Shown piece by piece: positions 1 through 44,134 of a stretch of 44,134 nucleotides of DNA. The translations under genes and the position numbers were made by a program. Location: the IMG/VR virus record IMGVR_UViG_3300024520_000145, positions 1-44,134 of that record, one strand, 5' to 3'. The notes beneath the pieces were generated by a model. It was not told the DNA's origin and did not search any database. It saw nothing but the letters and a program-made list of their open reading frames with translations. The DNA comes from a virus. Each line of letters starts with the position of its first letter. The stretch's first letter is position 1.

Positions 1-152
1 TCGTTGGACACTTTTTAAGAAACTTGTGTAAGGTCTGAATGTTTGTTCCTTCAGGCATTTTAGTGGTAAGTATACTACAAGCCTTATGAGTATAAGCGGT
101 GACAACACAGTCAATATCAGCAGCAATACAGTAAGCAATAAGCTCAGCCACA
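1..152. repeat. Left copy of 152-bp terminal direct repeat
   Basis: Bases 1-152 match 43983-44134 except for T at 127 versus G at 44109. The repeat lies inside a helicase gene, and joining the ends after removing one copy restores a single open frame. This indicates a circular or circularly permuted genome cut at an arbitrary point, not a physical end. The mismatch swaps Ile for Leu in the helicase. Confidence 0.93.
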
Positions 153-241
153 TCAGTTGTCTTACCAGTGCCTGCACGCCCTGTAATATACATATCCCAA
201 GCTTTTTCATCTTTCATAAATTCCTTAAATGTGTCAATCAT
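1..241 (-). CDS. Dda/RecD-like SF1 DNA helicase, N-terminal part
   Basis: This is the first 80 codons of a helicase whose remainder lies at 42937-44134. Circularizing the contig gives one 428-residue protein, close to the size of T4 Dda. The Walker A motif GRAGTGKT is at residues 21-28. SF1B helicases of this kind unwind DNA 5' to 3' and work in replication start-up or fork restart in the cytoplasm. The ATG at 241-239 lies a few bases after the stop of the upstream part of the operon would be expected, and the next gene downstream in transcription is the primase-polymerase, only 2 bases away from this gene's start on the map. The family call is firm; the exact role (Dda-like or RecD-like) is inferred. 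Confidence 0.88.
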   Translation of the reverse strand, partial: MIDTFKEFMKDEKAWDMYITGRAGTGKTTDVAELIAYCIAADIDCVVTAYTHKACSILTTKMPEGTNIQTLHKFLKKCPT

Positions 242-243
242 AA

Positions 244-2478
244 TTAGTCTCTCTCTTCAAATGGACTAGAGGGAAATACGTCATAGCCTAAGACGCCATC
301 TTGTGTTCTATACGTCTTGACATTAGCTAGTCTTATGGCTTTATTTAGAGCCTTTAAGTCTCCATTCATATCTGTGAGAGCGTCATACAAGTGTTCTAAA
401 TCTGTTTCTAGTAACTTGTTATTTTTTATTGCCTGCGCAGTTTTCTGTGCTCCCGCATCAGTTGCCAGGTCATGTAAGTAGTCAATCATCTCATGTTGCA
501 TAGCGTAGGCAATACGAGCAGCTGGGTACATACTATCAGCTATCAGTGATAACTTCGCTTCAGATGAAGGTGGTGTAACATAATCCTGACTAGGAAGTGT
601 GTCTACTTCAGTAGCTAAGAAATAGCAGAAGTCTTTAATTTCAGACATAATCTTATCATGCACTGTAGACACTCCACCTGATTTAGTTACCCAATCTTGC
701 TCATTCAGCTTATTAGGTGTTGGCATGAATGCTATACGCCGGTCACCATCCTCAAACATCAGAGGGTTTTTATTCGCTGTCATAATAAATGTAGCACTAT
801 GTTTATAGTCAAAACCATCAGTACGCATCTGGCGTATCTGAACTTTTTGTTTACCTGTGTAAGACTTTAATTTACCTAGTGCTTCTTCTTTGTCCTGCAT
901 TCTATTTAACTGATTGCCGTACTCGTCAAGTTGCACAAAATAAGAATCTAATAACCAGCCATTAAATAGCTCTAGGAACTCTTTAGTTGTAGGTCTTGCT
1001 ATGTTACCCATTATCTGTTCTAATATTTGCACATAAGTGTCTTTACCAGAACCATGCGCGCCTAAGAAGTACAAAATGACAGGACTATATTTAAAGTACG
1101 TTAGTTTATACTTAGTGAATTTTAACAGATAGTCTCTCATTTCAGGGTCTGGTACTAAGCTCTCTAAGAACATTAAAGTGAACTTAGGTCGTTTATAAAA
1201 CTGCGAGTACGATGCAGGGTCTTTAATAATAGAGAGCTCTGGTGTTTGCTTGAATAAGTTGAGTGTCCGTTCACTATCTCGCTCGGTAAGATTAAAGCCA
1301 AAAGGCAATGTAGGGTCAGAAGCAACATTAATAATAGGCAAGGCTCTTTTAACCTCTGCCTTTTTTGGCGCGTTAATTGCAGTTGCTTCGATGTACGATT
1401 GAAGCTCAGCGTCTCTACCAAAAGCTTTAGTATTTTCATTAACAACATCAACAGCATAATACATATTACGATTATCATCAAACCCTAGTTCCATGTTAGC
1501 TTGTCTTTTAGTGTGCAGTACAAGTCGAAACTTCTTCCAGTTCTCATCATACTTCCATATTACTCTGCCATTAACAGAAGCATTACCGTTTATCATAGGG
1601 TCACAGATAGTTGCGTCTAATTTATCTGCCTCCATAGGACTATCCCATAGCTCATTTATCTCATGCATTGCTGAAATATACAGGTCTAAGCTAATACTTA
1701 TATCTGCACCGAGTATAGCAGATACTTTGCTTAAGTACTCTGACCCTCGTCCTTGAGGAATGTTCTCAGGGTGGAGATATCCCTTTTGAACATACTGTGG
1801 CTCAGAGCGAAAATTCTTAGGCGTAATGATTTTAAATAAGCCTGGCATAAACTCTTTATTTTTCGTAAACTGCTCAACTAATGGAGCTAAGCAATTACCA
1901 CTACTAATATTCTTAAGATTTTCGTCTTTTGCTTCTTCTGGTGGCGCAGACTTCAGAGTGTGTAACTGCTTAAGTAACAATTTAACCGTTGCAGGCATTG
2001 GTTCTATTTGCAAAGTCTCAGCAGGCTCTTTAGTTTCATTAGCTTCAGTAGCTAAATATATAAAGCCATTATTAGCATACACATCAAGAGCAAGACTATT
2101 ATTATTAATACTAAAAGTGTATGGCATCTCATTGTCGTATGCGTACAAGATTGTACCACAATCGTAAGGCTTGAACTCGCCATCAACTAATTTACCTTTG
2201 CCTTTACTTTTAAACTCTACTGCATAACCAGGGTTAAGAGCTTTAAACATAGCGTAAGTGTCTGGGTTATCACAGTCTATAGCTATTAAGTTAGAACATT
2301 TGCCTGTAATAACACCACCTAATTTAGTTGCATTGTTGTTGAACTTCTCTTGCCACTTTTCTCTCCAGCCGCTTTCAAAGCTAGGTATAGTTTTAGTGCC
2401 ATCTTCTAGTCTTTTTATTTTACCTCTGAGCGGTACAGTATGCCAGCCCATGTCTATGTATTGACTAATTGTTTCCAT
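244..2478 (-). CDS. Primase-polymerase fused to SF3 (D5-like) helicase
   Basis: A two-domain replication protein of 744 residues. The N-terminal ~180 residues look like an archaeo-eukaryotic primase/prim-pol domain, with an acidic AIDCD motif near residue 65. The C-terminal half is a superfamily 3 helicase: Walker A GAHGSGKDT near residue 470, Walker B VQLDEYGN, motif C FIMTANKNP and a downstream DRR arginine finger. It probably primes and unwinds at the origin, replacing the T7 gp4 type of primase-helicase. I chose the ATG at 2478 rather than 2490 because GGGGAG sits just upstream of it and nothing similar precedes 2490. It overlaps the preceding small gene by 14 bases, so translation is probably coupled. 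The domain calls are strong; the prim-pol activity is inferred. Confidence 0.9.
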   Translation of the reverse strand: METISQYIDMGWHTVPLRGKIKRLEDGTKTIPSFESGWREKWQEKFNNNATKLGGVITGKCSNLIAIDCDNPDTYAMFKALNPGYAVEFKSKGKGKLVDGEFKPYDCGTILYAYDNEMPYTFSINNNSLALDVYANNGFIYLATEANETKEPAETLQIEPMPATVKLLLKQLHTLKSAPPEEAKDENLKNISSGNCLAPLVEQFTKNKEFMPGLFKIITPKNFRSEPQYVQKGYLHPENIPQGRGSEYLSKVSAILGADISISLDLYISAMHEINELWDSPMEADKLDATICDPMINGNASVNGRVIWKYDENWKKFRLVLHTKRQANMELGFDDNRNMYYAVDVVNENTKAFGRDAELQSYIEATAINAPKKAEVKRALPIINVASDPTLPFGFNLTERDSERTLNLFKQTPELSIIKDPASYSQFYKRPKFTLMFLESLVPDPEMRDYLLKFTKYKLTYFKYSPVILYFLGAHGSGKDTYVQILEQIMGNIARPTTKEFLELFNGWLLDSYFVQLDEYGNQLNRMQDKEEALGKLKSYTGKQKVQIRQMRTDGFDYKHSATFIMTANKNPLMFEDGDRRIAFMPTPNKLNEQDWVTKSGGVSTVHDKIMSEIKDFCYFLATEVDTLPSQDYVTPPSSEAKLSLIADSMYPAARIAYAMQHEMIDYLHDLATDAGAQKTAQAIKNNKLLETDLEHLYDALTDMNGDLKALNKAIRLANVKTYRTQDGVLGYDVFPSSPFEERD

Positions 2479-2767
2479 ACCACTCCCCATGTGGAAAACG
2501 CCCAGTGTAGCTCCAGTTGTCTGGTTCTTCTTGGACTACCATGCAGTCTTTGTCAAGCCAGTTTGGGAATAGTGACATCGTTATAGTCATGTCACATTCC
2601 ATAGCATAATACTCACTGTCTTTAAGCCACTTTATTAGCTTTGCTACTGCAGGTCTGCTCATGTCAATTCTTAACTGTCTCATAGCTTCAGCTAATGGTA
2701 CACCTAAGTCTGTACGAGCTTCTAATGCAGTCAGAGCTTTGTGACTAAGTAACTTTCTCTTGCGCAT
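2465..2767 (-). CDS. Small putative DNA-binding protein
   Basis: A 100-residue protein with a basic N-terminus (MRKRKLLSHKAL) followed by a predicted helix-turn-helix-like stretch around residues 22-48 (LGVPLAEAMRQLRIDMSRPAVAKLI). The C-terminal half is richer in aromatic and acidic residues. An AGGAGA Shine-Dalgarno lies 6-7 bases before the ATG. It sits directly upstream of the primase-polymerase and overlaps it, which suggests a replication accessory or regulatory role, but I do not recognise a named family. Confidence 0.75.
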   Translation of the reverse strand: MRKRKLLSHKALTALEARTDLGVPLAEAMRQLRIDMSRPAVAKLIKWLKDSEYYAMECDMTITMSLFPNWLDKDCMVVQEEPDNWSYTGRFPHGEWYGNN

Positions 2768-2806
2768 ACAATTCTCCTAATAAATAAATATTTTATCATG
2801 AAAATT

Positions 2807-2992
2807 TTAAATTGTAAAATTAATAATTGTATAATAAATACCTACAGGGGCAGGCTTACTAAATATAGACACTCCTGCTTCCTTAGCTAGGATAGCTAGC
2901 TCTTTTTCTTTTAGCATAGTAAAATAAGTCTTATCGCTATCGCTTCTCAAATTTATTTCTGCATGCCTTACTCTCTCGCTTTTAATACTCAT
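2807..2992 (-). CDS. Small hypothetical protein
   Basis: A 61-residue protein, basic and charged in its first half and hydrophobic at the C-terminus (IYYTIINFTI). It begins in an ATGA overlap with the stop of the upstream helix-turn-helix gene, with AGGA 8 bases before the ATG. I do not recognise a family. The start overlap and ribosome binding site are the main support for it being real. Confidence 0.6.
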   Translation of the reverse strand: MSIKSERVRHAEINLRSDSDKTYFTMLKEKELAILAKEAGVSIFSKPAPVGIYYTIINFTI

Positions 2993-3468
2993 CTTTTTAA
3001 TCCTGTGTATATTGTTGATACAGCTACGCTATATTCATTAGCTAATTGTGGCACTGTTTTTTGTCCTGATAAATATAGCATCGTTATATTTGACCAGTCT
3101 GATTCTGTTAATGTGTGATTCTGCTCTTGTTGTGCGCTAACTGCTAGTTGTGTTATACGAGAGCGAGAAACTCCGAACATCTCAGATATTTCTAGGTGCG
3201 TAAAGTCAACAACTAATTTGTTAACTGCTTCAGCTCGCTGACCTATTGCCCACAGCACTTGCGGTACAGTAGTGTGGTAGTCAGTAGCTAGCTCACGTAG
3301 ACTCTCATTGCGTTGGTGAAACTTTAGCTCTTTCTGCGCACTTTTACATAGTCGAGACGATAGATAGCCTATCTTCTTTAGTTCTGCTCTAACCTGACGG
3401 TGGCTTGTAGCCGTAAGAGCAACTATCTGCTCCTCGGTGCAACCTTGATTGTGTAGCTTAGTAATCAT
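2989..3468 (-). CDS. Tandem helix-turn-helix protein
   Basis: A 159-residue protein that reads as four short helix-turn-helix units in a row: residues ~8-32 (EEQIVALTATSHRQVRAEL), ~56-76 (LRELATDYHTTVPQVLWAI), ~91-110 (HLEISEMFGVSRSRITQLA) and ~139-158 (VPQLANEYSVAVSTIYTGL). Such a string would let one protein contact an extended DNA site or several sites. No catalytic domain is visible, so it is not a complete resolvase or integrase. It overlaps the genes on both sides by 4 bases (ATGA), which places it firmly in the early operon. Regulatory function is inferred from the fold alone. Confidence 0.78.
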   Translation of the reverse strand: MITKLHNQGCTEEQIVALTATSHRQVRAELKKIGYLSSRLCKSAQKELKFHQRNESLRELATDYHTTVPQVLWAIGQRAEAVNKLVVDFTHLEISEMFGVSRSRITQLAVSAQQEQNHTLTESDWSNITMLYLSGQKTVPQLANEYSVAVSTIYTGLKR

Positions 3469-3866
3469 AATCTTACCAACTTTTTAGCGTTCTCTAATGC
3501 TTCAGTGCCTAGTGATGCTTCAAGCTCTGTTTCCATATCTTTCTGAATACGCTTAGCATGCGCTTTATTTATTATTTTCTTTGCTTCATCTTCCATCTCT
3601 ACACACTTATAGTAGTTGTCTGTGTTTACTTGTGAGATGACCCATGAGACATCACCAGGGTAGTTAATCTCGTGAAGCTCGATAATCTTAACTATCTTAG
3701 CTACTTTAGGAAACTCTGAGTTTTGTACTGGTACTACAACAAAGTCTTCTTCAACCACTGGTAATAGCGTTTTATAGCTATATAACCGAGTACCGTTAGG
3801 GAATTCAACTTTGACAATTTTAAACTCTTTGCGTTGAGCTAGTAAGATATTTATTTCGTTAGACAT
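3465..3866 (-). CDS. Conserved phage protein, beta-rich N-terminus
   Basis: A 133-residue protein. Residues 12-65 alternate hydrophobic and polar residues in a barrel-like pattern (FPNGTRLYSYKT, then EDFVVVPVQN), which faintly resembles the DNA-binding N-terminal domain of PriA-type proteins. The C-terminal third is helical and basic. CAGGAG lies 7 bases before the ATG. It overlaps the upstream gene by 16 bases and the downstream helix-turn-helix gene by 4. The PriA resemblance is only an impression from the sequence and I assign no function. Confidence 0.72.
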   Translation of the reverse strand: MSNEINILLAQRKEFKIVKVEFPNGTRLYSYKTLLPVVEEDFVVVPVQNSEFPKVAKIVKIIELHEINYPGDVSWVISQVNTDNYYKCVEMEDEAKKIINKAHAKRIQKDMETELEASLGTEALENAKKLVRL

Positions 3867-4216
3867 AGTAGTTCTCCTGGTAATTCACCTTGATTAATAT
3901 AATTAGTTATGCGTTCTAAAAAGTCTTGTTTGAAATTTGCTTTAGTCGCGTCGTCATGAGCTTCTTGTATAAGTACTAAGTAACCTATTTCAATTTGAGA
4001 TAACTTTCTACCTATAGATGCGTTTAAAACTTCTATAATAGCACCAGAGTCAGCACTCTCTGTCTCAAGACCTTCGTAGTAATGTTCATCTTTAATTAAG
4101 CAACCTACTGCACATTTTAAATCTCCAGCACCACGATATGCACAACCGTAGTTACTTTCAGACTTTTCGCCTTGCTTTCTTGTTAGCACTATAGCTGTTG
4201 TTAAAATATCAAGCAT
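3851..4216 (-). CDS. Conserved phage early protein of unknown function
   Basis: A 121-residue protein whose central motif CAYRGAGDLKCAVGCLI (residues ~25-41) is of a kind I have seen in phage early-region proteins, with two or three closely spaced cysteines. The rest is helical and acidic. It starts just after a strong terminator at 4241-4268, with ACAGG about 8 bases before the ATG, so its expression depends on readthrough or on a promoter not seen here. It overlaps the next gene by 16 bases. Function unknown. Confidence 0.75.
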   Translation of the reverse strand: MLDILTTAIVLTRKQGEKSESNYGCAYRGAGDLKCAVGCLIKDEHYYEGLETESADSGAIIEVLNASIGRKLSQIEIGYLVLIQEAHDDATKANFKQDFLERITNYINQGELPGELLCLTK

Positions 4217-4240
4217 TTTATTAACCTGTAATAGTTAGTT

Positions 4241-4268
4241 AAAAAAGAGGGCACTGTTAAGCACCCTC
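4241..4268 (-). terminator. Rho-independent terminator inside the leftward early operon
   Basis: On the minus strand a 9-bp stem (arms 4260-4268 and 4247-4255, with two G-U pairs) closes a 4-base loop and is followed at once by six U residues. It lies after the stop of the 4276-4752 gene and 25 bases before the start of the next gene in the same direction. This is the most canonical terminator in the window. Confidence 0.88.
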
Positions 4269-4275
4269 ATGAACA

Positions 4276-4752
4276 TTATAAGCTTGCTAAGCAGTCTTCT
4301 AATGTTTCAAAACCATAGTGGTCGTCCATTGGAACAATAGTCTTGCGAGCTTCGTCTAGCTTAGCTAGTTCGCTATTGATGTCTTCAGGAGCAACTTCAC
4401 CTGCTGCAACTTGCTCAAGTAATAATTCTTTAGCTTTCTTGAACTCAGACTGTTGTTTAGTCCATTTACTTACACCAGCTTTACACATGCTGTTTAAGCC
4501 TGAAGCGCTTGATGCTTTCTTACCAAACTCAACAACTTCTGGAGACATCCATAAGTCGTGGTAGAAACAACGTACAGCAATTACGTTACCTGCTTCGTCG
4601 CGATGGAATGTAGTAGCTGCACCACCACCGCCACCTTGCTTAGCTGTTGTTAATGCTTCAATCTCATTATAAAGCTCTTGAGATAATTTACCGCCGATAT
4701 TAGCAGCTAAGATTGTCATGATTGGTTGGTATGCTTTTTTAATTGTCGCCAT
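4276..4752 (-). CDS. Zinc-ribbon-like early protein, paralog of the 8159-8617 gene
   Basis: A 158-residue protein sharing its whole architecture with the protein at 8159-8617. Both have an N-terminal TIKKAY helix, a RDE-G-V-A-C-Y-H-W block, the motif SGxNxMCKxGVSxWTKQQ and a C-terminal DCL motif. The C-x2-H ... CK pattern resembles the zinc ribbons next to many HNH nucleases (C-x2-C ... CK-x-C), but the fourth ligand is Gly here. A glycine run at residues 41-45 is unique to this copy. It has AAGGA 9 bases before the ATG, probably its own promoter, and a strong terminator after it, so it is a one-gene transcription unit within the operon. Role unknown; nucleic-acid binding is a guess. Confidence 0.82.
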   Translation of the reverse strand: MATIKKAYQPIMTILAANIGGKLSQELYNEIEALTTAKQGGGGGAATTFHRDEAGNVIAVRCFYHDLWMSPEVVEFGKKASSASGLNSMCKAGVSKWTKQQSEFKKAKELLLEQVAAGEVAPEDINSELAKLDEARKTIVPMDDHYGFETLEDCLASL

Positions 4753-4792
4753 TTTTATGGTTCCTTAATATCAATTGTTTGAATCAGTATCT

Positions 4793-4821
4793 ATTATATA
4801 ATAATTTATTAATAAATGAAA
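4793..4821 (-). promoter_or_regulatory. Possible leftward promoter for the 4276-4752 gene
   Basis: A perfect TATAAT lies at 4793-4798 on the minus strand, but the -35 hexamer 17 bases upstream (TTTCAT) is poor. It is placed suitably between the stop of the upstream gene and the ATG at 4752. The surrounding sequence is very A+T-rich, so a chance match is quite possible. Confidence 0.35.
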
Positions 4822-4839
4822 TAACGTTTTGGAATATAC

Positions 4840-5277
4840 TTATAATTCTGTACGCTTAACCGGAGATTGCTCTTTCCGGTACATAGCTTTAGTCTCTAGT
4901 AAGTAGTATGGTAAACCTGCAGTGTCATCTTTAGCTAATAGCTCTGCCTGGCGCTCTGCTTTACCCTCGTCCTGGGTTTTGTAGACCTGCCGCCCTTGAG
5001 CATCTAATACCATAAAGTACTTTACGTCTCTATGTAGCATCTCTTGCACTGGAACCAGGTAAGCTTCATCCATATAGCCTTGTTGCTCTCTGTGGTAGTT
5101 TCTAACACCTTCTAACGCATAGATTGAATAATCTTGCTTCTTGCCGTTGTTGTACAATATATGGACGCGTGAGGAGTCAATCCTGACTATCTGACCTATC
5201 CAACCGCATCTACCACCGTGTTTAGTGTACTTCACATGTACACCTAAATATATTGCTTCTAAATCTCTAGTGTTCAT
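4840..5277 (-). CDS. Hypothetical protein with SH3/KOW-like N-terminus
   Basis: A 145-residue protein. Residues ~12-50 (GVHVKYTKHGGRCGWIGQIV, then HILYNNGKKQDY) look like a small KOW/SH3-type beta barrel, a fold common in RNA- and ribosome-binding proteins. The C-terminal half is charged and helical. I placed the start at the ATG at 5277, because AGGAG precedes it by 7-8 bases and it forms a TAATG overlap with the pentapeptide gene. A longer frame to 5328 has no such site. Function not recognised. Confidence 0.72.
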   Translation of the reverse strand: MNTRDLEAIYLGVHVKYTKHGGRCGWIGQIVRIDSSRVHILYNNGKKQDYSIYALEGVRNYHREQQGYMDEAYLVPVQEMLHRDVKYFMVLDAQGRQVYKTQDEGKAERQAELLAKDDTAGLPYYLLETKAMYRKEQSPVKRTEL

Positions 5278-5882
5278 TACTCTGCTCCTAATATTTGCTT
5301 GAGTATAGACTTCCAAACTTTCCACCATGCTAACGCATTGCTATCCATATTACTAATTTCTTCATCAGTAAAGTTGAACCACTCTTCTTTAGAGTATTTT
5401 TTGCAATCTATTTGAATAATATCAGTAGTATAACTAATAGTATATGCGCCTGCTTGAATGGTTTTTAACTCTCTATTATTACCTATAGTGCCCCAAAGGT
5501 CAGCGCCCCAAAGGTCAGCTTCACGCAGGTTAGCTCTACGCAGGTCAGCTCTACGCAGGTTAGCTCCACGCAGGTCAGCGCCCCAAAGGTCAGCGCCCCA
5601 AAGGTCAGCTTCACGCAGGTTAGCTCCACTTAGGTCAGCTCCACGCAGGTCAGCTTCACGCAGGTAAGCTCCACGCAGGTTAGCTCCACGCAGGTCAGCT
5701 CCACGCAGGTCAGTTCTACGCAGGTCAGCTTCACGCAGGTCAGCTCTACGCAGGTCAGCGCCCCAAAGGTCAGCGCCCCAAAGGTCAGCTTCACGCAGGT
5801 CAGTTCTACGCAGGTCAGCTCGCTGCCCTTTTGTGTTGTCTTGTAACCATAGTTTATGTTGTTCTAATATAGTGTCTAGCAT
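5277..5882 (-). CDS. Pentapeptide-repeat protein
   Basis: A 201-residue protein. Residues 21-131 form 22 uninterrupted A(D/N)LxX pentapeptides, which fold as a right-handed quadrilateral beta-helix. The C-terminal ~60 residues form a separate domain ([16 protein letters not shown], later [10 protein letters not shown]) of a type seen after pentapeptide repeats in other phage proteins. Pentapeptide proteins such as MfpA and Qnr mimic B-form DNA and bind gyrase, so an effect on host topoisomerase or another DNA-binding defence protein is plausible here but not shown. AAGGAG lies 9 bases before the ATG. It overlaps both neighbours. Confidence 0.92.
5489..5824 (-). repeat. 15-bp tandem repeat array encoding pentapeptides
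   Basis: About 22 tandem 15-base units run through the pentapeptide gene, many identical or one base apart. The triplet of units encoding [15 protein letters not shown] recurs three times (units 2-4, 14-16, 20-22), which suggests duplication in blocks. Slippage or recombination could change copy number quickly, and short-read assembly of the copy number may be imperfect. Confidence 0.9.
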
Positions 5883-6100
5883 CCTAGTTTACTCCTTAGT
5901 CTATTATAGTGAGTGCTTGCATCCTGGTGGTATGCAAGACCCTTCAGTAGCTGCTTGCCTGGTCCCACTTGCTTCTTATACAGTTTTCTACAAGCATGCT
6001 GTATGCTCTCATTTACTGACCTCTCAGGCACTGCGAATATTGCCAGGTCTATAGTTGTAAACGACTCTAGTAACGTGGGTATATAGTCATATCTGCTCAT
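5876..6100 (-). CDS. Small hypothetical protein
   Basis: A 74-residue basic protein starting in a TAATG overlap with the gene upstream, preceded by GGTGGAG. It overlaps the pentapeptide gene start by 7 bases. It has no membrane segment and I do not recognise a family. The C-terminal stretch ([20 protein letters not shown]) is histidine- and arginine-rich. Confidence 0.65.
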
Positions 6101-6651
6101 TATCTTACTGCTCCACCTTGTGGTTTGCGTTCAGGGTTATATCGTCCTAGTATGTAGTCAGGTCGACGTTGTGTAGGTTGTGGGCATGTCGCTATTATGC
6201 GCCAGCCTATGTTTATTGATGCCTGTAGTTCGTCAGCGCACGCGTCCTCCATCAGCATAATGTCATTATACATCGATAATGCTTGACCAGGCATGTGTAC
6301 CTCACACTTGTTATTAAATGTGTCACCTCCAGGTACTCTCAAGAGCTCTATAGGTTTCTGAGCTAAGTTAGCGAGCTGTTTACTAACATTAACTACCTGT
6401 GTACGCTGTGCGGTTACGCTGAACTTTACATTTGCTATAGTAAGAGCTATCAAATCGTCTTTACATACTACAAAGCTACCTCTAGTTCTTAACAAGTTCT
6501 GATACGTGTTATTCTCGAGGTACTCTGTAAGCTCAAATATATCTTTGAATGCTAGATACTTCTCCTGCTTCTTAAGAAAGTCTGCCTTGTCACTCACACT
6601 CTCATAAGTGCTGTCTAATTCTATATTATATAGCTCTATATCAACGTTCAT
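6100..6651 (-). CDS. Conserved phage protein of unknown function
   Basis: A 183-residue protein, acidic and helical in its first third. The C-terminal motif WRIIATCPQPTQRRPDYILG is of a type I associate with conserved phage early-region proteins. I set the start at 6651 because its ATG overlaps the stop of the small membrane protein upstream (ATGA). The ATG 12 bases further out has no ribosome binding site. Function unknown. Confidence 0.78.
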   Translation of the reverse strand: MNVDIELYNIELDSTYESVSDKADFLKKQEKYLAFKDIFELTEYLENNTYQNLLRTRGSFVVCKDDLIALTIANVKFSVTAQRTQVVNVSKQLANLAQKPIELLRVPGGDTFNNKCEVHMPGQALSMYNDIMLMEDACADELQASINIGWRIIATCPQPTQRRPDYILGRYNPERKPQGGAVR

Positions 6652-6761
6652 TTTAATCCCCAATATAATGTTAGTGCTGCGGCTAGTAATGTTAAACCAG
6701 GTTGTGCTAATACAATGCTAATGCCTAGTACTATAGCTAGTATTATAAATTTATCGCTCAT
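6648..6761 (-). CDS. 37-residue single-pass membrane protein
   Basis: A very short gene with one of the best ribosome binding sites in the window: GAGGAGG 6 bases before the ATG. The product is MSDKF followed by about 30 hydrophobic residues (IILAIVLGISIVLAQ, then LTLLAAALTLYWGLK), so probably one or two short membrane segments. Its start overlaps the multi-helix-turn-helix gene by 11 bases and its stop overlaps the next gene (ATGA). Small early membrane proteins in phages often affect the host envelope or superinfection; that role is only inferred here. Confidence 0.75.
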   Translation of the reverse strand: MSDKFIILAIVLGISIVLAQPGLTLLAAALTLYWGLK

Positions 6762-7611
6762 TATAAACCTCCTCAATTATGTCTCTCGGTAGTGCTCTTG
6801 CACACTCTAGCTGGCGGTCACGCATACTGTCGCTCTTAAACCTACCATTGAGTGCGTTTCTGACATTACCGTGGTTCGTATTATACTCTGTAGCTATGTC
6901 TGTTATTGTGCGATGCTGTGCTGTAGTATATATATGCTCTTTCTCTGCCTGAGTAAGCGGTCCATACGGTCTTGTCGGTGGTGCTTTCTGTGTACGTTCC
7001 TTAAAGCTCCCGTTCAATGCTATGCACACGTTACTAACACTTGTATTATACTCGCGAGCGATGTCCGTAGGCCTATCGTTCTGACAATTATCACGTATAT
7101 ATATTTTCTCGGCAAGCGACAACGGCGTAGGATTAGCTAATGGTTCTTTCTTAGTTATTGTCGTTTGCTTGAATCTACCTTGCTGTGCCGCCTTGATATT
7201 TGAGATATTTGTATTATACAGTTGTGAGAGCGTGTTAGAGTTTTCATCTTGCAGGTGCTCTCTAATGACAAGCTTCTGCTCATAACTAATAGGTCCATAT
7301 ACTTTATTCGGATGTATTAGACTTTCGTTATTAGGATTAACTAAAGATAAGCTGTTAAACTTGTGGGCCGTTGTTTGTGTAGCGTTCTTAATTTGCTGTT
7401 CACTTAAACCAGACCGCTTCATAATCCTTATAACTGTGGCATTTGGTCTAGCTTTGACTTCTCCTGGGCCATCAGGATTAGGCATAGCTCCTGATGGGAA
7501 TAATGTAAAGTCAGGGTTATCGGGTACTACTTCGTTAACCCACCAGTTATGCAAATCTTCCTCACTCATGCCTTCAAAGACAGTATTTTGGTATATTGCT
7601 GAATATTTCAT
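6751..7611 (-). CDS. Repeat helix-turn-helix DNA-binding protein
   Basis: A 286-residue protein with three tandem ~55-residue units. Each consists of a YGPLT/PLSLAEK-type lead helix followed by a helix-turn-helix with the pattern IAREYNTSVSNV and ending in ALNGRFK/ALNGSFK. The units lie at about residues 105-150, 160-208 and 213-260. A more diverged unit may lie at 57-90. Basic arms separate the units. CAGGA lies 8 bases before the ATG. It is the first gene after the LexA boxes at 7781-7818 and leads the early operon, so it is a good candidate regulator of the phage. No catalytic domain is seen. Confidence 0.82.
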   Translation of the reverse strand: MKYSAIYQNTVFEGMSEEDLHNWWVNEVVPDNPDFTLFPSGAMPNPDGPGEVKARPNATVIRIMKRSGLSEQQIKNATQTTAHKFNSLSLVNPNNESLIHPNKVYGPISYEQKLVIREHLQDENSNTLSQLYNTNISNIKAAQQGRFKQTTITKKEPLANPTPLSLAEKIYIRDNCQNDRPTDIAREYNTSVSNVCIALNGSFKERTQKAPPTRPYGPLTQAEKEHIYTTAQHRTITDIATEYNTNHGNVRNALNGRFKSDSMRDRQLECARALPRDIIEEVYNER

Positions 7612-7668
7612 GTCGATTATCCTGTGTTAAATTATGACAATATATTATATAGATAATTAAATATATTT

Positions 7669-7695
7669 GTACACAAAAATAAGTCTATATAAATC
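7669..7695. promoter_or_regulatory. Motif shared with the 11.8-kb divergent promoter region
   Basis: GTACACAAA and TATATAAATC occur here 8 bases apart. The same two elements occur at 11832-11869 but 19 bases apart, a difference of about one DNA turn. Both copies lie upstream of leftward operons (starts 7611 and 11793). This could be an operator or activator site. The elements are A+T-rich, so chance similarity is possible. Confidence 0.4.
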
Positions 7696-7780
7696 AATAA
7701 TTTATAAATAATAATATAAATTATCTGGTAAATATCTATTTATCCTAATGCAAAATCTTACCCGTTATACACCCACACCG

Positions 7781-7818
7781 TACTGTACGTATATACAGTA
7801 CTGTACGTATATACAGTA
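7781..7818. promoter_or_regulatory. Two overlapping LexA (SOS) boxes
   Basis: TACTGTACGTATATACAGTA occurs at 7781-7800 and again at 7799-7818, sharing two bases. Each copy fits CTGT-N8-ACAG and differs at only two positions from the enterobacterial consensus TACTGTATATATATACAGTA. They lie 170-207 bases upstream of the start at 7611, in a gene-free stretch (7612-7960) that is otherwise A+T-rich and shows no coding potential. A weak TATAAC at 7764-7769 on the minus strand could be the repressed promoter, but its -35 is poor. Host LexA binding here is a strong prediction, not a demonstration. Confidence 0.8.
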
Positions 7819-7921
7819 TATATTATATATATTAACTTATATATTATATATAGATAGACAAATATATATTATATTATTATTATCAATAAAGTAAGTACTA
7901 TTATATTATTACTATACGAGT

Positions 7922-7957
7922 AATGCCTCCGCTGCTATACTTAGCTACGGAGGTATT
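7922..7957 (-). terminator. Stem-loop after the 48-residue gene
   Basis: A 10-bp stem (7922-7931 with 7948-7957, one G-U pair, CCTCCG/CGGAGG core) encloses a 16-base loop just after the stop at 7961 on the minus strand. It lacks a real U-run, so it may be a weak or Rho-assisted terminator or an RNA-stabilizing hairpin. Its position separates the two-gene boxA unit from the LexA-controlled operon. Confidence 0.5.
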
Positions 7958-7960
7958 TAG

Positions 7961-8107
7961 TTACTCATGTACTTCTAATACATAGATTGATGATATTATT
8001 AGTTTAATATCATCACACAATTGACTCGCATGGTTCAAGTCCTCATTATCTAGACTATCTCTTAGTTTATCTTGAAGTGCTAATAGTAATATCTTTAGTT
8101 CATTCAT
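7961..8107 (-). CDS. 48-residue hypothetical protein
   Basis: A short leucine-rich acidic protein (MNELKILLLALQDKLRDSLD) that is probably all helical. AAGGA lies 6-7 bases before the ATG. It starts just after the 3' arm of the long-range stem (8124-8157) and is followed by a hairpin. No family is recognised; the ribosome binding site, helical composition and position support it as real. Confidence 0.6.
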   Translation of the reverse strand: MNELKILLLALQDKLRDSLDNEDLNHASQLCDDIKLIISSIYVLEVHE

Positions 8108-8123
8108 AGTGTATCCTTAGTTT

Positions 8124-8157
8124 AAAATAATATTCTTAAAGTATAGTTGACTTATTA
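8124..8157 (-). repeat. 3' arm of a 34-bp long-range inverted repeat
   Basis: Complementary to 8866-8899: 30 of 34 positions pair as Watson-Crick, and in the leftward transcript three of the four others are G-U pairs, leaving one mismatch. This arm ends one base before the stop codon of the 8159-8617 gene, so together the arms enclose exactly the two genes at 8159-8840. Confidence 0.85.
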
Positions 8158-8158
8158 T

Positions 8159-8617
8159 TTAGCTCAAGTATTCAAGACAATCTTTAGTATCAGTGAACCC
8201 AATAGTATCTTCACGAGGTAGTACTTTAGTTCGCTCAATCTCAATGTTATCTTGATGTTGTTTCAAGTCATTAACATCTAAAGTACCTTCACTTAATTGT
8301 TCTAATAAAGATTCTTTATTTAGTTTAGACTTACGTTGTTGTTTAGTCCAGTTACTTACACCTTCTTTACACATTGTATTATATCCACTAGAAGTAGACT
8401 TCTTAGCTCCATATTCACAATCGCTAATAGGTTCCCACTTCTTGTGGTAGTAACAAAATATTGCCACAACTTCACCATCTTCATCTCTTAGGACAGTTTC
8501 GCCATTATTCTTAGCTTCACACATAGCTTTAGCTTCTTCTAATATAGTAGAAACTTTCTTAGTGCTATTTAATTCTAAGAATTGGATTAGTTCAACGTAT
8601 GCTTTCTTAATAGTCAT
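8159..8617 (-). CDS. Zinc-ribbon-like early protein, paralog of the 4276-4752 gene
   Basis: A 152-residue protein colinear with the 4276-4752 product: TIKKAY start, RDEDGEVVAIFCYYHKKW, SGYNTMCKEGVSNWTKQQ, and a C-terminal DTKDCLEYL. The C-x2-H and MCK elements resemble an HNH-associated zinc ribbon that has lost its fourth ligand (Gly instead of Cys). AGAGAG lies about 7 bases before the ATG. It is the second gene of the unit enclosed by the long-range stem. Function unknown; the shared invariant blocks suggest nucleic-acid or protein binding through a metal-stabilized knuckle. Confidence 0.85.
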   Translation of the reverse strand: MTIKKAYVELIQFLELNSTKKVSTILEEAKAMCEAKNNGETVLRDEDGEVVAIFCYYHKKWEPISDCEYGAKKSTSSGYNTMCKEGVSNWTKQQRKSKLNKESLLEQLSEGTLDVNDLKQHQDNIEIERTKVLPREDTIGFTDTKDCLEYLS

Positions 8618-8637
8618 AATATTTCTCTCTTATAGTT

Positions 8638-8674
8638 TAGTTAACTTCTTGATATTAACTTTCGTTAATATCAA
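8638..8674 (-). repeat. GAAA-tetraloop hairpin and internal copy of the arm sequence
   Basis: In the leftward transcript 8649-8674 forms a perfect 11-bp stem capped by GAAA. Its edge, 8638-8656, is also complementary over 19 bases (one G-U) to 8861-8879 in the leader. The element lies between the stop at 8679 and the start at 8617. No U-run follows, so it is more likely an RNA-processing or switching element than a terminator. Confidence 0.7.
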
Positions 8675-8678
8675 TAAA

Positions 8679-8840
8679 TTATCTTAATGTTTTTACTTCA
8701 AATGTTAGACCATACATTTTGGCATTATACACTTCTTCATAAAAGTCGTAAGGTACAACATAACCTTCATCTATTGGAATACAAGGCCAATTACCTTCAA
8801 CTATTTCACCAAATTGTAGTGGAATTAAAAGTACTTTCAT
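8679..8840 (-). CDS. 53-residue hypothetical protein
   Basis: A short acidic, aromatic protein (MKVLLIPLQFGEIVEGNWPC then IPIDEGYVVPYDFYEEVYNA) that is probably a small beta-rich fold. AGGAG lies 7 bases before the ATG. It is the first gene after the boxA leader and lies within the long-range stem. The family is not recognised; the strong ribosome binding site and non-repetitive composition make it very likely real. Confidence 0.72.
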   Translation of the reverse strand: MKVLLIPLQFGEIVEGNWPCIPIDEGYVVPYDFYEEVYNAKMYGLTFEVKTLR

Positions 8841-8865
8841 AAGATTACTCCTGATTAATTAATAT

Positions 8866-8899
8866 CAAGAAGTCAACTACACTTTAAGAATATTACTTT
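8866..8899 (-). repeat. 5' arm of the 34-bp long-range inverted repeat
   Basis: Partner of 8124-8157. It begins one base after the boxA sequence and ends shortly before the ribosome binding site of the 53-residue gene. Part of this arm (8861-8879 overlap) can alternatively pair with 8638-8656, so the two pairings exclude each other. Confidence 0.85.
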
Positions 8900-8900
8900 C

Positions 8901-8920
8901 TTATCAAATTGTTAAAGAAC
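8901..8920 (-). promoter_or_regulatory. boxA-like antitermination signal of rrn type
   Basis: The minus strand reads GTTCTTTAACAATTTGATAA. The TCTTTAACAATTT core is the same as in E. coli rRNA leader boxA (GCTCTTTAACAATTT), where NusB/S10 load onto RNA polymerase. It lies ~60 bases into the predicted transcript from the promoter at 8985-9013, after a boxB-like hairpin. The sequence match is direct; Nus factor use is inferred. Confidence 0.72.
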
Positions 8921-8951
8921 TATCTTCGTCACAATCACATTCGTTATGACT

Positions 8952-8973
8952 TTGAGTAATTGTTGCTACTCAA
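8952..8973 (-). promoter_or_regulatory. boxB-like hairpin upstream of boxA
   Basis: A perfect 7-bp stem (8952-8958 with 8967-8973) closes an 8-base loop, just after the predicted transcription start near 8978 and ~32 bases before boxA. The order hairpin then boxA matches rRNA leaders. No phage N-like protein is recognised that would bind it. Confidence 0.6.
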
Positions 8974-8984
8974 GAATTAAATTA

Positions 8985-9013
8985 ATTATAGACTAATCAC
9001 TTCATAAGTACAA
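8985..9013 (-). promoter_or_regulatory. Leftward sigma70-type promoter
   Basis: TTGTAC, a 17-base spacer and a perfect TATAAT on the minus strand. Predicted transcripts start near 8978 and run through the boxB-like hairpin, boxA and the 53- and 152-residue genes. It is the best-spaced promoter near that unit. Confidence 0.7.
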
Positions 9014-9260
9014 CTATTTCTTAGAACAAAATCGTCTAAGTAAATAACTAAAAGTAATAAGAACTTAACTATATCTATATATTAGTTAAAAGTCTATTTA
9101 TATCAAAATATCTCCACACGAACACGTCACAAGACTTTATTTAGTTAGGCTTGTTATGATATTAAATAATGATTTAAGTTTGATACGACTTCATTGTGGA
9201 GTTCTCGATAAATTGAGCAAGATTATTGATAACTAAATGCTATAAGGGTTGCAATATACA

Positions 9261-9289
9261 ATTATAGTTAACTTGCATAGTGTATACAA
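9261..9289 (-). promoter_or_regulatory. Leftward sigma70-type promoter
   Basis: TTGTAT, a 17-base spacer and a perfect TATAAT on the minus strand; the predicted start is near 9253. A second, weaker element with an identical -35 context lies just upstream (TTGTAT at 9355-9360, 18-base spacer, TATAAG at 9331-9336). Together with 8985-9013 they form a tandem leftward promoter cluster. Confidence 0.65.
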
Positions 9290-9485
9290 TGTGTTAGTCT
9301 CACTTATATCTTATAATGTATTTAGTATAACTTATACAGTATACTGTTTATTGTATACAATATCCTGGTACATTGGTCTTACCATTGATTGCATGCAATC
9401 CTGGTTTTCCGCTTTGTCAAGGGGCTAGGGCCAGTCGGGGCCTGCTTGTGTCAATGGGAGAGTGTGTTTTTGAAGTAATTAATTT

Positions 9486-9518
9486 TGGGTAGCTTAATAA
9501 ATTTATATAAACTACCCA
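9486..9518 (-). terminator. Stem-loop downstream of terL
   Basis: A perfect 7-bp stem (TGGGTAG/CTACCCA) with a 19-base A+T-rich loop, 11 bases after the terL stop on the minus strand. On that strand it is followed by AAAATTAATT, not U residues, so it is not a canonical intrinsic terminator. It may stabilize the 3' end of the terminase mRNA. Confidence 0.4.
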
Positions 9519-9529
9519 GGTAATGCAAA

Positions 9530-11170
9530 CTATACAGCGTGCCCAGTATTTCTAGGCCTATAACTGTAGTCAACATGGTTTTTGCTTTGTTGACTTGACT
9601 CAGACTCATCAGTATTTAACGCTATACTTCTCATGACATCCGCGCCATGCGAGAACTCATCATGTACAGGAGTTTTCTTCCATACTTGTAACTTATCATC
9701 CCACTCTTTAGAGTAATTTAATAAGCATAACTGAAGGTATTCACATTTAGCATCTATAACCATGTCAGGTATCATGTCACGACAAGCTTCAATACCTTGC
9801 TCTATAGAAGTCTTAGGCATTGCTGTTACAGTAACGTGCCTGTGGTCATTCTTAGTTAACCAGTCATCGACGATGTCATACCTGCTTTTAGCTAGTCCAG
9901 AAGTTCCATTACCACTACCTAGCTCCCGCACGGCAATATCATGAGGCATCTTTAGCTCGCGGATGTCGTAACCGCGCTCAAATGCAATCTCAAGGTAATG
10001 AGGTAAGTTATACCCATTATTCCAGTACTCATCGATGATGCGCCACTCGCCTCTGTACCACTGTACAAAAGCCATAACAAAGTAATCGTCCACACCCAGG
10101 TCAAAGAAGACATCGGTATATAGATTAGGGTCGTAAGTGTCGACTTGCACTTTACCTTTACGCACGCAGTGCTCTGTGAAGATACGCGAGTAGTACGTGC
10201 CGTCCTTCGAGGCAGTAAATGCTTCTTCAGGTGTAGCTGGGTACTCTTGGTAGATGTCACCCTCGAGCTCCCTGCGCTGTGCAATCCAGAAGTTTCTCTG
10301 TTCCTGGGTAATTACTACACTTAGCTTATCTTCGAGTTCTTCGAAGTATTTACGCGCTTCACCATCTGCTTCCTGGTATATGTCTAGGACACAGTCAGGG
10401 TCATTAAGCCAGGATAAGAATACAGGATAAAAATCCTTGGGGCCCATCTGACCAGAATGGAGTGCTATAAGACTAGAATCCCAGGTCTTAGAGAAGTCAT
10501 TACGACCCTCAGCTGTACTCTCTATAATACCGGTGTTACCTTTAGCTAAGGCTTGGAGTGTACCGGTCTTGGTTTCTTTAGCGCGCTTAGGGTTACTATT
10601 AGCTATCTTACCGTACTCTGAGATATGCAAACGCTGTAGGGTAGCAGACCGGAAGGACACACGTATAAAGATAGTACTGTTATTTGAGAAAGAGTACTCT
10701 TTGGTGTTATCCTTAGCTACCCGGATGTCAAGAAACTCCTTGACGGCGTCAGAGAGGTGGTCCCAGGTAAATTTTATACGCTCTAGTAACGTAGCGGCTT
10801 CATCAGTACCTTGAGCCATAAGACCCAGGGTTAGATGCTCACACCACACGGAGTCGTCAAAGAATGATATGAGCCATAGAGTTGATATACCTTGCTGTCT
10901 AGACTTAAGTATGATTACACGTGGATGCTGTCTGGACTTACCGTATACTACATGTTGTGCGTAGTTCATGCGGAAGACTACAGGTTCACCATACTTATTA
11001 ATAACTTTATATAGATTATTCATTCTCCACAGTTTAGACTTGAAATATACGCGCTCTATATATTCTTTAGACACACCGTGTGGAATAGGGACATTAAAGA
11101 AGTTATAATGACCTTGAAGGTCTGGGTATATCTCATTAAACTGGTCTTCTGTTAGTGTCAAGTTACCCAT
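9530..11170 (-). CDS. terL: Terminase large subunit
   Basis: The DNA-packaging motor: an N-terminal ATPase and a C-terminal RNase H-fold nuclease that cuts the concatemer. The protein is 546 residues. The ATPase motifs are unusual: Walker A is KSRQQGIST (residues ~89-97) and Walker B is LHISE (181-185), with Ser in place of the usual Asp, a pattern of P22/Sf6-like terminases. Nuclease acidic residues appear in FFDLGVDDY and in HDEFSHGADVMR near the C-terminus. I set the start at 11170, where GGAG precedes the ATG by 6 bases, instead of the ATG at 11188. It overlaps terS by 8 bases. Lying on the strand opposite the other structural genes is notable. Confidence 0.93.
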   Translation of the reverse strand: MGNLTLTEDQFNEIYPDLQGHYNFFNVPIPHGVSKEYIERVYFKSKLWRMNNLYKVINKYGEPVVFRMNYAQHVVYGKSRQHPRVIILKSRQQGISTLWLISFFDDSVWCEHLTLGLMAQGTDEAATLLERIKFTWDHLSDAVKEFLDIRVAKDNTKEYSFSNNSTIFIRVSFRSATLQRLHISEYGKIANSNPKRAKETKTGTLQALAKGNTGIIESTAEGRNDFSKTWDSSLIALHSGQMGPKDFYPVFLSWLNDPDCVLDIYQEADGEARKYFEELEDKLSVVITQEQRNFWIAQRRELEGDIYQEYPATPEEAFTASKDGTYYSRIFTEHCVRKGKVQVDTYDPNLYTDVFFDLGVDDYFVMAFVQWYRGEWRIIDEYWNNGYNLPHYLEIAFERGYDIRELKMPHDIAVRELGSGNGTSGLAKSRYDIVDDWLTKNDHRHVTVTAMPKTSIEQGIEACRDMIPDMVIDAKCEYLQLCLLNYSKEWDDKLQVWKKTPVHDEFSHGADVMRSIALNTDESESSQQSKNHVDYSYRPRNTGHAV

Positions 11171-11651
11171 TGATTGCTCCAGGTACATCGCTCAAGAACT
11201 CACCATACGCAGGAGTATTATCAGCATAATTATTTTGCACATTAACACTAACAGCTTTAGAATTGAAGAAGGTGTCGTTAAGCTTACATAAGCAGTCAGT
11301 TAAATCTTTAAGCTCTGATATATGCTCAATCTTCATTGCTTCTAATCGTATACGCTCGTTAATCTTAAACGCTGTAGCTTGTAACTCACTATTTAGTCGC
11401 TGTAAACCGGTAGCGCCTTTAATTAGTTCATCTGTAGGCATATCAATAGTTGACTCAGCAGCAAGTAGAGCCATACCTTCAGGGTCCTCCGCAAGTAATT
11501 CATTTAGTTTACCTGCTTCCATAGCAGTATCGAACTCGCGACGCCATCTAAGTATAGTAGCGTAGCTTGTTTCTAAATCTGCGGCTATGACTTTTGGGTC
11601 TACGCCTTCATTTAACTTAGCTAGTGCTTTGTACTTCTTTTCTTCGCTCAT
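11163..11651 (-). CDS. terS: Terminase small subunit
   Basis: A 162-residue protein. The N-terminal helix-turn-helix (residues ~8-45: LNEGVDPKVIAADLETSYAT, then WRREF) would recognise the packaging site. The helical centre should drive ring formation, and the C-terminal tail would contact the large subunit. Its direct overlap with terL and its length match phage TerS proteins. It overlaps the small ribbon-helix-helix gene upstream by 35 bases, which implies tight co-expression. Confidence 0.87.
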   Translation of the reverse strand: MSEEKKYKALAKLNEGVDPKVIAADLETSYATILRWRREFDTAMEAGKLNELLAEDPEGMALLAAESTIDMPTDELIKGATGLQRLNSELQATAFKINERIRLEAMKIEHISELKDLTDCLCKLNDTFFNSKAVSVNVQNNYADNTPAYGEFLSDVPGAING

Positions 11652-11793
11652 CTTGTTCTTTCCATTGTCTTAATAAGTTAATAACTAAACCGCTAAAGTT
11701 AAGATTGTGTTTCTGACATAAGTATTTGACGTCCTGGATAAGCTGAGTATCTTGAGGCCTTGAGCCTTTGGACGAGAATGTATGAATAGCCAT
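11617..11793 (-). CDS. Ribbon-helix-helix-like small protein
   Basis: A 58-residue protein with AGGAGA 5-6 bases before the ATG. The layout, a short strand (AIHTFSSKG), a first helix (QDTQLIQDVKYLCQKH) and a second helix after NFS (GLVINLLRQWKEQ), resembles Arc/CopG DNA-binding proteins. As the first gene leftward from the 11.8-kb divergent region it could autoregulate the terminase operon or the opposing late promoter. The fold assignment is by eye. Confidence 0.68.
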   Translation of the reverse strand: MAIHTFSSKGSRPQDTQLIQDVKYLCQKHNLNFSGLVINLLRQWKEQDERRKEVQSTS

Positions 11794-11900
11794 AGTGTTC
11801 TCCTAAATAAAAATAATTATGCATTATATATGTACACAAATACACAAATATGTTAAATTTATATAAATCGCCATAATTAATTAAATTAGAGGAACTAGAA
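11794..11900. promoter_or_regulatory. Divergent control region between the two arms
   Basis: This 107-base stretch separates the leftward terminase operon from the rightward structural operon and must hold both start signals. It carries ACACAAAT twice in tandem near 11834-11849, the GTACACAAA/TATATAAATC motif also found at 7669-7695, and a TATAAT at 11823-11828 on the minus strand. No convincing -35 is visible on either strand, so activator-dependent promoters are possible. Confidence 0.6.
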
Positions 11901-12587
11901 ATGGCTAAATTAGCAGAACAGGTAGAAATAGCATTAAAAGGTATGACTGAGGTCGATGGTAAACAAACATTTCCAGAAGGTACCTCGGAGGATGTCATAT
12001 ATGCTGCGAACGCTGTACGTAGACAGCGAGATACTCAATCGAGCTTTACTAAGTCGCAAGAGAGAGTTAAAGCGCTTGAGAGCGAGAACAATCAAATAGT
12101 AGACCGTTGGTCTACAGACGTAGCTAAAAACTTGACCTCTGAACAACAGTCTGAGCTAGAAGAATTAAAAAATACAGACCCTGAAGAATGGCGCGTAAAA
12201 TTAAATGAGTATGAGAGTAGTAATGCTAGCAAAGTTAAAGACACACATACGGAAATTAAGAAGAAAGCGCAGCAAGAAACTGAGATGGAGAAGCGTACCA
12301 GACTGTTACAAGAACATAACGAAGCTAATCCTGACTATCAGCTTACTGATGACGTTATTGATAATGACTTACCTGCTGGTTATACTAAGCAGTTAGAAGC
12401 TGGTACAATAACATTTGAAGAGTTCTTAGACAAGAGCAATACATATTTAGGAGCTCCTAAGAAGATTAAACAATCTGAAGAAGCTCCGAATGAAACTGAT
12501 TTATCTGCTTTAGGTGGTAAAGACAAACCTTCTGAAGATGCTATAAAAGGTGAGGTTAAAGAATCTTACAAAAAAGAGACTTATTAA
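11901..12587 (+). CDS. Capsid scaffolding protein
   Basis: A 228-residue, highly charged, mostly helical protein with long coiled-coil stretches (residues ~50-155) and an acidic C-terminal region ending in a basic patch (KGEVKESYKKETY). Its composition, size and position directly before the major capsid gene fit an assembly scaffold that organizes procapsid formation and then leaves. GAGG precedes the ATG. The identification rests on context and composition, not on a signature motif. Confidence 0.75.
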   Translation: MAKLAEQVEIALKGMTEVDGKQTFPEGTSEDVIYAANAVRRQRDTQSSFTKSQERVKALESENNQIVDRWSTDVAKNLTSEQQSELEELKNTDPEEWRVKLNEYESSNASKVKDTHTEIKKKAQQETEMEKRTRLLQEHNEANPDYQLTDDVIDNDLPAGYTKQLEAGTITFEEFLDKSNTYLGAPKKIKQSEEAPNETDLSALGGKDKPSEDAIKGEVKESYKKETY

Positions 12588-12739
12588 GTTTACTTTTCAT
12601 GCATTTATGATAATATATAAATAGTCGAAGAATTGGATAGATTCCCTGTTTACAGGCTCTAGTAACCCGGTTCAGAGAGATAGACCCTTTCAGGATTCTC
12701 TATCGTGCTATTAAACTTTAATTAACTTAGGAATTTATT
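12588..12739 (+). other. Structured leader before the major capsid gene
   Basis: No gene is found. The region can form CCTGT/ACAGG (near 12646) and a longer imperfect stem between GATAG near 12637 and CTATC near 12700, enclosing a CCCGGTTCAG segment. It is more G+C-rich than the surrounding gaps. A processing site, a promoter or a stabilizing 5' leader for capsid mRNA could lie here; I cannot choose. Confidence 0.4.
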
Positions 12740-13894
12740 ATGGCAACTGGCGTAGTCTCATTAGACTCTGACCTGAAACGCAAAAAGTGGATGCGTGAAG
12801 GCCTGGTTCAAGCTACAAGTAAATCTTTCTGGGCACCTCTGACTGGTTCTTCAAAAGATTCTGTAGTATATCAGGAAAATAACGAAAACTCTGGCTCTGG
12901 CCACACTGTTGTATTTGATTATGATGGTAACTTATCAGGTAAAGCTGTTAAAGGTAAAGATACAGCATTTGGTAAAGGCGAGCAGAAGAAAAAATTCTCG
13001 GATAAAATTACTGTTGAACGTTACCGCTTGGTAGCAGATAATGGTGACAAGTTCGACGGCGTTGATATTGGTGATTTAACCATCAATCAACATTCTGACT
13101 CACGTTCAAAGCTTGGTGACTTGTTCACTCGCTTTAAAGACCAAGCGTTATTTGATACTGCTCAAGGTAACTATACTACCAACGATGCAGGTATTCAAAT
13201 ACCGTCTCACTCTATTGACCTTGGTACAACTTTTGACTTCAACACCTTGCTAGACATTGAGAAGACTTTAATGACTTCTAATGGTTTTACAGTTGGTGGT
13301 GTACGTCGTCCGTTAGACCCATATATGGTTAACGATGGTGAACCTGTTTGGTTGTACGTTATTGATGCAGCTATGGCTAACTTACTTCGTAAAGACGTTG
13401 CTGGCTATCAAGCTATCATGAAAAGTGGTGACGTTCGTGGTTCTGGTAACAGAAACATTAAAGGCGTTATTGGTAAAGTTGGGCACTTGTTAATTGTCCA
13501 GGCAGACCAATTCTTCGGTTATACTGAAGGCACTACTCGCGGTTGGGGTCTAAATGACTCTGAAGTTGAAATTGCTGGTTTACGTCAATATGATGGTGCA
13601 AACCCTTCAACAGCACTTTGGACTGGTCAAGAAGGTTTTAACTACTCATCTTCAAACCTACATTCACGTGGTTTGGTTATGGGTAAAAGCGCGATGCAAA
13701 TGGCATTTGGTAAGCAACCTGATTACTTATTCCAAAAATCTCAAGATTTTGGTATCAAGTCTGAGTCAGCTGTTGAGTTCTGGATGGAAACTAACAAAAC
13801 TAACTTGAAAGCAGAAAACAAAAAGTACAAGCAAGCTAAAATTAGCGACCTTGATTACGGCCTTGTTGTTACTGACGTTCAAGTACAATCGTAA
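12740..13894 (+). CDS. Major capsid protein (N4-gp56/DUF4043 type)
   Basis: The main shell subunit, 384 residues, of the HK97-fold N4-gp56/DUF4043 family. Recognisable features are the N-terminal block LTGSSKDSVVYQ, the strand GHTVVFDYDGNLSGKAVKG, the DGVDIGDLTINQHSDSR helix-loop and FTRFKDQALFDTA. AGGA lies 7 bases before the ATG. It is preceded by the scaffold and a structured leader and followed by a decoration-like gene and a strong hairpin, an arrangement suited to high expression. Its codon choices also look less A+T-biased than most genes here, as expected for an abundant protein. Confidence 0.92.
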   Translation: MATGVVSLDSDLKRKKWMREGLVQATSKSFWAPLTGSSKDSVVYQENNENSGSGHTVVFDYDGNLSGKAVKGKDTAFGKGEQKKKFSDKITVERYRLVADNGDKFDGVDIGDLTINQHSDSRSKLGDLFTRFKDQALFDTAQGNYTTNDAGIQIPSHSIDLGTTFDFNTLLDIEKTLMTSNGFTVGGVRRPLDPYMVNDGEPVWLYVIDAAMANLLRKDVAGYQAIMKSGDVRGSGNRNIKGVIGKVGHLLIVQADQFFGYTEGTTRGWGLNDSEVEIAGLRQYDGANPSTALWTGQEGFNYSSSNLHSRGLVMGKSAMQMAFGKQPDYLFQKSQDFGIKSESAVEFWMETNKTNLKAENKKYKQAKISDLDYGLVVTDVQVQS

Positions 13895-13905
13895 GGAGAT
13901 AGCAC

Positions 13906-14340
13906 GTGGCTAATGTTAATATGATTCGCGAAGGTATCTTCGCACAGAAAAAGTCAGAGTGTTTCTTTGCTGGTGAAGTTGTTGAAGGTTCAGAATCTTT
14001 CGAGATTCCTGCTGCTTCAGGCAACTACCGCTTAGCGAATATTCCACCTGATGCAATAATTACTAATGCTTATATACATGTTGAAACTGCTTCAGACGCT
14101 GCGACGTCTAATACAGCTAAACTTGGAACAGCTGAAGCAGGTGCGCAAATCTTGTCTGCTGCTAACCTTAAAACGTTAGGTAAGCAAGGTACGTTTACTG
14201 GTCAGTCTTTAACGCTCACAGGCAAAGAGTTATTCTTAGGAGTAACTGTTGTAGGTGCAGCAACGGCTGTTGGTAAGTATCATGTAGTTGTTGAATACTT
14301 AGAATTCAAGAAAAATACTGGCGAATACACTCGCATGTAA
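13906..14340 (+). CDS. Putative capsid decoration or minor head protein
   Basis: A 144-residue, Ala/Thr/Gly-rich, beta-predicted protein starting at GTG with AAGGAG 7 bases upstream. It lies 11 bases after the capsid gene. The middle (NIPPDAIITNAYIHVETAS, later LFLGVTVVGAATAVGKYHVV) looks like a jelly-roll or beta-sandwich. Proteins of this size in this place commonly cement the head lattice. I assign the role from position and fold, not from a signature. Confidence 0.7.
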   Translation: MANVNMIREGIFAQKKSECFFAGEVVEGSESFEIPAASGNYRLANIPPDAIITNAYIHVETASDAATSNTAKLGTAEAGAQILSAANLKTLGKQGTFTGQSLTLTGKELFLGVTVVGAATAVGKYHVVVEYLEFKKNTGEYTRM

Positions 14341-14350
14341 TCATCTTGAT

Positions 14351-14374
14351 GCCAGGGAGATAAAACTCCCTGGC
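14351..14374 (+). terminator. Perfect 9-bp hairpin after the capsid genes
   Basis: GCCAGGGAG and CTCCCTGGC pair perfectly around a 6-base loop, 10 bases after the decoration gene stop. No U-run follows (GCTAAGG), so it is probably a partial terminator or an RNA 3' protector that lets capsid mRNA accumulate above tail mRNA. Confidence 0.6.
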
Positions 14375-14388
14375 GCTAAGGAACTACA

Positions 14389-15297
14389 ATGACTCGCATA
14401 AATAATATTTTAGTAAAGGCTAGAGACACACTTGCAGACCCAGACAAAGAGCGCTGGACTGACGAGCGTCTTATTCGTTTAGTTGACGAAGCCCAAAAAG
14501 ACATCTCTAGACACTCAAAAATTCTTAAAGACCAGGTTGATATCCCTGTGGCAGAAGGTCAGCATACGTATGACTTGCCTAGCGACGTCTGGTTAATTAC
14601 ACGTGCAGCTTTTGATGCATGTGTTATTCCTTTTTACTCTCATGAAAAACTAGATTTTCAAGATTTCATCTCAGGCAGTTCAGACCGCAGTAACTATAGC
14701 TATGGGAATAACGCCGTAGCAAATAATTTTACATGCTGGGAAGTTATCGAAGGTCCTAGAGTATCAGCTCTAGTATTTGACCGCAGAAACTTAGATGAGA
14801 TTCGGGTATTTCCTATACCTTCTGAAGACATTAGTACTGTTACTTACACATTCGAAAATGCTGGGCCTACACTATTTGCAGGCGATGAGCGTATGGGTGT
14901 AGTAACAGCTATAACAGACTACACTGCTGATTCTATCTATGGTTGTGTCACAGGTCTATTTGACCCTGAAGTAAAAGAGAACTTCTTATCTACATATGGT
15001 ATTGTAACTGATATTAGAGAAACAACTTCTAACGTGCACTTATGGTACATAAGAGAGTCAAAAGAAATAACAAGCATCGACGACGAACTAGAAATATCTG
15101 GCACCTTCGACGCAGCAATTAGATACTACGTTATAGCTCATGCATTTTTAGATGACATAGATACAGGCTTTAGAGAGCGTGGGGCATCATTCATGGATAT
15201 GTATAGTCGTGAACTAGGTTTGATTCAAGATACAAGTGCCAACGATGGCATCAGAGCTTCACATAATCGCACTAACTTTTGGAATGCATTCGAATGA
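14389..15297 (+). CDS. Head-tail adaptor protein
   Basis: A 302-residue protein whose N-terminus (ILVKARDTLADPDKERWTDE, then LIRLVDEAQKDISRH) is the typical helical start of podovirus adaptor proteins that sit below the portal. The rest is beta-rich. AAGGA lies 6 bases before the ATG. Neighbouring nozzle and fiber genes fit a role in head closure. It overlaps the fiber gene by 4 bases (ATGA). Confidence 0.8.
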   Translation: MTRINNILVKARDTLADPDKERWTDERLIRLVDEAQKDISRHSKILKDQVDIPVAEGQHTYDLPSDVWLITRAAFDACVIPFYSHEKLDFQDFISGSSDRSNYSYGNNAVANNFTCWEVIEGPRVSALVFDRRNLDEIRVFPIPSEDISTVTYTFENAGPTLFAGDERMGVVTAITDYTADSIYGCVTGLFDPEVKENFLSTYGIVTDIRETTSNVHLWYIRESKEITSIDDELEISGTFDAAIRYYVIAHAFLDDIDTGFRERGASFMDMYSRELGLIQDTSANDGIRASHNRTNFWNAFE

Positions 15298-16868
15298 CAA
15301 ATCGTACAGTACAGAAAAATCTTGCAGGTCAAGAAGACTTGCTGTTCGGCGAGGAAGTCGTTCAGCAGACACGTGGTACAGGTAACTATCCTGTATCTGG
15401 CATACGTGGCTTTTACCCGTGCAACACATTAGATGAACGCAATGCTTTAGATACTGATAAGCATCCTAAAGCAGTTGTGGTAGTTAATGACATAGCTACA
15501 TTTTATCACTACCACGATGCAACTTGGAATGAAGTAAAAGTCGAAGGAGTAAGTGTAGATGCAGATGAAGTAAAAGTTGACGACACACTTAGTTCAGGTG
15601 CTACGGATGCGCAGACTGCGCTAGAAGCCTTAGATACTGAGCAACTGTTACAAGATGGTAGACTTGACACTCTAGACACAGAGCAAGCTGTACAAGATGG
15701 TAGACTTGATAGCGTAGAGTCTTTGCAAGATGTTAGTAACCCACTGATGCGTGTGCTCACAAAAAACAGTTTGCACGATACCGTTGTTGGTGGGTTAACT
15801 GTTGTAAATGCCAGCACTAAGAATATAGTTGACAGGTATGGTGTAGTGCAAAGTATACCAGCGAACACATTAGGTGAGACTGCGTTTGGCCATGTGGTTG
15901 AAGGCGCAAGCACAAACCTAATAAAATGGTCGGAAGACTTCTTCGGGGCGTGGGGGCTATTAGGTACGGCTAGCGTTACCGACAATACAGATATTGCACC
16001 TAATGGGGCCTTATCTGCCGACACGTTGAACTTCCCAGCCATCAATGATACAATACTTCAGAACTCCGGCGCTGCCGCAGCAAATACATATTACACTGCC
16101 TCGTTATGGCTGAAAGGTGTCGCTGGCGAAACTATTACGATTGAAGTTACTAACGGGATTGATTCATTCCTCGGGGTACAGATGGTATTGACTACTGGGT
16201 GGAAAAGAGTTGAGGTAACTCATCTTTTTGGCGCTACAGTAGCAACTGCTAGGTTGAATATAACGAGGGCTGCTTCAGACACAGCCACAAGTTTGCAAGC
16301 GTGGGGTGCTCAATTAGAAGCCCTGCCCCTCGCTTCAAGTTACATCAAAACAACCGCGTCCGCAGTGACAAGAGCCGCTGATAAGGTTACTGCCCCTGTT
16401 TATGGTAACTCACCACAGTTAGATGACTCTTTCTCCGTGGTTTTAAAAATCAAAGGTATAACAAAAGCAATGACGGAAGGGTTGCATTATTTTCTGGCCA
16501 TACCTGTAAATGAAGTGCTATCCCCCTCAGAAGGTTTTGTTATTATTAAGCAAGCAGCAGGTAACATACTAATACGCTATTCGGATGCCCCCAGTAATAG
16601 AGCAAACTTAACCGTACTCCTACCTAGCACAGACGAAGCTACATTAATTTGTACTAGTGACGGTATAACAATAAAGGCTTATGTCAATGGTGTTCAGGTA
16701 ACCTCTGCTAGCCTAAGTGGTATAAGTGCGACAGCAGATTTAACCGGAGTAATAGGTGTGGGAGGTAGACCATTGGATGCCCTTCAAGCAGCTAATTGTG
16801 AACTTTCCGATTTCCATATATATGATTTTGCACTAAATGCAGCAACAATTAAACAGTTGAGTAATTAA
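15294..16868 (+). CDS. Tail fiber / receptor-binding protein
   Basis: A 524-residue protein in modules. Residues 1-40 (RTVQKNLAGQEDLLFGEEV) match the N-terminus of the tailspike at 28330 and are probably the virion anchor. Residues ~100-150 carry the coiled-coil-like repeat LDTEQLLQDGRLD/LDTEQAVQDGRLD. The C-terminal part appears to be two beta-sandwich carbohydrate-binding domains, the last LamG/concanavalin-like. I placed the start at the ATGA overlap at 15294 rather than 15279. Base use in about 15.9-16.8 kb looks more G+C-rich than the anchor, consistent with tip exchange. Confidence 0.82.
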   Translation: MTNRTVQKNLAGQEDLLFGEEVVQQTRGTGNYPVSGIRGFYPCNTLDERNALDTDKHPKAVVVVNDIATFYHYHDATWNEVKVEGVSVDADEVKVDDTLSSGATDAQTALEALDTEQLLQDGRLDTLDTEQAVQDGRLDSVESLQDVSNPLMRVLTKNSLHDTVVGGLTVVNASTKNIVDRYGVVQSIPANTLGETAFGHVVEGASTNLIKWSEDFFGAWGLLGTASVTDNTDIAPNGALSADTLNFPAINDTILQNSGAAAANTYYTASLWLKGVAGETITIEVTNGIDSFLGVQMVLTTGWKRVEVTHLFGATVATARLNITRAASDTATSLQAWGAQLEALPLASSYIKTTASAVTRAADKVTAPVYGNSPQLDDSFSVVLKIKGITKAMTEGLHYFLAIPVNEVLSPSEGFVIIKQAAGNILIRYSDAPSNRANLTVLLPSTDEATLICTSDGITIKAYVNGVQVTSASLSGISATADLTGVIGVGGRPLDALQAANCELSDFHIYDFALNAATIKQLSN

Positions 16869-16885
16869 ATACATAAGGATTAAAC

Positions 16886-17245
16886 ATGAGCGTTAACGAA
16901 CCAACAGCATCAGCATTCAGATGGGAAATAACCAGTGGCGCAGCTACGCCGCAAACTTATGAATTAGCTTGCTTTGCTAATCAAGTTTTTACATCGCAAG
17001 TGGGGTTCAGAACAGTCTACCGGCAGGGTGATGGTGAATGGAAATATCTAGTAGAGCCTATCATTTATGCTGCCCAAGACTTTGAAACACAGTCAGATGT
17101 CATATTAGCTCAAATCAGTAAGAAAGTTAGAGAGTATTTTCTGTTGGACGATGAGCAACCAATACCACAAACACTATTCGAACAAGTAGAGCAATTGCTG
17201 CGCGTTAAAGTAGAGTGGAATAATGAGTACATTACAAAGAAGTAG
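16886..17245 (+). CDS. Hypothetical protein after the fiber, possible fiber chaperone
   Basis: A 119-residue protein with a beta-rich first half and a helical second half rich in Glu and Gln. AAGGA lies 6 bases before the ATG. Genes placed straight after a fiber often encode fiber-assembly chaperones, but no chaperone motif is visible. It is unrelated by eye to the 33110 gene. Confidence 0.6.
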   Translation: MSVNEPTASAFRWEITSGAATPQTYELACFANQVFTSQVGFRTVYRQGDGEWKYLVEPIIYAAQDFETQSDVILAQISKKVREYFLLDDEQPIPQTLFEQVEQLLRVKVEWNNEYITKK

Positions 17246-17252
17246 GAGTAGT

Positions 17253-17540
17253 ATGGATTCTTGGCAAGCATGGGCAGCAGCAGCATTTAGTTTTATGCTT
17301 GCTGTAATTAGCTATAACAGTCGTAGAGATAAGCAGAAGCTAGACAAGCTTGCTGACGGCCAGGCTAAGCTAGAAATAAAACTAACAGAGCGTATAACCA
17401 GGGTTGAAGCTGAAGTTATGACTGAGCGTGAAGTTCGGGAGATACTACAAGAGTTTTTGCAACCTATGCAGTCTTCGTTACTTAATATAGAGCGTGATGT
17501 GGTAGATGTAAAAATAAAACTTGCAGGAAAAGGTGGCTAG
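17253..17540 (+). CDS. Membrane-anchored coiled-coil protein
   Basis: A 95-residue protein with an N-terminal membrane segment (WQAWAAAAFSFMLAVISY), a basic stop (SRRDKQK) and a long charged coiled coil to the C-terminus. This topology would suit an inner-membrane spanin (Rz-like) or another lysis accessory, though it lies far from the holin and endolysin. I prefer the ATG at 17253 (AGGAG 4 bases upstream) to that at 17223, but both are possible. Confidence 0.62.
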   Translation: MDSWQAWAAAAFSFMLAVISYNSRRDKQKLDKLADGQAKLEIKLTERITRVEAEVMTEREVREILQEFLQPMQSSLLNIERDVVDVKIKLAGKGG

Positions 17541-17541
17541 A

Positions 17542-17637
17542 ATGAGTGGCAGAGGGCATTTTTCAGACGGTATAGCACTAGAACATAATGGTATGGATAT
17601 TACACTGCGTTGTACGTTCTTACTACAGAGTATTTAA
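17542..17637 (+). CDS. 31-residue micro-protein
   Basis: A very short reading frame (MSGRGHFSDGIALEHNGMDI, then TLRCTFLLQSI) with AAGGTGG about 6 bases before the ATG. Its stop sits one base before the ATG of the nozzle gene, so it may serve mainly to couple translation. No family is recognised. It could be a chance frame. Confidence 0.5.
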   Translation: MSGRGHFSDGIALEHNGMDITLRCTFLLQSI

Positions 17638-17638
17638 C

Positions 17639-19531
17639 ATGAAGATTAACCAATTCGGTGGTGGATTAAATACAAGACTAGCACCTCAGATGCTAGCGTT
17701 AAACGAGTCTACTGTGCTAAACAATGTTGACACTGAGTCTAACATACTATCACCAGTTAAAAAGCATAAAGATTCTTCACAGTTAGCAGGAGCTAATCCT
17801 CACTGGTTTGTCGCCGACTCAGAGTGGCTTAGCTCTGCTAACCGTCAAGATTACGTAGAGTTTCAAAAGAAGCTATACTGGACTAACGGAACAACAAGAC
17901 CTCAAAAACGCAAAGATGGAGTGACGCAGAACCTTGGTATAGACATACCACCAGGTTTTAGCGATGTTGTGTTAAACAAAAACCCTGATAAAGTAGTAAA
18001 GTTCACGGCGTCTCAAGACTTAGATTTACCTGGTACACCACTAGAAACAAATCACTATATTTTGATTAATGTAGATAGTACTAGGCAATCTGATTACTTA
18101 CACTTTAGTATCTCATTAACTGGTGCTGTTACAGTGCGCAATGAAAATGGCTACACTATACCAGCCCCTATTGTAGTTAAAACTAACGATTCAGCTGAAT
18201 CACGACTAGTCACAGTAGGTGAAGTTGAAGGTATAACTTATGGTGACGCAGGTGTACAAGTATACAGACTGTACAAAGGCAAGTTCCATTACATTGGTGT
18301 GTTATTAACAGACACTGATACTATAGCTGATTCTACTGCTGATATTAGCGCAAACAAAGAATTATCTGATGAAGGCTTTGGTGCTCTACATGGCACCTTA
18401 CAGTACGTGTATACTCACGTTAACTCAGCAGATGGTGCAGAGTCTGCACCAAGCCCTTTAACTGAAGAACTAGATTTAACGTCTGGCGGCACAGCTACGT
18501 TGACAATGCTAGCTCCTAGTGACAGCCAGGTTACTAATACTCGCATTTATCGCATAGGCGGTAATATCACTACATTTAGCTTAGTAGAAGAGATTCCAGT
18601 TAGTCAACTAACATATACAGATGAAATTAGCGACACTCTTATTGAAGGCTCAGTGCTAACTACCAGTGGTAGTGGTCCAGCGCCGCTAGACTTACAGTAC
18701 CTTACAGAGGCGTATGCAATGCTATTTGCAGCGCAAGGTTCTAAATTAAGGTTTACACCTATCGGCGACCCTAACTCATGGCCTGAAGAGTTCTTCTTAA
18801 ATTTTGATGGTCCTATTACAGGTATAGCTAATGTTACAGCTGGGCTTGTTGTTTGCACAACTTTTAAGTCTCACATCGTTACAGGCACAGGACCTCTTTC
18901 ACTAGCACAAGACATTCTTAGTACAGACCAAGGCTGTTTATCTCATTATTCTGTGCAAGTAAGAGAAGGTACAGCGGTTTGGGTGTCCTCTGATGGCATA
19001 TGCCAATCCTCAGGTAACAGAGTAGAGGTAGTATCTAAGAATGCATTAGGTAAAATAAATTTAAGTCCTGTAGACTCCATAATATACGACGAAGTTTACT
19101 ATGTTCTAGAGAGCACAGGTAATGCTTTATTACTTGATTATCGTTATGGTGTGGTTTTCCGCAACTTAGCTTTAGGTGTAGACTCTTTAGCTGTAGCAAA
19201 CGACGTGTTATATGGAGCTATAGGCAATCAATTAGTTTTTATCCATGGTAGCGATGAAAGTGATGTATTTAACTATAAGTCGCCCCGCTTCATTGAAGGT
19301 AGTATTAGTAAGAATAAAACGTATAAAAAGGTGTTTATTTATTCTGTAGGTGATATAATAATAAATATATTAATAGACGGTGAAATAGTTGTTACTAAGT
19401 CTCTTAATAGTACTGATGCTCATCAAATTCAAGTTCCTCAACAGAAGCAGAGAGGATTCTTTATTGAGTTTGAAATTACTGGGACAGGAACAGTTCACGA
19501 GATAGAATACGAGGCAAGCAGTGGCAGCTAA
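17639..19531 (+). CDS. Tail nozzle / stabilization protein
   Basis: A 630-residue, beta-rich protein starting KINQFGGGLNTRLAPQMLAL, the usual opening of phage tail stabilization proteins such as P22 gp10 and T7 gp12-type nozzles. The middle (LRFTPIGDPNSWP, then GITGIANVTAGLVVCTTFKS-like text) fits a beta-propeller. It should extend the tail tube below the adaptor. I set the start at 17639; a longer frame from 17588 has no typical N-terminus. It overlaps the next gene by 11 bases. Confidence 0.83.
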   Translation: MKINQFGGGLNTRLAPQMLALNESTVLNNVDTESNILSPVKKHKDSSQLAGANPHWFVADSEWLSSANRQDYVEFQKKLYWTNGTTRPQKRKDGVTQNLGIDIPPGFSDVVLNKNPDKVVKFTASQDLDLPGTPLETNHYILINVDSTRQSDYLHFSISLTGAVTVRNENGYTIPAPIVVKTNDSAESRLVTVGEVEGITYGDAGVQVYRLYKGKFHYIGVLLTDTDTIADSTADISANKELSDEGFGALHGTLQYVYTHVNSADGAESAPSPLTEELDLTSGGTATLTMLAPSDSQVTNTRIYRIGGNITTFSLVEEIPVSQLTYTDEISDTLIEGSVLTTSGSGPAPLDLQYLTEAYAMLFAAQGSKLRFTPIGDPNSWPEEFFLNFDGPITGIANVTAGLVVCTTFKSHIVTGTGPLSLAQDILSTDQGCLSHYSVQVREGTAVWVSSDGICQSSGNRVEVVSKNALGKINLSPVDSIIYDEVYYVLESTGNALLLDYRYGVVFRNLALGVDSLAVANDVLYGAIGNQLVFIHGSDESDVFNYKSPRFIEGSISKNKTYKKVFIYSVGDIIINILIDGEIVVTKSLNSTDAHQIQVPQQKQRGFFIEFEITGTGTVHEIEYEASSGS

Positions 19532-19793
19532 TCAATCACTAATATCAGTACCAGTAGATATTACTGATGAAGACGTGTTAAAACGTTTTCTGATTCGCCT
19601 TGTTGAATTAGTCGACTTACAGCTAGGATTACGTGGTAATAACCCAGCAGTAAAAGCAGATGACCTGACAGAAGTCAGAGAAGCTATAGACAACTTACTT
19701 GTCTTACTTGAAGAACGTGTAGAAACAATAGAAGAAATTAAAGCAGAATTTAGTAGCCCATTTGGCGTTCTTACTGGACTTGAAGATGTATAA
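19521..19793 (+). CDS. Small structural-region protein
   Basis: A 90-residue acidic, helical protein beginning at GTG with GAGG 6 bases upstream. Most of it is predicted coiled coil (LTEVREAIDNLLVLLEERVE). It overlaps both neighbours, so expression is coupled to the tail genes. Function not recognised; a tail or assembly component is likely. Confidence 0.68.
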   Translation: MAANQSLISVPVDITDEDVLKRFLIRLVELVDLQLGLRGNNPAVKADDLTEVREAIDNLLVLLEERVETIEEIKAEFSSPFGVLTGLEDV

Positions 19794-20175
19794 CTTAGTA
19801 CTACGTAGTGATATTAAAAATCTAGAAGCTTGCATGAGTAAAATGCCACAGGTAGATTTTGAGCTTCGTCATTACTTCTTACCAGGTATTTATGTTAGAG
19901 AGCTACATGCAAAAGCAGGTACTGCTCTAGTAGGTAAGTTGCATAAGAAAGACCACATAATGATGCTACAAAAAGGTAAGATTAAAGTAGTATCAGAACA
20001 ACTTACATCTATACTATCAGCCCCATGTACAATAGAGTGTAAAGCAGGAGCGAAGAGAGCTGCTTACATAATTGAGGACACTGTGTGGGTTACTATTCAT
20101 CCAAGCGATGAAACAGATTTAGACAAGCTAGAAGCTGAGTTAATTGCTAAGGATTTTGAGGAGATTGAACAATGA
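19786..20175 (+). CDS. Cupin-like structural-region protein
   Basis: A 129-residue protein with the single-domain jelly-roll pattern GIYVRELHAKAGTALVGKLH, then DHIMMLQKGKIKVV and KAGAKRAAYIIEDTVWVTIH, resembling small cupins common in phage structural operons. Histidines in the H-x-K-x-D-H region might bind a metal. I set the start at the ATG at 19786; the frame extends to a TTG at 19762. Its role in the virion is not known. Confidence 0.72.
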   Translation: MYNLVLRSDIKNLEACMSKMPQVDFELRHYFLPGIYVRELHAKAGTALVGKLHKKDHIMMLQKGKIKVVSEQLTSILSAPCTIECKAGAKRAAYIIEDTVWVTIHPSDETDLDKLEAELIAKDFEEIEQ

Positions 20176-20789
20176 GTTGGGTAGCCGTAGGAGTTGTAGC
20201 TGTAGGCGCAATAGGTAGTAATGTAGCTGCAAATAAAGCAGCCAACACTGCTAAAGATGCACAAAAGAACCAGCTGGCATTTGAGCAGCAAAAATTAGCC
20301 GACTGGAATAGAGTCTATGGGCCAATCCAAGATAACTTGTCAAATTACTACGCTAATTTAACACCTGAATATATTGAAACGCAAGGCTTAGAAGCAGTCG
20401 AGCTAGAGCGAGCTAAAGCATTAGAGCGTGTTGAAGTAAACTTAGCTCAGCGTGGCATAACAGATAGTGGTATAGCTAGTAGAGTTGTTAAAGATGTCGA
20501 GCTTAACACAGCGCAACAAAGAGCTCAAGTAAGAGCTACTGCTCCTACGATGGTTGCAGAAGAGCAATCAAGATTCTTACAAATTGGACTAGGTCAGAAC
20601 CCCGGAGAGTCTATGAGCAGGTCTTTAGCTAATCAGTCATTACAACGTGGTGCAGAATCTGCAGCAGCAAGTCAAGCAGCAGGTAAAGCAACACAAGCCT
20701 TTTTCTCTGAAGCAGGTACAGCCCTGAGTGATTATATAAAAGAAGCAGGTAAAGCCCGGAGTGATAATAAAAAAGAAGGACAAAAGTAA
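20172..20789 (+). CDS. Internal virion (DNA-ejection) protein, small
   Basis: A 205-residue protein with a hydrophobic N-terminus (VAVGVVAVGAIGSNVAANKA) and a long helical body (AFEQQKLADWNRVYGPIQD, later GLGQNPGESMSRS). Proteins of this type are stored in the head and ejected ahead of the DNA to form a channel across the cell envelope. GAGGAG lies 8 bases before the ATG, which overlaps the upstream stop (ATGA). The next two large genes probably act with it. Confidence 0.78.
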   Translation: MSWVAVGVVAVGAIGSNVAANKAANTAKDAQKNQLAFEQQKLADWNRVYGPIQDNLSNYYANLTPEYIETQGLEAVELERAKALERVEVNLAQRGITDSGIASRVVKDVELNTAQQRAQVRATAPTMVAEEQSRFLQIGLGQNPGESMSRSLANQSLQRGAESAAASQAAGKATQAFFSEAGTALSDYIKEAGKARSDNKKEGQK

Positions 20790-22405
20790 TGTCAAAGTTA
20801 GCTTACATAGGTGCAGGCATAGCAAAAGGTGCTCAAGAAGTTGGAGAGTATCGCCGTGGTGCTCCTGAACGTGATGCGCGTAGAGCAGAAGCGCAAAATC
20901 GCCAGCAACTGTCGCAACTAAAATTAGATGAGTATGTAGCTGGTTCTGGTGTCCGTCAAGGCGAACAAGAGCTCAGAGTTCAGCAGTTAGAAAATGAGTT
21001 GTTCCAGGCACAAGCAACGGGCCTAAAGCAACAATCATTCGCCTCATTTAAAGCGTATGATGGTACTAATAATATTAAACACTTGAATAACTTTTTGAAG
21101 GATGCAAATGCCTCTGAGATGGGTAGAAGACTTCACGGTGACACTCTGCGCTTTGATGAAGTTACTCGTAATAAAAATACTGAAGCGATGCTTCAACAGG
21201 CAGGTATAACAGATGTTGATGGGTTCTTTGCAAATCCTGACATGTCTAACTATGTGGTAGCTACTAAAGCTGATGGCGCTCTAGAGCTTGTTGATATGGA
21301 CCAAGTTTACGCTGCGACAGGTTATACTGACTATATGGAAGACATGGATTTAGAAAGAGCTTCTAAACGTGCACTTAACACTCAGCGTCTTCGCTCAGGA
21401 ATGACTGCAGATAAGTCTACACAACTAGACAGGTTATCGCAGATAGTGCAAGCTGAAAACCCTGAGTTAAGTAAGTTTGAAGCTTACGAGCAAGCCCAAG
21501 AAATGCTTAAGCCTAGTCGCAAAGCTTCTTCAACAGTTGAACGTTTAGCTGATGAAGTGCAAGAGACTAATCCTGGTATTAGTCGTATTGATGCTATTGA
21601 AGAAGCTTATCGCATGCAGAAAGCTGGTGGTACTGAACGTGAGCGTTCCGCAGGTGCTCAAGTTACTTCTCCTAATGACCCTGCAGTGTTAAAGCAGGAA
21701 GAGATGCGACAAGAAGAAATGCGCACTACTGACCAGAAGAAGATTGATGAAGTTAATACTGCTAAAGAAGAGCTCGACACTCTATTTGAAGGTGACTTCT
21801 TTAGTTCGAACATGTCAGACCCTAAAGAGCGGCGTAAAGCGGCTAAACTTATATCTCGAGTAGAGCAAGAGTTTCCATTGTCTCCTGAAGACCGCAAGAC
21901 TATTACTCAAGTTGCTCAGCTTACTGGAACAGGTGGCTTAGCAAGCGAAAGAATTACTGACGAGCAAGCCGGTCCTATAGATAGTATAATGCGAACAGTT
22001 AAAAGCTATATCTCTAATGAAGTTAAAGGTACAGCAGGTACCGCAGCGTATGAACAGTTCAGAAATGTGCTACGCAATGCAATGTTTGGTGCTACTGTAT
22101 CAGATGGTGAGCGCTCAGCTTTTGATAAAGCCGCAGGTACTTTAGCTCAACAAAAAGGTCCTGTACTAGTTAAGCTAAGAACTCAACTTGATGACTTAAA
22201 GACTAAACTTAACTCAGTATACAACCTCAATGATGAGTATGTAGCTAAGTATCGCCTGAACATGGGGATGGATGAGCTTGCAGATGTCATTGTTGCTTTA
22301 GATGAACGTATTGATATGATTGACGGTCAGTCGACAGACGATACTAAAGTTATTAAACCTACTAATGCTAAAGACTTTGTAAGGGGTCGTCGTAATGCAG
22401 GCTAA
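20789..22405 (+). CDS. Internal virion (DNA-ejection) protein, medium
   Basis: A 538-residue, mostly helical, charged protein with an N-terminal glycine-rich start (LAYIGAGIAKGAQEVGEYRR) and long coiled-coil regions. Its size, composition and place between the small ejection protein and the portal match podovirus ejection proteins. It begins in a TAATG overlap and shares 11 bases with the portal gene. No enzymatic motif is seen. Confidence 0.75.
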   Translation: MSKLAYIGAGIAKGAQEVGEYRRGAPERDARRAEAQNRQQLSQLKLDEYVAGSGVRQGEQELRVQQLENELFQAQATGLKQQSFASFKAYDGTNNIKHLNNFLKDANASEMGRRLHGDTLRFDEVTRNKNTEAMLQQAGITDVDGFFANPDMSNYVVATKADGALELVDMDQVYAATGYTDYMEDMDLERASKRALNTQRLRSGMTADKSTQLDRLSQIVQAENPELSKFEAYEQAQEMLKPSRKASSTVERLADEVQETNPGISRIDAIEEAYRMQKAGGTERERSAGAQVTSPNDPAVLKQEEMRQEEMRTTDQKKIDEVNTAKEELDTLFEGDFFSSNMSDPKERRKAAKLISRVEQEFPLSPEDRKTITQVAQLTGTGGLASERITDEQAGPIDSIMRTVKSYISNEVKGTAGTAAYEQFRNVLRNAMFGATVSDGERSAFDKAAGTLAQQKGPVLVKLRTQLDDLKTKLNSVYNLNDEYVAKYRLNMGMDELADVIVALDERIDMIDGQSTDDTKVIKPTNAKDFVRGRRNAG

Positions 22406-24236
22406 TATTAAAGACCTAAAAGACAGTTTTAAGATAGGTTATGAAGCATATGAGAGCTCTCGTAAAGAAGCTACTGAGATTTGGGACTTATACCACAACC
22501 GTCAGTACACCGAAGAGCAACTGCAAATCCTCGCAAACCGAGGACAACCTGCAGAAACTTTCAACGTTGTTAAATTATTTGCTCGTATGCTTGTTGGCTA
22601 CTATTCTACTATTGTTAACACTATCACTATCAGCCCTACTAACCCTAGAGACGTTGATGTAGCCTCAATACTTAACGATACAGTTAACAACATTCTGATT
22701 GAGAATCGCTTTGATATTGAAGGCGACGAGATTAAATTAGCTGGTTTAGTTTCAGGTTTACTTTGTGCTTACGAGAGTGTAGTTAAAACTGAGCAGCGTG
22801 ATGAGTTTGGTCGTTATGTTAACAAAGTTGTTACTCATCACGTACCTGATGGTGAATTAGTTTTAGACCCAATGAGTACACAAGATGATTACTCAGACGC
22901 GCGATTCTTACACCGCTTCAAGTGGACTACAGCTGACATAGTTAAACGTCGCTGGGGCAAGAAGAAGATGGAAGAACTTGATGCGTACTTCAATCACTTA
23001 AATGTCGAAGAAGCTGAGTTTGAATTTAACTATGGCGACTCTTACTCTGGGCACTACAGAGTTTTTGATAATTATCTTATAGTTCATGCTGTAATTGAGG
23101 ACGACACACAACGCCGCTGGTCAATCTTTTGGTGTGGAGATATAATCCTAGAGAAGCGTGAAATAACGTTCCAGAAAACTCGCTGGCCTTACCGTGTACA
23201 GAAATTACATAGTTCTGACCGTACAGAATATTATGGTATCTTTAGAGAAGTTAAAGAGTCTCAGAGAGCTTTAAACCAGGCTGTTCTTAAGATTCAGCTT
23301 ATGGTGAACTCAGAGAAAGCATATGTCGAGAAAAATGCAGTTGATAATATTGAGGACTTTACTACAAGCTTTAACCGTGTAAACGCAGTTATTGAAGTTA
23401 AGAGTTTAAAAGGTGTTCGTATAGAGCAACTTAGCAAAGATGTTCTTGACCAGTACACGATAATTGACCGTTCACTAGACCGTATACAGCGTGTACTAGG
23501 CATTAACGATAGCTTCCTGGGTATGGCGTTTGCTTCTGACTCTGGGCGTAAAGTTAAGTTACAACAAAACTCAGCGATAATGTCATTGCGTTATGTTACT
23601 GCTCGTATAGAATCGTTCTACCATAGTTTAGGTGAAGACCTTGCTTACTTAGCTCAGCAGTATTACCAAGCCAATCAGTTCTTAAGTATTGCTGATGAAG
23701 TTGTAGGTCAACGCTGGGTAGAAATTAACAAGCCAATGATGGAATTCTCTGGTCAAATGGGTGCAGATGGTCAACCTATAATGGTGCCAATTCTATTGCC
23801 TGAAACAGACCCTGCTAATGGTGAAGTTATCACTGACGAAGATGGTAACATCATCTTAGCTCCAGTTACTGAAGAAGGTTCGGACTTTAGTTTCCTAGAT
23901 TTTCAGATTCGCATAGAAGCTAACTCGTTTAATGATGAAGATGAGAAAGCTCAGTTGATGCTAGAGACTGTAATGAGTGGTCAAGTAGGTCAGATGGTTG
24001 CCCAGGTTAACCCTGCAGGATTCTTCCAGATGGCTAGCTTAAGCATGAAGTCTACTAGAACTAAGTACTCACCTAATATAGCTCAGATTTTAGACCAGAC
24101 TGCACAAATGTTATCTGGTGACCCTGCGGCTACGCAAGAAGCTAAGATGGGTGCAGGAGCTGGTGGAATGCAAGGTGGTAGCCCAAAGAGTAAAGCTTTG
24201 AAGTTACCACAAAATACAAATGAGGGAGTTGGATAA
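22395..24236 (+). CDS. Portal protein (P22-like)
   Basis: The dodecameric gate through which DNA enters and leaves the head, here 613 residues. Recognisable P22-type stretches are the N-terminal RKEATEIWDLYHNRQYTEEQ, the VPDGELVLDPMSTQDDYSDA region, and the stem region RVLGINDSFLGMAFASDSGR. AAGGGG lies 8 bases before the ATG. Its position after two ejection-protein genes, and more than 11 kb from terL, differs from the common terL-portal-scaffold-capsid order. Confidence 0.9.
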   Translation: MQANIKDLKDSFKIGYEAYESSRKEATEIWDLYHNRQYTEEQLQILANRGQPAETFNVVKLFARMLVGYYSTIVNTITISPTNPRDVDVASILNDTVNNILIENRFDIEGDEIKLAGLVSGLLCAYESVVKTEQRDEFGRYVNKVVTHHVPDGELVLDPMSTQDDYSDARFLHRFKWTTADIVKRRWGKKKMEELDAYFNHLNVEEAEFEFNYGDSYSGHYRVFDNYLIVHAVIEDDTQRRWSIFWCGDIILEKREITFQKTRWPYRVQKLHSSDRTEYYGIFREVKESQRALNQAVLKIQLMVNSEKAYVEKNAVDNIEDFTTSFNRVNAVIEVKSLKGVRIEQLSKDVLDQYTIIDRSLDRIQRVLGINDSFLGMAFASDSGRKVKLQQNSAIMSLRYVTARIESFYHSLGEDLAYLAQQYYQANQFLSIADEVVGQRWVEINKPMMEFSGQMGADGQPIMVPILLPETDPANGEVITDEDGNIILAPVTEEGSDFSFLDFQIRIEANSFNDEDEKAQLMLETVMSGQVGQMVAQVNPAGFFQMASLSMKSTRTKYSPNIAQILDQTAQMLSGDPAATQEAKMGAGAGGMQGGSPKSKALKLPQNTNEGVG

Positions 24237-27200
24237 TGCCAATTAAGTCTATCCTTAAAGCTGGTATTGATTTACTACCAGAAAAAGCTAAAGTTAAAGG
24301 TGCTTCGCTACCTAATGTACTTAAGAAGCAAGGTGTTAAAGACGAAGAGCTTAAGTTCGCAGGTTTAGAGATTAGACCTGAGAAGTCTTATACCAAAGCA
24401 GAGCTTCAAGAGCTTGAAGCAGGCCGTAAAGATGTATTTGGCAAAGAGCAGTCTGAGTCAGGCTACAACTTCATTAGCTTAGAAGCAGGCATCAACAACC
24501 CTACCTACAAAGAAAATGTCTATACATTTGCTGAAGGTAAACTACTAGATAAAGAAGTGTCATTTGTTAAAGCGCAAGTCGAAGAATATAACCAACTGCT
24601 CAAGCAAGAAAACAGTTGGGAAGGTAATATAGACGACTTATATGATAAGCAAGATGAAGTCATAGAAAAGTTACGGCAACGGTTTATTGAAGTAGTACCG
24701 AATGAAGTAGAAGCAGGTATGCACTGGTCTGATATTGCTGACGGTATTGTAAGTGGTGATATTACTGCTGGCTCTCGTTACACATCAGGACACTTCCAAG
24801 ACGTACCAAATTACTTGATGCATACTCGTACGTATGATGATACCATTGATGGTGTACCTACTCGCGTAGTCCAAGAGATTCAATCCGACCTCCACCAACA
24901 AGCCAGAGCACAAGGTGGTTATACTGGACAGATTGAAGTTGTGCAGCCTACTCCTGCTGAAATAGAAGCTTTTCAAGCATTTAATGACGGCTATACTGAT
25001 AGAGCAGATGAAGTAATGGAAGGTTTAGACCGCATAGGTTTTAGCCGTGCAGACATTGAAGATAACGATATAGGTGAGTTGGCTGCAGATGCTTTAGCAG
25101 GTGACTTACCAGGAGCGAAAGCAATCCCTGAGACACCTTACCAGAAGTCATGGTTAGCTAAAGGTATTGAGCGTGAGCTTGACTTAGCTATTAATGAAGG
25201 GCGTCAGCAGTTAGCTATACCAATCAAAGGTGCAGGCATCGAGAATCTCAAGCGTGCCCCAGGTGTTCAAGGCTGGTACGAAGGTAACGTAGCCAACACA
25301 GCCAAGAAGATAGCCAAACAAAACGGCATGGACTTTGAGTTAGTCGAGTCTGGTGGTACAACTTTTAAAGGCTTTACTGATTTTGACTATTGGGAAAACC
25401 AAGCAGATGAATTTCCTTCTACTTTTATAGAAGCGCTAGAAGAAACTTTTGGTTCTCACCCTACTAAGGATGTAACACTAGAACTGCGTAGCGCTATCGG
25501 TGAAGGCCACATGCAGCGCTTCGAGGATGAAGTCGAAAGACTTGCTGAAGGCACGCAGTACGCTATCATTAAACCTAAAGGTGAAGCTTACGTTGGCGAC
25601 TTAATGACTAAGGCAGAGTCAGACGAGCATATAGAGTTAGCTCTTGCTCCAATGAACAGAACAAGAAGCGAAGTTGAGAATACAAGATTAGCAGAATTAG
25701 AGAGTAAGAAAGCTAATCAAGGTAAAAAGATGTTTAAAGCTGAGAAGCCTAATCTTAAGCTCTACTCTAGTCCTGCAGCTGCTGTTGGTGCGGCATACGC
25801 TTCGTTAAAAGCTGGTGGTACTGATGATGATGTACGCTTTGAACTTAGCCAACAAGGTTATGACGCTGATGAAGCTGATTTTATTCTAAAAGAAACTAAG
25901 ATTTATCAAGACGGGTTAGCGCAAGGTTTTAGTGAGCAGGACATGCTAGCTGCGATGGCTGAAGATGAACATGAGATTGCAGATGTTAGTTCAACGCCAA
26001 TTACTACAGCACCTGAAAAGTCATTCTGGGAGCGCGCTGAAGACACTGCGAGATTAACAACAGGTAATACTAAGAAAGAAGCATATGCTACTGTCACTGG
26101 CGATGAGCAAATGTCGGCAGAGCAGCTAGTTTCACGCTTAAGAACTATCCAACCAAATATGAGCTCGATAACTACTCGTATGAGTGGCTATGCAGGCAAT
26201 GAAGTTGATTTTAACAAAGCGCGGCAAGCAGTGGAAGCTAGTGTACAGCGTATTGTAAACATGGCACAAGAACGTGGAACTAACTTAGTTTGGGTACCAC
26301 CTGAAGAGGTTGGACTGCTAGAGACTCTTGAAGCTTCTGGTGGTGGTAAGTTCATGGTTGAGACAGACCAGGGCAGAGTAGATGTTACTCCTGGCTTCTG
26401 GGAAAGTATGCGTGAAGAGCAAAGTGAAATAACGCTCGGTGTAGGTGGAGCATTCGCAGGTGCTAAAGTAGCAGCTCAATGGTCTAAGCATCCTGTAGTT
26501 GTTGCTGGTGGTTCTCTAATTGGTGCTATGATTGGTGCAAGTACTGGTACTGAAATTGATTACCTTAGAGACTCTGTTACTTTAGCTGAAGATATGTCAG
26601 CCGAGATTGCAGCTCACAAGGCTCTAACAGCAGGTGAAGCAAGCATTATCGGTGATTTAGTTGGTTATCCATTAGCTAAGTCTGCAGGCCTAATATGGGA
26701 TGGTGTTAAGAAAGCTAAGGATTTACTACTTGATGGAAATACTCAAGGAGCTTTAAAGTCTCTTAAGTCTACTATGTTTATTGATGAGGCTACAGCCAGT
26801 GAGATGGTTGAGAGGTTGAATAAGTCAGTACAAGCAGACCCTAAGAAAGCTAATGCTGCAGAGCAACAAATTAGAGCTACAGTATTAACAGAACCTGGTG
26901 GTGAAGCTATAGTACAACCTGCTGGTATACTAGACCCTCAAGCAGGTAGAGCTGTAGCAGAGTCTATAAAGCGCAGAACGACAGACGTACTATCTACTAC
27001 TGCAGAGCTTACAGATGAAAATGTAGCTAAGATGCTTACAGAAGACTTAGCTAACTATACTGCAGGCGTTAAGCAGTTTTATGGTGATGTTAAAGAGCAA
27101 GTATCACTATCGCCACGCATTAACAACTTCAGCTTTGATTATGATAAGTTAGCTATTAACCCAGTGCTTGAGACTTTAGGCAAAAATATAACTGACCCTA

Positions 27201-28330
27201 ATGTACTTGAGAAGTTTAGACTTCAAGCGCAGAAAGTACGAGACATGTCCGATAGTCGTACACTTACTGATTTGATTGAACTGCGTCAAATAGTTAATGA
27301 TTTTAAGTTCAACACGCGTATTAGTAAAGCTAAAGATTTTAAGCAGTTGAACAGCATCTTAGGTGATATCGATGGTGCAATAACGCAAGGTGCAAATGTA
27401 GTAATGGAGAATCCTAAGCAATGGCTTAGTAATTACTCTGAAGCTAAAATAAACTATGCTAAGATGAAAGGGTTAGAAAAGAATGTATTAGCTAAGTTAC
27501 TACGCCGTCCAGGCATTAACCAAGAGCTTGTAGTTAAGTCTTTAACTAAGTATATTAATGCTCTCGATGGTACATTTAACGATGTACTTAGTAAACTGCC
27601 TATGAAGCAGCGAGCCATGTCTGAAGGCACTGTAATAAATGCGTTAGCTGAGAAGTTCTCAGTTAAAGGTGAAGCTACGCACTTTCCATTACTAGCTGCA
27701 GAGTTGAATAAAGTTGTATTTACTACACCTGAAGCACGCAAAGCTAAAGCAGCACTTAATGAACTTGCACAAGTATTTAAAAATGATATACCTTTAGCTC
27801 AGGCTGCGGGTAATATCCAAATACCTAAATTCCAAAGTTTCTTAACTGCAGACCCTGTGATGAGAGCTAAATTCGAGTTTGCGACTAGTATGTTTAATGG
27901 TATCAAAAGTAGATTACCTACTCAGAAAGCAGGTAACATATCCTTAGTTACTAAAACAGCTAAGCTTCTTGAAGAACCTTTGAATGCTAAAGCAATGAAG
28001 GACTTCATGGAAGCCGCTGACGGCGATGTGAATCTTACTAAAATGGCTACAGACATGCAGAAGGAAGCCGCACGAGTAAAGTCTCAAGGTAAAGATGTAG
28101 GTTCAGCAAAAATTATAATGTATGGTGATGGCGCGCTCTTAAAGCCTAGTGGTAAAGGTAAAGAGCATAAGATACCATTCCACCGTATAGCTAGTTACGA
28201 TAAGGTCAAGGAGATAGCAAACAAATATGCTATTGACTTAAACGATAAGGTTCAATTAAATGGTGCTCTTAAAGATGAGGGTTATATGGCAGTTCAAGCA
28301 GGCTCAGACCAAGTACGGAGATTAAAATAA
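24236..28330 (+). CDS. Giant internal virion (DNA-ejection) protein
   Basis: At 1364 residues this is the longest protein in the window. Residues ~150-440 contain a module seen in large phage and prophage proteins: HFQDVPNYLMHTRTYDD, then RVVQEIQSDLHQQAR, then QKSWLAKGIERELDLAINEG. Residues ~735-775 form a glycine-zipper-like hydrophobic hairpin (GVGGAFAGAKVAA, then VVVAGGSLIGAMIGASTG) that could insert in the membrane. The rest is helical. It probably lengthens the ejection conduit. The function of the EIQSD module is unknown to me; no lytic transglycosylase motif is seen. Confidence 0.78.
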   Translation: MPIKSILKAGIDLLPEKAKVKGASLPNVLKKQGVKDEELKFAGLEIRPEKSYTKAELQELEAGRKDVFGKEQSESGYNFISLEAGINNPTYKENVYTFAEGKLLDKEVSFVKAQVEEYNQLLKQENSWEGNIDDLYDKQDEVIEKLRQRFIEVVPNEVEAGMHWSDIADGIVSGDITAGSRYTSGHFQDVPNYLMHTRTYDDTIDGVPTRVVQEIQSDLHQQARAQGGYTGQIEVVQPTPAEIEAFQAFNDGYTDRADEVMEGLDRIGFSRADIEDNDIGELAADALAGDLPGAKAIPETPYQKSWLAKGIERELDLAINEGRQQLAIPIKGAGIENLKRAPGVQGWYEGNVANTAKKIAKQNGMDFELVESGGTTFKGFTDFDYWENQADEFPSTFIEALEETFGSHPTKDVTLELRSAIGEGHMQRFEDEVERLAEGTQYAIIKPKGEAYVGDLMTKAESDEHIELALAPMNRTRSEVENTRLAELESKKANQGKKMFKAEKPNLKLYSSPAAAVGAAYASLKAGGTDDDVRFELSQQGYDADEADFILKETKIYQDGLAQGFSEQDMLAAMAEDEHEIADVSSTPITTAPEKSFWERAEDTARLTTGNTKKEAYATVTGDEQMSAEQLVSRLRTIQPNMSSITTRMSGYAGNEVDFNKARQAVEASVQRIVNMAQERGTNLVWVPPEEVGLLETLEASGGGKFMVETDQGRVDVTPGFWESMREEQSEITLGVGGAFAGAKVAAQWSKHPVVVAGGSLIGAMIGASTGTEIDYLRDSVTLAEDMSAEIAAHKALTAGEASIIGDLVGYPLAKSAGLIWDGVKKAKDLLLDGNTQGALKSLKSTMFIDEATASEMVERLNKSVQADPKKANAAEQQIRATVLTEPGGEAIVQPAGILDPQAGRAVAESIKRRTTDVLSTTAELTDENVAKMLTEDLANYTAGVKQFYGDVKEQVSLSPRINNFSFDYDKLAINPVLETLGKNITDPNVLEKFRLQAQKVRDMSDSRTLTDLIELRQIVNDFKFNTRISKAKDFKQLNSILGDIDGAITQGANVVMENPKQWLSNYSEAKINYAKMKGLEKNVLAKLLRRPGINQELVVKSLTKYINALDGTFNDVLSKLPMKQRAMSEGTVINALAEKFSVKGEATHFPLLAAELNKVVFTTPEARKAKAALNELAQVFKNDIPLAQAAGNIQIPKFQSFLTADPVMRAKFEFATSMFNGIKSRLPTQKAGNISLVTKTAKLLEEPLNAKAMKDFMEAADGDVNLTKMATDMQKEAARVKSQGKDVGSAKIIMYGDGALLKPSGKGKEHKIPFHRIASYDKVKEIANKYAIDLNDKVQLNGALKDEGYMAVQAGSDQVRRLK

Positions 28331-30942
28331 TGACAGTAAGAAATGTAGAAAAGAATCTTGCTACAATGCAAGACTTAGCAATTGGTCGTGGGAAAGTCAC
28401 GCAGTCTAGAGGTGGGGTAAACTATGATGTGAATCGTATAGACACCCCATTTGCTGTAGACAGTTTAGTTGAACTTAAAGCACTAGACGTGACTGCTTAC
28501 ACTGTTGCTAGAGTGTACTTTACTGACCAGCGCTACTACGACTATATTTATATAGCTACTGAGACTCTAGGTATTGCTCCTGATACAGGTGCGGGTACTT
28601 GGGTGCCTCGTGAGCGCGCACTTAACTACGAGATGTTCGGTGCAGATATTACAGGTGTAGCTGTTTTTGATACTTATAATGTGCAATGCCACGCCATAGC
28701 TAACAAGTATGGTTTACCTGTTAAGCAGAGCTTTGGTACTTTTTACTGGCAAAATCTAGAGGCTACAGTACAGACGCCATGTGATAATAGGGGTATGATA
28801 GTTCGAGTTGATAGCAACTCAGGGACTACTGACTTGACATATTCGCAGCCAGGTATGTGGAATATTACGTCAGCTAAGTCAGTAGTGGAATTAGACGCAG
28901 GCACGTTAACACAGTTGAATACTACTTATAGCGCGTACTTCAAAAAATATTCTCAACGCTTACCAGAAGATGTATTTGGTATATATAGTGGTCGGTACAT
29001 TGAGATATCTTCCAACGTCTTAGAAGTAAATAGAAATGGCAATACGCTTAATCCTAAGTATGCGCAAGAGAATACGTCTACAAGCCGTAAAGGCCAGTTA
29101 GAGTCTCCAATTTACCATGACTTACAAGGTAACGTTACTGCAGTAAAAGTGTATCCTAGAGAAGACTTTAGACTATACTTTTACGCACCTAAGATAGTTA
29201 TAGACCAAACACCTTCGTTTAGAGTAGTTAAATGCACTCGCTCTAACACGCAGATTGAAGGCTTAATATTACAAGAAGAGCAAACTACATGGCCTAGCAA
29301 TATACGTGAGATTGTCGAAATATACAACTGCTCTGATGTTACAGTATCAGACTTTGACGCGTTAAGTCCACCTCAGGGTGCAACAGTAGTAGGTGGTATT
29401 TATACTATAGTTGCTGGTAATGTGCTACGAATGAAAGTGTATAGAATTCGCAGTAACGGTGGGGTATCTTCATTTGCTTCTAACTATGTTAGGGATATGA
29501 TATTTAAAGACTGCTACATGAATAGAATTGACTGTCACTTTGGTGGCTACGATATACTTATTGACGGTTGTACTACTATTAATATGGGTATCTCAGTAAG
29601 TGGTGGTGGGCACTTGAAAGTCACGAATCATGTGCATAAGCAGACTGGCCCAATTTCTAGCCCTTATGGGGAAACTTTTGTGCAAGCTATAGTTCAAGTT
29701 CGCCCTGACCACGCAGCGCATTTTGATGGCGATATAATTATTGATGGAGCTAAAATAGTAGTTGATGCAACTTTTATTACCGAGTTAGTTGGGCGTAATC
29801 ATAGATATGCCGGCGTAGCTTTTTACCCTGACATCCCTCAGTCTACTTGGGGTACTACTATACAACGCGGTAAACGTGTAGAAGTTAGAAATGTTGCTTT
29901 AGAATTCGACCCTTCTATTGTAACCACAGATTCAACATTCCAATTTAAAGCTGTTGACTATAATCAGCATGTATCAGGTGATGCTATATTCCCTCAGGAG
30001 ATTATAGTTGATAATATTTCTGTTACTAATGAGCCAAGTGATTTTGCTATTATAGCTTATGAGCCACCAAACTATATGCACCCTAGTAATAGAGCTATGT
30101 ATGACGCTGCAGCAGGTGAATTTAACCAGAAAATAACTGTGCGTGATATAATGTGTTCTACTAGAGTGCTTAACAATAGAGCTGAATTTGGATTAGTTAA
30201 ATTTACTCAAGGGTGGAATCAGACCGCGGGGGTATACGCAGCTTATCTCACCGACGTAAGAGCGATAAGGCCTAAGATTGTTATAGATAATTGCGAGCGC
30301 GTCTCTGTTGGACTAGGCATGATAGGTAGTTGCTATATTAAAGGTGGGTCTGTATCGCAACTACAGACTACCACTTCTAGTACAGCGCCGTATAAACCTA
30401 CTAAAGACCAAGTGTATGTTAGAGTAGACGAAGCAGATATAGAGCTTATTAGCTCAACAGCACTCGCTAATGTTTTTGAGTCTAACGACAGAGTTTACGC
30501 GTTCAACTGTAACTTCGGAGATGGCACAGAGATTGATGGTGGTAAGCACCCTGCATTATTAGCGAACTCTTATCATGGTAGAGGTAATAAGATTACGGCT
30601 AGTACAACAGTATGGACGAGTACAACGCCTTATCTATTTGATGGTGACAATGACAAGCATATGATAAGTGGAGCAGGCACTCCTATAGGCTCTGTAACTC
30701 CAGATTTCCCAGGCCAAGAGTACCAGAACACCACCACAGGTACTTGGTTTAAAGCCATGGGAATTGCTAATACAGATTGGAATCCTGTAGGGGGGTTTAC
30801 GAGGCTTATTGCTGCAGGTACTCCATCAGGTGCTTTAGTTGTAGACTTTATTGGTCAGCGGTATATTGACACTACACCAACACCACATGAAGAATACTAT
30901 GCTGCTAGTCTAACAACTGGCGACTGGGTGAGGTTAGACTAA
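28330..30942 (+). CDS. Tailspike, beta-helix type
   Basis: An 870-residue receptor-binding protein. Residues 1-35 (RNVEKNLATMQDLAIGRGKV) repeat the anchor of the fiber at 15294. The body (~100-750) has the short alternating hydrophobic pattern and paired Asn/Asp turns of a right-handed beta-helix, as in polysaccharide-degrading tailspikes. The last ~90 residues are two copies of a small module (GTPIGSVTPDFPGQEY ... DW and GTPSGALVVDFIGQRY ... DW). Lyase or hydrolase activity is possible, but no catalytic set can be named. GGAG precedes the ATG. Confidence 0.82.
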   Translation: MTVRNVEKNLATMQDLAIGRGKVTQSRGGVNYDVNRIDTPFAVDSLVELKALDVTAYTVARVYFTDQRYYDYIYIATETLGIAPDTGAGTWVPRERALNYEMFGADITGVAVFDTYNVQCHAIANKYGLPVKQSFGTFYWQNLEATVQTPCDNRGMIVRVDSNSGTTDLTYSQPGMWNITSAKSVVELDAGTLTQLNTTYSAYFKKYSQRLPEDVFGIYSGRYIEISSNVLEVNRNGNTLNPKYAQENTSTSRKGQLESPIYHDLQGNVTAVKVYPREDFRLYFYAPKIVIDQTPSFRVVKCTRSNTQIEGLILQEEQTTWPSNIREIVEIYNCSDVTVSDFDALSPPQGATVVGGIYTIVAGNVLRMKVYRIRSNGGVSSFASNYVRDMIFKDCYMNRIDCHFGGYDILIDGCTTINMGISVSGGGHLKVTNHVHKQTGPISSPYGETFVQAIVQVRPDHAAHFDGDIIIDGAKIVVDATFITELVGRNHRYAGVAFYPDIPQSTWGTTIQRGKRVEVRNVALEFDPSIVTTDSTFQFKAVDYNQHVSGDAIFPQEIIVDNISVTNEPSDFAIIAYEPPNYMHPSNRAMYDAAAGEFNQKITVRDIMCSTRVLNNRAEFGLVKFTQGWNQTAGVYAAYLTDVRAIRPKIVIDNCERVSVGLGMIGSCYIKGGSVSQLQTTTSSTAPYKPTKDQVYVRVDEADIELISSTALANVFESNDRVYAFNCNFGDGTEIDGGKHPALLANSYHGRGNKITASTTVWTSTTPYLFDGDNDKHMISGAGTPIGSVTPDFPGQEYQNTTTGTWFKAMGIANTDWNPVGGFTRLIAAGTPSGALVVDFIGQRYIDTTPTPHEEYYAASLTTGDWVRLD

Positions 30943-31436
30943 TGCTAACACTACTAGGTAGTTTACTAGGCTTTGGCACTTCTATTTTTCCTTCTATTCT
31001 GGAGTTCTTCCAGGATAGTAAGGAGAAGAAGCATGAACTAGCTTCTATGGAAATGCAGATGATTCTTATGAATAAGAAGTCTGAGCTAAACATACAAGAA
31101 GCGCAAGTAAGTGGAGAGCTAAATAATATAGCTCTCGAACTTAAGGCAGAAATCGCTAGTGTCAAAGCTTCGCATGAACCACAAAAGCTAACAGGTATAA
31201 CCTGGGTTGATGCATTACGAGGTTCTGTACGTCCTATAGTTACATATTGGTTTATGTCTCTGTACACTTTCTCTAAAGTAGCTATGTTTATAGGTGCTTT
31301 AGAGGATGGTATTACATGGACTGAAGCAGGCCAGATGATGTTTACAGAATACGATTTAGCTCTATTTGCAACCATACTTAGTTTCTGGTTTGGTGATAGA
31401 ATAAGAAAATACTTAAGGGAGAATAAAAATGCGTAG
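30942..31436 (+). CDS. Holin (3-TM, GTA-type)
   Basis: A 164-residue protein with an N-terminal hydrophobic helix (LLGSLLGFGTSIFPSILEF), a charged coiled coil, and two further membrane helices (PIVTYWFMSLYTFSKVAMFI and YDLALFATILSFWFG). The RGSVRPIVTYW motif is characteristic of the three-TM holin family. It would open the inner membrane for the endolysin at 34028. It begins in a TAATG overlap with the tailspike, 2.6 kb before the endolysin, so the two lysis genes are not adjacent. Confidence 0.82.
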   Translation: MLTLLGSLLGFGTSIFPSILEFFQDSKEKKHELASMEMQMILMNKKSELNIQEAQVSGELNNIALELKAEIASVKASHEPQKLTGITWVDALRGSVRPIVTYWFMSLYTFSKVAMFIGALEDGITWTEAGQMMFTEYDLALFATILSFWFGDRIRKYLRENKNA

Positions 31437-31674
31437 ACCTTTAGACGCTACGACTAAAGAGTATACTGGTAATACTACTTTTGCAGCTCATGCTAACAGA
31501 GGGTACTTCTTTATAACTTTTACTAGCGGTGCTGGTACTGTTCGCTTTGGTGAGCTGGGAGGTGAGATACCTCTAGTTGCAGGTGGGCACTACAACCCTG
31601 ATATAACGCCAAATACTTCGATAACAGTTACTACGAGTGATACATTTGTAGTTCACACTAACATACATGCATAG
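31429..31674 (+). CDS. Small beta-rich structural-region protein
   Basis: An 81-residue, Thr/Gly-rich protein that is probably a small beta-sandwich (NRGYFFITFTSGAGTVRFG). GGGAG lies 7 bases before the ATG, and it overlaps the holin by 8 bases. Small proteins of this look often decorate phage heads or fibers. Function not established. Confidence 0.68.
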   Translation: MRRPLDATTKEYTGNTTFAAHANRGYFFITFTSGAGTVRFGELGGEIPLVAGGHYNPDITPNTSITVTTSDTFVVHTNIHA

Positions 31675-31683
31675 GAAATAATA

Positions 31684-32088
31684 ATGGCAAATTACGTATA
31701 CGATAAAGCAGCAGGAGCGCTATGGAGTGGTGATATAGCTTATGACACAGATGTCATTCACGCATACTTGATAGACACAGCACTTTACACACCAGATAAA
31801 GTCAGCGATGACTTCTTAGCTGATATACCCGCAGGTGCGCGTAAAGCTGGACCTATTACATTAGCTAGTAAATCAATCACTGGTCGTATTATTGACGCAG
31901 CAGACGTAGTGTTTCCTTCTGTAGCTGCAGGTGACCCTTGCGAAGCAGTTGTATTAGTTCAAGACACAGGAGCAGAAGCATCGTCTAAACTCATTATTCA
32001 GGCTGATACTGCCACAGGTCTACCTGTAACACCTAACGGTCAAGATATTACAGTTATCTGGAATGGTTCAGGTATAGCTACTTTATAG
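31684..32088 (+). CDS. Conserved structural-region protein
   Basis: A 134-residue protein of a kind found near phage fiber genes. It opens ANYVYDKAAGALWSGDIAYD and has the later motif YTPDKVSDDFLADIPAGAR. It is mostly beta with a C-terminal TVIWNGSGIATL. AGGA lies about 7 bases before the ATG. Probably a minor tail or fiber-associated component, by position. Confidence 0.7.
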   Translation: MANYVYDKAAGALWSGDIAYDTDVIHAYLIDTALYTPDKVSDDFLADIPAGARKAGPITLASKSITGRIIDAADVVFPSVAAGDPCEAVVLVQDTGAEASSKLIIQADTATGLPVTPNGQDITVIWNGSGIATL

Positions 32089-32097
32089 GAGAATAAA

Positions 32098-32250
32098 ATG
32101 TTTAAATTTATACAGTTAGCTTGGTATGGTTGGAAGGTTTATAAGTACGAGAAAGCTATTAAAGCTTGTACAAAAGCTAGAGCTAAAATCAAAGCAAAAC
32201 AAACTAAATATACAACTCGCTATGAACATTATAATAAGGAGCTTAAATAA
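32098..32250 (+). CDS. 50-residue highly basic small protein
   Basis: A short gene with AGGAG exactly 6 bases before the ATG and a TAATG overlap with the next fiber gene. The N-terminus is aromatic and hydrophobic (MFKFIQLAWYGWKVYKYEKA); the rest is dominated by Lys and Ala. This resembles a cationic amphipathic peptide that could sit on membranes, and it lies between holin and endolysin, so a lysis accessory is conceivable. No family is recognised. Confidence 0.68.
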   Translation: MFKFIQLAWYGWKVYKYEKAIKACTKARAKIKAKQTKYTTRYEHYNKELK

Positions 32251-33110
32251 TGTTAGCCGCCAACGTACAAGAAGTAACTACAACAACTGGCACCGGCAAT
32301 ATAACCCTTACTGGCGCCAGTGAAGATGGTAGGACTTTTGCTAGTCAATTTTCAATTAATGATAGGTTTAGTTATTATATAGATGACCGCGCTGGTAACT
32401 GGGAAAACGGCATAGGCTACCTTTCAGACGCTACTACGCTGGTTAGGTATTACGTAATTGGTAGCTCTACTGGCTCAGCGATTAACTTCGCAGCGGGAAC
32501 CAAACAAGTATTTATCAGTAGAAGCGACACTGACTTACGTATGCCTCAAGCTATTACAGGGGCAGGAAATAATGAAAATATACACTACCCTGAGTCTTTT
32601 GTTAACTACTCGAATTCGTATACCTCGCGGTCTAATCAAATGTATCTTTTTCCCTACGTTAACAGTAAGTCGGCGGTTTTCAATAACTGGGCTTTATACG
32701 TAAAAACTGCCTCAGTAGGTGCGGTCGTAAGGATGGGAATATACAGCGTGGATGAAACAACAGGACTCCCAACGGGATTGCCTTTAATGGAATCGGACGA
32801 TATAGATTGTTCTGTCACTGGTTTAGCGACTTCATCATTTGCTAATAACACCAGAGGCACAACGTCACCTGTAAAGCTACCTAACTACTTTGTACTAGGG
32901 CTAGCGTTTGAAGATTCTGTAATTAAAGTCGCCGCAATTAGTTATACAGCACAATTGAAAACGTGGATGGGTTCTAATTCTAACGGAGCCTTCGCGAACA
33001 TATATCAAGGATTTACGCTCGGGACACCTACACCTAGCGTTGCTGCACTACCTGCAATAGGAGTAATAACTAGTAGAAATGAGAACGTACCTATTGGAGG
33101 GTTCAACTAA
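32250..33110 (+). CDS. Second tail fiber-like protein
   Basis: A 286-residue protein. The N-terminal ~90 residues (NITLTGASEDGRTFASQFSI, then GNWENGIGYLSD, TKQVFIS) match a conserved phage fiber base domain. The C-terminal ~190 residues look like a beta-sandwich tip (WALYVKTASVGAVVRMGIYS) and seem unrelated to the other two receptor-binding proteins. It is followed at once by a fiber-assembly-like gene. Two fibers plus a tailspike suggest a host range based on several receptors. Confidence 0.75.
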   Translation: MLAANVQEVTTTTGTGNITLTGASEDGRTFASQFSINDRFSYYIDDRAGNWENGIGYLSDATTLVRYYVIGSSTGSAINFAAGTKQVFISRSDTDLRMPQAITGAGNNENIHYPESFVNYSNSYTSRSNQMYLFPYVNSKSAVFNNWALYVKTASVGAVVRMGIYSVDETTGLPTGLPLMESDDIDCSVTGLATSSFANNTRGTTSPVKLPNYFVLGLAFEDSVIKVAAISYTAQLKTWMGSNSNGAFANIYQGFTLGTPTPSVAALPAIGVITSRNENVPIGGFN

Positions 33111-33622
33111 TGATTAATTTGAATACACAGCAAAAACAAAACCTTGAGCTTATCCTTCGAGATACTAACTATAAGCACGTTAATGCAGACGGGGTTGTGA
33201 TGTTTAGTTTAAACGGTAGTACAGTTGCCGATGAAAACATACTGCAGAGTCACATAAATAATTTCGACTTGTTGGCTCCTGCGAGAAACGCAGCATACCA
33301 ACGAATTAACGAACAACTGCAAGAATATTTGGGTAATTTAATTAGTTCTAAATATTCAAGGGTAGAACAAGACACTTTTCCTTATCAGCGATTAGAAATA
33401 GAGGTATGGCAAAAAGACAATTCAGCCTTAACGCCAACTATTGACAGAATAGCTTTAAATCGCGGAGTTACGAGAGATGAACAGTTATCAAAAATCGAAG
33501 CTAAAACAGCAGCGTTTTCTGCTATAACAGACAGAGCTATTGGTAAAGTACAAGGGTTAAAAGATACAATTAAAGCATCGGAAGATTTAGACTTTATTAA
33601 CTCAGTTAATTTTGAGCCTTAA
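33110..33622 (+). CDS. Tail fiber assembly-like protein
   Basis: A 170-residue helical protein with the acidic and aromatic pattern of fiber assembly proteins (EQDTFPYQRLEIEVWQ, then EAKTAAFSAITDRAIGKVQG). GGAGGG precedes the ATG in a TAATG overlap with the fiber. It probably acts as a chaperone for the upstream fiber. Confidence 0.72.
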   Translation: MINLNTQQKQNLELILRDTNYKHVNADGVVMFSLNGSTVADENILQSHINNFDLLAPARNAAYQRINEQLQEYLGNLISSKYSRVEQDTFPYQRLEIEVWQKDNSALTPTIDRIALNRGVTRDEQLSKIEAKTAAFSAITDRAIGKVQGLKDTIKASEDLDFINSVNFEP

Positions 33623-33624
33623 TC

Positions 33625-34038
33625 ATGGCGTTAATTCAAACTGGAGCTTATAGGGTTGGCGCTTATCGAGTAGGCGCTGTTCGTGATGGGTGGCCGGGTG
33701 AGGCTGTGACGGGTGGTATAACTATAACAGTACCACTAATAGGTTCTGAAGCCGTTGTCTTTGGTCCTGCAGTTGTAGCACCACCAGCAATTGATATGCC
33801 GTTGATTGGTACCGAAGCTATAGTTTATAACCCTGCAGTACTTAATCCATTAGCTATAGATATGCCTTTAATAGGCCAAGAAGCTTCTGTATTTGCTTTT
33901 ACTGTGACACTACCTCTGCTAGTTGATATGCCGCTTATTGAAGGTGAGACTTTAGTTTATGCTCCCTTTGTAGTTGTTGCTGGTGGTACTACTGGGCCTA
34001 TTCAGTATTCTAATGTGACGTATTACCGTGGAAATTAA
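33625..34038 (+). CDS. Repeat protein with four ~22-residue units
   Basis: A 137-residue protein. After a short lead with a duplicated GAYRV, four tandem units follow the pattern IDMPLIGxEAxVYxPxV (residues ~32-125), each probably one or two strands of a small beta-solenoid or a fibrous stack. Charged residues are scarce. It lies between the fiber module and the endolysin and overlaps the latter by 11 bases. Function unknown; a structural spacer or tail component is the simplest guess. Confidence 0.7.
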   Translation: MALIQTGAYRVGAYRVGAVRDGWPGEAVTGGITITVPLIGSEAVVFGPAVVAPPAIDMPLIGTEAIVYNPAVLNPLAIDMPLIGQEASVFAFTVTLPLLVDMPLIEGETLVYAPFVVVAGGTTGPIQYSNVTYYRGN

Positions 34039-34483
34039 CTCTAGGGGCTTACAGATAATCAAGGTTTGCGAAGGACTGCGCCTTGATGCTTATAAGTGTT
34101 CTGCTGGTATATGGACTATTGGCTATGGCTCTATAGATGATGCTGGTGTTCCTGTCACGGAAGGACTCCGTATTGATGAATCTAAAGCCGATAAATTGCT
34201 GCTTGATGATTTAGCTTGGACGTATAAAATAATTGCCAGATATGTCCGTGTGGAGCTCAATTCTAATCAATTTAGTGCGTTATGTTCATTTATTTTCAAT
34301 ATCGGAAGTGGTAATTTTAAAGCTAGTACTTTAAGACAGAAACTCAATAGAGGTGACTTTATAGGCGCCTCTAATGAGTTCTGGAAATGGCGACGAGCTA
34401 ATGGTATCATACTTAGGGGTTTAGTTAAACGTCGCGAGTTAGAGGAGCTTCTCTTTCTTTTACCCACTTCACATAAACATTAA
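34028..34483 (+). CDS. Endolysin, GH24 lysozyme
   Basis: A 151-residue muramidase that cuts the glycan strands of peptidoglycan. The catalytic arrangement Glu15-8 residues-Cys24-5 residues-Thr30 is that of P1/R21-type phage lysozymes, where Cys replaces Asp. GYGS and the helix NSNQFSALCSFIFNIGSG are also typical. It starts with GTG inside the upstream gene. No signal or membrane anchor is seen, so release needs the holin. Its last 59 bases overlap the end of the convergent gene at 34425. Confidence 0.92.
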   Translation: MEINSRGLQIIKVCEGLRLDAYKCSAGIWTIGYGSIDDAGVPVTEGLRIDESKADKLLLDDLAWTYKIIARYVRVELNSNQFSALCSFIFNIGSGNFKASTLRQKLNRGDFIGASNEFWKWRRANGIILRGLVKRRELEELLFLLPTSHKH

Positions 34484-34688
34484 GGTCATCTCGGAAGTCA
34501 GTAAGAGACATCAGTCTTTCAACTCCTTTAATAGATACTTTCTCTACTTCCGCTTTAACTATCGGTTCTGCTTGCTTTTTGAAGTCTTCTACTAATTGGT
34601 GCATTAATGAGTCAAACACAGCTTGCTGTAAAGACTCTTTCAGCATTTTTTCTACCGCGTAACCAAAGTTGTTTTTACCAATCATCAT
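34425..34688 (-). CDS. Hypothetical protein at the convergent end
   Basis: An 87-residue helical charged protein, the last gene of the leftward arm. It overlaps the VRR-NUC gene by 14 bases and runs tail-to-tail into the endolysin. AGGAA lies close upstream; the second ATG (34685) has the better spacing. The family is not recognised. Confidence 0.66.
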   Translation of the reverse strand: MMIGKNNFGYAVEKMLKESLQQAVFDSLMHQLVEDFKKQAEPIVKAEVEKVSIKGVERLMSLTDFRDDLNVYVKWVKEREAPLTRDV

Positions 34689-34953
34689 TTCCTAGCTCCT
34701 CTATTACTGTTTCTAAGTCCCATGCAGCAAACGCAATACCGCCATGCTTCTTAATCTCTTCAATGTTCCATGCTTGTAGTTTAGATGGCTTGTTATTGCC
34801 ATACTTAACTTCAATAGCAAAGAACCGGCCTTTGGGTGTGCATCCAACTATATCAGGTATTCCATTACGATTACATATGATAGTCTTGAACACCCAGAAG
34901 CCATTTAGCTTAAGCCACTTCAATATCTTAGCTTGAACTTTTGACTCACTCAT
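34675..34953 (-). CDS. VRR-NUC domain nuclease
   Basis: A 92-residue stand-alone VRR-NUC protein of the PD-(D/E)XK fold. The active site reads GIPDI (Asp34) followed by AIEVK (Glu48, Lys50), with the downstream SKLQAWNIEEIKKHGG helix. Such phage proteins are thought to act as structure-specific endonucleases or Holliday junction resolvases and would clear branched DNA before packaging. It overlaps the ligase gene (ATGA). Confidence 0.88.
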   Translation of the reverse strand: MSESKVQAKILKWLKLNGFWVFKTIICNRNGIPDIVGCTPKGRFFAIEVKYGNNKPSKLQAWNIEEIKKHGGIAFAAWDLETVIEELGNDDW

Positions 34954-35816
34954 TCTTCTTCCCGGATTGCTTTAAATATTGGAAAGCGAGGCTTCCCGTA
35001 TTTACTTATCTCTTGGTACTTAAAGGTGACTTTTTTACCTGCAAGCTTGTCGCGCACCGCCCAAAGTTTATGCCGCATGGCCATGTCAAAACCACTTCCG
35101 ACGTTAAATGTATGGTTATTGTAACGAACGACCAAAGAACCAAGTACGCCGCACGGCACCATGTTCTCCTGATGACTGCTTCTCTTAGTCTGCCCAAGTT
35201 CTCCCATGGTCGCTTCATTCGCGTTTGACCGCATTTCTTCGTAACCTATAATCTCCCCTTCATCATCGTGCCACTTCTTTAGTTTAACTAAGTATTGCTG
35301 ATTTAAAGTGCTACGACCATTTTTATAAGGCCCTGATGGTAGTCTAGTTATTGCACCTTCATAACCTTTAGCTATACAGTCATCCCAATATTCTTGAAGC
35401 TCTTCTGGTGTGCTAATTAACTTTTGCGTCAGAAATTTAATACGAGGTGAATTTATCTGCTCAACTAGGTATCTTAGCTGACAATAGCGGTCATGGAATG
35501 CGCCTTTAAAGTCCCAGTTATCAAATACATTTAAGTAGAAGTCAGGCTCACCTGTAACAGACATAATAGCTGACTGAACTTCATTGAAGTCACCGTTAAT
35601 CATTAGCTCACCATCTAATCCATGCTGTTGAAGCTTTGCTATTTCACGTTGCACGTACTTATTAGGTATACGCTTCATGTTTCTACTAAATGGCACGCCA
35701 TCTGCAACTACGCATCTAATACCGTCAAGTTTAGGACTAGCATACAGTGGATAGTCTAAGTCTTTTAACTCTGGTGTCTTGCTTGCTGCAAGCATAGGTC
35801 TAAATAATAAAGTCAT
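34950..35816 (-). CDS. ATP-dependent DNA ligase
   Basis: A 288-residue minimal ligase that seals nicks using ATP. The adenylated lysine is Lys29 in SPKLDGIR (motif I). Motif III is DGELM, motif IV is YEGAITR and motif V is YLVKLKKW; a C-terminal OB-like domain follows. Size and layout are close to T7-type ligase. AAGGA precedes the ATG, which overlaps the SF2 helicase stop (ATGA). It should join Okazaki fragments and repair nicks. Confidence 0.93.
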   Translation of the reverse strand: MTLLFRPMLAASKTPELKDLDYPLYASPKLDGIRCVVADGVPFSRNMKRIPNKYVQREIAKLQQHGLDGELMINGDFNEVQSAIMSVTGEPDFYLNVFDNWDFKGAFHDRYCQLRYLVEQINSPRIKFLTQKLISTPEELQEYWDDCIAKGYEGAITRLPSGPYKNGRSTLNQQYLVKLKKWHDDEGEIIGYEEMRSNANEATMGELGQTKRSSHQENMVPCGVLGSLVVRYNNHTFNVGSGFDMAMRHKLWAVRDKLAGKKVTFKYQEISKYGKPRFPIFKAIREEE

Positions 35817-37000
35817 AATTTTTCCTTTATAAATACTGAGTCTACGAAGTTTCTTTTATTAACAGAAACCGTCTTGTACACTTGTGAGGATGTTCCCCCT
35901 TTGACCAATAAGAAGTGCACTCTGATTGGTAGGGCTCTTTCTTTGTTACATTGTCTAGCACGTCGCTGAGTATGCCTAGCAGTGGAGAAATCTTGACTGT
36001 AGATAATAAGATTGCTATACCCACTAAGGTCAACACCCTCAGCGTAACTAGTAGCTTGTAAGAGAAGGGACTTCTTAAAGTATCTTTCAAGTTTAGTTCG
36101 CTCGGCCTTATAATGATACATAATAACAGTGTTGTCACTATCACCGAATGTGTCAAGTACATAGTCAATCTTCTCCTTATTAGCTAACACTAAGTATTGC
36201 TCTTCTATCTTAGCTACGCCACCTTCAAGCATGTGAAGACTTGCTCGTAGTTTAGAACCTGTGTCACAAACTAAAGTACCATCAGGTAAATCTACTAGCT
36301 CATGCTCCATAAGCTCATTGTACAGAGCTTTAGTTTCTTTACTCAACTCTACGTAATGCAATATATCTTCAGGTTCATGCTCAAAGCCAAGTTCTTTACG
36401 AGTCCTAGTGATAAACATGTGCTCAACGCACTCCTTAATCATCTGCTCATGACAACGGTCATACTGCCTGATAGGTACACCATTTATCTTTAAGTCATAA
36501 GGCTTACCATAAAGCCTAAACCATTGGTAAAAGTTCTTATGGTGATGCCAAGGTGACCAGGTACTTAGTGCAAACTGGTGAAACAGCATTTGATAGCCCT
36601 GGGCATGAGGAGTAGCTGAACTATATATAATAGGCACACCCTTAGCCATAGGTAGCATCTTACGCCATAATCCACCAGGCTTAGGGAATGCACTTATATA
36701 GTTATGAGACTCATCAATAATCAATAAGTCATGAGCATGCTCAAACTTGTGCACCTGGTGATAATTAGTTACTGTGTAATTCTTCTCATGCTTAAACTTA
36801 GCTAAGGTGTCATTCCATCCGTCAAGAGCTTTTTTCTTGGTAACGACCAGCACATTCTGAGCTGCAGATTTCTCTGCAGTCAGAATAGCTGTTAATGTCT
36901 TACCAGTCCGCTCTTCCATTGCTAAGTAGACAATAGCGTTCTTACGAAGTATAGTAAGTGCTAAGTCGCTTAGTTCTTCTTGATGCGGATATGGAATCAT
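35813..37000 (-). CDS. SF2 DNA helicase (SNF2/UvsW-like)
   Basis: A 395-residue helicase. Motif I is EERTGKT (residues 29-35), motif II is DESH (96-99), motif III is SSATP, and motif VI is QRRARQCNKE. Proteins of this kind remodel branched DNA or remove R-loops during phage replication and recombination. It lies between a RecB-like nuclease and the ligase with overlapping ends, so it is probably part of a recombination-repair set. The translocation substrate is inferred. Confidence 0.88.
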   Translation of the reverse strand: MIPYPHQEELSDLALTILRKNAIVYLAMEERTGKTLTAILTAEKSAAQNVLVVTKKKALDGWNDTLAKFKHEKNYTVTNYHQVHKFEHAHDLLIIDESHNYISAFPKPGGLWRKMLPMAKGVPIIYSSATPHAQGYQMLFHQFALSTWSPWHHHKNFYQWFRLYGKPYDLKINGVPIRQYDRCHEQMIKECVEHMFITRTRKELGFEHEPEDILHYVELSKETKALYNELMEHELVDLPDGTLVCDTGSKLRASLHMLEGGVAKIEEQYLVLANKEKIDYVLDTFGDSDNTVIMYHYKAERTKLERYFKKSLLLQATSYAEGVDLSGYSNLIIYSQDFSTARHTQRRARQCNKERALPIRVHFLLVKGGTSSQVYKTVSVNKRNFVDSVFIKEKL

Positions 37001-37827
37001 TACAGAGCAATCCTTGTAGCTTGTAGTTCTTTAGCTTTAGTAGCTGGGCAGTTACCGTAGAAGTTACAGAACTTATTACTACAGAACATATACTTAGGAT
37101 TTGGTCTTAATAGGAGCTCTATCGGCATAATATCTTTAGCTACATAGTCTAATGTGTCTAAGATAGTGTTCACAAGAATCTTAGCACTATCTACATCAGC
37201 TTCCATAGGTAATACCATACCTTCAGGAACTTTCTTCATTACAACAGCTTGTATTAAGTTGTGCTGTACGTCTATACCGTTAGCTACAGCTAAATAAGTA
37301 TAGATAGACTGTTGCGTCGAATAGTTGCTTACTGTAGGCTTACGCTTACTTGTTTTTAAATCGGCAATAACAGTATCAGTAATATAATCCACTGTACCAC
37401 CAAGCTCTGTGATTAGAGGATGCTCAATATCAACCTTAAAGAACTTCTCAGTCGCTACTGGAATCTTACTAAACGGCACAATGTCTTCAGCAAATGCTTC
37501 TGTACCTTTAATAATCTCAACAGCGCAAGTGCCTTCATCTTCATTATCACCATACTGAATACCTTTATGCGCTTCTTCTTTCCAGGCTTCCATAGCTGCA
37601 TCGTTCATAGCACCCAGGTTAACTTCTTTCTTACCTGCTCTAATAGACTCATTCCAGCACTGTTCTGCTGCTGCGTGAATACTAGTACCAATAGCAGCAC
37701 GAGAACCAGGTATAGAGCTAATACCCTCTAGAAAGTGCTTACCCCATTGATAAGCGCACCCAAAGAATCCATCAACAGCTGAAGGACGTAAGCGAATATC
37801 TTCTTGTAGTATTTTAATTGTTGTCAT
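37000..37827 (-). CDS. RecB/Cas4-like PD-(D/E)XK exonuclease
   Basis: A 275-residue nuclease. The core GGTVDYITDTVIADLKTSK holds the D...DLK active site, and the helix SNYSTQQSIYTYLAVANG follows as in RecB nucleases. Cys24, with Cys249, Cys254 and Cys260 in CSNKFCNFYGNC, forms the four-cysteine pattern of a [4Fe-4S] cluster as in Cas4/AddB. It probably degrades DNA ends for recombination. GGAG lies 7 bases before the ATG. It overlaps both neighbours. Confidence 0.88.
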   Translation of the reverse strand: MTTIKILQEDIRLRPSAVDGFFGCAYQWGKHFLEGISSIPGSRAAIGTSIHAAAEQCWNESIRAGKKEVNLGAMNDAAMEAWKEEAHKGIQYGDNEDEGTCAVEIIKGTEAFAEDIVPFSKIPVATEKFFKVDIEHPLITELGGTVDYITDTVIADLKTSKRKPTVSNYSTQQSIYTYLAVANGIDVQHNLIQAVVMKKVPEGMVLPMEADVDSAKILVNTILDTLDYVAKDIMPIELLLRPNPKYMFCSNKFCNFYGNCPATKAKELQATRIAL

Positions 37828-38368
37828 GGTCTAACTCCAGTAAAAATGTTAAGTTACACATAGCATGAGCTAAGTGTGGTAATCCCGTTTCAGGGTCAAG
37901 TTTCTCACCCATGCGATAAGCTTGGATGTGTCGTAATAAAGCGCCTTCGTATCGGCTTAAGTCAGTGCACTCACGCCAGTTATTAGGCTTATACTTGCGT
38001 GCACCAAATGTCAGTACTTCAGCAAGATACTCCATAGGCTTTGGTGGTATCAAGTCATAGCGAACTTTGTCACCATCAAACTTCATGAATGGTGTAACTA
38101 CTTTTACACCTTTAACGTACTCATTAAGTTGCTTAGCACATTCAGGACATGGTGGATGCGTAACTAAAGCATAATAGTCTTTATTGAGGTCTAAAGCTTC
38201 TTCACACATATTTCTACAAGCTGCTACTTCAGCATGAGTGCCATCATCTTCATTATAGCCTTCAGCTACTATTTTGTTTCTATCATCTATAATGATACAA
38301 CCTACTTTGCGCTGTTGTACATTTGACTTGGCTGCAACACCAAGCACATATTTAGTTAAGTCTTCCAC
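37814..38368 (-). CDS. Deaminase-like domain fused to a dATP/dGTP diphosphohydrolase-type domain
   Basis: A 184-residue two-domain protein. Residues 1-95 carry a zinc deaminase signature of the dCMP deaminase class: HAE at 45-47 and PCPEC at 73-77. Residues 96-178 match the DUF5664 (dATP/dGTP diphosphohydrolase N-terminal) type: KFDGDKVRYDLIPPKPMEYL, FGARKYKPNNWR, then ALLRHIQAYRMGEKLDPETG. Start is GTG with GGAGG 6 bases upstream. The fusion joins two nucleotide-pool enzymes in one chain; true substrates are unknown. The deaminase part is short for the family. Confidence 0.82.
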   Translation of the reverse strand: MEDLTKYVLGVAAKSNVQQRKVGCIIIDDRNKIVAEGYNEDDGTHAEVAACRNMCEEALDLNKDYYALVTHPPCPECAKQLNEYVKGVKVVTPFMKFDGDKVRYDLIPPKPMEYLAEVLTFGARKYKPNNWRECTDLSRYEGALLRHIQAYRMGEKLDPETGLPHLAHAMCNLTFLLELDHDNN

Positions 38369-38921
38369 GTGCTACCTCCAATAAGGCTTTAAGTTTAGGT
38401 TCTGGTGGTACAAAGAATGGTCCTTTGTCACCGTCGTTTGCTTTGATATTTGAAGCTGTCTTTTTGATTGACTTAGACGCATTACTAGCACAGACTATGT
38501 TTAAAGCCTCAACGCACTGTGCGTGGTCTAAACCAAGGCCAGTCATTTCAGCCATTGCGGTGCATATAATAAGTTGTAGTGACATAGCTAGTGGGTAGTC
38601 TTCATCGTACTCCATTACATCTAGGTACGTGCTTATATAGTAGCCTGGCCACAGCTCATTACAGTCTATTTGAGACTGCACTACTTGTATCGCCTGAGCT
38701 TCAGCGTCATACAAATTACCTTCATTTATATTAGCTTTCCATATAGCTCCCATAGCAACATATACAATGTCGCAAAGTCCATCAAGTTTGTCTACAGGAT
38801 TCTTAGCTTTTAGCCACTCTTGATACTCCTCACGTAACAAATTAATTGTTAACTCTAAATCAAATTTACGCTCATAGCGCTGTGCGTTCCAGTGGGTTAC
38901 TTTTTGATATACATTTTGCAT
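38352..38921 (-). CDS. MazG-like NTP pyrophosphohydrolase
   Basis: A 189-residue all-alpha pyrophosphatase. Metal-binding acidic residues appear as LREEYQEW (Glu31, Glu32, Glu35) and DKLDGLCD (Asp47, Asp51). The extra helical C-terminal region with KSIKKTASNIKANDGDKGPF is typical of the larger phage members. AAGGA lies 6 bases before the ATG. Placed between the thymidylate-synthase-fold gene and the deaminase fusion, it may remove an unwanted dNTP, with dCTP the natural guess. Confidence 0.8.
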   Translation of the reverse strand: MQNVYQKVTHWNAQRYERKFDLELTINLLREEYQEWLKAKNPVDKLDGLCDIVYVAMGAIWKANINEGNLYDAEAQAIQVVQSQIDCNELWPGYYISTYLDVMEYDEDYPLAMSLQLIICTAMAEMTGLGLDHAQCVEALNIVCASNASKSIKKTASNIKANDGDKGPFFVPPEPKLKALLEVARGRLN

Positions 38922-38923
38922 AG

Positions 38924-39733
38924 TTATTCCTTAAGTTTAAAGTCAATTGCTGATAGTGATTCACTATCTAAAAGTGCTATATCTGAGGGCTCAAATTTAC
39001 AGAAGTCTTTACCTCTAGGTGCATATAATTTGTACATAGGTGCATCAAAGCTGTACTGAGCTCTGAGCACACGGTATATGTACTCATACGCGCCAGTATA
39101 GTGTTCTTCATACACATGGCAGTCACCTAAGTCCATTTTAATCTTACCTAGTTTAAAACCAAACTCATTAGCTATCATAATAAGCCAAGCTGCAGCAAAT
39201 ATAATGTCAGAAGGTAAGCCAATAAGCATGTCTACTGAGCGTTGAGTCCATATCATACTTATAGTATTATTAGCTACGTAGAATTGATAGCTATAGTGAC
39301 AGCATGGTAAACTTAATGTGTCTAGCTTATGAGGTCTCCAGCTATTGATAATCATTCGTCTATCATCAGGATGGAACTTTAGCTTGTTTTTTAGGTCTGC
39401 TATCTGGTCGAAGCCTTCAAAGTCAAACCAAGAGTTACCATAGTCTACTGCAAGCTGTCCTGTGTCGTCAGCCCATAGTTTCCAGTAATTACAACCCCAC
39501 TTTTCGAAGTCTTCAACGCAAGTGGGTTTTCTTAACATTGCTGCAAGCTCTCCAAGTACACCGTTAGGGTACATCTTGCGACCTTGAATTAACGGGAAAG
39601 CTTGAGTCTGCATATCTACTTCAAGTGACATACCAAATAGTGATTTAGTTTCACCATTACGAGTTTGTTTCTTTGTACCATTAGCTAATATGTCTTGAAT
39701 TAGCTCTGCATATTCTACTTCGAATCTTTGCAT
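38924..39733 (-). CDS. dCMP hydroxymethylase-like member of the thymidylate synthase family
   Basis: A 269-residue enzyme of the thymidylate synthase fold. Catalytic Glu62 (GEL) and Cys145 (LPCCH) and the phosphate-binding QRS (164-166) are present. The Asn that selects uracil in thymidylate synthase (GLPFN) is Asp176 here (GLPSD). Asp at that position marks dCMP-using enzymes such as T4 gp42 (Glu60, Cys148, Asp179). So it should act on dCMP, making hydroxymethyl- or methyl-dCMP. Start set at ATG 39733 with AGAAGG upstream; the frame extends to a TTG at 39763. Substrate is inferred from one residue and close spacing. Confidence 0.8.
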   Translation of the reverse strand: MQRFEVEYAELIQDILANGTKKQTRNGETKSLFGMSLEVDMQTQAFPLIQGRKMYPNGVLGELAAMLRKPTCVEDFEKWGCNYWKLWADDTGQLAVDYGNSWFDFEGFDQIADLKNKLKFHPDDRRMIINSWRPHKLDTLSLPCCHYSYQFYVANNTISMIWTQRSVDMLIGLPSDIIFAAAWLIMIANEFGFKLGKIKMDLGDCHVYEEHYTGAYEYIYRVLRAQYSFDAPMYKLYAPRGKDFCKFEPSDIALLDSESLSAIDFKLKE

Positions 39734-41430
39734 AGCGCCATTCCTTCTAGTTGATAATTCCAAATGTTATCGACATCATCATTCTCAATGTCTCCCCAGT
39801 TAGTGCCTACCGCAACGTCTACAGGCATTGGTAAGTCTGTGATTTTAAACAGTTTACTCATTTCAAACCAAGCTTCTTGCATTGCTTCAGCTTTAATCTT
39901 AGCCATAGCTTTGTAGTGTACAGGGTCATCAGGACCTTCAGTAATAAAGCTGTCATGTATGAAATTACAAAGTATAAAGTCAGTACCGTGCTCTTCATTA
40001 TACGCAATCATGCGTGGATAGAAATAGTGCAAAGCTAATTTAGCTACTTCAGCGCCTGCACCTTGGTTTTCAATAGACAAAAAATCAGTCATCATTTTAG
40101 CTTTGTAATAACGACCTAAAGGTGTGTAATTTAATTTGCCTTTAGTCCACTTTGCAATACCTTCTTGTTGCCAACCGTAAATTTCTTTCCACAGCAGTCG
40201 CCACTTACGTCTATCTCGAGTAGCTTGCTGCTCAGAAATTAGTATATCTTGCTTCATCAGAATGCCTAGAAGCATAGTAATCCCACCGCCGTATAAAAGT
40301 AAGAAGTTATAAGTCTTAGATAATTGGCGGTCTGCTTTAGTCCAGTTCTTACCAAACACCATCTCAGCAGTATGAGCGTGTAAGTCTGCACCTTCACGGA
40401 ATAACTCCGCCATAACTGTGCAGTTAACAATAGCGCATATTGTCCTAAGCTCTAGTTGAGCGTAGTCAGCGTATATTAGAACTCTACCTGGAGGTGCCTG
40501 GAACATGCCTTTTAAAGCTCTTGGCAATTGCTGTAAGTTTTGGTCTTTAGAAGTCAAGCGACCTGACCTAGCAGAAGGTAAAAACTTACCGTATATGCGA
40601 TTGTCAGAGGTCTCGAACTTTTCAATGAATGAGTTCTGCTTCTTTAGCTTACGTACTTTACGAACATTTGCAGCTTTATCATTACCATCCATAGCCATAG
40701 TAGCTAAAGCTAAATCATCAGACTCAGTTGCATTAAGATAACTTCTAACTTGCTGCCATGAGTTAACATTAACTGGAACATTAGCTTCTTCAATAACTTG
40801 CAAGTTTTCTTTATGCTTATTGTAAAGGCCATCTTCAGTAGTTGGCATACCATTCCATTGGAAATCTAAGCAGTATTTAAGAGTAAGCATATCAAGCTTG
40901 TAACTGAACTCTTCAAGCTTACTTTTAACAGCTTCCCAGACTTGAGGCATGTAGTATACATCAGTAGCCGCATATAGCAATTGGTCCTCGGTAAGAAAGT
41001 TAGAATCCCATTTAGACTTCTGAAGTTTTTTCTTATCTAATAACTGACGCGCATAAGGGTCAAAGCCTAACACATATTGCATTGTCTCGTCTAAGCTAAA
41101 CTTCTCTTTATCAGGAAAAGCTAGTCTAGATAGTAAGAAAGTATCTTCAAATTTATTAGGAATCCAGCGAGTGCCAGTCTGTTGTTGAACTGTTGTTATA
41201 TCGTAGTGGGAGTTATGCCATGCTGTGGTGTACTTGTCTAGGAATGCAGTTATTGCGTATTCATTAGGCCAGTCTATGAGTAGGACGTGCTCAAGGTGCG
41301 GTTGATACGCTTGTAGTAGTCTTATCTTCTGATAAAACCCACAAGTTTCAGTATCGGAGAATAATACTTCTCCTTCGTTGAGTAGCACTTCTGCTTCTTG
41401 CAAAGTGCATCTTTTGAACGGTGTCTTCAT
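39715..41430 (-). CDS. DNA polymerase, family A, with 3'-5' exonuclease
   Basis: A 571-residue replicative polymerase. The proofreading domain shows DTE at 26-28, WHNSHYD at 71-77 and YAATDVYYM near 153-161. The polymerase has motif A DYAQLELR (Asp322), motif B RQLSKTYNFLLLYGGG (Arg368, Lys372) and motif C HDS (492-494), where most family members have HDE. It is shorter than T7 gp5 (704). It copies the genome together with the prim-pol/SF3 protein and SSB. It overlaps the next gene by 19 bases. Confidence 0.95.
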   Translation of the reverse strand: MKTPFKRCTLQEAEVLLNEGEVLFSDTETCGFYQKIRLLQAYQPHLEHVLLIDWPNEYAITAFLDKYTTAWHNSHYDITTVQQQTGTRWIPNKFEDTFLLSRLAFPDKEKFSLDETMQYVLGFDPYARQLLDKKKLQKSKWDSNFLTEDQLLYAATDVYYMPQVWEAVKSKLEEFSYKLDMLTLKYCLDFQWNGMPTTEDGLYNKHKENLQVIEEANVPVNVNSWQQVRSYLNATESDDLALATMAMDGNDKAANVRKVRKLKKQNSFIEKFETSDNRIYGKFLPSARSGRLTSKDQNLQQLPRALKGMFQAPPGRVLIYADYAQLELRTICAIVNCTVMAELFREGADLHAHTAEMVFGKNWTKADRQLSKTYNFLLLYGGGITMLLGILMKQDILISEQQATRDRRKWRLLWKEIYGWQQEGIAKWTKGKLNYTPLGRYYKAKMMTDFLSIENQGAGAEVAKLALHYFYPRMIAYNEEHGTDFILCNFIHDSFITEGPDDPVHYKAMAKIKAEAMQEAWFEMSKLFKITDLPMPVDVAVGTNWGDIENDDVDNIWNYQLEGMALCKDSK

Positions 41431-41482
41431 TTGAAGAGAGCTCCAATTGTGATAGTTTAAAGTCTAAAGACTAAGTCGAGGG

Positions 41483-41511
41483 GGCGAGATTTATTTAGTT
41501 AACCTCTCGCC
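41483..41511 (-). promoter_or_regulatory. Hairpin in the leader of the polymerase gene
   Basis: GGCGAGA and TCTCGCC pair perfectly around a 15-base A+T-rich loop in the 101-base gap between mazG-like and polymerase genes. A second small hairpin (AGTCT/AGACT) lies at 41461-41472. No U-run follows on either strand, so attenuation or mRNA processing is more likely than plain termination. Confidence 0.5.
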
Positions 41512-41531
41512 TTACCTCTTGTTTGTACTAC

Positions 41532-41882
41532 TTAAGCTTTATCTGCTCTATTTTGCGCTGCTTCGTTAGAATACTTAAAGCCTTCATAACGTTTACCAAG
41601 CTTTGCAATATTTGCATTTAAAGTTTCTTCTCTTGTTATATTAAGAGATTGACGCAAACCTTCAAGGTAGAACTCAATGTCACCAAGTTCTTCAACAACA
41701 TTGTCAATATCTATAGGCTTGTTGTAAATTGCTTGCTTTTTAACTGCATCAAGTAATTCACCAGCTTCACCAGAAACACCTACAGCCATATGCAAGTTAT
41801 GAGCCGTACTACTATTTAGCTCATCTACAATTAGTTGTCCATCTTTAGCTAATACTTTTACCATATCTGAATAATCAATCAT
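41532..41882 (-). CDS. MazG nucleotide pyrophosphohydrolase
   Basis: A 116-residue, single-domain MazG protein. The metal-binding motif is SGEAGELLDAV (Glu39, Glu42) followed by EELGDIEFYL (Glu64, Glu65, Asp68). MazG enzymes hydrolyse NTPs or dNTPs to monophosphates; phage copies are thought to alter host nucleotide pools, including noncanonical dNTPs. AAGGA lies 7 bases before the ATG. It lies 9 bases after the SSB gene, in the replication operon. Confidence 0.9.
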   Translation of the reverse strand: MIDYSDMVKVLAKDGQLIVDELNSSTAHNLHMAVGVSGEAGELLDAVKKQAIYNKPIDIDNVVEELGDIEFYLEGLRQSLNITREETLNANIAKLGKRYEGFKYSNEAAQNRADKA

Positions 41883-41891
41883 TTTCTTTCC

Positions 41892-42563
41892 TTAAATACG
41901 TGGTTTAGCTTCAGAAGGAGCTGCTTCGCCTTCAAAACCTGCATCTTCATCAACGCCTGTGAAGCCTTCTTCCTCTTCATGAGCGCCAAAGCCAGCATCA
42001 GCACCTGCGTACTCTTCAAGCTTAATAAGCTGAATAGCATTTAAGTACAATGTAACTCCTGCTGCAGTGATTTTACCTTTAGTTTTAGCTACATACATAT
42101 CCATAGCACCAGAGATATAACCAACAGAACCGTTGCCAATTTGAACATCGCCAAGGCTGACTACTTTATTCTTAGAGTTGTAAATTTTAACAACTTTCTG
42201 TTTACCATCAGGGAATGTAGTGCCTGTCTTAAATGTGACAAGTACAGCACCTTCGGGGTCTTTGATTAAGCGGTCTTCATCATCATACTGCTTGTTGCCA
42301 TCTGCGTCAAGCAAAGGGTCATTTAAGTAGTAGCCTAATGATTTAGCTTTACGTTTCTCAGCTGGTTTGTTAGCTTCAAAAAAAGCATCGATGCTGTCAA
42401 GGAATGTTTGCTGCTCTTCCGAGCGTTCAGCCTTAGCAGGGATTAGAGCGGATGCAAGATACTGCATAGCTCCTGACATGTTTTCTTCACCTTCGCCTGT
42501 GATTTTAACCCACAGTAAAGGTAACTTTGGTGTAACTATTTTCGTAAGTGTCGTACTAGCCAT
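41892..42563 (-). CDS. Single-stranded DNA-binding protein (T7 gp2.5-like)
   Basis: A 223-residue OB-fold protein of the phage SSB/DUF2815 type. It has the strand GAVLVTFKTGTTFPDG, then KVVSLGDVQIGNGSVGYISG, and the final AAGVTLYLNAIQLIKLEEYA. An acidic C-terminal tail (AHEEEEGFTGVDEDAGFEGE) matches the partner-recruiting tails of SSBs. AGGAGG lies 5 bases before the ATG, the strongest site in this operon, fitting a protein needed in large amounts. Its own promoter seems to lie at 42619-42647. Confidence 0.88.
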   Translation of the reverse strand: MASTTLTKIVTPKLPLLWVKITGEGEENMSGAMQYLASALIPAKAERSEEQQTFLDSIDAFFEANKPAEKRKAKSLGYYLNDPLLDADGNKQYDDEDRLIKDPEGAVLVTFKTGTTFPDGKQKVVKIYNSKNKVVSLGDVQIGNGSVGYISGAMDMYVAKTKGKITAAGVTLYLNAIQLIKLEEYAGADAGFGAHEEEEGFTGVDEDAGFEGEAAPSEAKPRI

Positions 42564-42597
42564 GATGGCCTCCTGTCGTTAGTGTTGTCGTACTAGA

Positions 42598-42615
42598 TTA
42601 TCTCTACTGAGATAA
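42598..42615 (-). promoter_or_regulatory. Palindrome at the SSB transcription start
   Basis: TTATCTC and GAGATAA form a perfect 7-bp inverted repeat around 4 bases, centred just after the predicted start near 42612. It could be a repressor operator or a 5' stabilizing hairpin on the SSB mRNA. Confidence 0.55.
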
Positions 42616-42618
42616 GTT

Positions 42619-42647
42619 ATTATATCATAATTATTTTGAATTTGAAA
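42619..42647 (-). promoter_or_regulatory. Leftward promoter for the SSB operon
   Basis: Minus-strand TGATATAAT gives a perfect TATAAT with an extended -10 (TGn). The -35 (TTTCAA) 17 bases upstream is weak, as is common for extended -10 promoters. It lies ~50 bases before the SSB start. Confidence 0.62.
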
Positions 42648-42657
42648 TATCTTTTTG

Positions 42658-42735
42658 TTATGACTTATTCTTTTGTTGGCGCATCTCATAGATTGCCCAT
42701 TCAACTGCTTGTGCTACCTTAGTTTTTCTAAACAT
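42658..42735 (-). CDS. 25-residue micro-protein
   Basis: A very short frame (MFRKTKVAQAVEWAIYEMRQ, then QKNKS) with AGGAG 6 bases before the ATG. It overlaps the end of the upstream gene by 8 bases. The composition is amphipathic and basic, helical by eye. No family is recognised; the ribosome binding site is the main support. Confidence 0.52.
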   Translation of the reverse strand: MFRKTKVAQAVEWAIYEMRQQKNKS

Positions 42736-42937
42736 TAGACACTCCTACCCAAATACGACTATCAAGTACTTGTGCATATTCTTCCATAAAGCCAGCTTGT
42801 TTAATCATTCTTGCTTTCTCTGCCCCATCCAGTGCTTGGAATATTTTACTACTGTATATAAAGATATTTAAAGCTTGTATTTTTTCAGTTAATTCTCTAT
42901 GCTCTACTATCATTCTTTCAATATGTTCATTAGCCAT
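42728..42937 (-). CDS. Small helical phage protein
   Basis: A 69-residue protein: MANEHIERMIVEHRELTEKI at the start, then QALDGAEKARMIKQAGFMEE. It resembles the small helical family named after crAss001_48 that occurs in many phages. I set the start at 42937, where a TGATG overlap with the helicase stop is preceded by AAGGTGG; the frame itself extends to 42973. Function unknown, expressed with the helicase. Confidence 0.72.
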   Translation of the reverse strand: MANEHIERMIVEHRELTEKIQALNIFIYSSKIFQALDGAEKARMIKQAGFMEEYAQVLDSRIWVGVSNV

Positions 42938-44134
42938 CAGTTTGTTACCACCTTGTTTGAAGCACGTGAGCAAGCCACGTACATTAGTTTAAGATATTGT
43001 TCAAAGCTGAAGTTTGCAGCGATGTAAATATCATCTGTGTCCAGAAATACGTCAGCATAAGTGCTTCCCTGGGATTTGTGCACGGTCATTGCATGAGCAA
43101 AGTCCAAGCATATTGCGCTACTGTTGAAGCTCAGAAAGTCTCTCCAAGCCTTAGCTCTTCTTTTAGCTAATGGGTGTGTAGGATTAGTTCTGCTCCAGCC
43201 CGCCGCTTTGTAGCCGACAAAAGAACCTTCGATGGCTCTGTTAGCTTCTGCTGCTTCGGCTATAAAGTTGTCTAAATGTGTTTTATAGTTATAGTGACCA
43301 AATAAGCAAGCAAAAGTGCTCTCTTCACCTTCATCATCCTCTACAACTGCAAACTGCACTATTCCACGACTAATTAAGTACTCTAGTGTCTTATACTTAG
43401 AACCTAACTCTATAGGGTCACCAAACGGCATAGCTACTATTGAAGGCGAGTGCTCCCACGCTTTAAACTTATACCTATGTTGTGTTGTAGGCGAAAATAA
43501 GATGTCGCCAGGTTCTGGTTCCATACGGCCCATTATGGACTCATTTAATTCTTCAACACGTTTATTCGTATAAGCTAAAATAACTTTGTCATCATGTTCT
43601 GTGAAGATATAATCTTGTACAATATCTCTATTTCTAATCAAACCTTTTAATGGTTCAGGCTTAGCACCCTCAATAAAGCTAACTAACTGTTCTAGTGCCT
43701 CACCTAAAGGGTTATCCTTAGCTTGCCTTTTAATTTCTTCAAGTAGCACTTTGTATTTACCACGCGGTTTTATTGCTTGAACGTCGTTAACTGGTGGTAG
43801 CTGATAAGGGTCTCCTATCCACACTACTCGCATACCACACTCATCTTGCTCTTCTCGTATGTCCATGAGGTCCTTTTCACCTATCATAGAATACTCGTCA
43901 ATAAATAAAACGCGGGTTTTTGCTGATTTTCCAACCTTTAGATTTTGTTGAACATATTTCTTATTAGTAGCGTCGTTATTAATCGTTGGACACTTTTTAA
44001 GAAACTTGTGTAAGGTCTGAATGTTTGTTCCTTCAGGCATTTTAGTGGTAAGTATACTACAAGCCTTATGAGTATAAGCGGTGACAACACAGTCAATATC
44101 AGCAGCAAGACAGTAAGCAATAAGCTCAGCCACA
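42937..44134 (-). CDS. Dda/RecD-like SF1 DNA helicase, C-terminal part
   Basis: The larger part of the helicase begun at 1-241; the first codons here duplicate that segment because of the terminal repeat. Visible motifs are motif II RVLFIDEYSM, motif III VVWIGDPYQLPPV, and the C-terminal motif VI YVACSRASNKVV with the upstream MTVHKSQGSTYADV motif V. These are the standard SF1B set for 5'-3' unwinding. The gene precedes the primase-polymerase in the joined map, so replication-fork work is likely. Confidence 0.9.
   Translation of the reverse strand, partial: VAELIAYCLAADIDCVVTAYTHKACSILTTKMPEGTNIQTLHKFLKKCPTINNDATNKKYVQQNLKVGKSAKTRVLFIDEYSMIGEKDLMDIREEQDECGMRVVWIGDPYQLPPVNDVQAIKPRGKYKVLLEEIKRQAKDNPLGEALEQLVSFIEGAKPEPLKGLIRNRDIVQDYIFTEHDDKVILAYTNKRVEELNESIMGRMEPEPGDILFSPTTQHRYKFKAWEHSPSIVAMPFGDPIELGSKYKTLEYLISRGIVQFAVVEDDEGEESTFACLFGHYNYKTHLDNFIAEAAEANRAIEGSFVGYKAAGWSRTNPTHPLAKRRAKAWRDFLSFNSSAICLDFAHAMTVHKSQGSTYADVFLDTDDIYIAANFSFEQYLKLMYVACSRASNKVVTN
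43983..44134. repeat. Right copy of 152-bp terminal direct repeat
   Basis: Matches 1-152 except G at 44109 for T at 127. Removing one copy gives a circular map of 43982 bases with the helicase in frame. See the left copy for the consequence. Confidence 0.93.

Follow-up and report, generated by a model that had tools for sequence, protein, structure and literature searches.

What does a thymidylate synthase (TS)-like enzyme make when the asparagine that selects uracil is replaced by aspartate, and what would its product mean for the DNA of the phage that encodes it? The question is raised by a minus-strand gene in IMG/VR record IMGVR_UViG_3300024520_000145 (the window, meaning the whole 44,134-nucleotide stretch analyzed). 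An earlier note, made from the sequence alone, had read this gene as a dCMP-type enzyme resembling the T4 gp42 hydroxymethylases and had predicted hydroxymethylated or methylated cytosine in the phage DNA.

The phage and its thymidylate synthase-like gene

The opening 152 bases of the record (1-152) match its closing 152 (43983-44134) at 99.3%, and the cut falls within a Dda helicase gene; the genome, about 43.98 kb, thus seems complete and circular. The earlier note had called modified cytosine unusual for a podovirus of ~44 kb. That remark has to be qualified, since podoviruses of 41-46 kb conserve the gene as a group: Edwardsiella KF-1, Vibrio VPMS1, Pseudoalteromonas PH1, Dickeya Amaethon, and dozens of uncultured podoviruses. 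In the literature searched, base modification was unreported for KF-1, VPMS1, PH1, Amaethon, or the uncultured members, and the KF-1/IW-1 genome paper contains nothing on the subject. Elsewhere, the window encodes two paralogues of the phrog_10459 family a few kilobases apart (4276-4752 and 8159-8617, both minus strand), a 201-aa pentapeptide-repeat protein (5277-5882, minus strand; PF00805, E = 7.6e-43), with a fold that mimics DNA in gyrase-protecting proteins, and a 1364-aa virion-region protein (24236-28330, plus strand) whose sole match, phrog_21759, covers the C-terminal two thirds.

The TS-like gene runs on the minus strand from an ATG at 39733 to a stop at 38924 and encodes 269 aa; the earlier coordinates were right and the strand, previously unstated, is now given. 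The sequence AGAAGGA lies upstream of this ATG, and a TTG start at 39763 was rejected because the ATG has the better ribosome-binding site. PF00303 spans the full length of the protein (E = 2.8e-59), with a domain score of 200.9 bits against a curated cut-off of 24.3, which places it in the TS superfamily. An AlphaFold2 model (mean pLDDT 96.7) was matched by Foldseek to solved thymidylate synthases over its whole length (rmsd 1.6-2.1 Å, E 2.7e-25).

Compared with E. coli ThyA, the enzyme has the same fold (rmsd about 1.7 Å), length, and tail position, ending at the alignment column of ThyA residue 264, and it retains every catalytic residue checked except that at position 177. The corresponding residues (ThyA in parentheses) are Glu62 (E58), Trp84 (W80), Tyr98 (Y94), Arg125/Arg126 (R126/R127), Leu142 (L143), Cys145 (C146), His146 (H147), Gln164 (Q165), Arg165 (R166), Asp168 (D169), His206 (H207), and Tyr208 (Y209). 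At the uracil-selecting position, the Asn177 expected of a thymidylate synthase is Asp176, equivalent to T4 Asp179. Further differences from ThyA are Ser175 for Phe176, Cys144 for Pro145, the clade motifs GCNYW and DYGN, and a C-terminus of LKE/LKA, unlike the usual TS ending. The alignment thus confirms Glu62, Cys145, QRS, and Asp176 as first described. The T4-like residue spacing also claimed is not diagnostic and was dropped as support for a T4-type enzyme, as Cys and position 177 lie 31 positions apart in E. coli ThyA and T4 alike. Judged by its sequence, the anatomy of the enzyme is that of a TS with a single Asn-to-Asp switch, and the natural protein looks like the engineered ThyA N177D mutant.

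Such a switch has precedents. Aspartate at the 177-equivalent position (hereafter Asp177) selects cytosine in T4 gp42, MilA, and BcmA (PMC6400193, PMC5175136), and the Asn-to-Asp substitution in TS changes the substrate from dUMP to dCMP, with formation of 5-methyl-dCMP (PMC8670742, citing Liu and Santi 1992; Hardy and Nalivaika 1992). TS homologues with Asp177 occur mostly on contigs with modified cytosine, hydroxymethylated ones included (PMC8670742).

Asp177 among viral relatives

The closest relatives of the enzyme are found in phages PH1 (55% identity), VPMS1 (52%), the Edwardsiella KF-1 group (51%), and Amaethon (49%), followed more distantly by ctXG1253 (43%), ct1fd225 (42%), and Kolga (36%), and all of them carry Asp at this position. 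A second TS gene in ct1fd225, annotated as DHFR-TS, was not found by the TS profile and was not used. We placed the enzyme among 177 distinct sequences in a tree computed without column 177, in which its clade, defined by a PCCH (CCH) motif, has support of 100/100. Within this set, 100 of the 102 viral CCH relatives have Asp177; the two with Asn (GLPSN, at L099:5992-6813 and L108:5989-6804) branch from within the clade (98/86 support) and read as natural reversions. On these counts and this topology, Asp176 is not a chance change. Given how few of the roughly 100 viral relatives lack Asp here, dCMP is very likely the substrate. Neither L099 nor L108 has a recognizable deaminase within 3.5 kb of its Asn177 gene.

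Xp12-type enzymes, at 23% identity, fall outside the CCH clade on a long branch of their own. In topology tests, a single clade of all Asp177 enzymes was not rejected (AU p = 0.40), and the CCH clade joined with the Xp12-type enzymes alone gave p = 0.078; an independent origin of Asp177 in the CCH clade is possible. About 36 further viral TS homologues in the set, on several branches, combine Asp177 with a PPCH motif (loci include L150, L156, L167, L169, L182, L184, L193, and L196). Their genes mostly have no pyrophosphatase neighbor, and they are other candidate dCMP enzymes by the same residue.

Gene neighborhood and palindrome content

The TS-like gene sits between a gene for a family A DNA polymerase with 3'-5' exonuclease (39715-41430, minus strand), whose 3' end runs 19 bases into the TS-like gene, and one for a 189-aa all-alpha NTP pyrophosphatase (38352-38921, minus strand), which follows after 2 bases. 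Next comes a dCMP-deaminase domain with HAE and PCxxC kept, fused to PF18909 (37814-38368, minus strand). With gaps of -19, +2, and -17, the four genes are translationally coupled. The deaminase domain is short, and PF18909 is a dATP/dGTP diphosphohydrolase N-terminal family; in ctXG1253 (L005) a smaller gene of its own encodes the deaminase. Upstream of the polymerase lies a gene for a MazG-like nucleotide pyrophosphohydrolase (41532-41882, minus strand). It was rejected as a conserved partner, the syntenic genes of relatives not being homologous, and the role of its product in the pathway is uncertain.

Among 50,697 phage records, the NTP pyrophosphatase turned up in just 11, each time with this type of TS. 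On viral contigs, counted without correction for relatedness, it lay within 3.5 kb of 49/56 Asp177 genes with the CCH motif, compared with 1/18 Asn177 genes with a PCH motif; a deaminase was near 42 of the same 56. Its model is all-helical (pLDDT 94.5), and the best PDB folds are dimeric phage dUTPases, matched with a probability of 0.98-1.00 but a weak E of 0.06-0.25. The core resembles the pyrophosphohydrolase that adjoins the TS homologue in the Xp12-type phage PaMx74, and the predicted activity of the protein is hydrolysis of dCTP (or dUTP) to its monophosphate. Homology to the T4 dCTPase gp56 was considered and set aside, as there was no sequence match. For the deaminase, a sequence comparison with PDB chains placed dCMP deaminases closest, with T4 1vq2 at the top. 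Both kinds of gene, NTP pyrophosphatase and dCMP deaminase, are among the neighbors reported for MetaGPA contigs with modified cytosine (PMC8670742). No DHFR was found in the record, and the ORFs scanned, which covered all but small ORFs and a few structural genes, held no kinase, glucosyltransferase, carbamoyltransferase, or TET-like gene; within that scope, the earlier note was right that a glucosyltransferase and a nucleotide kinase are absent.

Restriction palindromes are often depleted in phages whose DNA is unmodified. For 6-bp palindromes containing C/G, the observed/expected ratio was 0.54 in T7 and 0.58 in SP6, compared with 0.93 in the window, 0.90-0.98 in its relatives, 0.90 in T4, and 0.86-0.92 in Xp12-type phages. 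Over stretches of equal length, the median ratio was 0.94 for 32 contigs with an Asp177 CCH enzyme and 0.80 for 52 viral contigs encoding an Asn177 TS (p = 3e-7; GC-matched p = 3e-5), in a comparison set of our own choosing in which shared ancestry and hosts were uncontrolled. AT-only palindromes, which cytosine modification cannot hide, did not differ between the two groups (p = 0.19-0.95). The weaker avoidance of C/G palindromes fits modified DNA and is supportive only. As separate observations, avoidance looked slightly stronger in L099 and L108 (0.77-0.85), and Pseudomonas phage M6 (L012), which has modified T, very strongly avoids C/G-containing 6-bp palindromes (0.46). Taken with Asp177 and the operon, relaxed avoidance supports by inference the earlier prediction of a dCMP-type site and modified cytosine.

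Predicted reaction: methylation or hydroxymethylation of dCMP

The T4 structure paper proposed a signature for hydroxymethylation, namely Asp three residues before the catalytic Cys (Cys-3) and Ser two before the Tyr (Tyr-2), with the Asp activating water and the T4 D145N mutant dead (PMC6400193). In our alignment, both residues were found in 79/79 T4-type dCMP hydroxymethylases, whereas the M6-type dUMP hydroxymethylases (11/11) and SPO1 gp29 have the Asp and not the Ser, and in Xp12-type methylases Cys-3 is Asn or Gln. In the window enzyme, as in TS, the position of T4 Asp145 is taken by Leu (Leu142) and that of T4 Ser94 by Val (Val96), and neither an acidic residue nor Ser/Thr stands at these positions. 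It also keeps Trp84, His146, Gln164, and a tail of TS length. The dUMP hydroxymethylases SPO1 gp29 and Pseudomonas M6 gp58, though of the same superfamily, carry Asn177, Asp at Cys-3, Asn after the Cys, and Asn for Gln165, none of which the window enzyme has. Given Leu142, Val96, and the retained equivalents of His147 and Gln165 together with the tail, the predicted chemistry is reductive methylation, which, if dCMP is the substrate, we regard as likely. Of the two products first proposed, methyl is thus the better reading.

In the main alternative, the enzyme would act as a T4 gp42-type dCMP hydroxymethylase, in which water attacks the exocyclic methylene to give 5-hydroxymethyl-dCMP and hydroxymethylcytosine in DNA. 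The two proteins have in common the TS fold, the catalytic Glu and Cys, and Asp at the base-selecting position (Asp176, T4 Asp179); Asp177 homologues are enriched on cytosine-modified contigs, hydroxymethylated included (PMC8670742); the reaction needs no DHFR, and none is present; and the C-terminus is unlike that of TS. However, identity to gp42 is 21%, gp42 has lost His147, Gln165, and the TS-length tail, all kept here, and the ORFs scanned contained neither a glucosyltransferase nor any other hydroxymethyl-modifying enzyme. With the Asp/Ser signature also missing, a gp42-type assignment is not supported, and we consider it unlikely.

The gene-content parallel is with Xp12, not T4, by analogy with two Xp12-type phages, DoCa6 and PaMx74, that represent the kind in place of Xp12 itself. 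Xp12 DNA contains 5-methylcytosine in place of C (PMC7653180). PaMx74 keeps together genes for a polymerase, a pyrophosphohydrolase, an Asp177 TS homologue, a deaminase, and a DHFR; DoCa6 is similar, with the hydrolase adjoining the TS homologue annotated as HAD-type. The window likewise links DNA polymerase I, a nucleotide pyrophosphohydrolase, the TS homologue, and a dCMP deaminase, and its enzyme resembles the Xp12 type in having Asp177, no acidic residue at Cys-3, and no hydroxymethylation signature, with 5-methyl-dCMP as the predicted product. The differences are considerable. Beyond the low identity (about 23%) and the separate long branch, Xp12-type enzymes have Asn/Gln at Cys-3, Pro/Ser after the Cys, and Leu/Ile for Gln165, whereas the CCH clade has Leu, His, and Gln as in TS; the Xp12-type phages are ~60-kb siphoviruses with a DHFR, and the window is a 44-kb podovirus with none.

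The deaminase suggests a second alternative, in which the product of a dCMP methylase would be deaminated by its neighbor to dTMP, as a thymidylate route that bypasses dUMP and leaves little or no 5-methylcytosine in DNA. The deaminase lies two genes downstream of the TS-like gene, in overlapping genes, and recurs near 42/56 of the CCH Asp177 genes, and titles in the reference list of PMC11946847 report an Xp12 5-methyl-dCTP deaminase and a "new thymidylate biosynthesis". VPMS1, however, has the TS-like enzyme and the pyrophosphatase with a protein at the deaminase locus that is without deaminase motifs, and palindromes containing C are avoided less strongly, as would be expected of modified DNA, so that this route seems marginally less likely still than hydroxymethylation. 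An ordinary thymidylate synthase acting on dUMP and tolerating Asp177 would explain why all other catalytic TS residues are kept and why the best PDB and HMM matches are TS, but it is very improbable, as Asp177 is nearly universal across a large, diverse clade, this substitution turns the preference of TS toward dCMP (PMC8670742), and the clade-specific pyrophosphatase is rare beside Asn177 TS (1/18).

Building on the observed sequence, fold, conserved residues, operon, and weaker palindrome avoidance, we favor, with somewhat better than even confidence, a dCMP-specific methylase on a TS chassis whose 5-methyl-dCMP enters phage DNA as restriction camouflage; the substrate, product, dCTPase activity, kinase source, and virion 5-methylcytosine are what we infer from them. 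Cys145 would attack C6 of dCMP, while Asp176, in place of the uracil-selecting Asn, would protonate and orient the cytosine N3 and 4-amino group. Methylene-tetrahydrofolate, activated through Glu62, would donate the one-carbon unit. With the TS residues kept and no Asp/Ser pair to activate water, the exocyclic methylene would be reduced by folate hydride, giving 5-methyl-dCMP and dihydrofolate. The neighboring pyrophosphatase would probably hydrolyze dCTP, supplying dCMP and keeping unmodified C out of DNA, and the adjacent dCMP deaminase may balance dUMP/dTMP supply. Host kinases would convert 5-methyl-dCMP to 5-methyl-dCTP for incorporation by the phage polymerase. Points against a methylase include the following: reductive methylation consumes tetrahydrofolate and host DHFR would have to suffice, the ORFs scanned held no phage kinase for 5-methyl-dCMP, a nucleotide that is often rejected by kinases, and the C-terminus is not the usual TS ending. 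Overall, the enzyme is probably a dCMP methylase making 5-methyl-dCMP for the cytosine-modified DNA of ~41-46 kb podoviruses, and if it is a methylase, 5-methylcytosine in virion DNA is likely to very likely.

More broadly, these may form a widespread lineage of natural dCMP methylases that arose from a TS through essentially one Asn-to-Asp switch and left the rest of the TS active site intact, with 5-methylcytosine replacing cytosine in ~41-46 kb podoviruses and L099 and L108 presumably back to dUMP; we place this wider proposal just short of an even chance. Group members, some of them cultured, are all annotated merely as "thymidylate synthase", and residue 177 together with the residue at Cys-3 provides a sequence rule that sorts phage "thymidylate synthases" into four predicted activities. 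If the proposal is true, nature would have produced its own version of the engineered TS Asn-to-Asp mutant, for which the reverted members serve as controls, and full replacement of cytosine would extend past the Xp12 group and large phages like T4 to become a common trait of small podoviruses from marine and other aquatic habitats.
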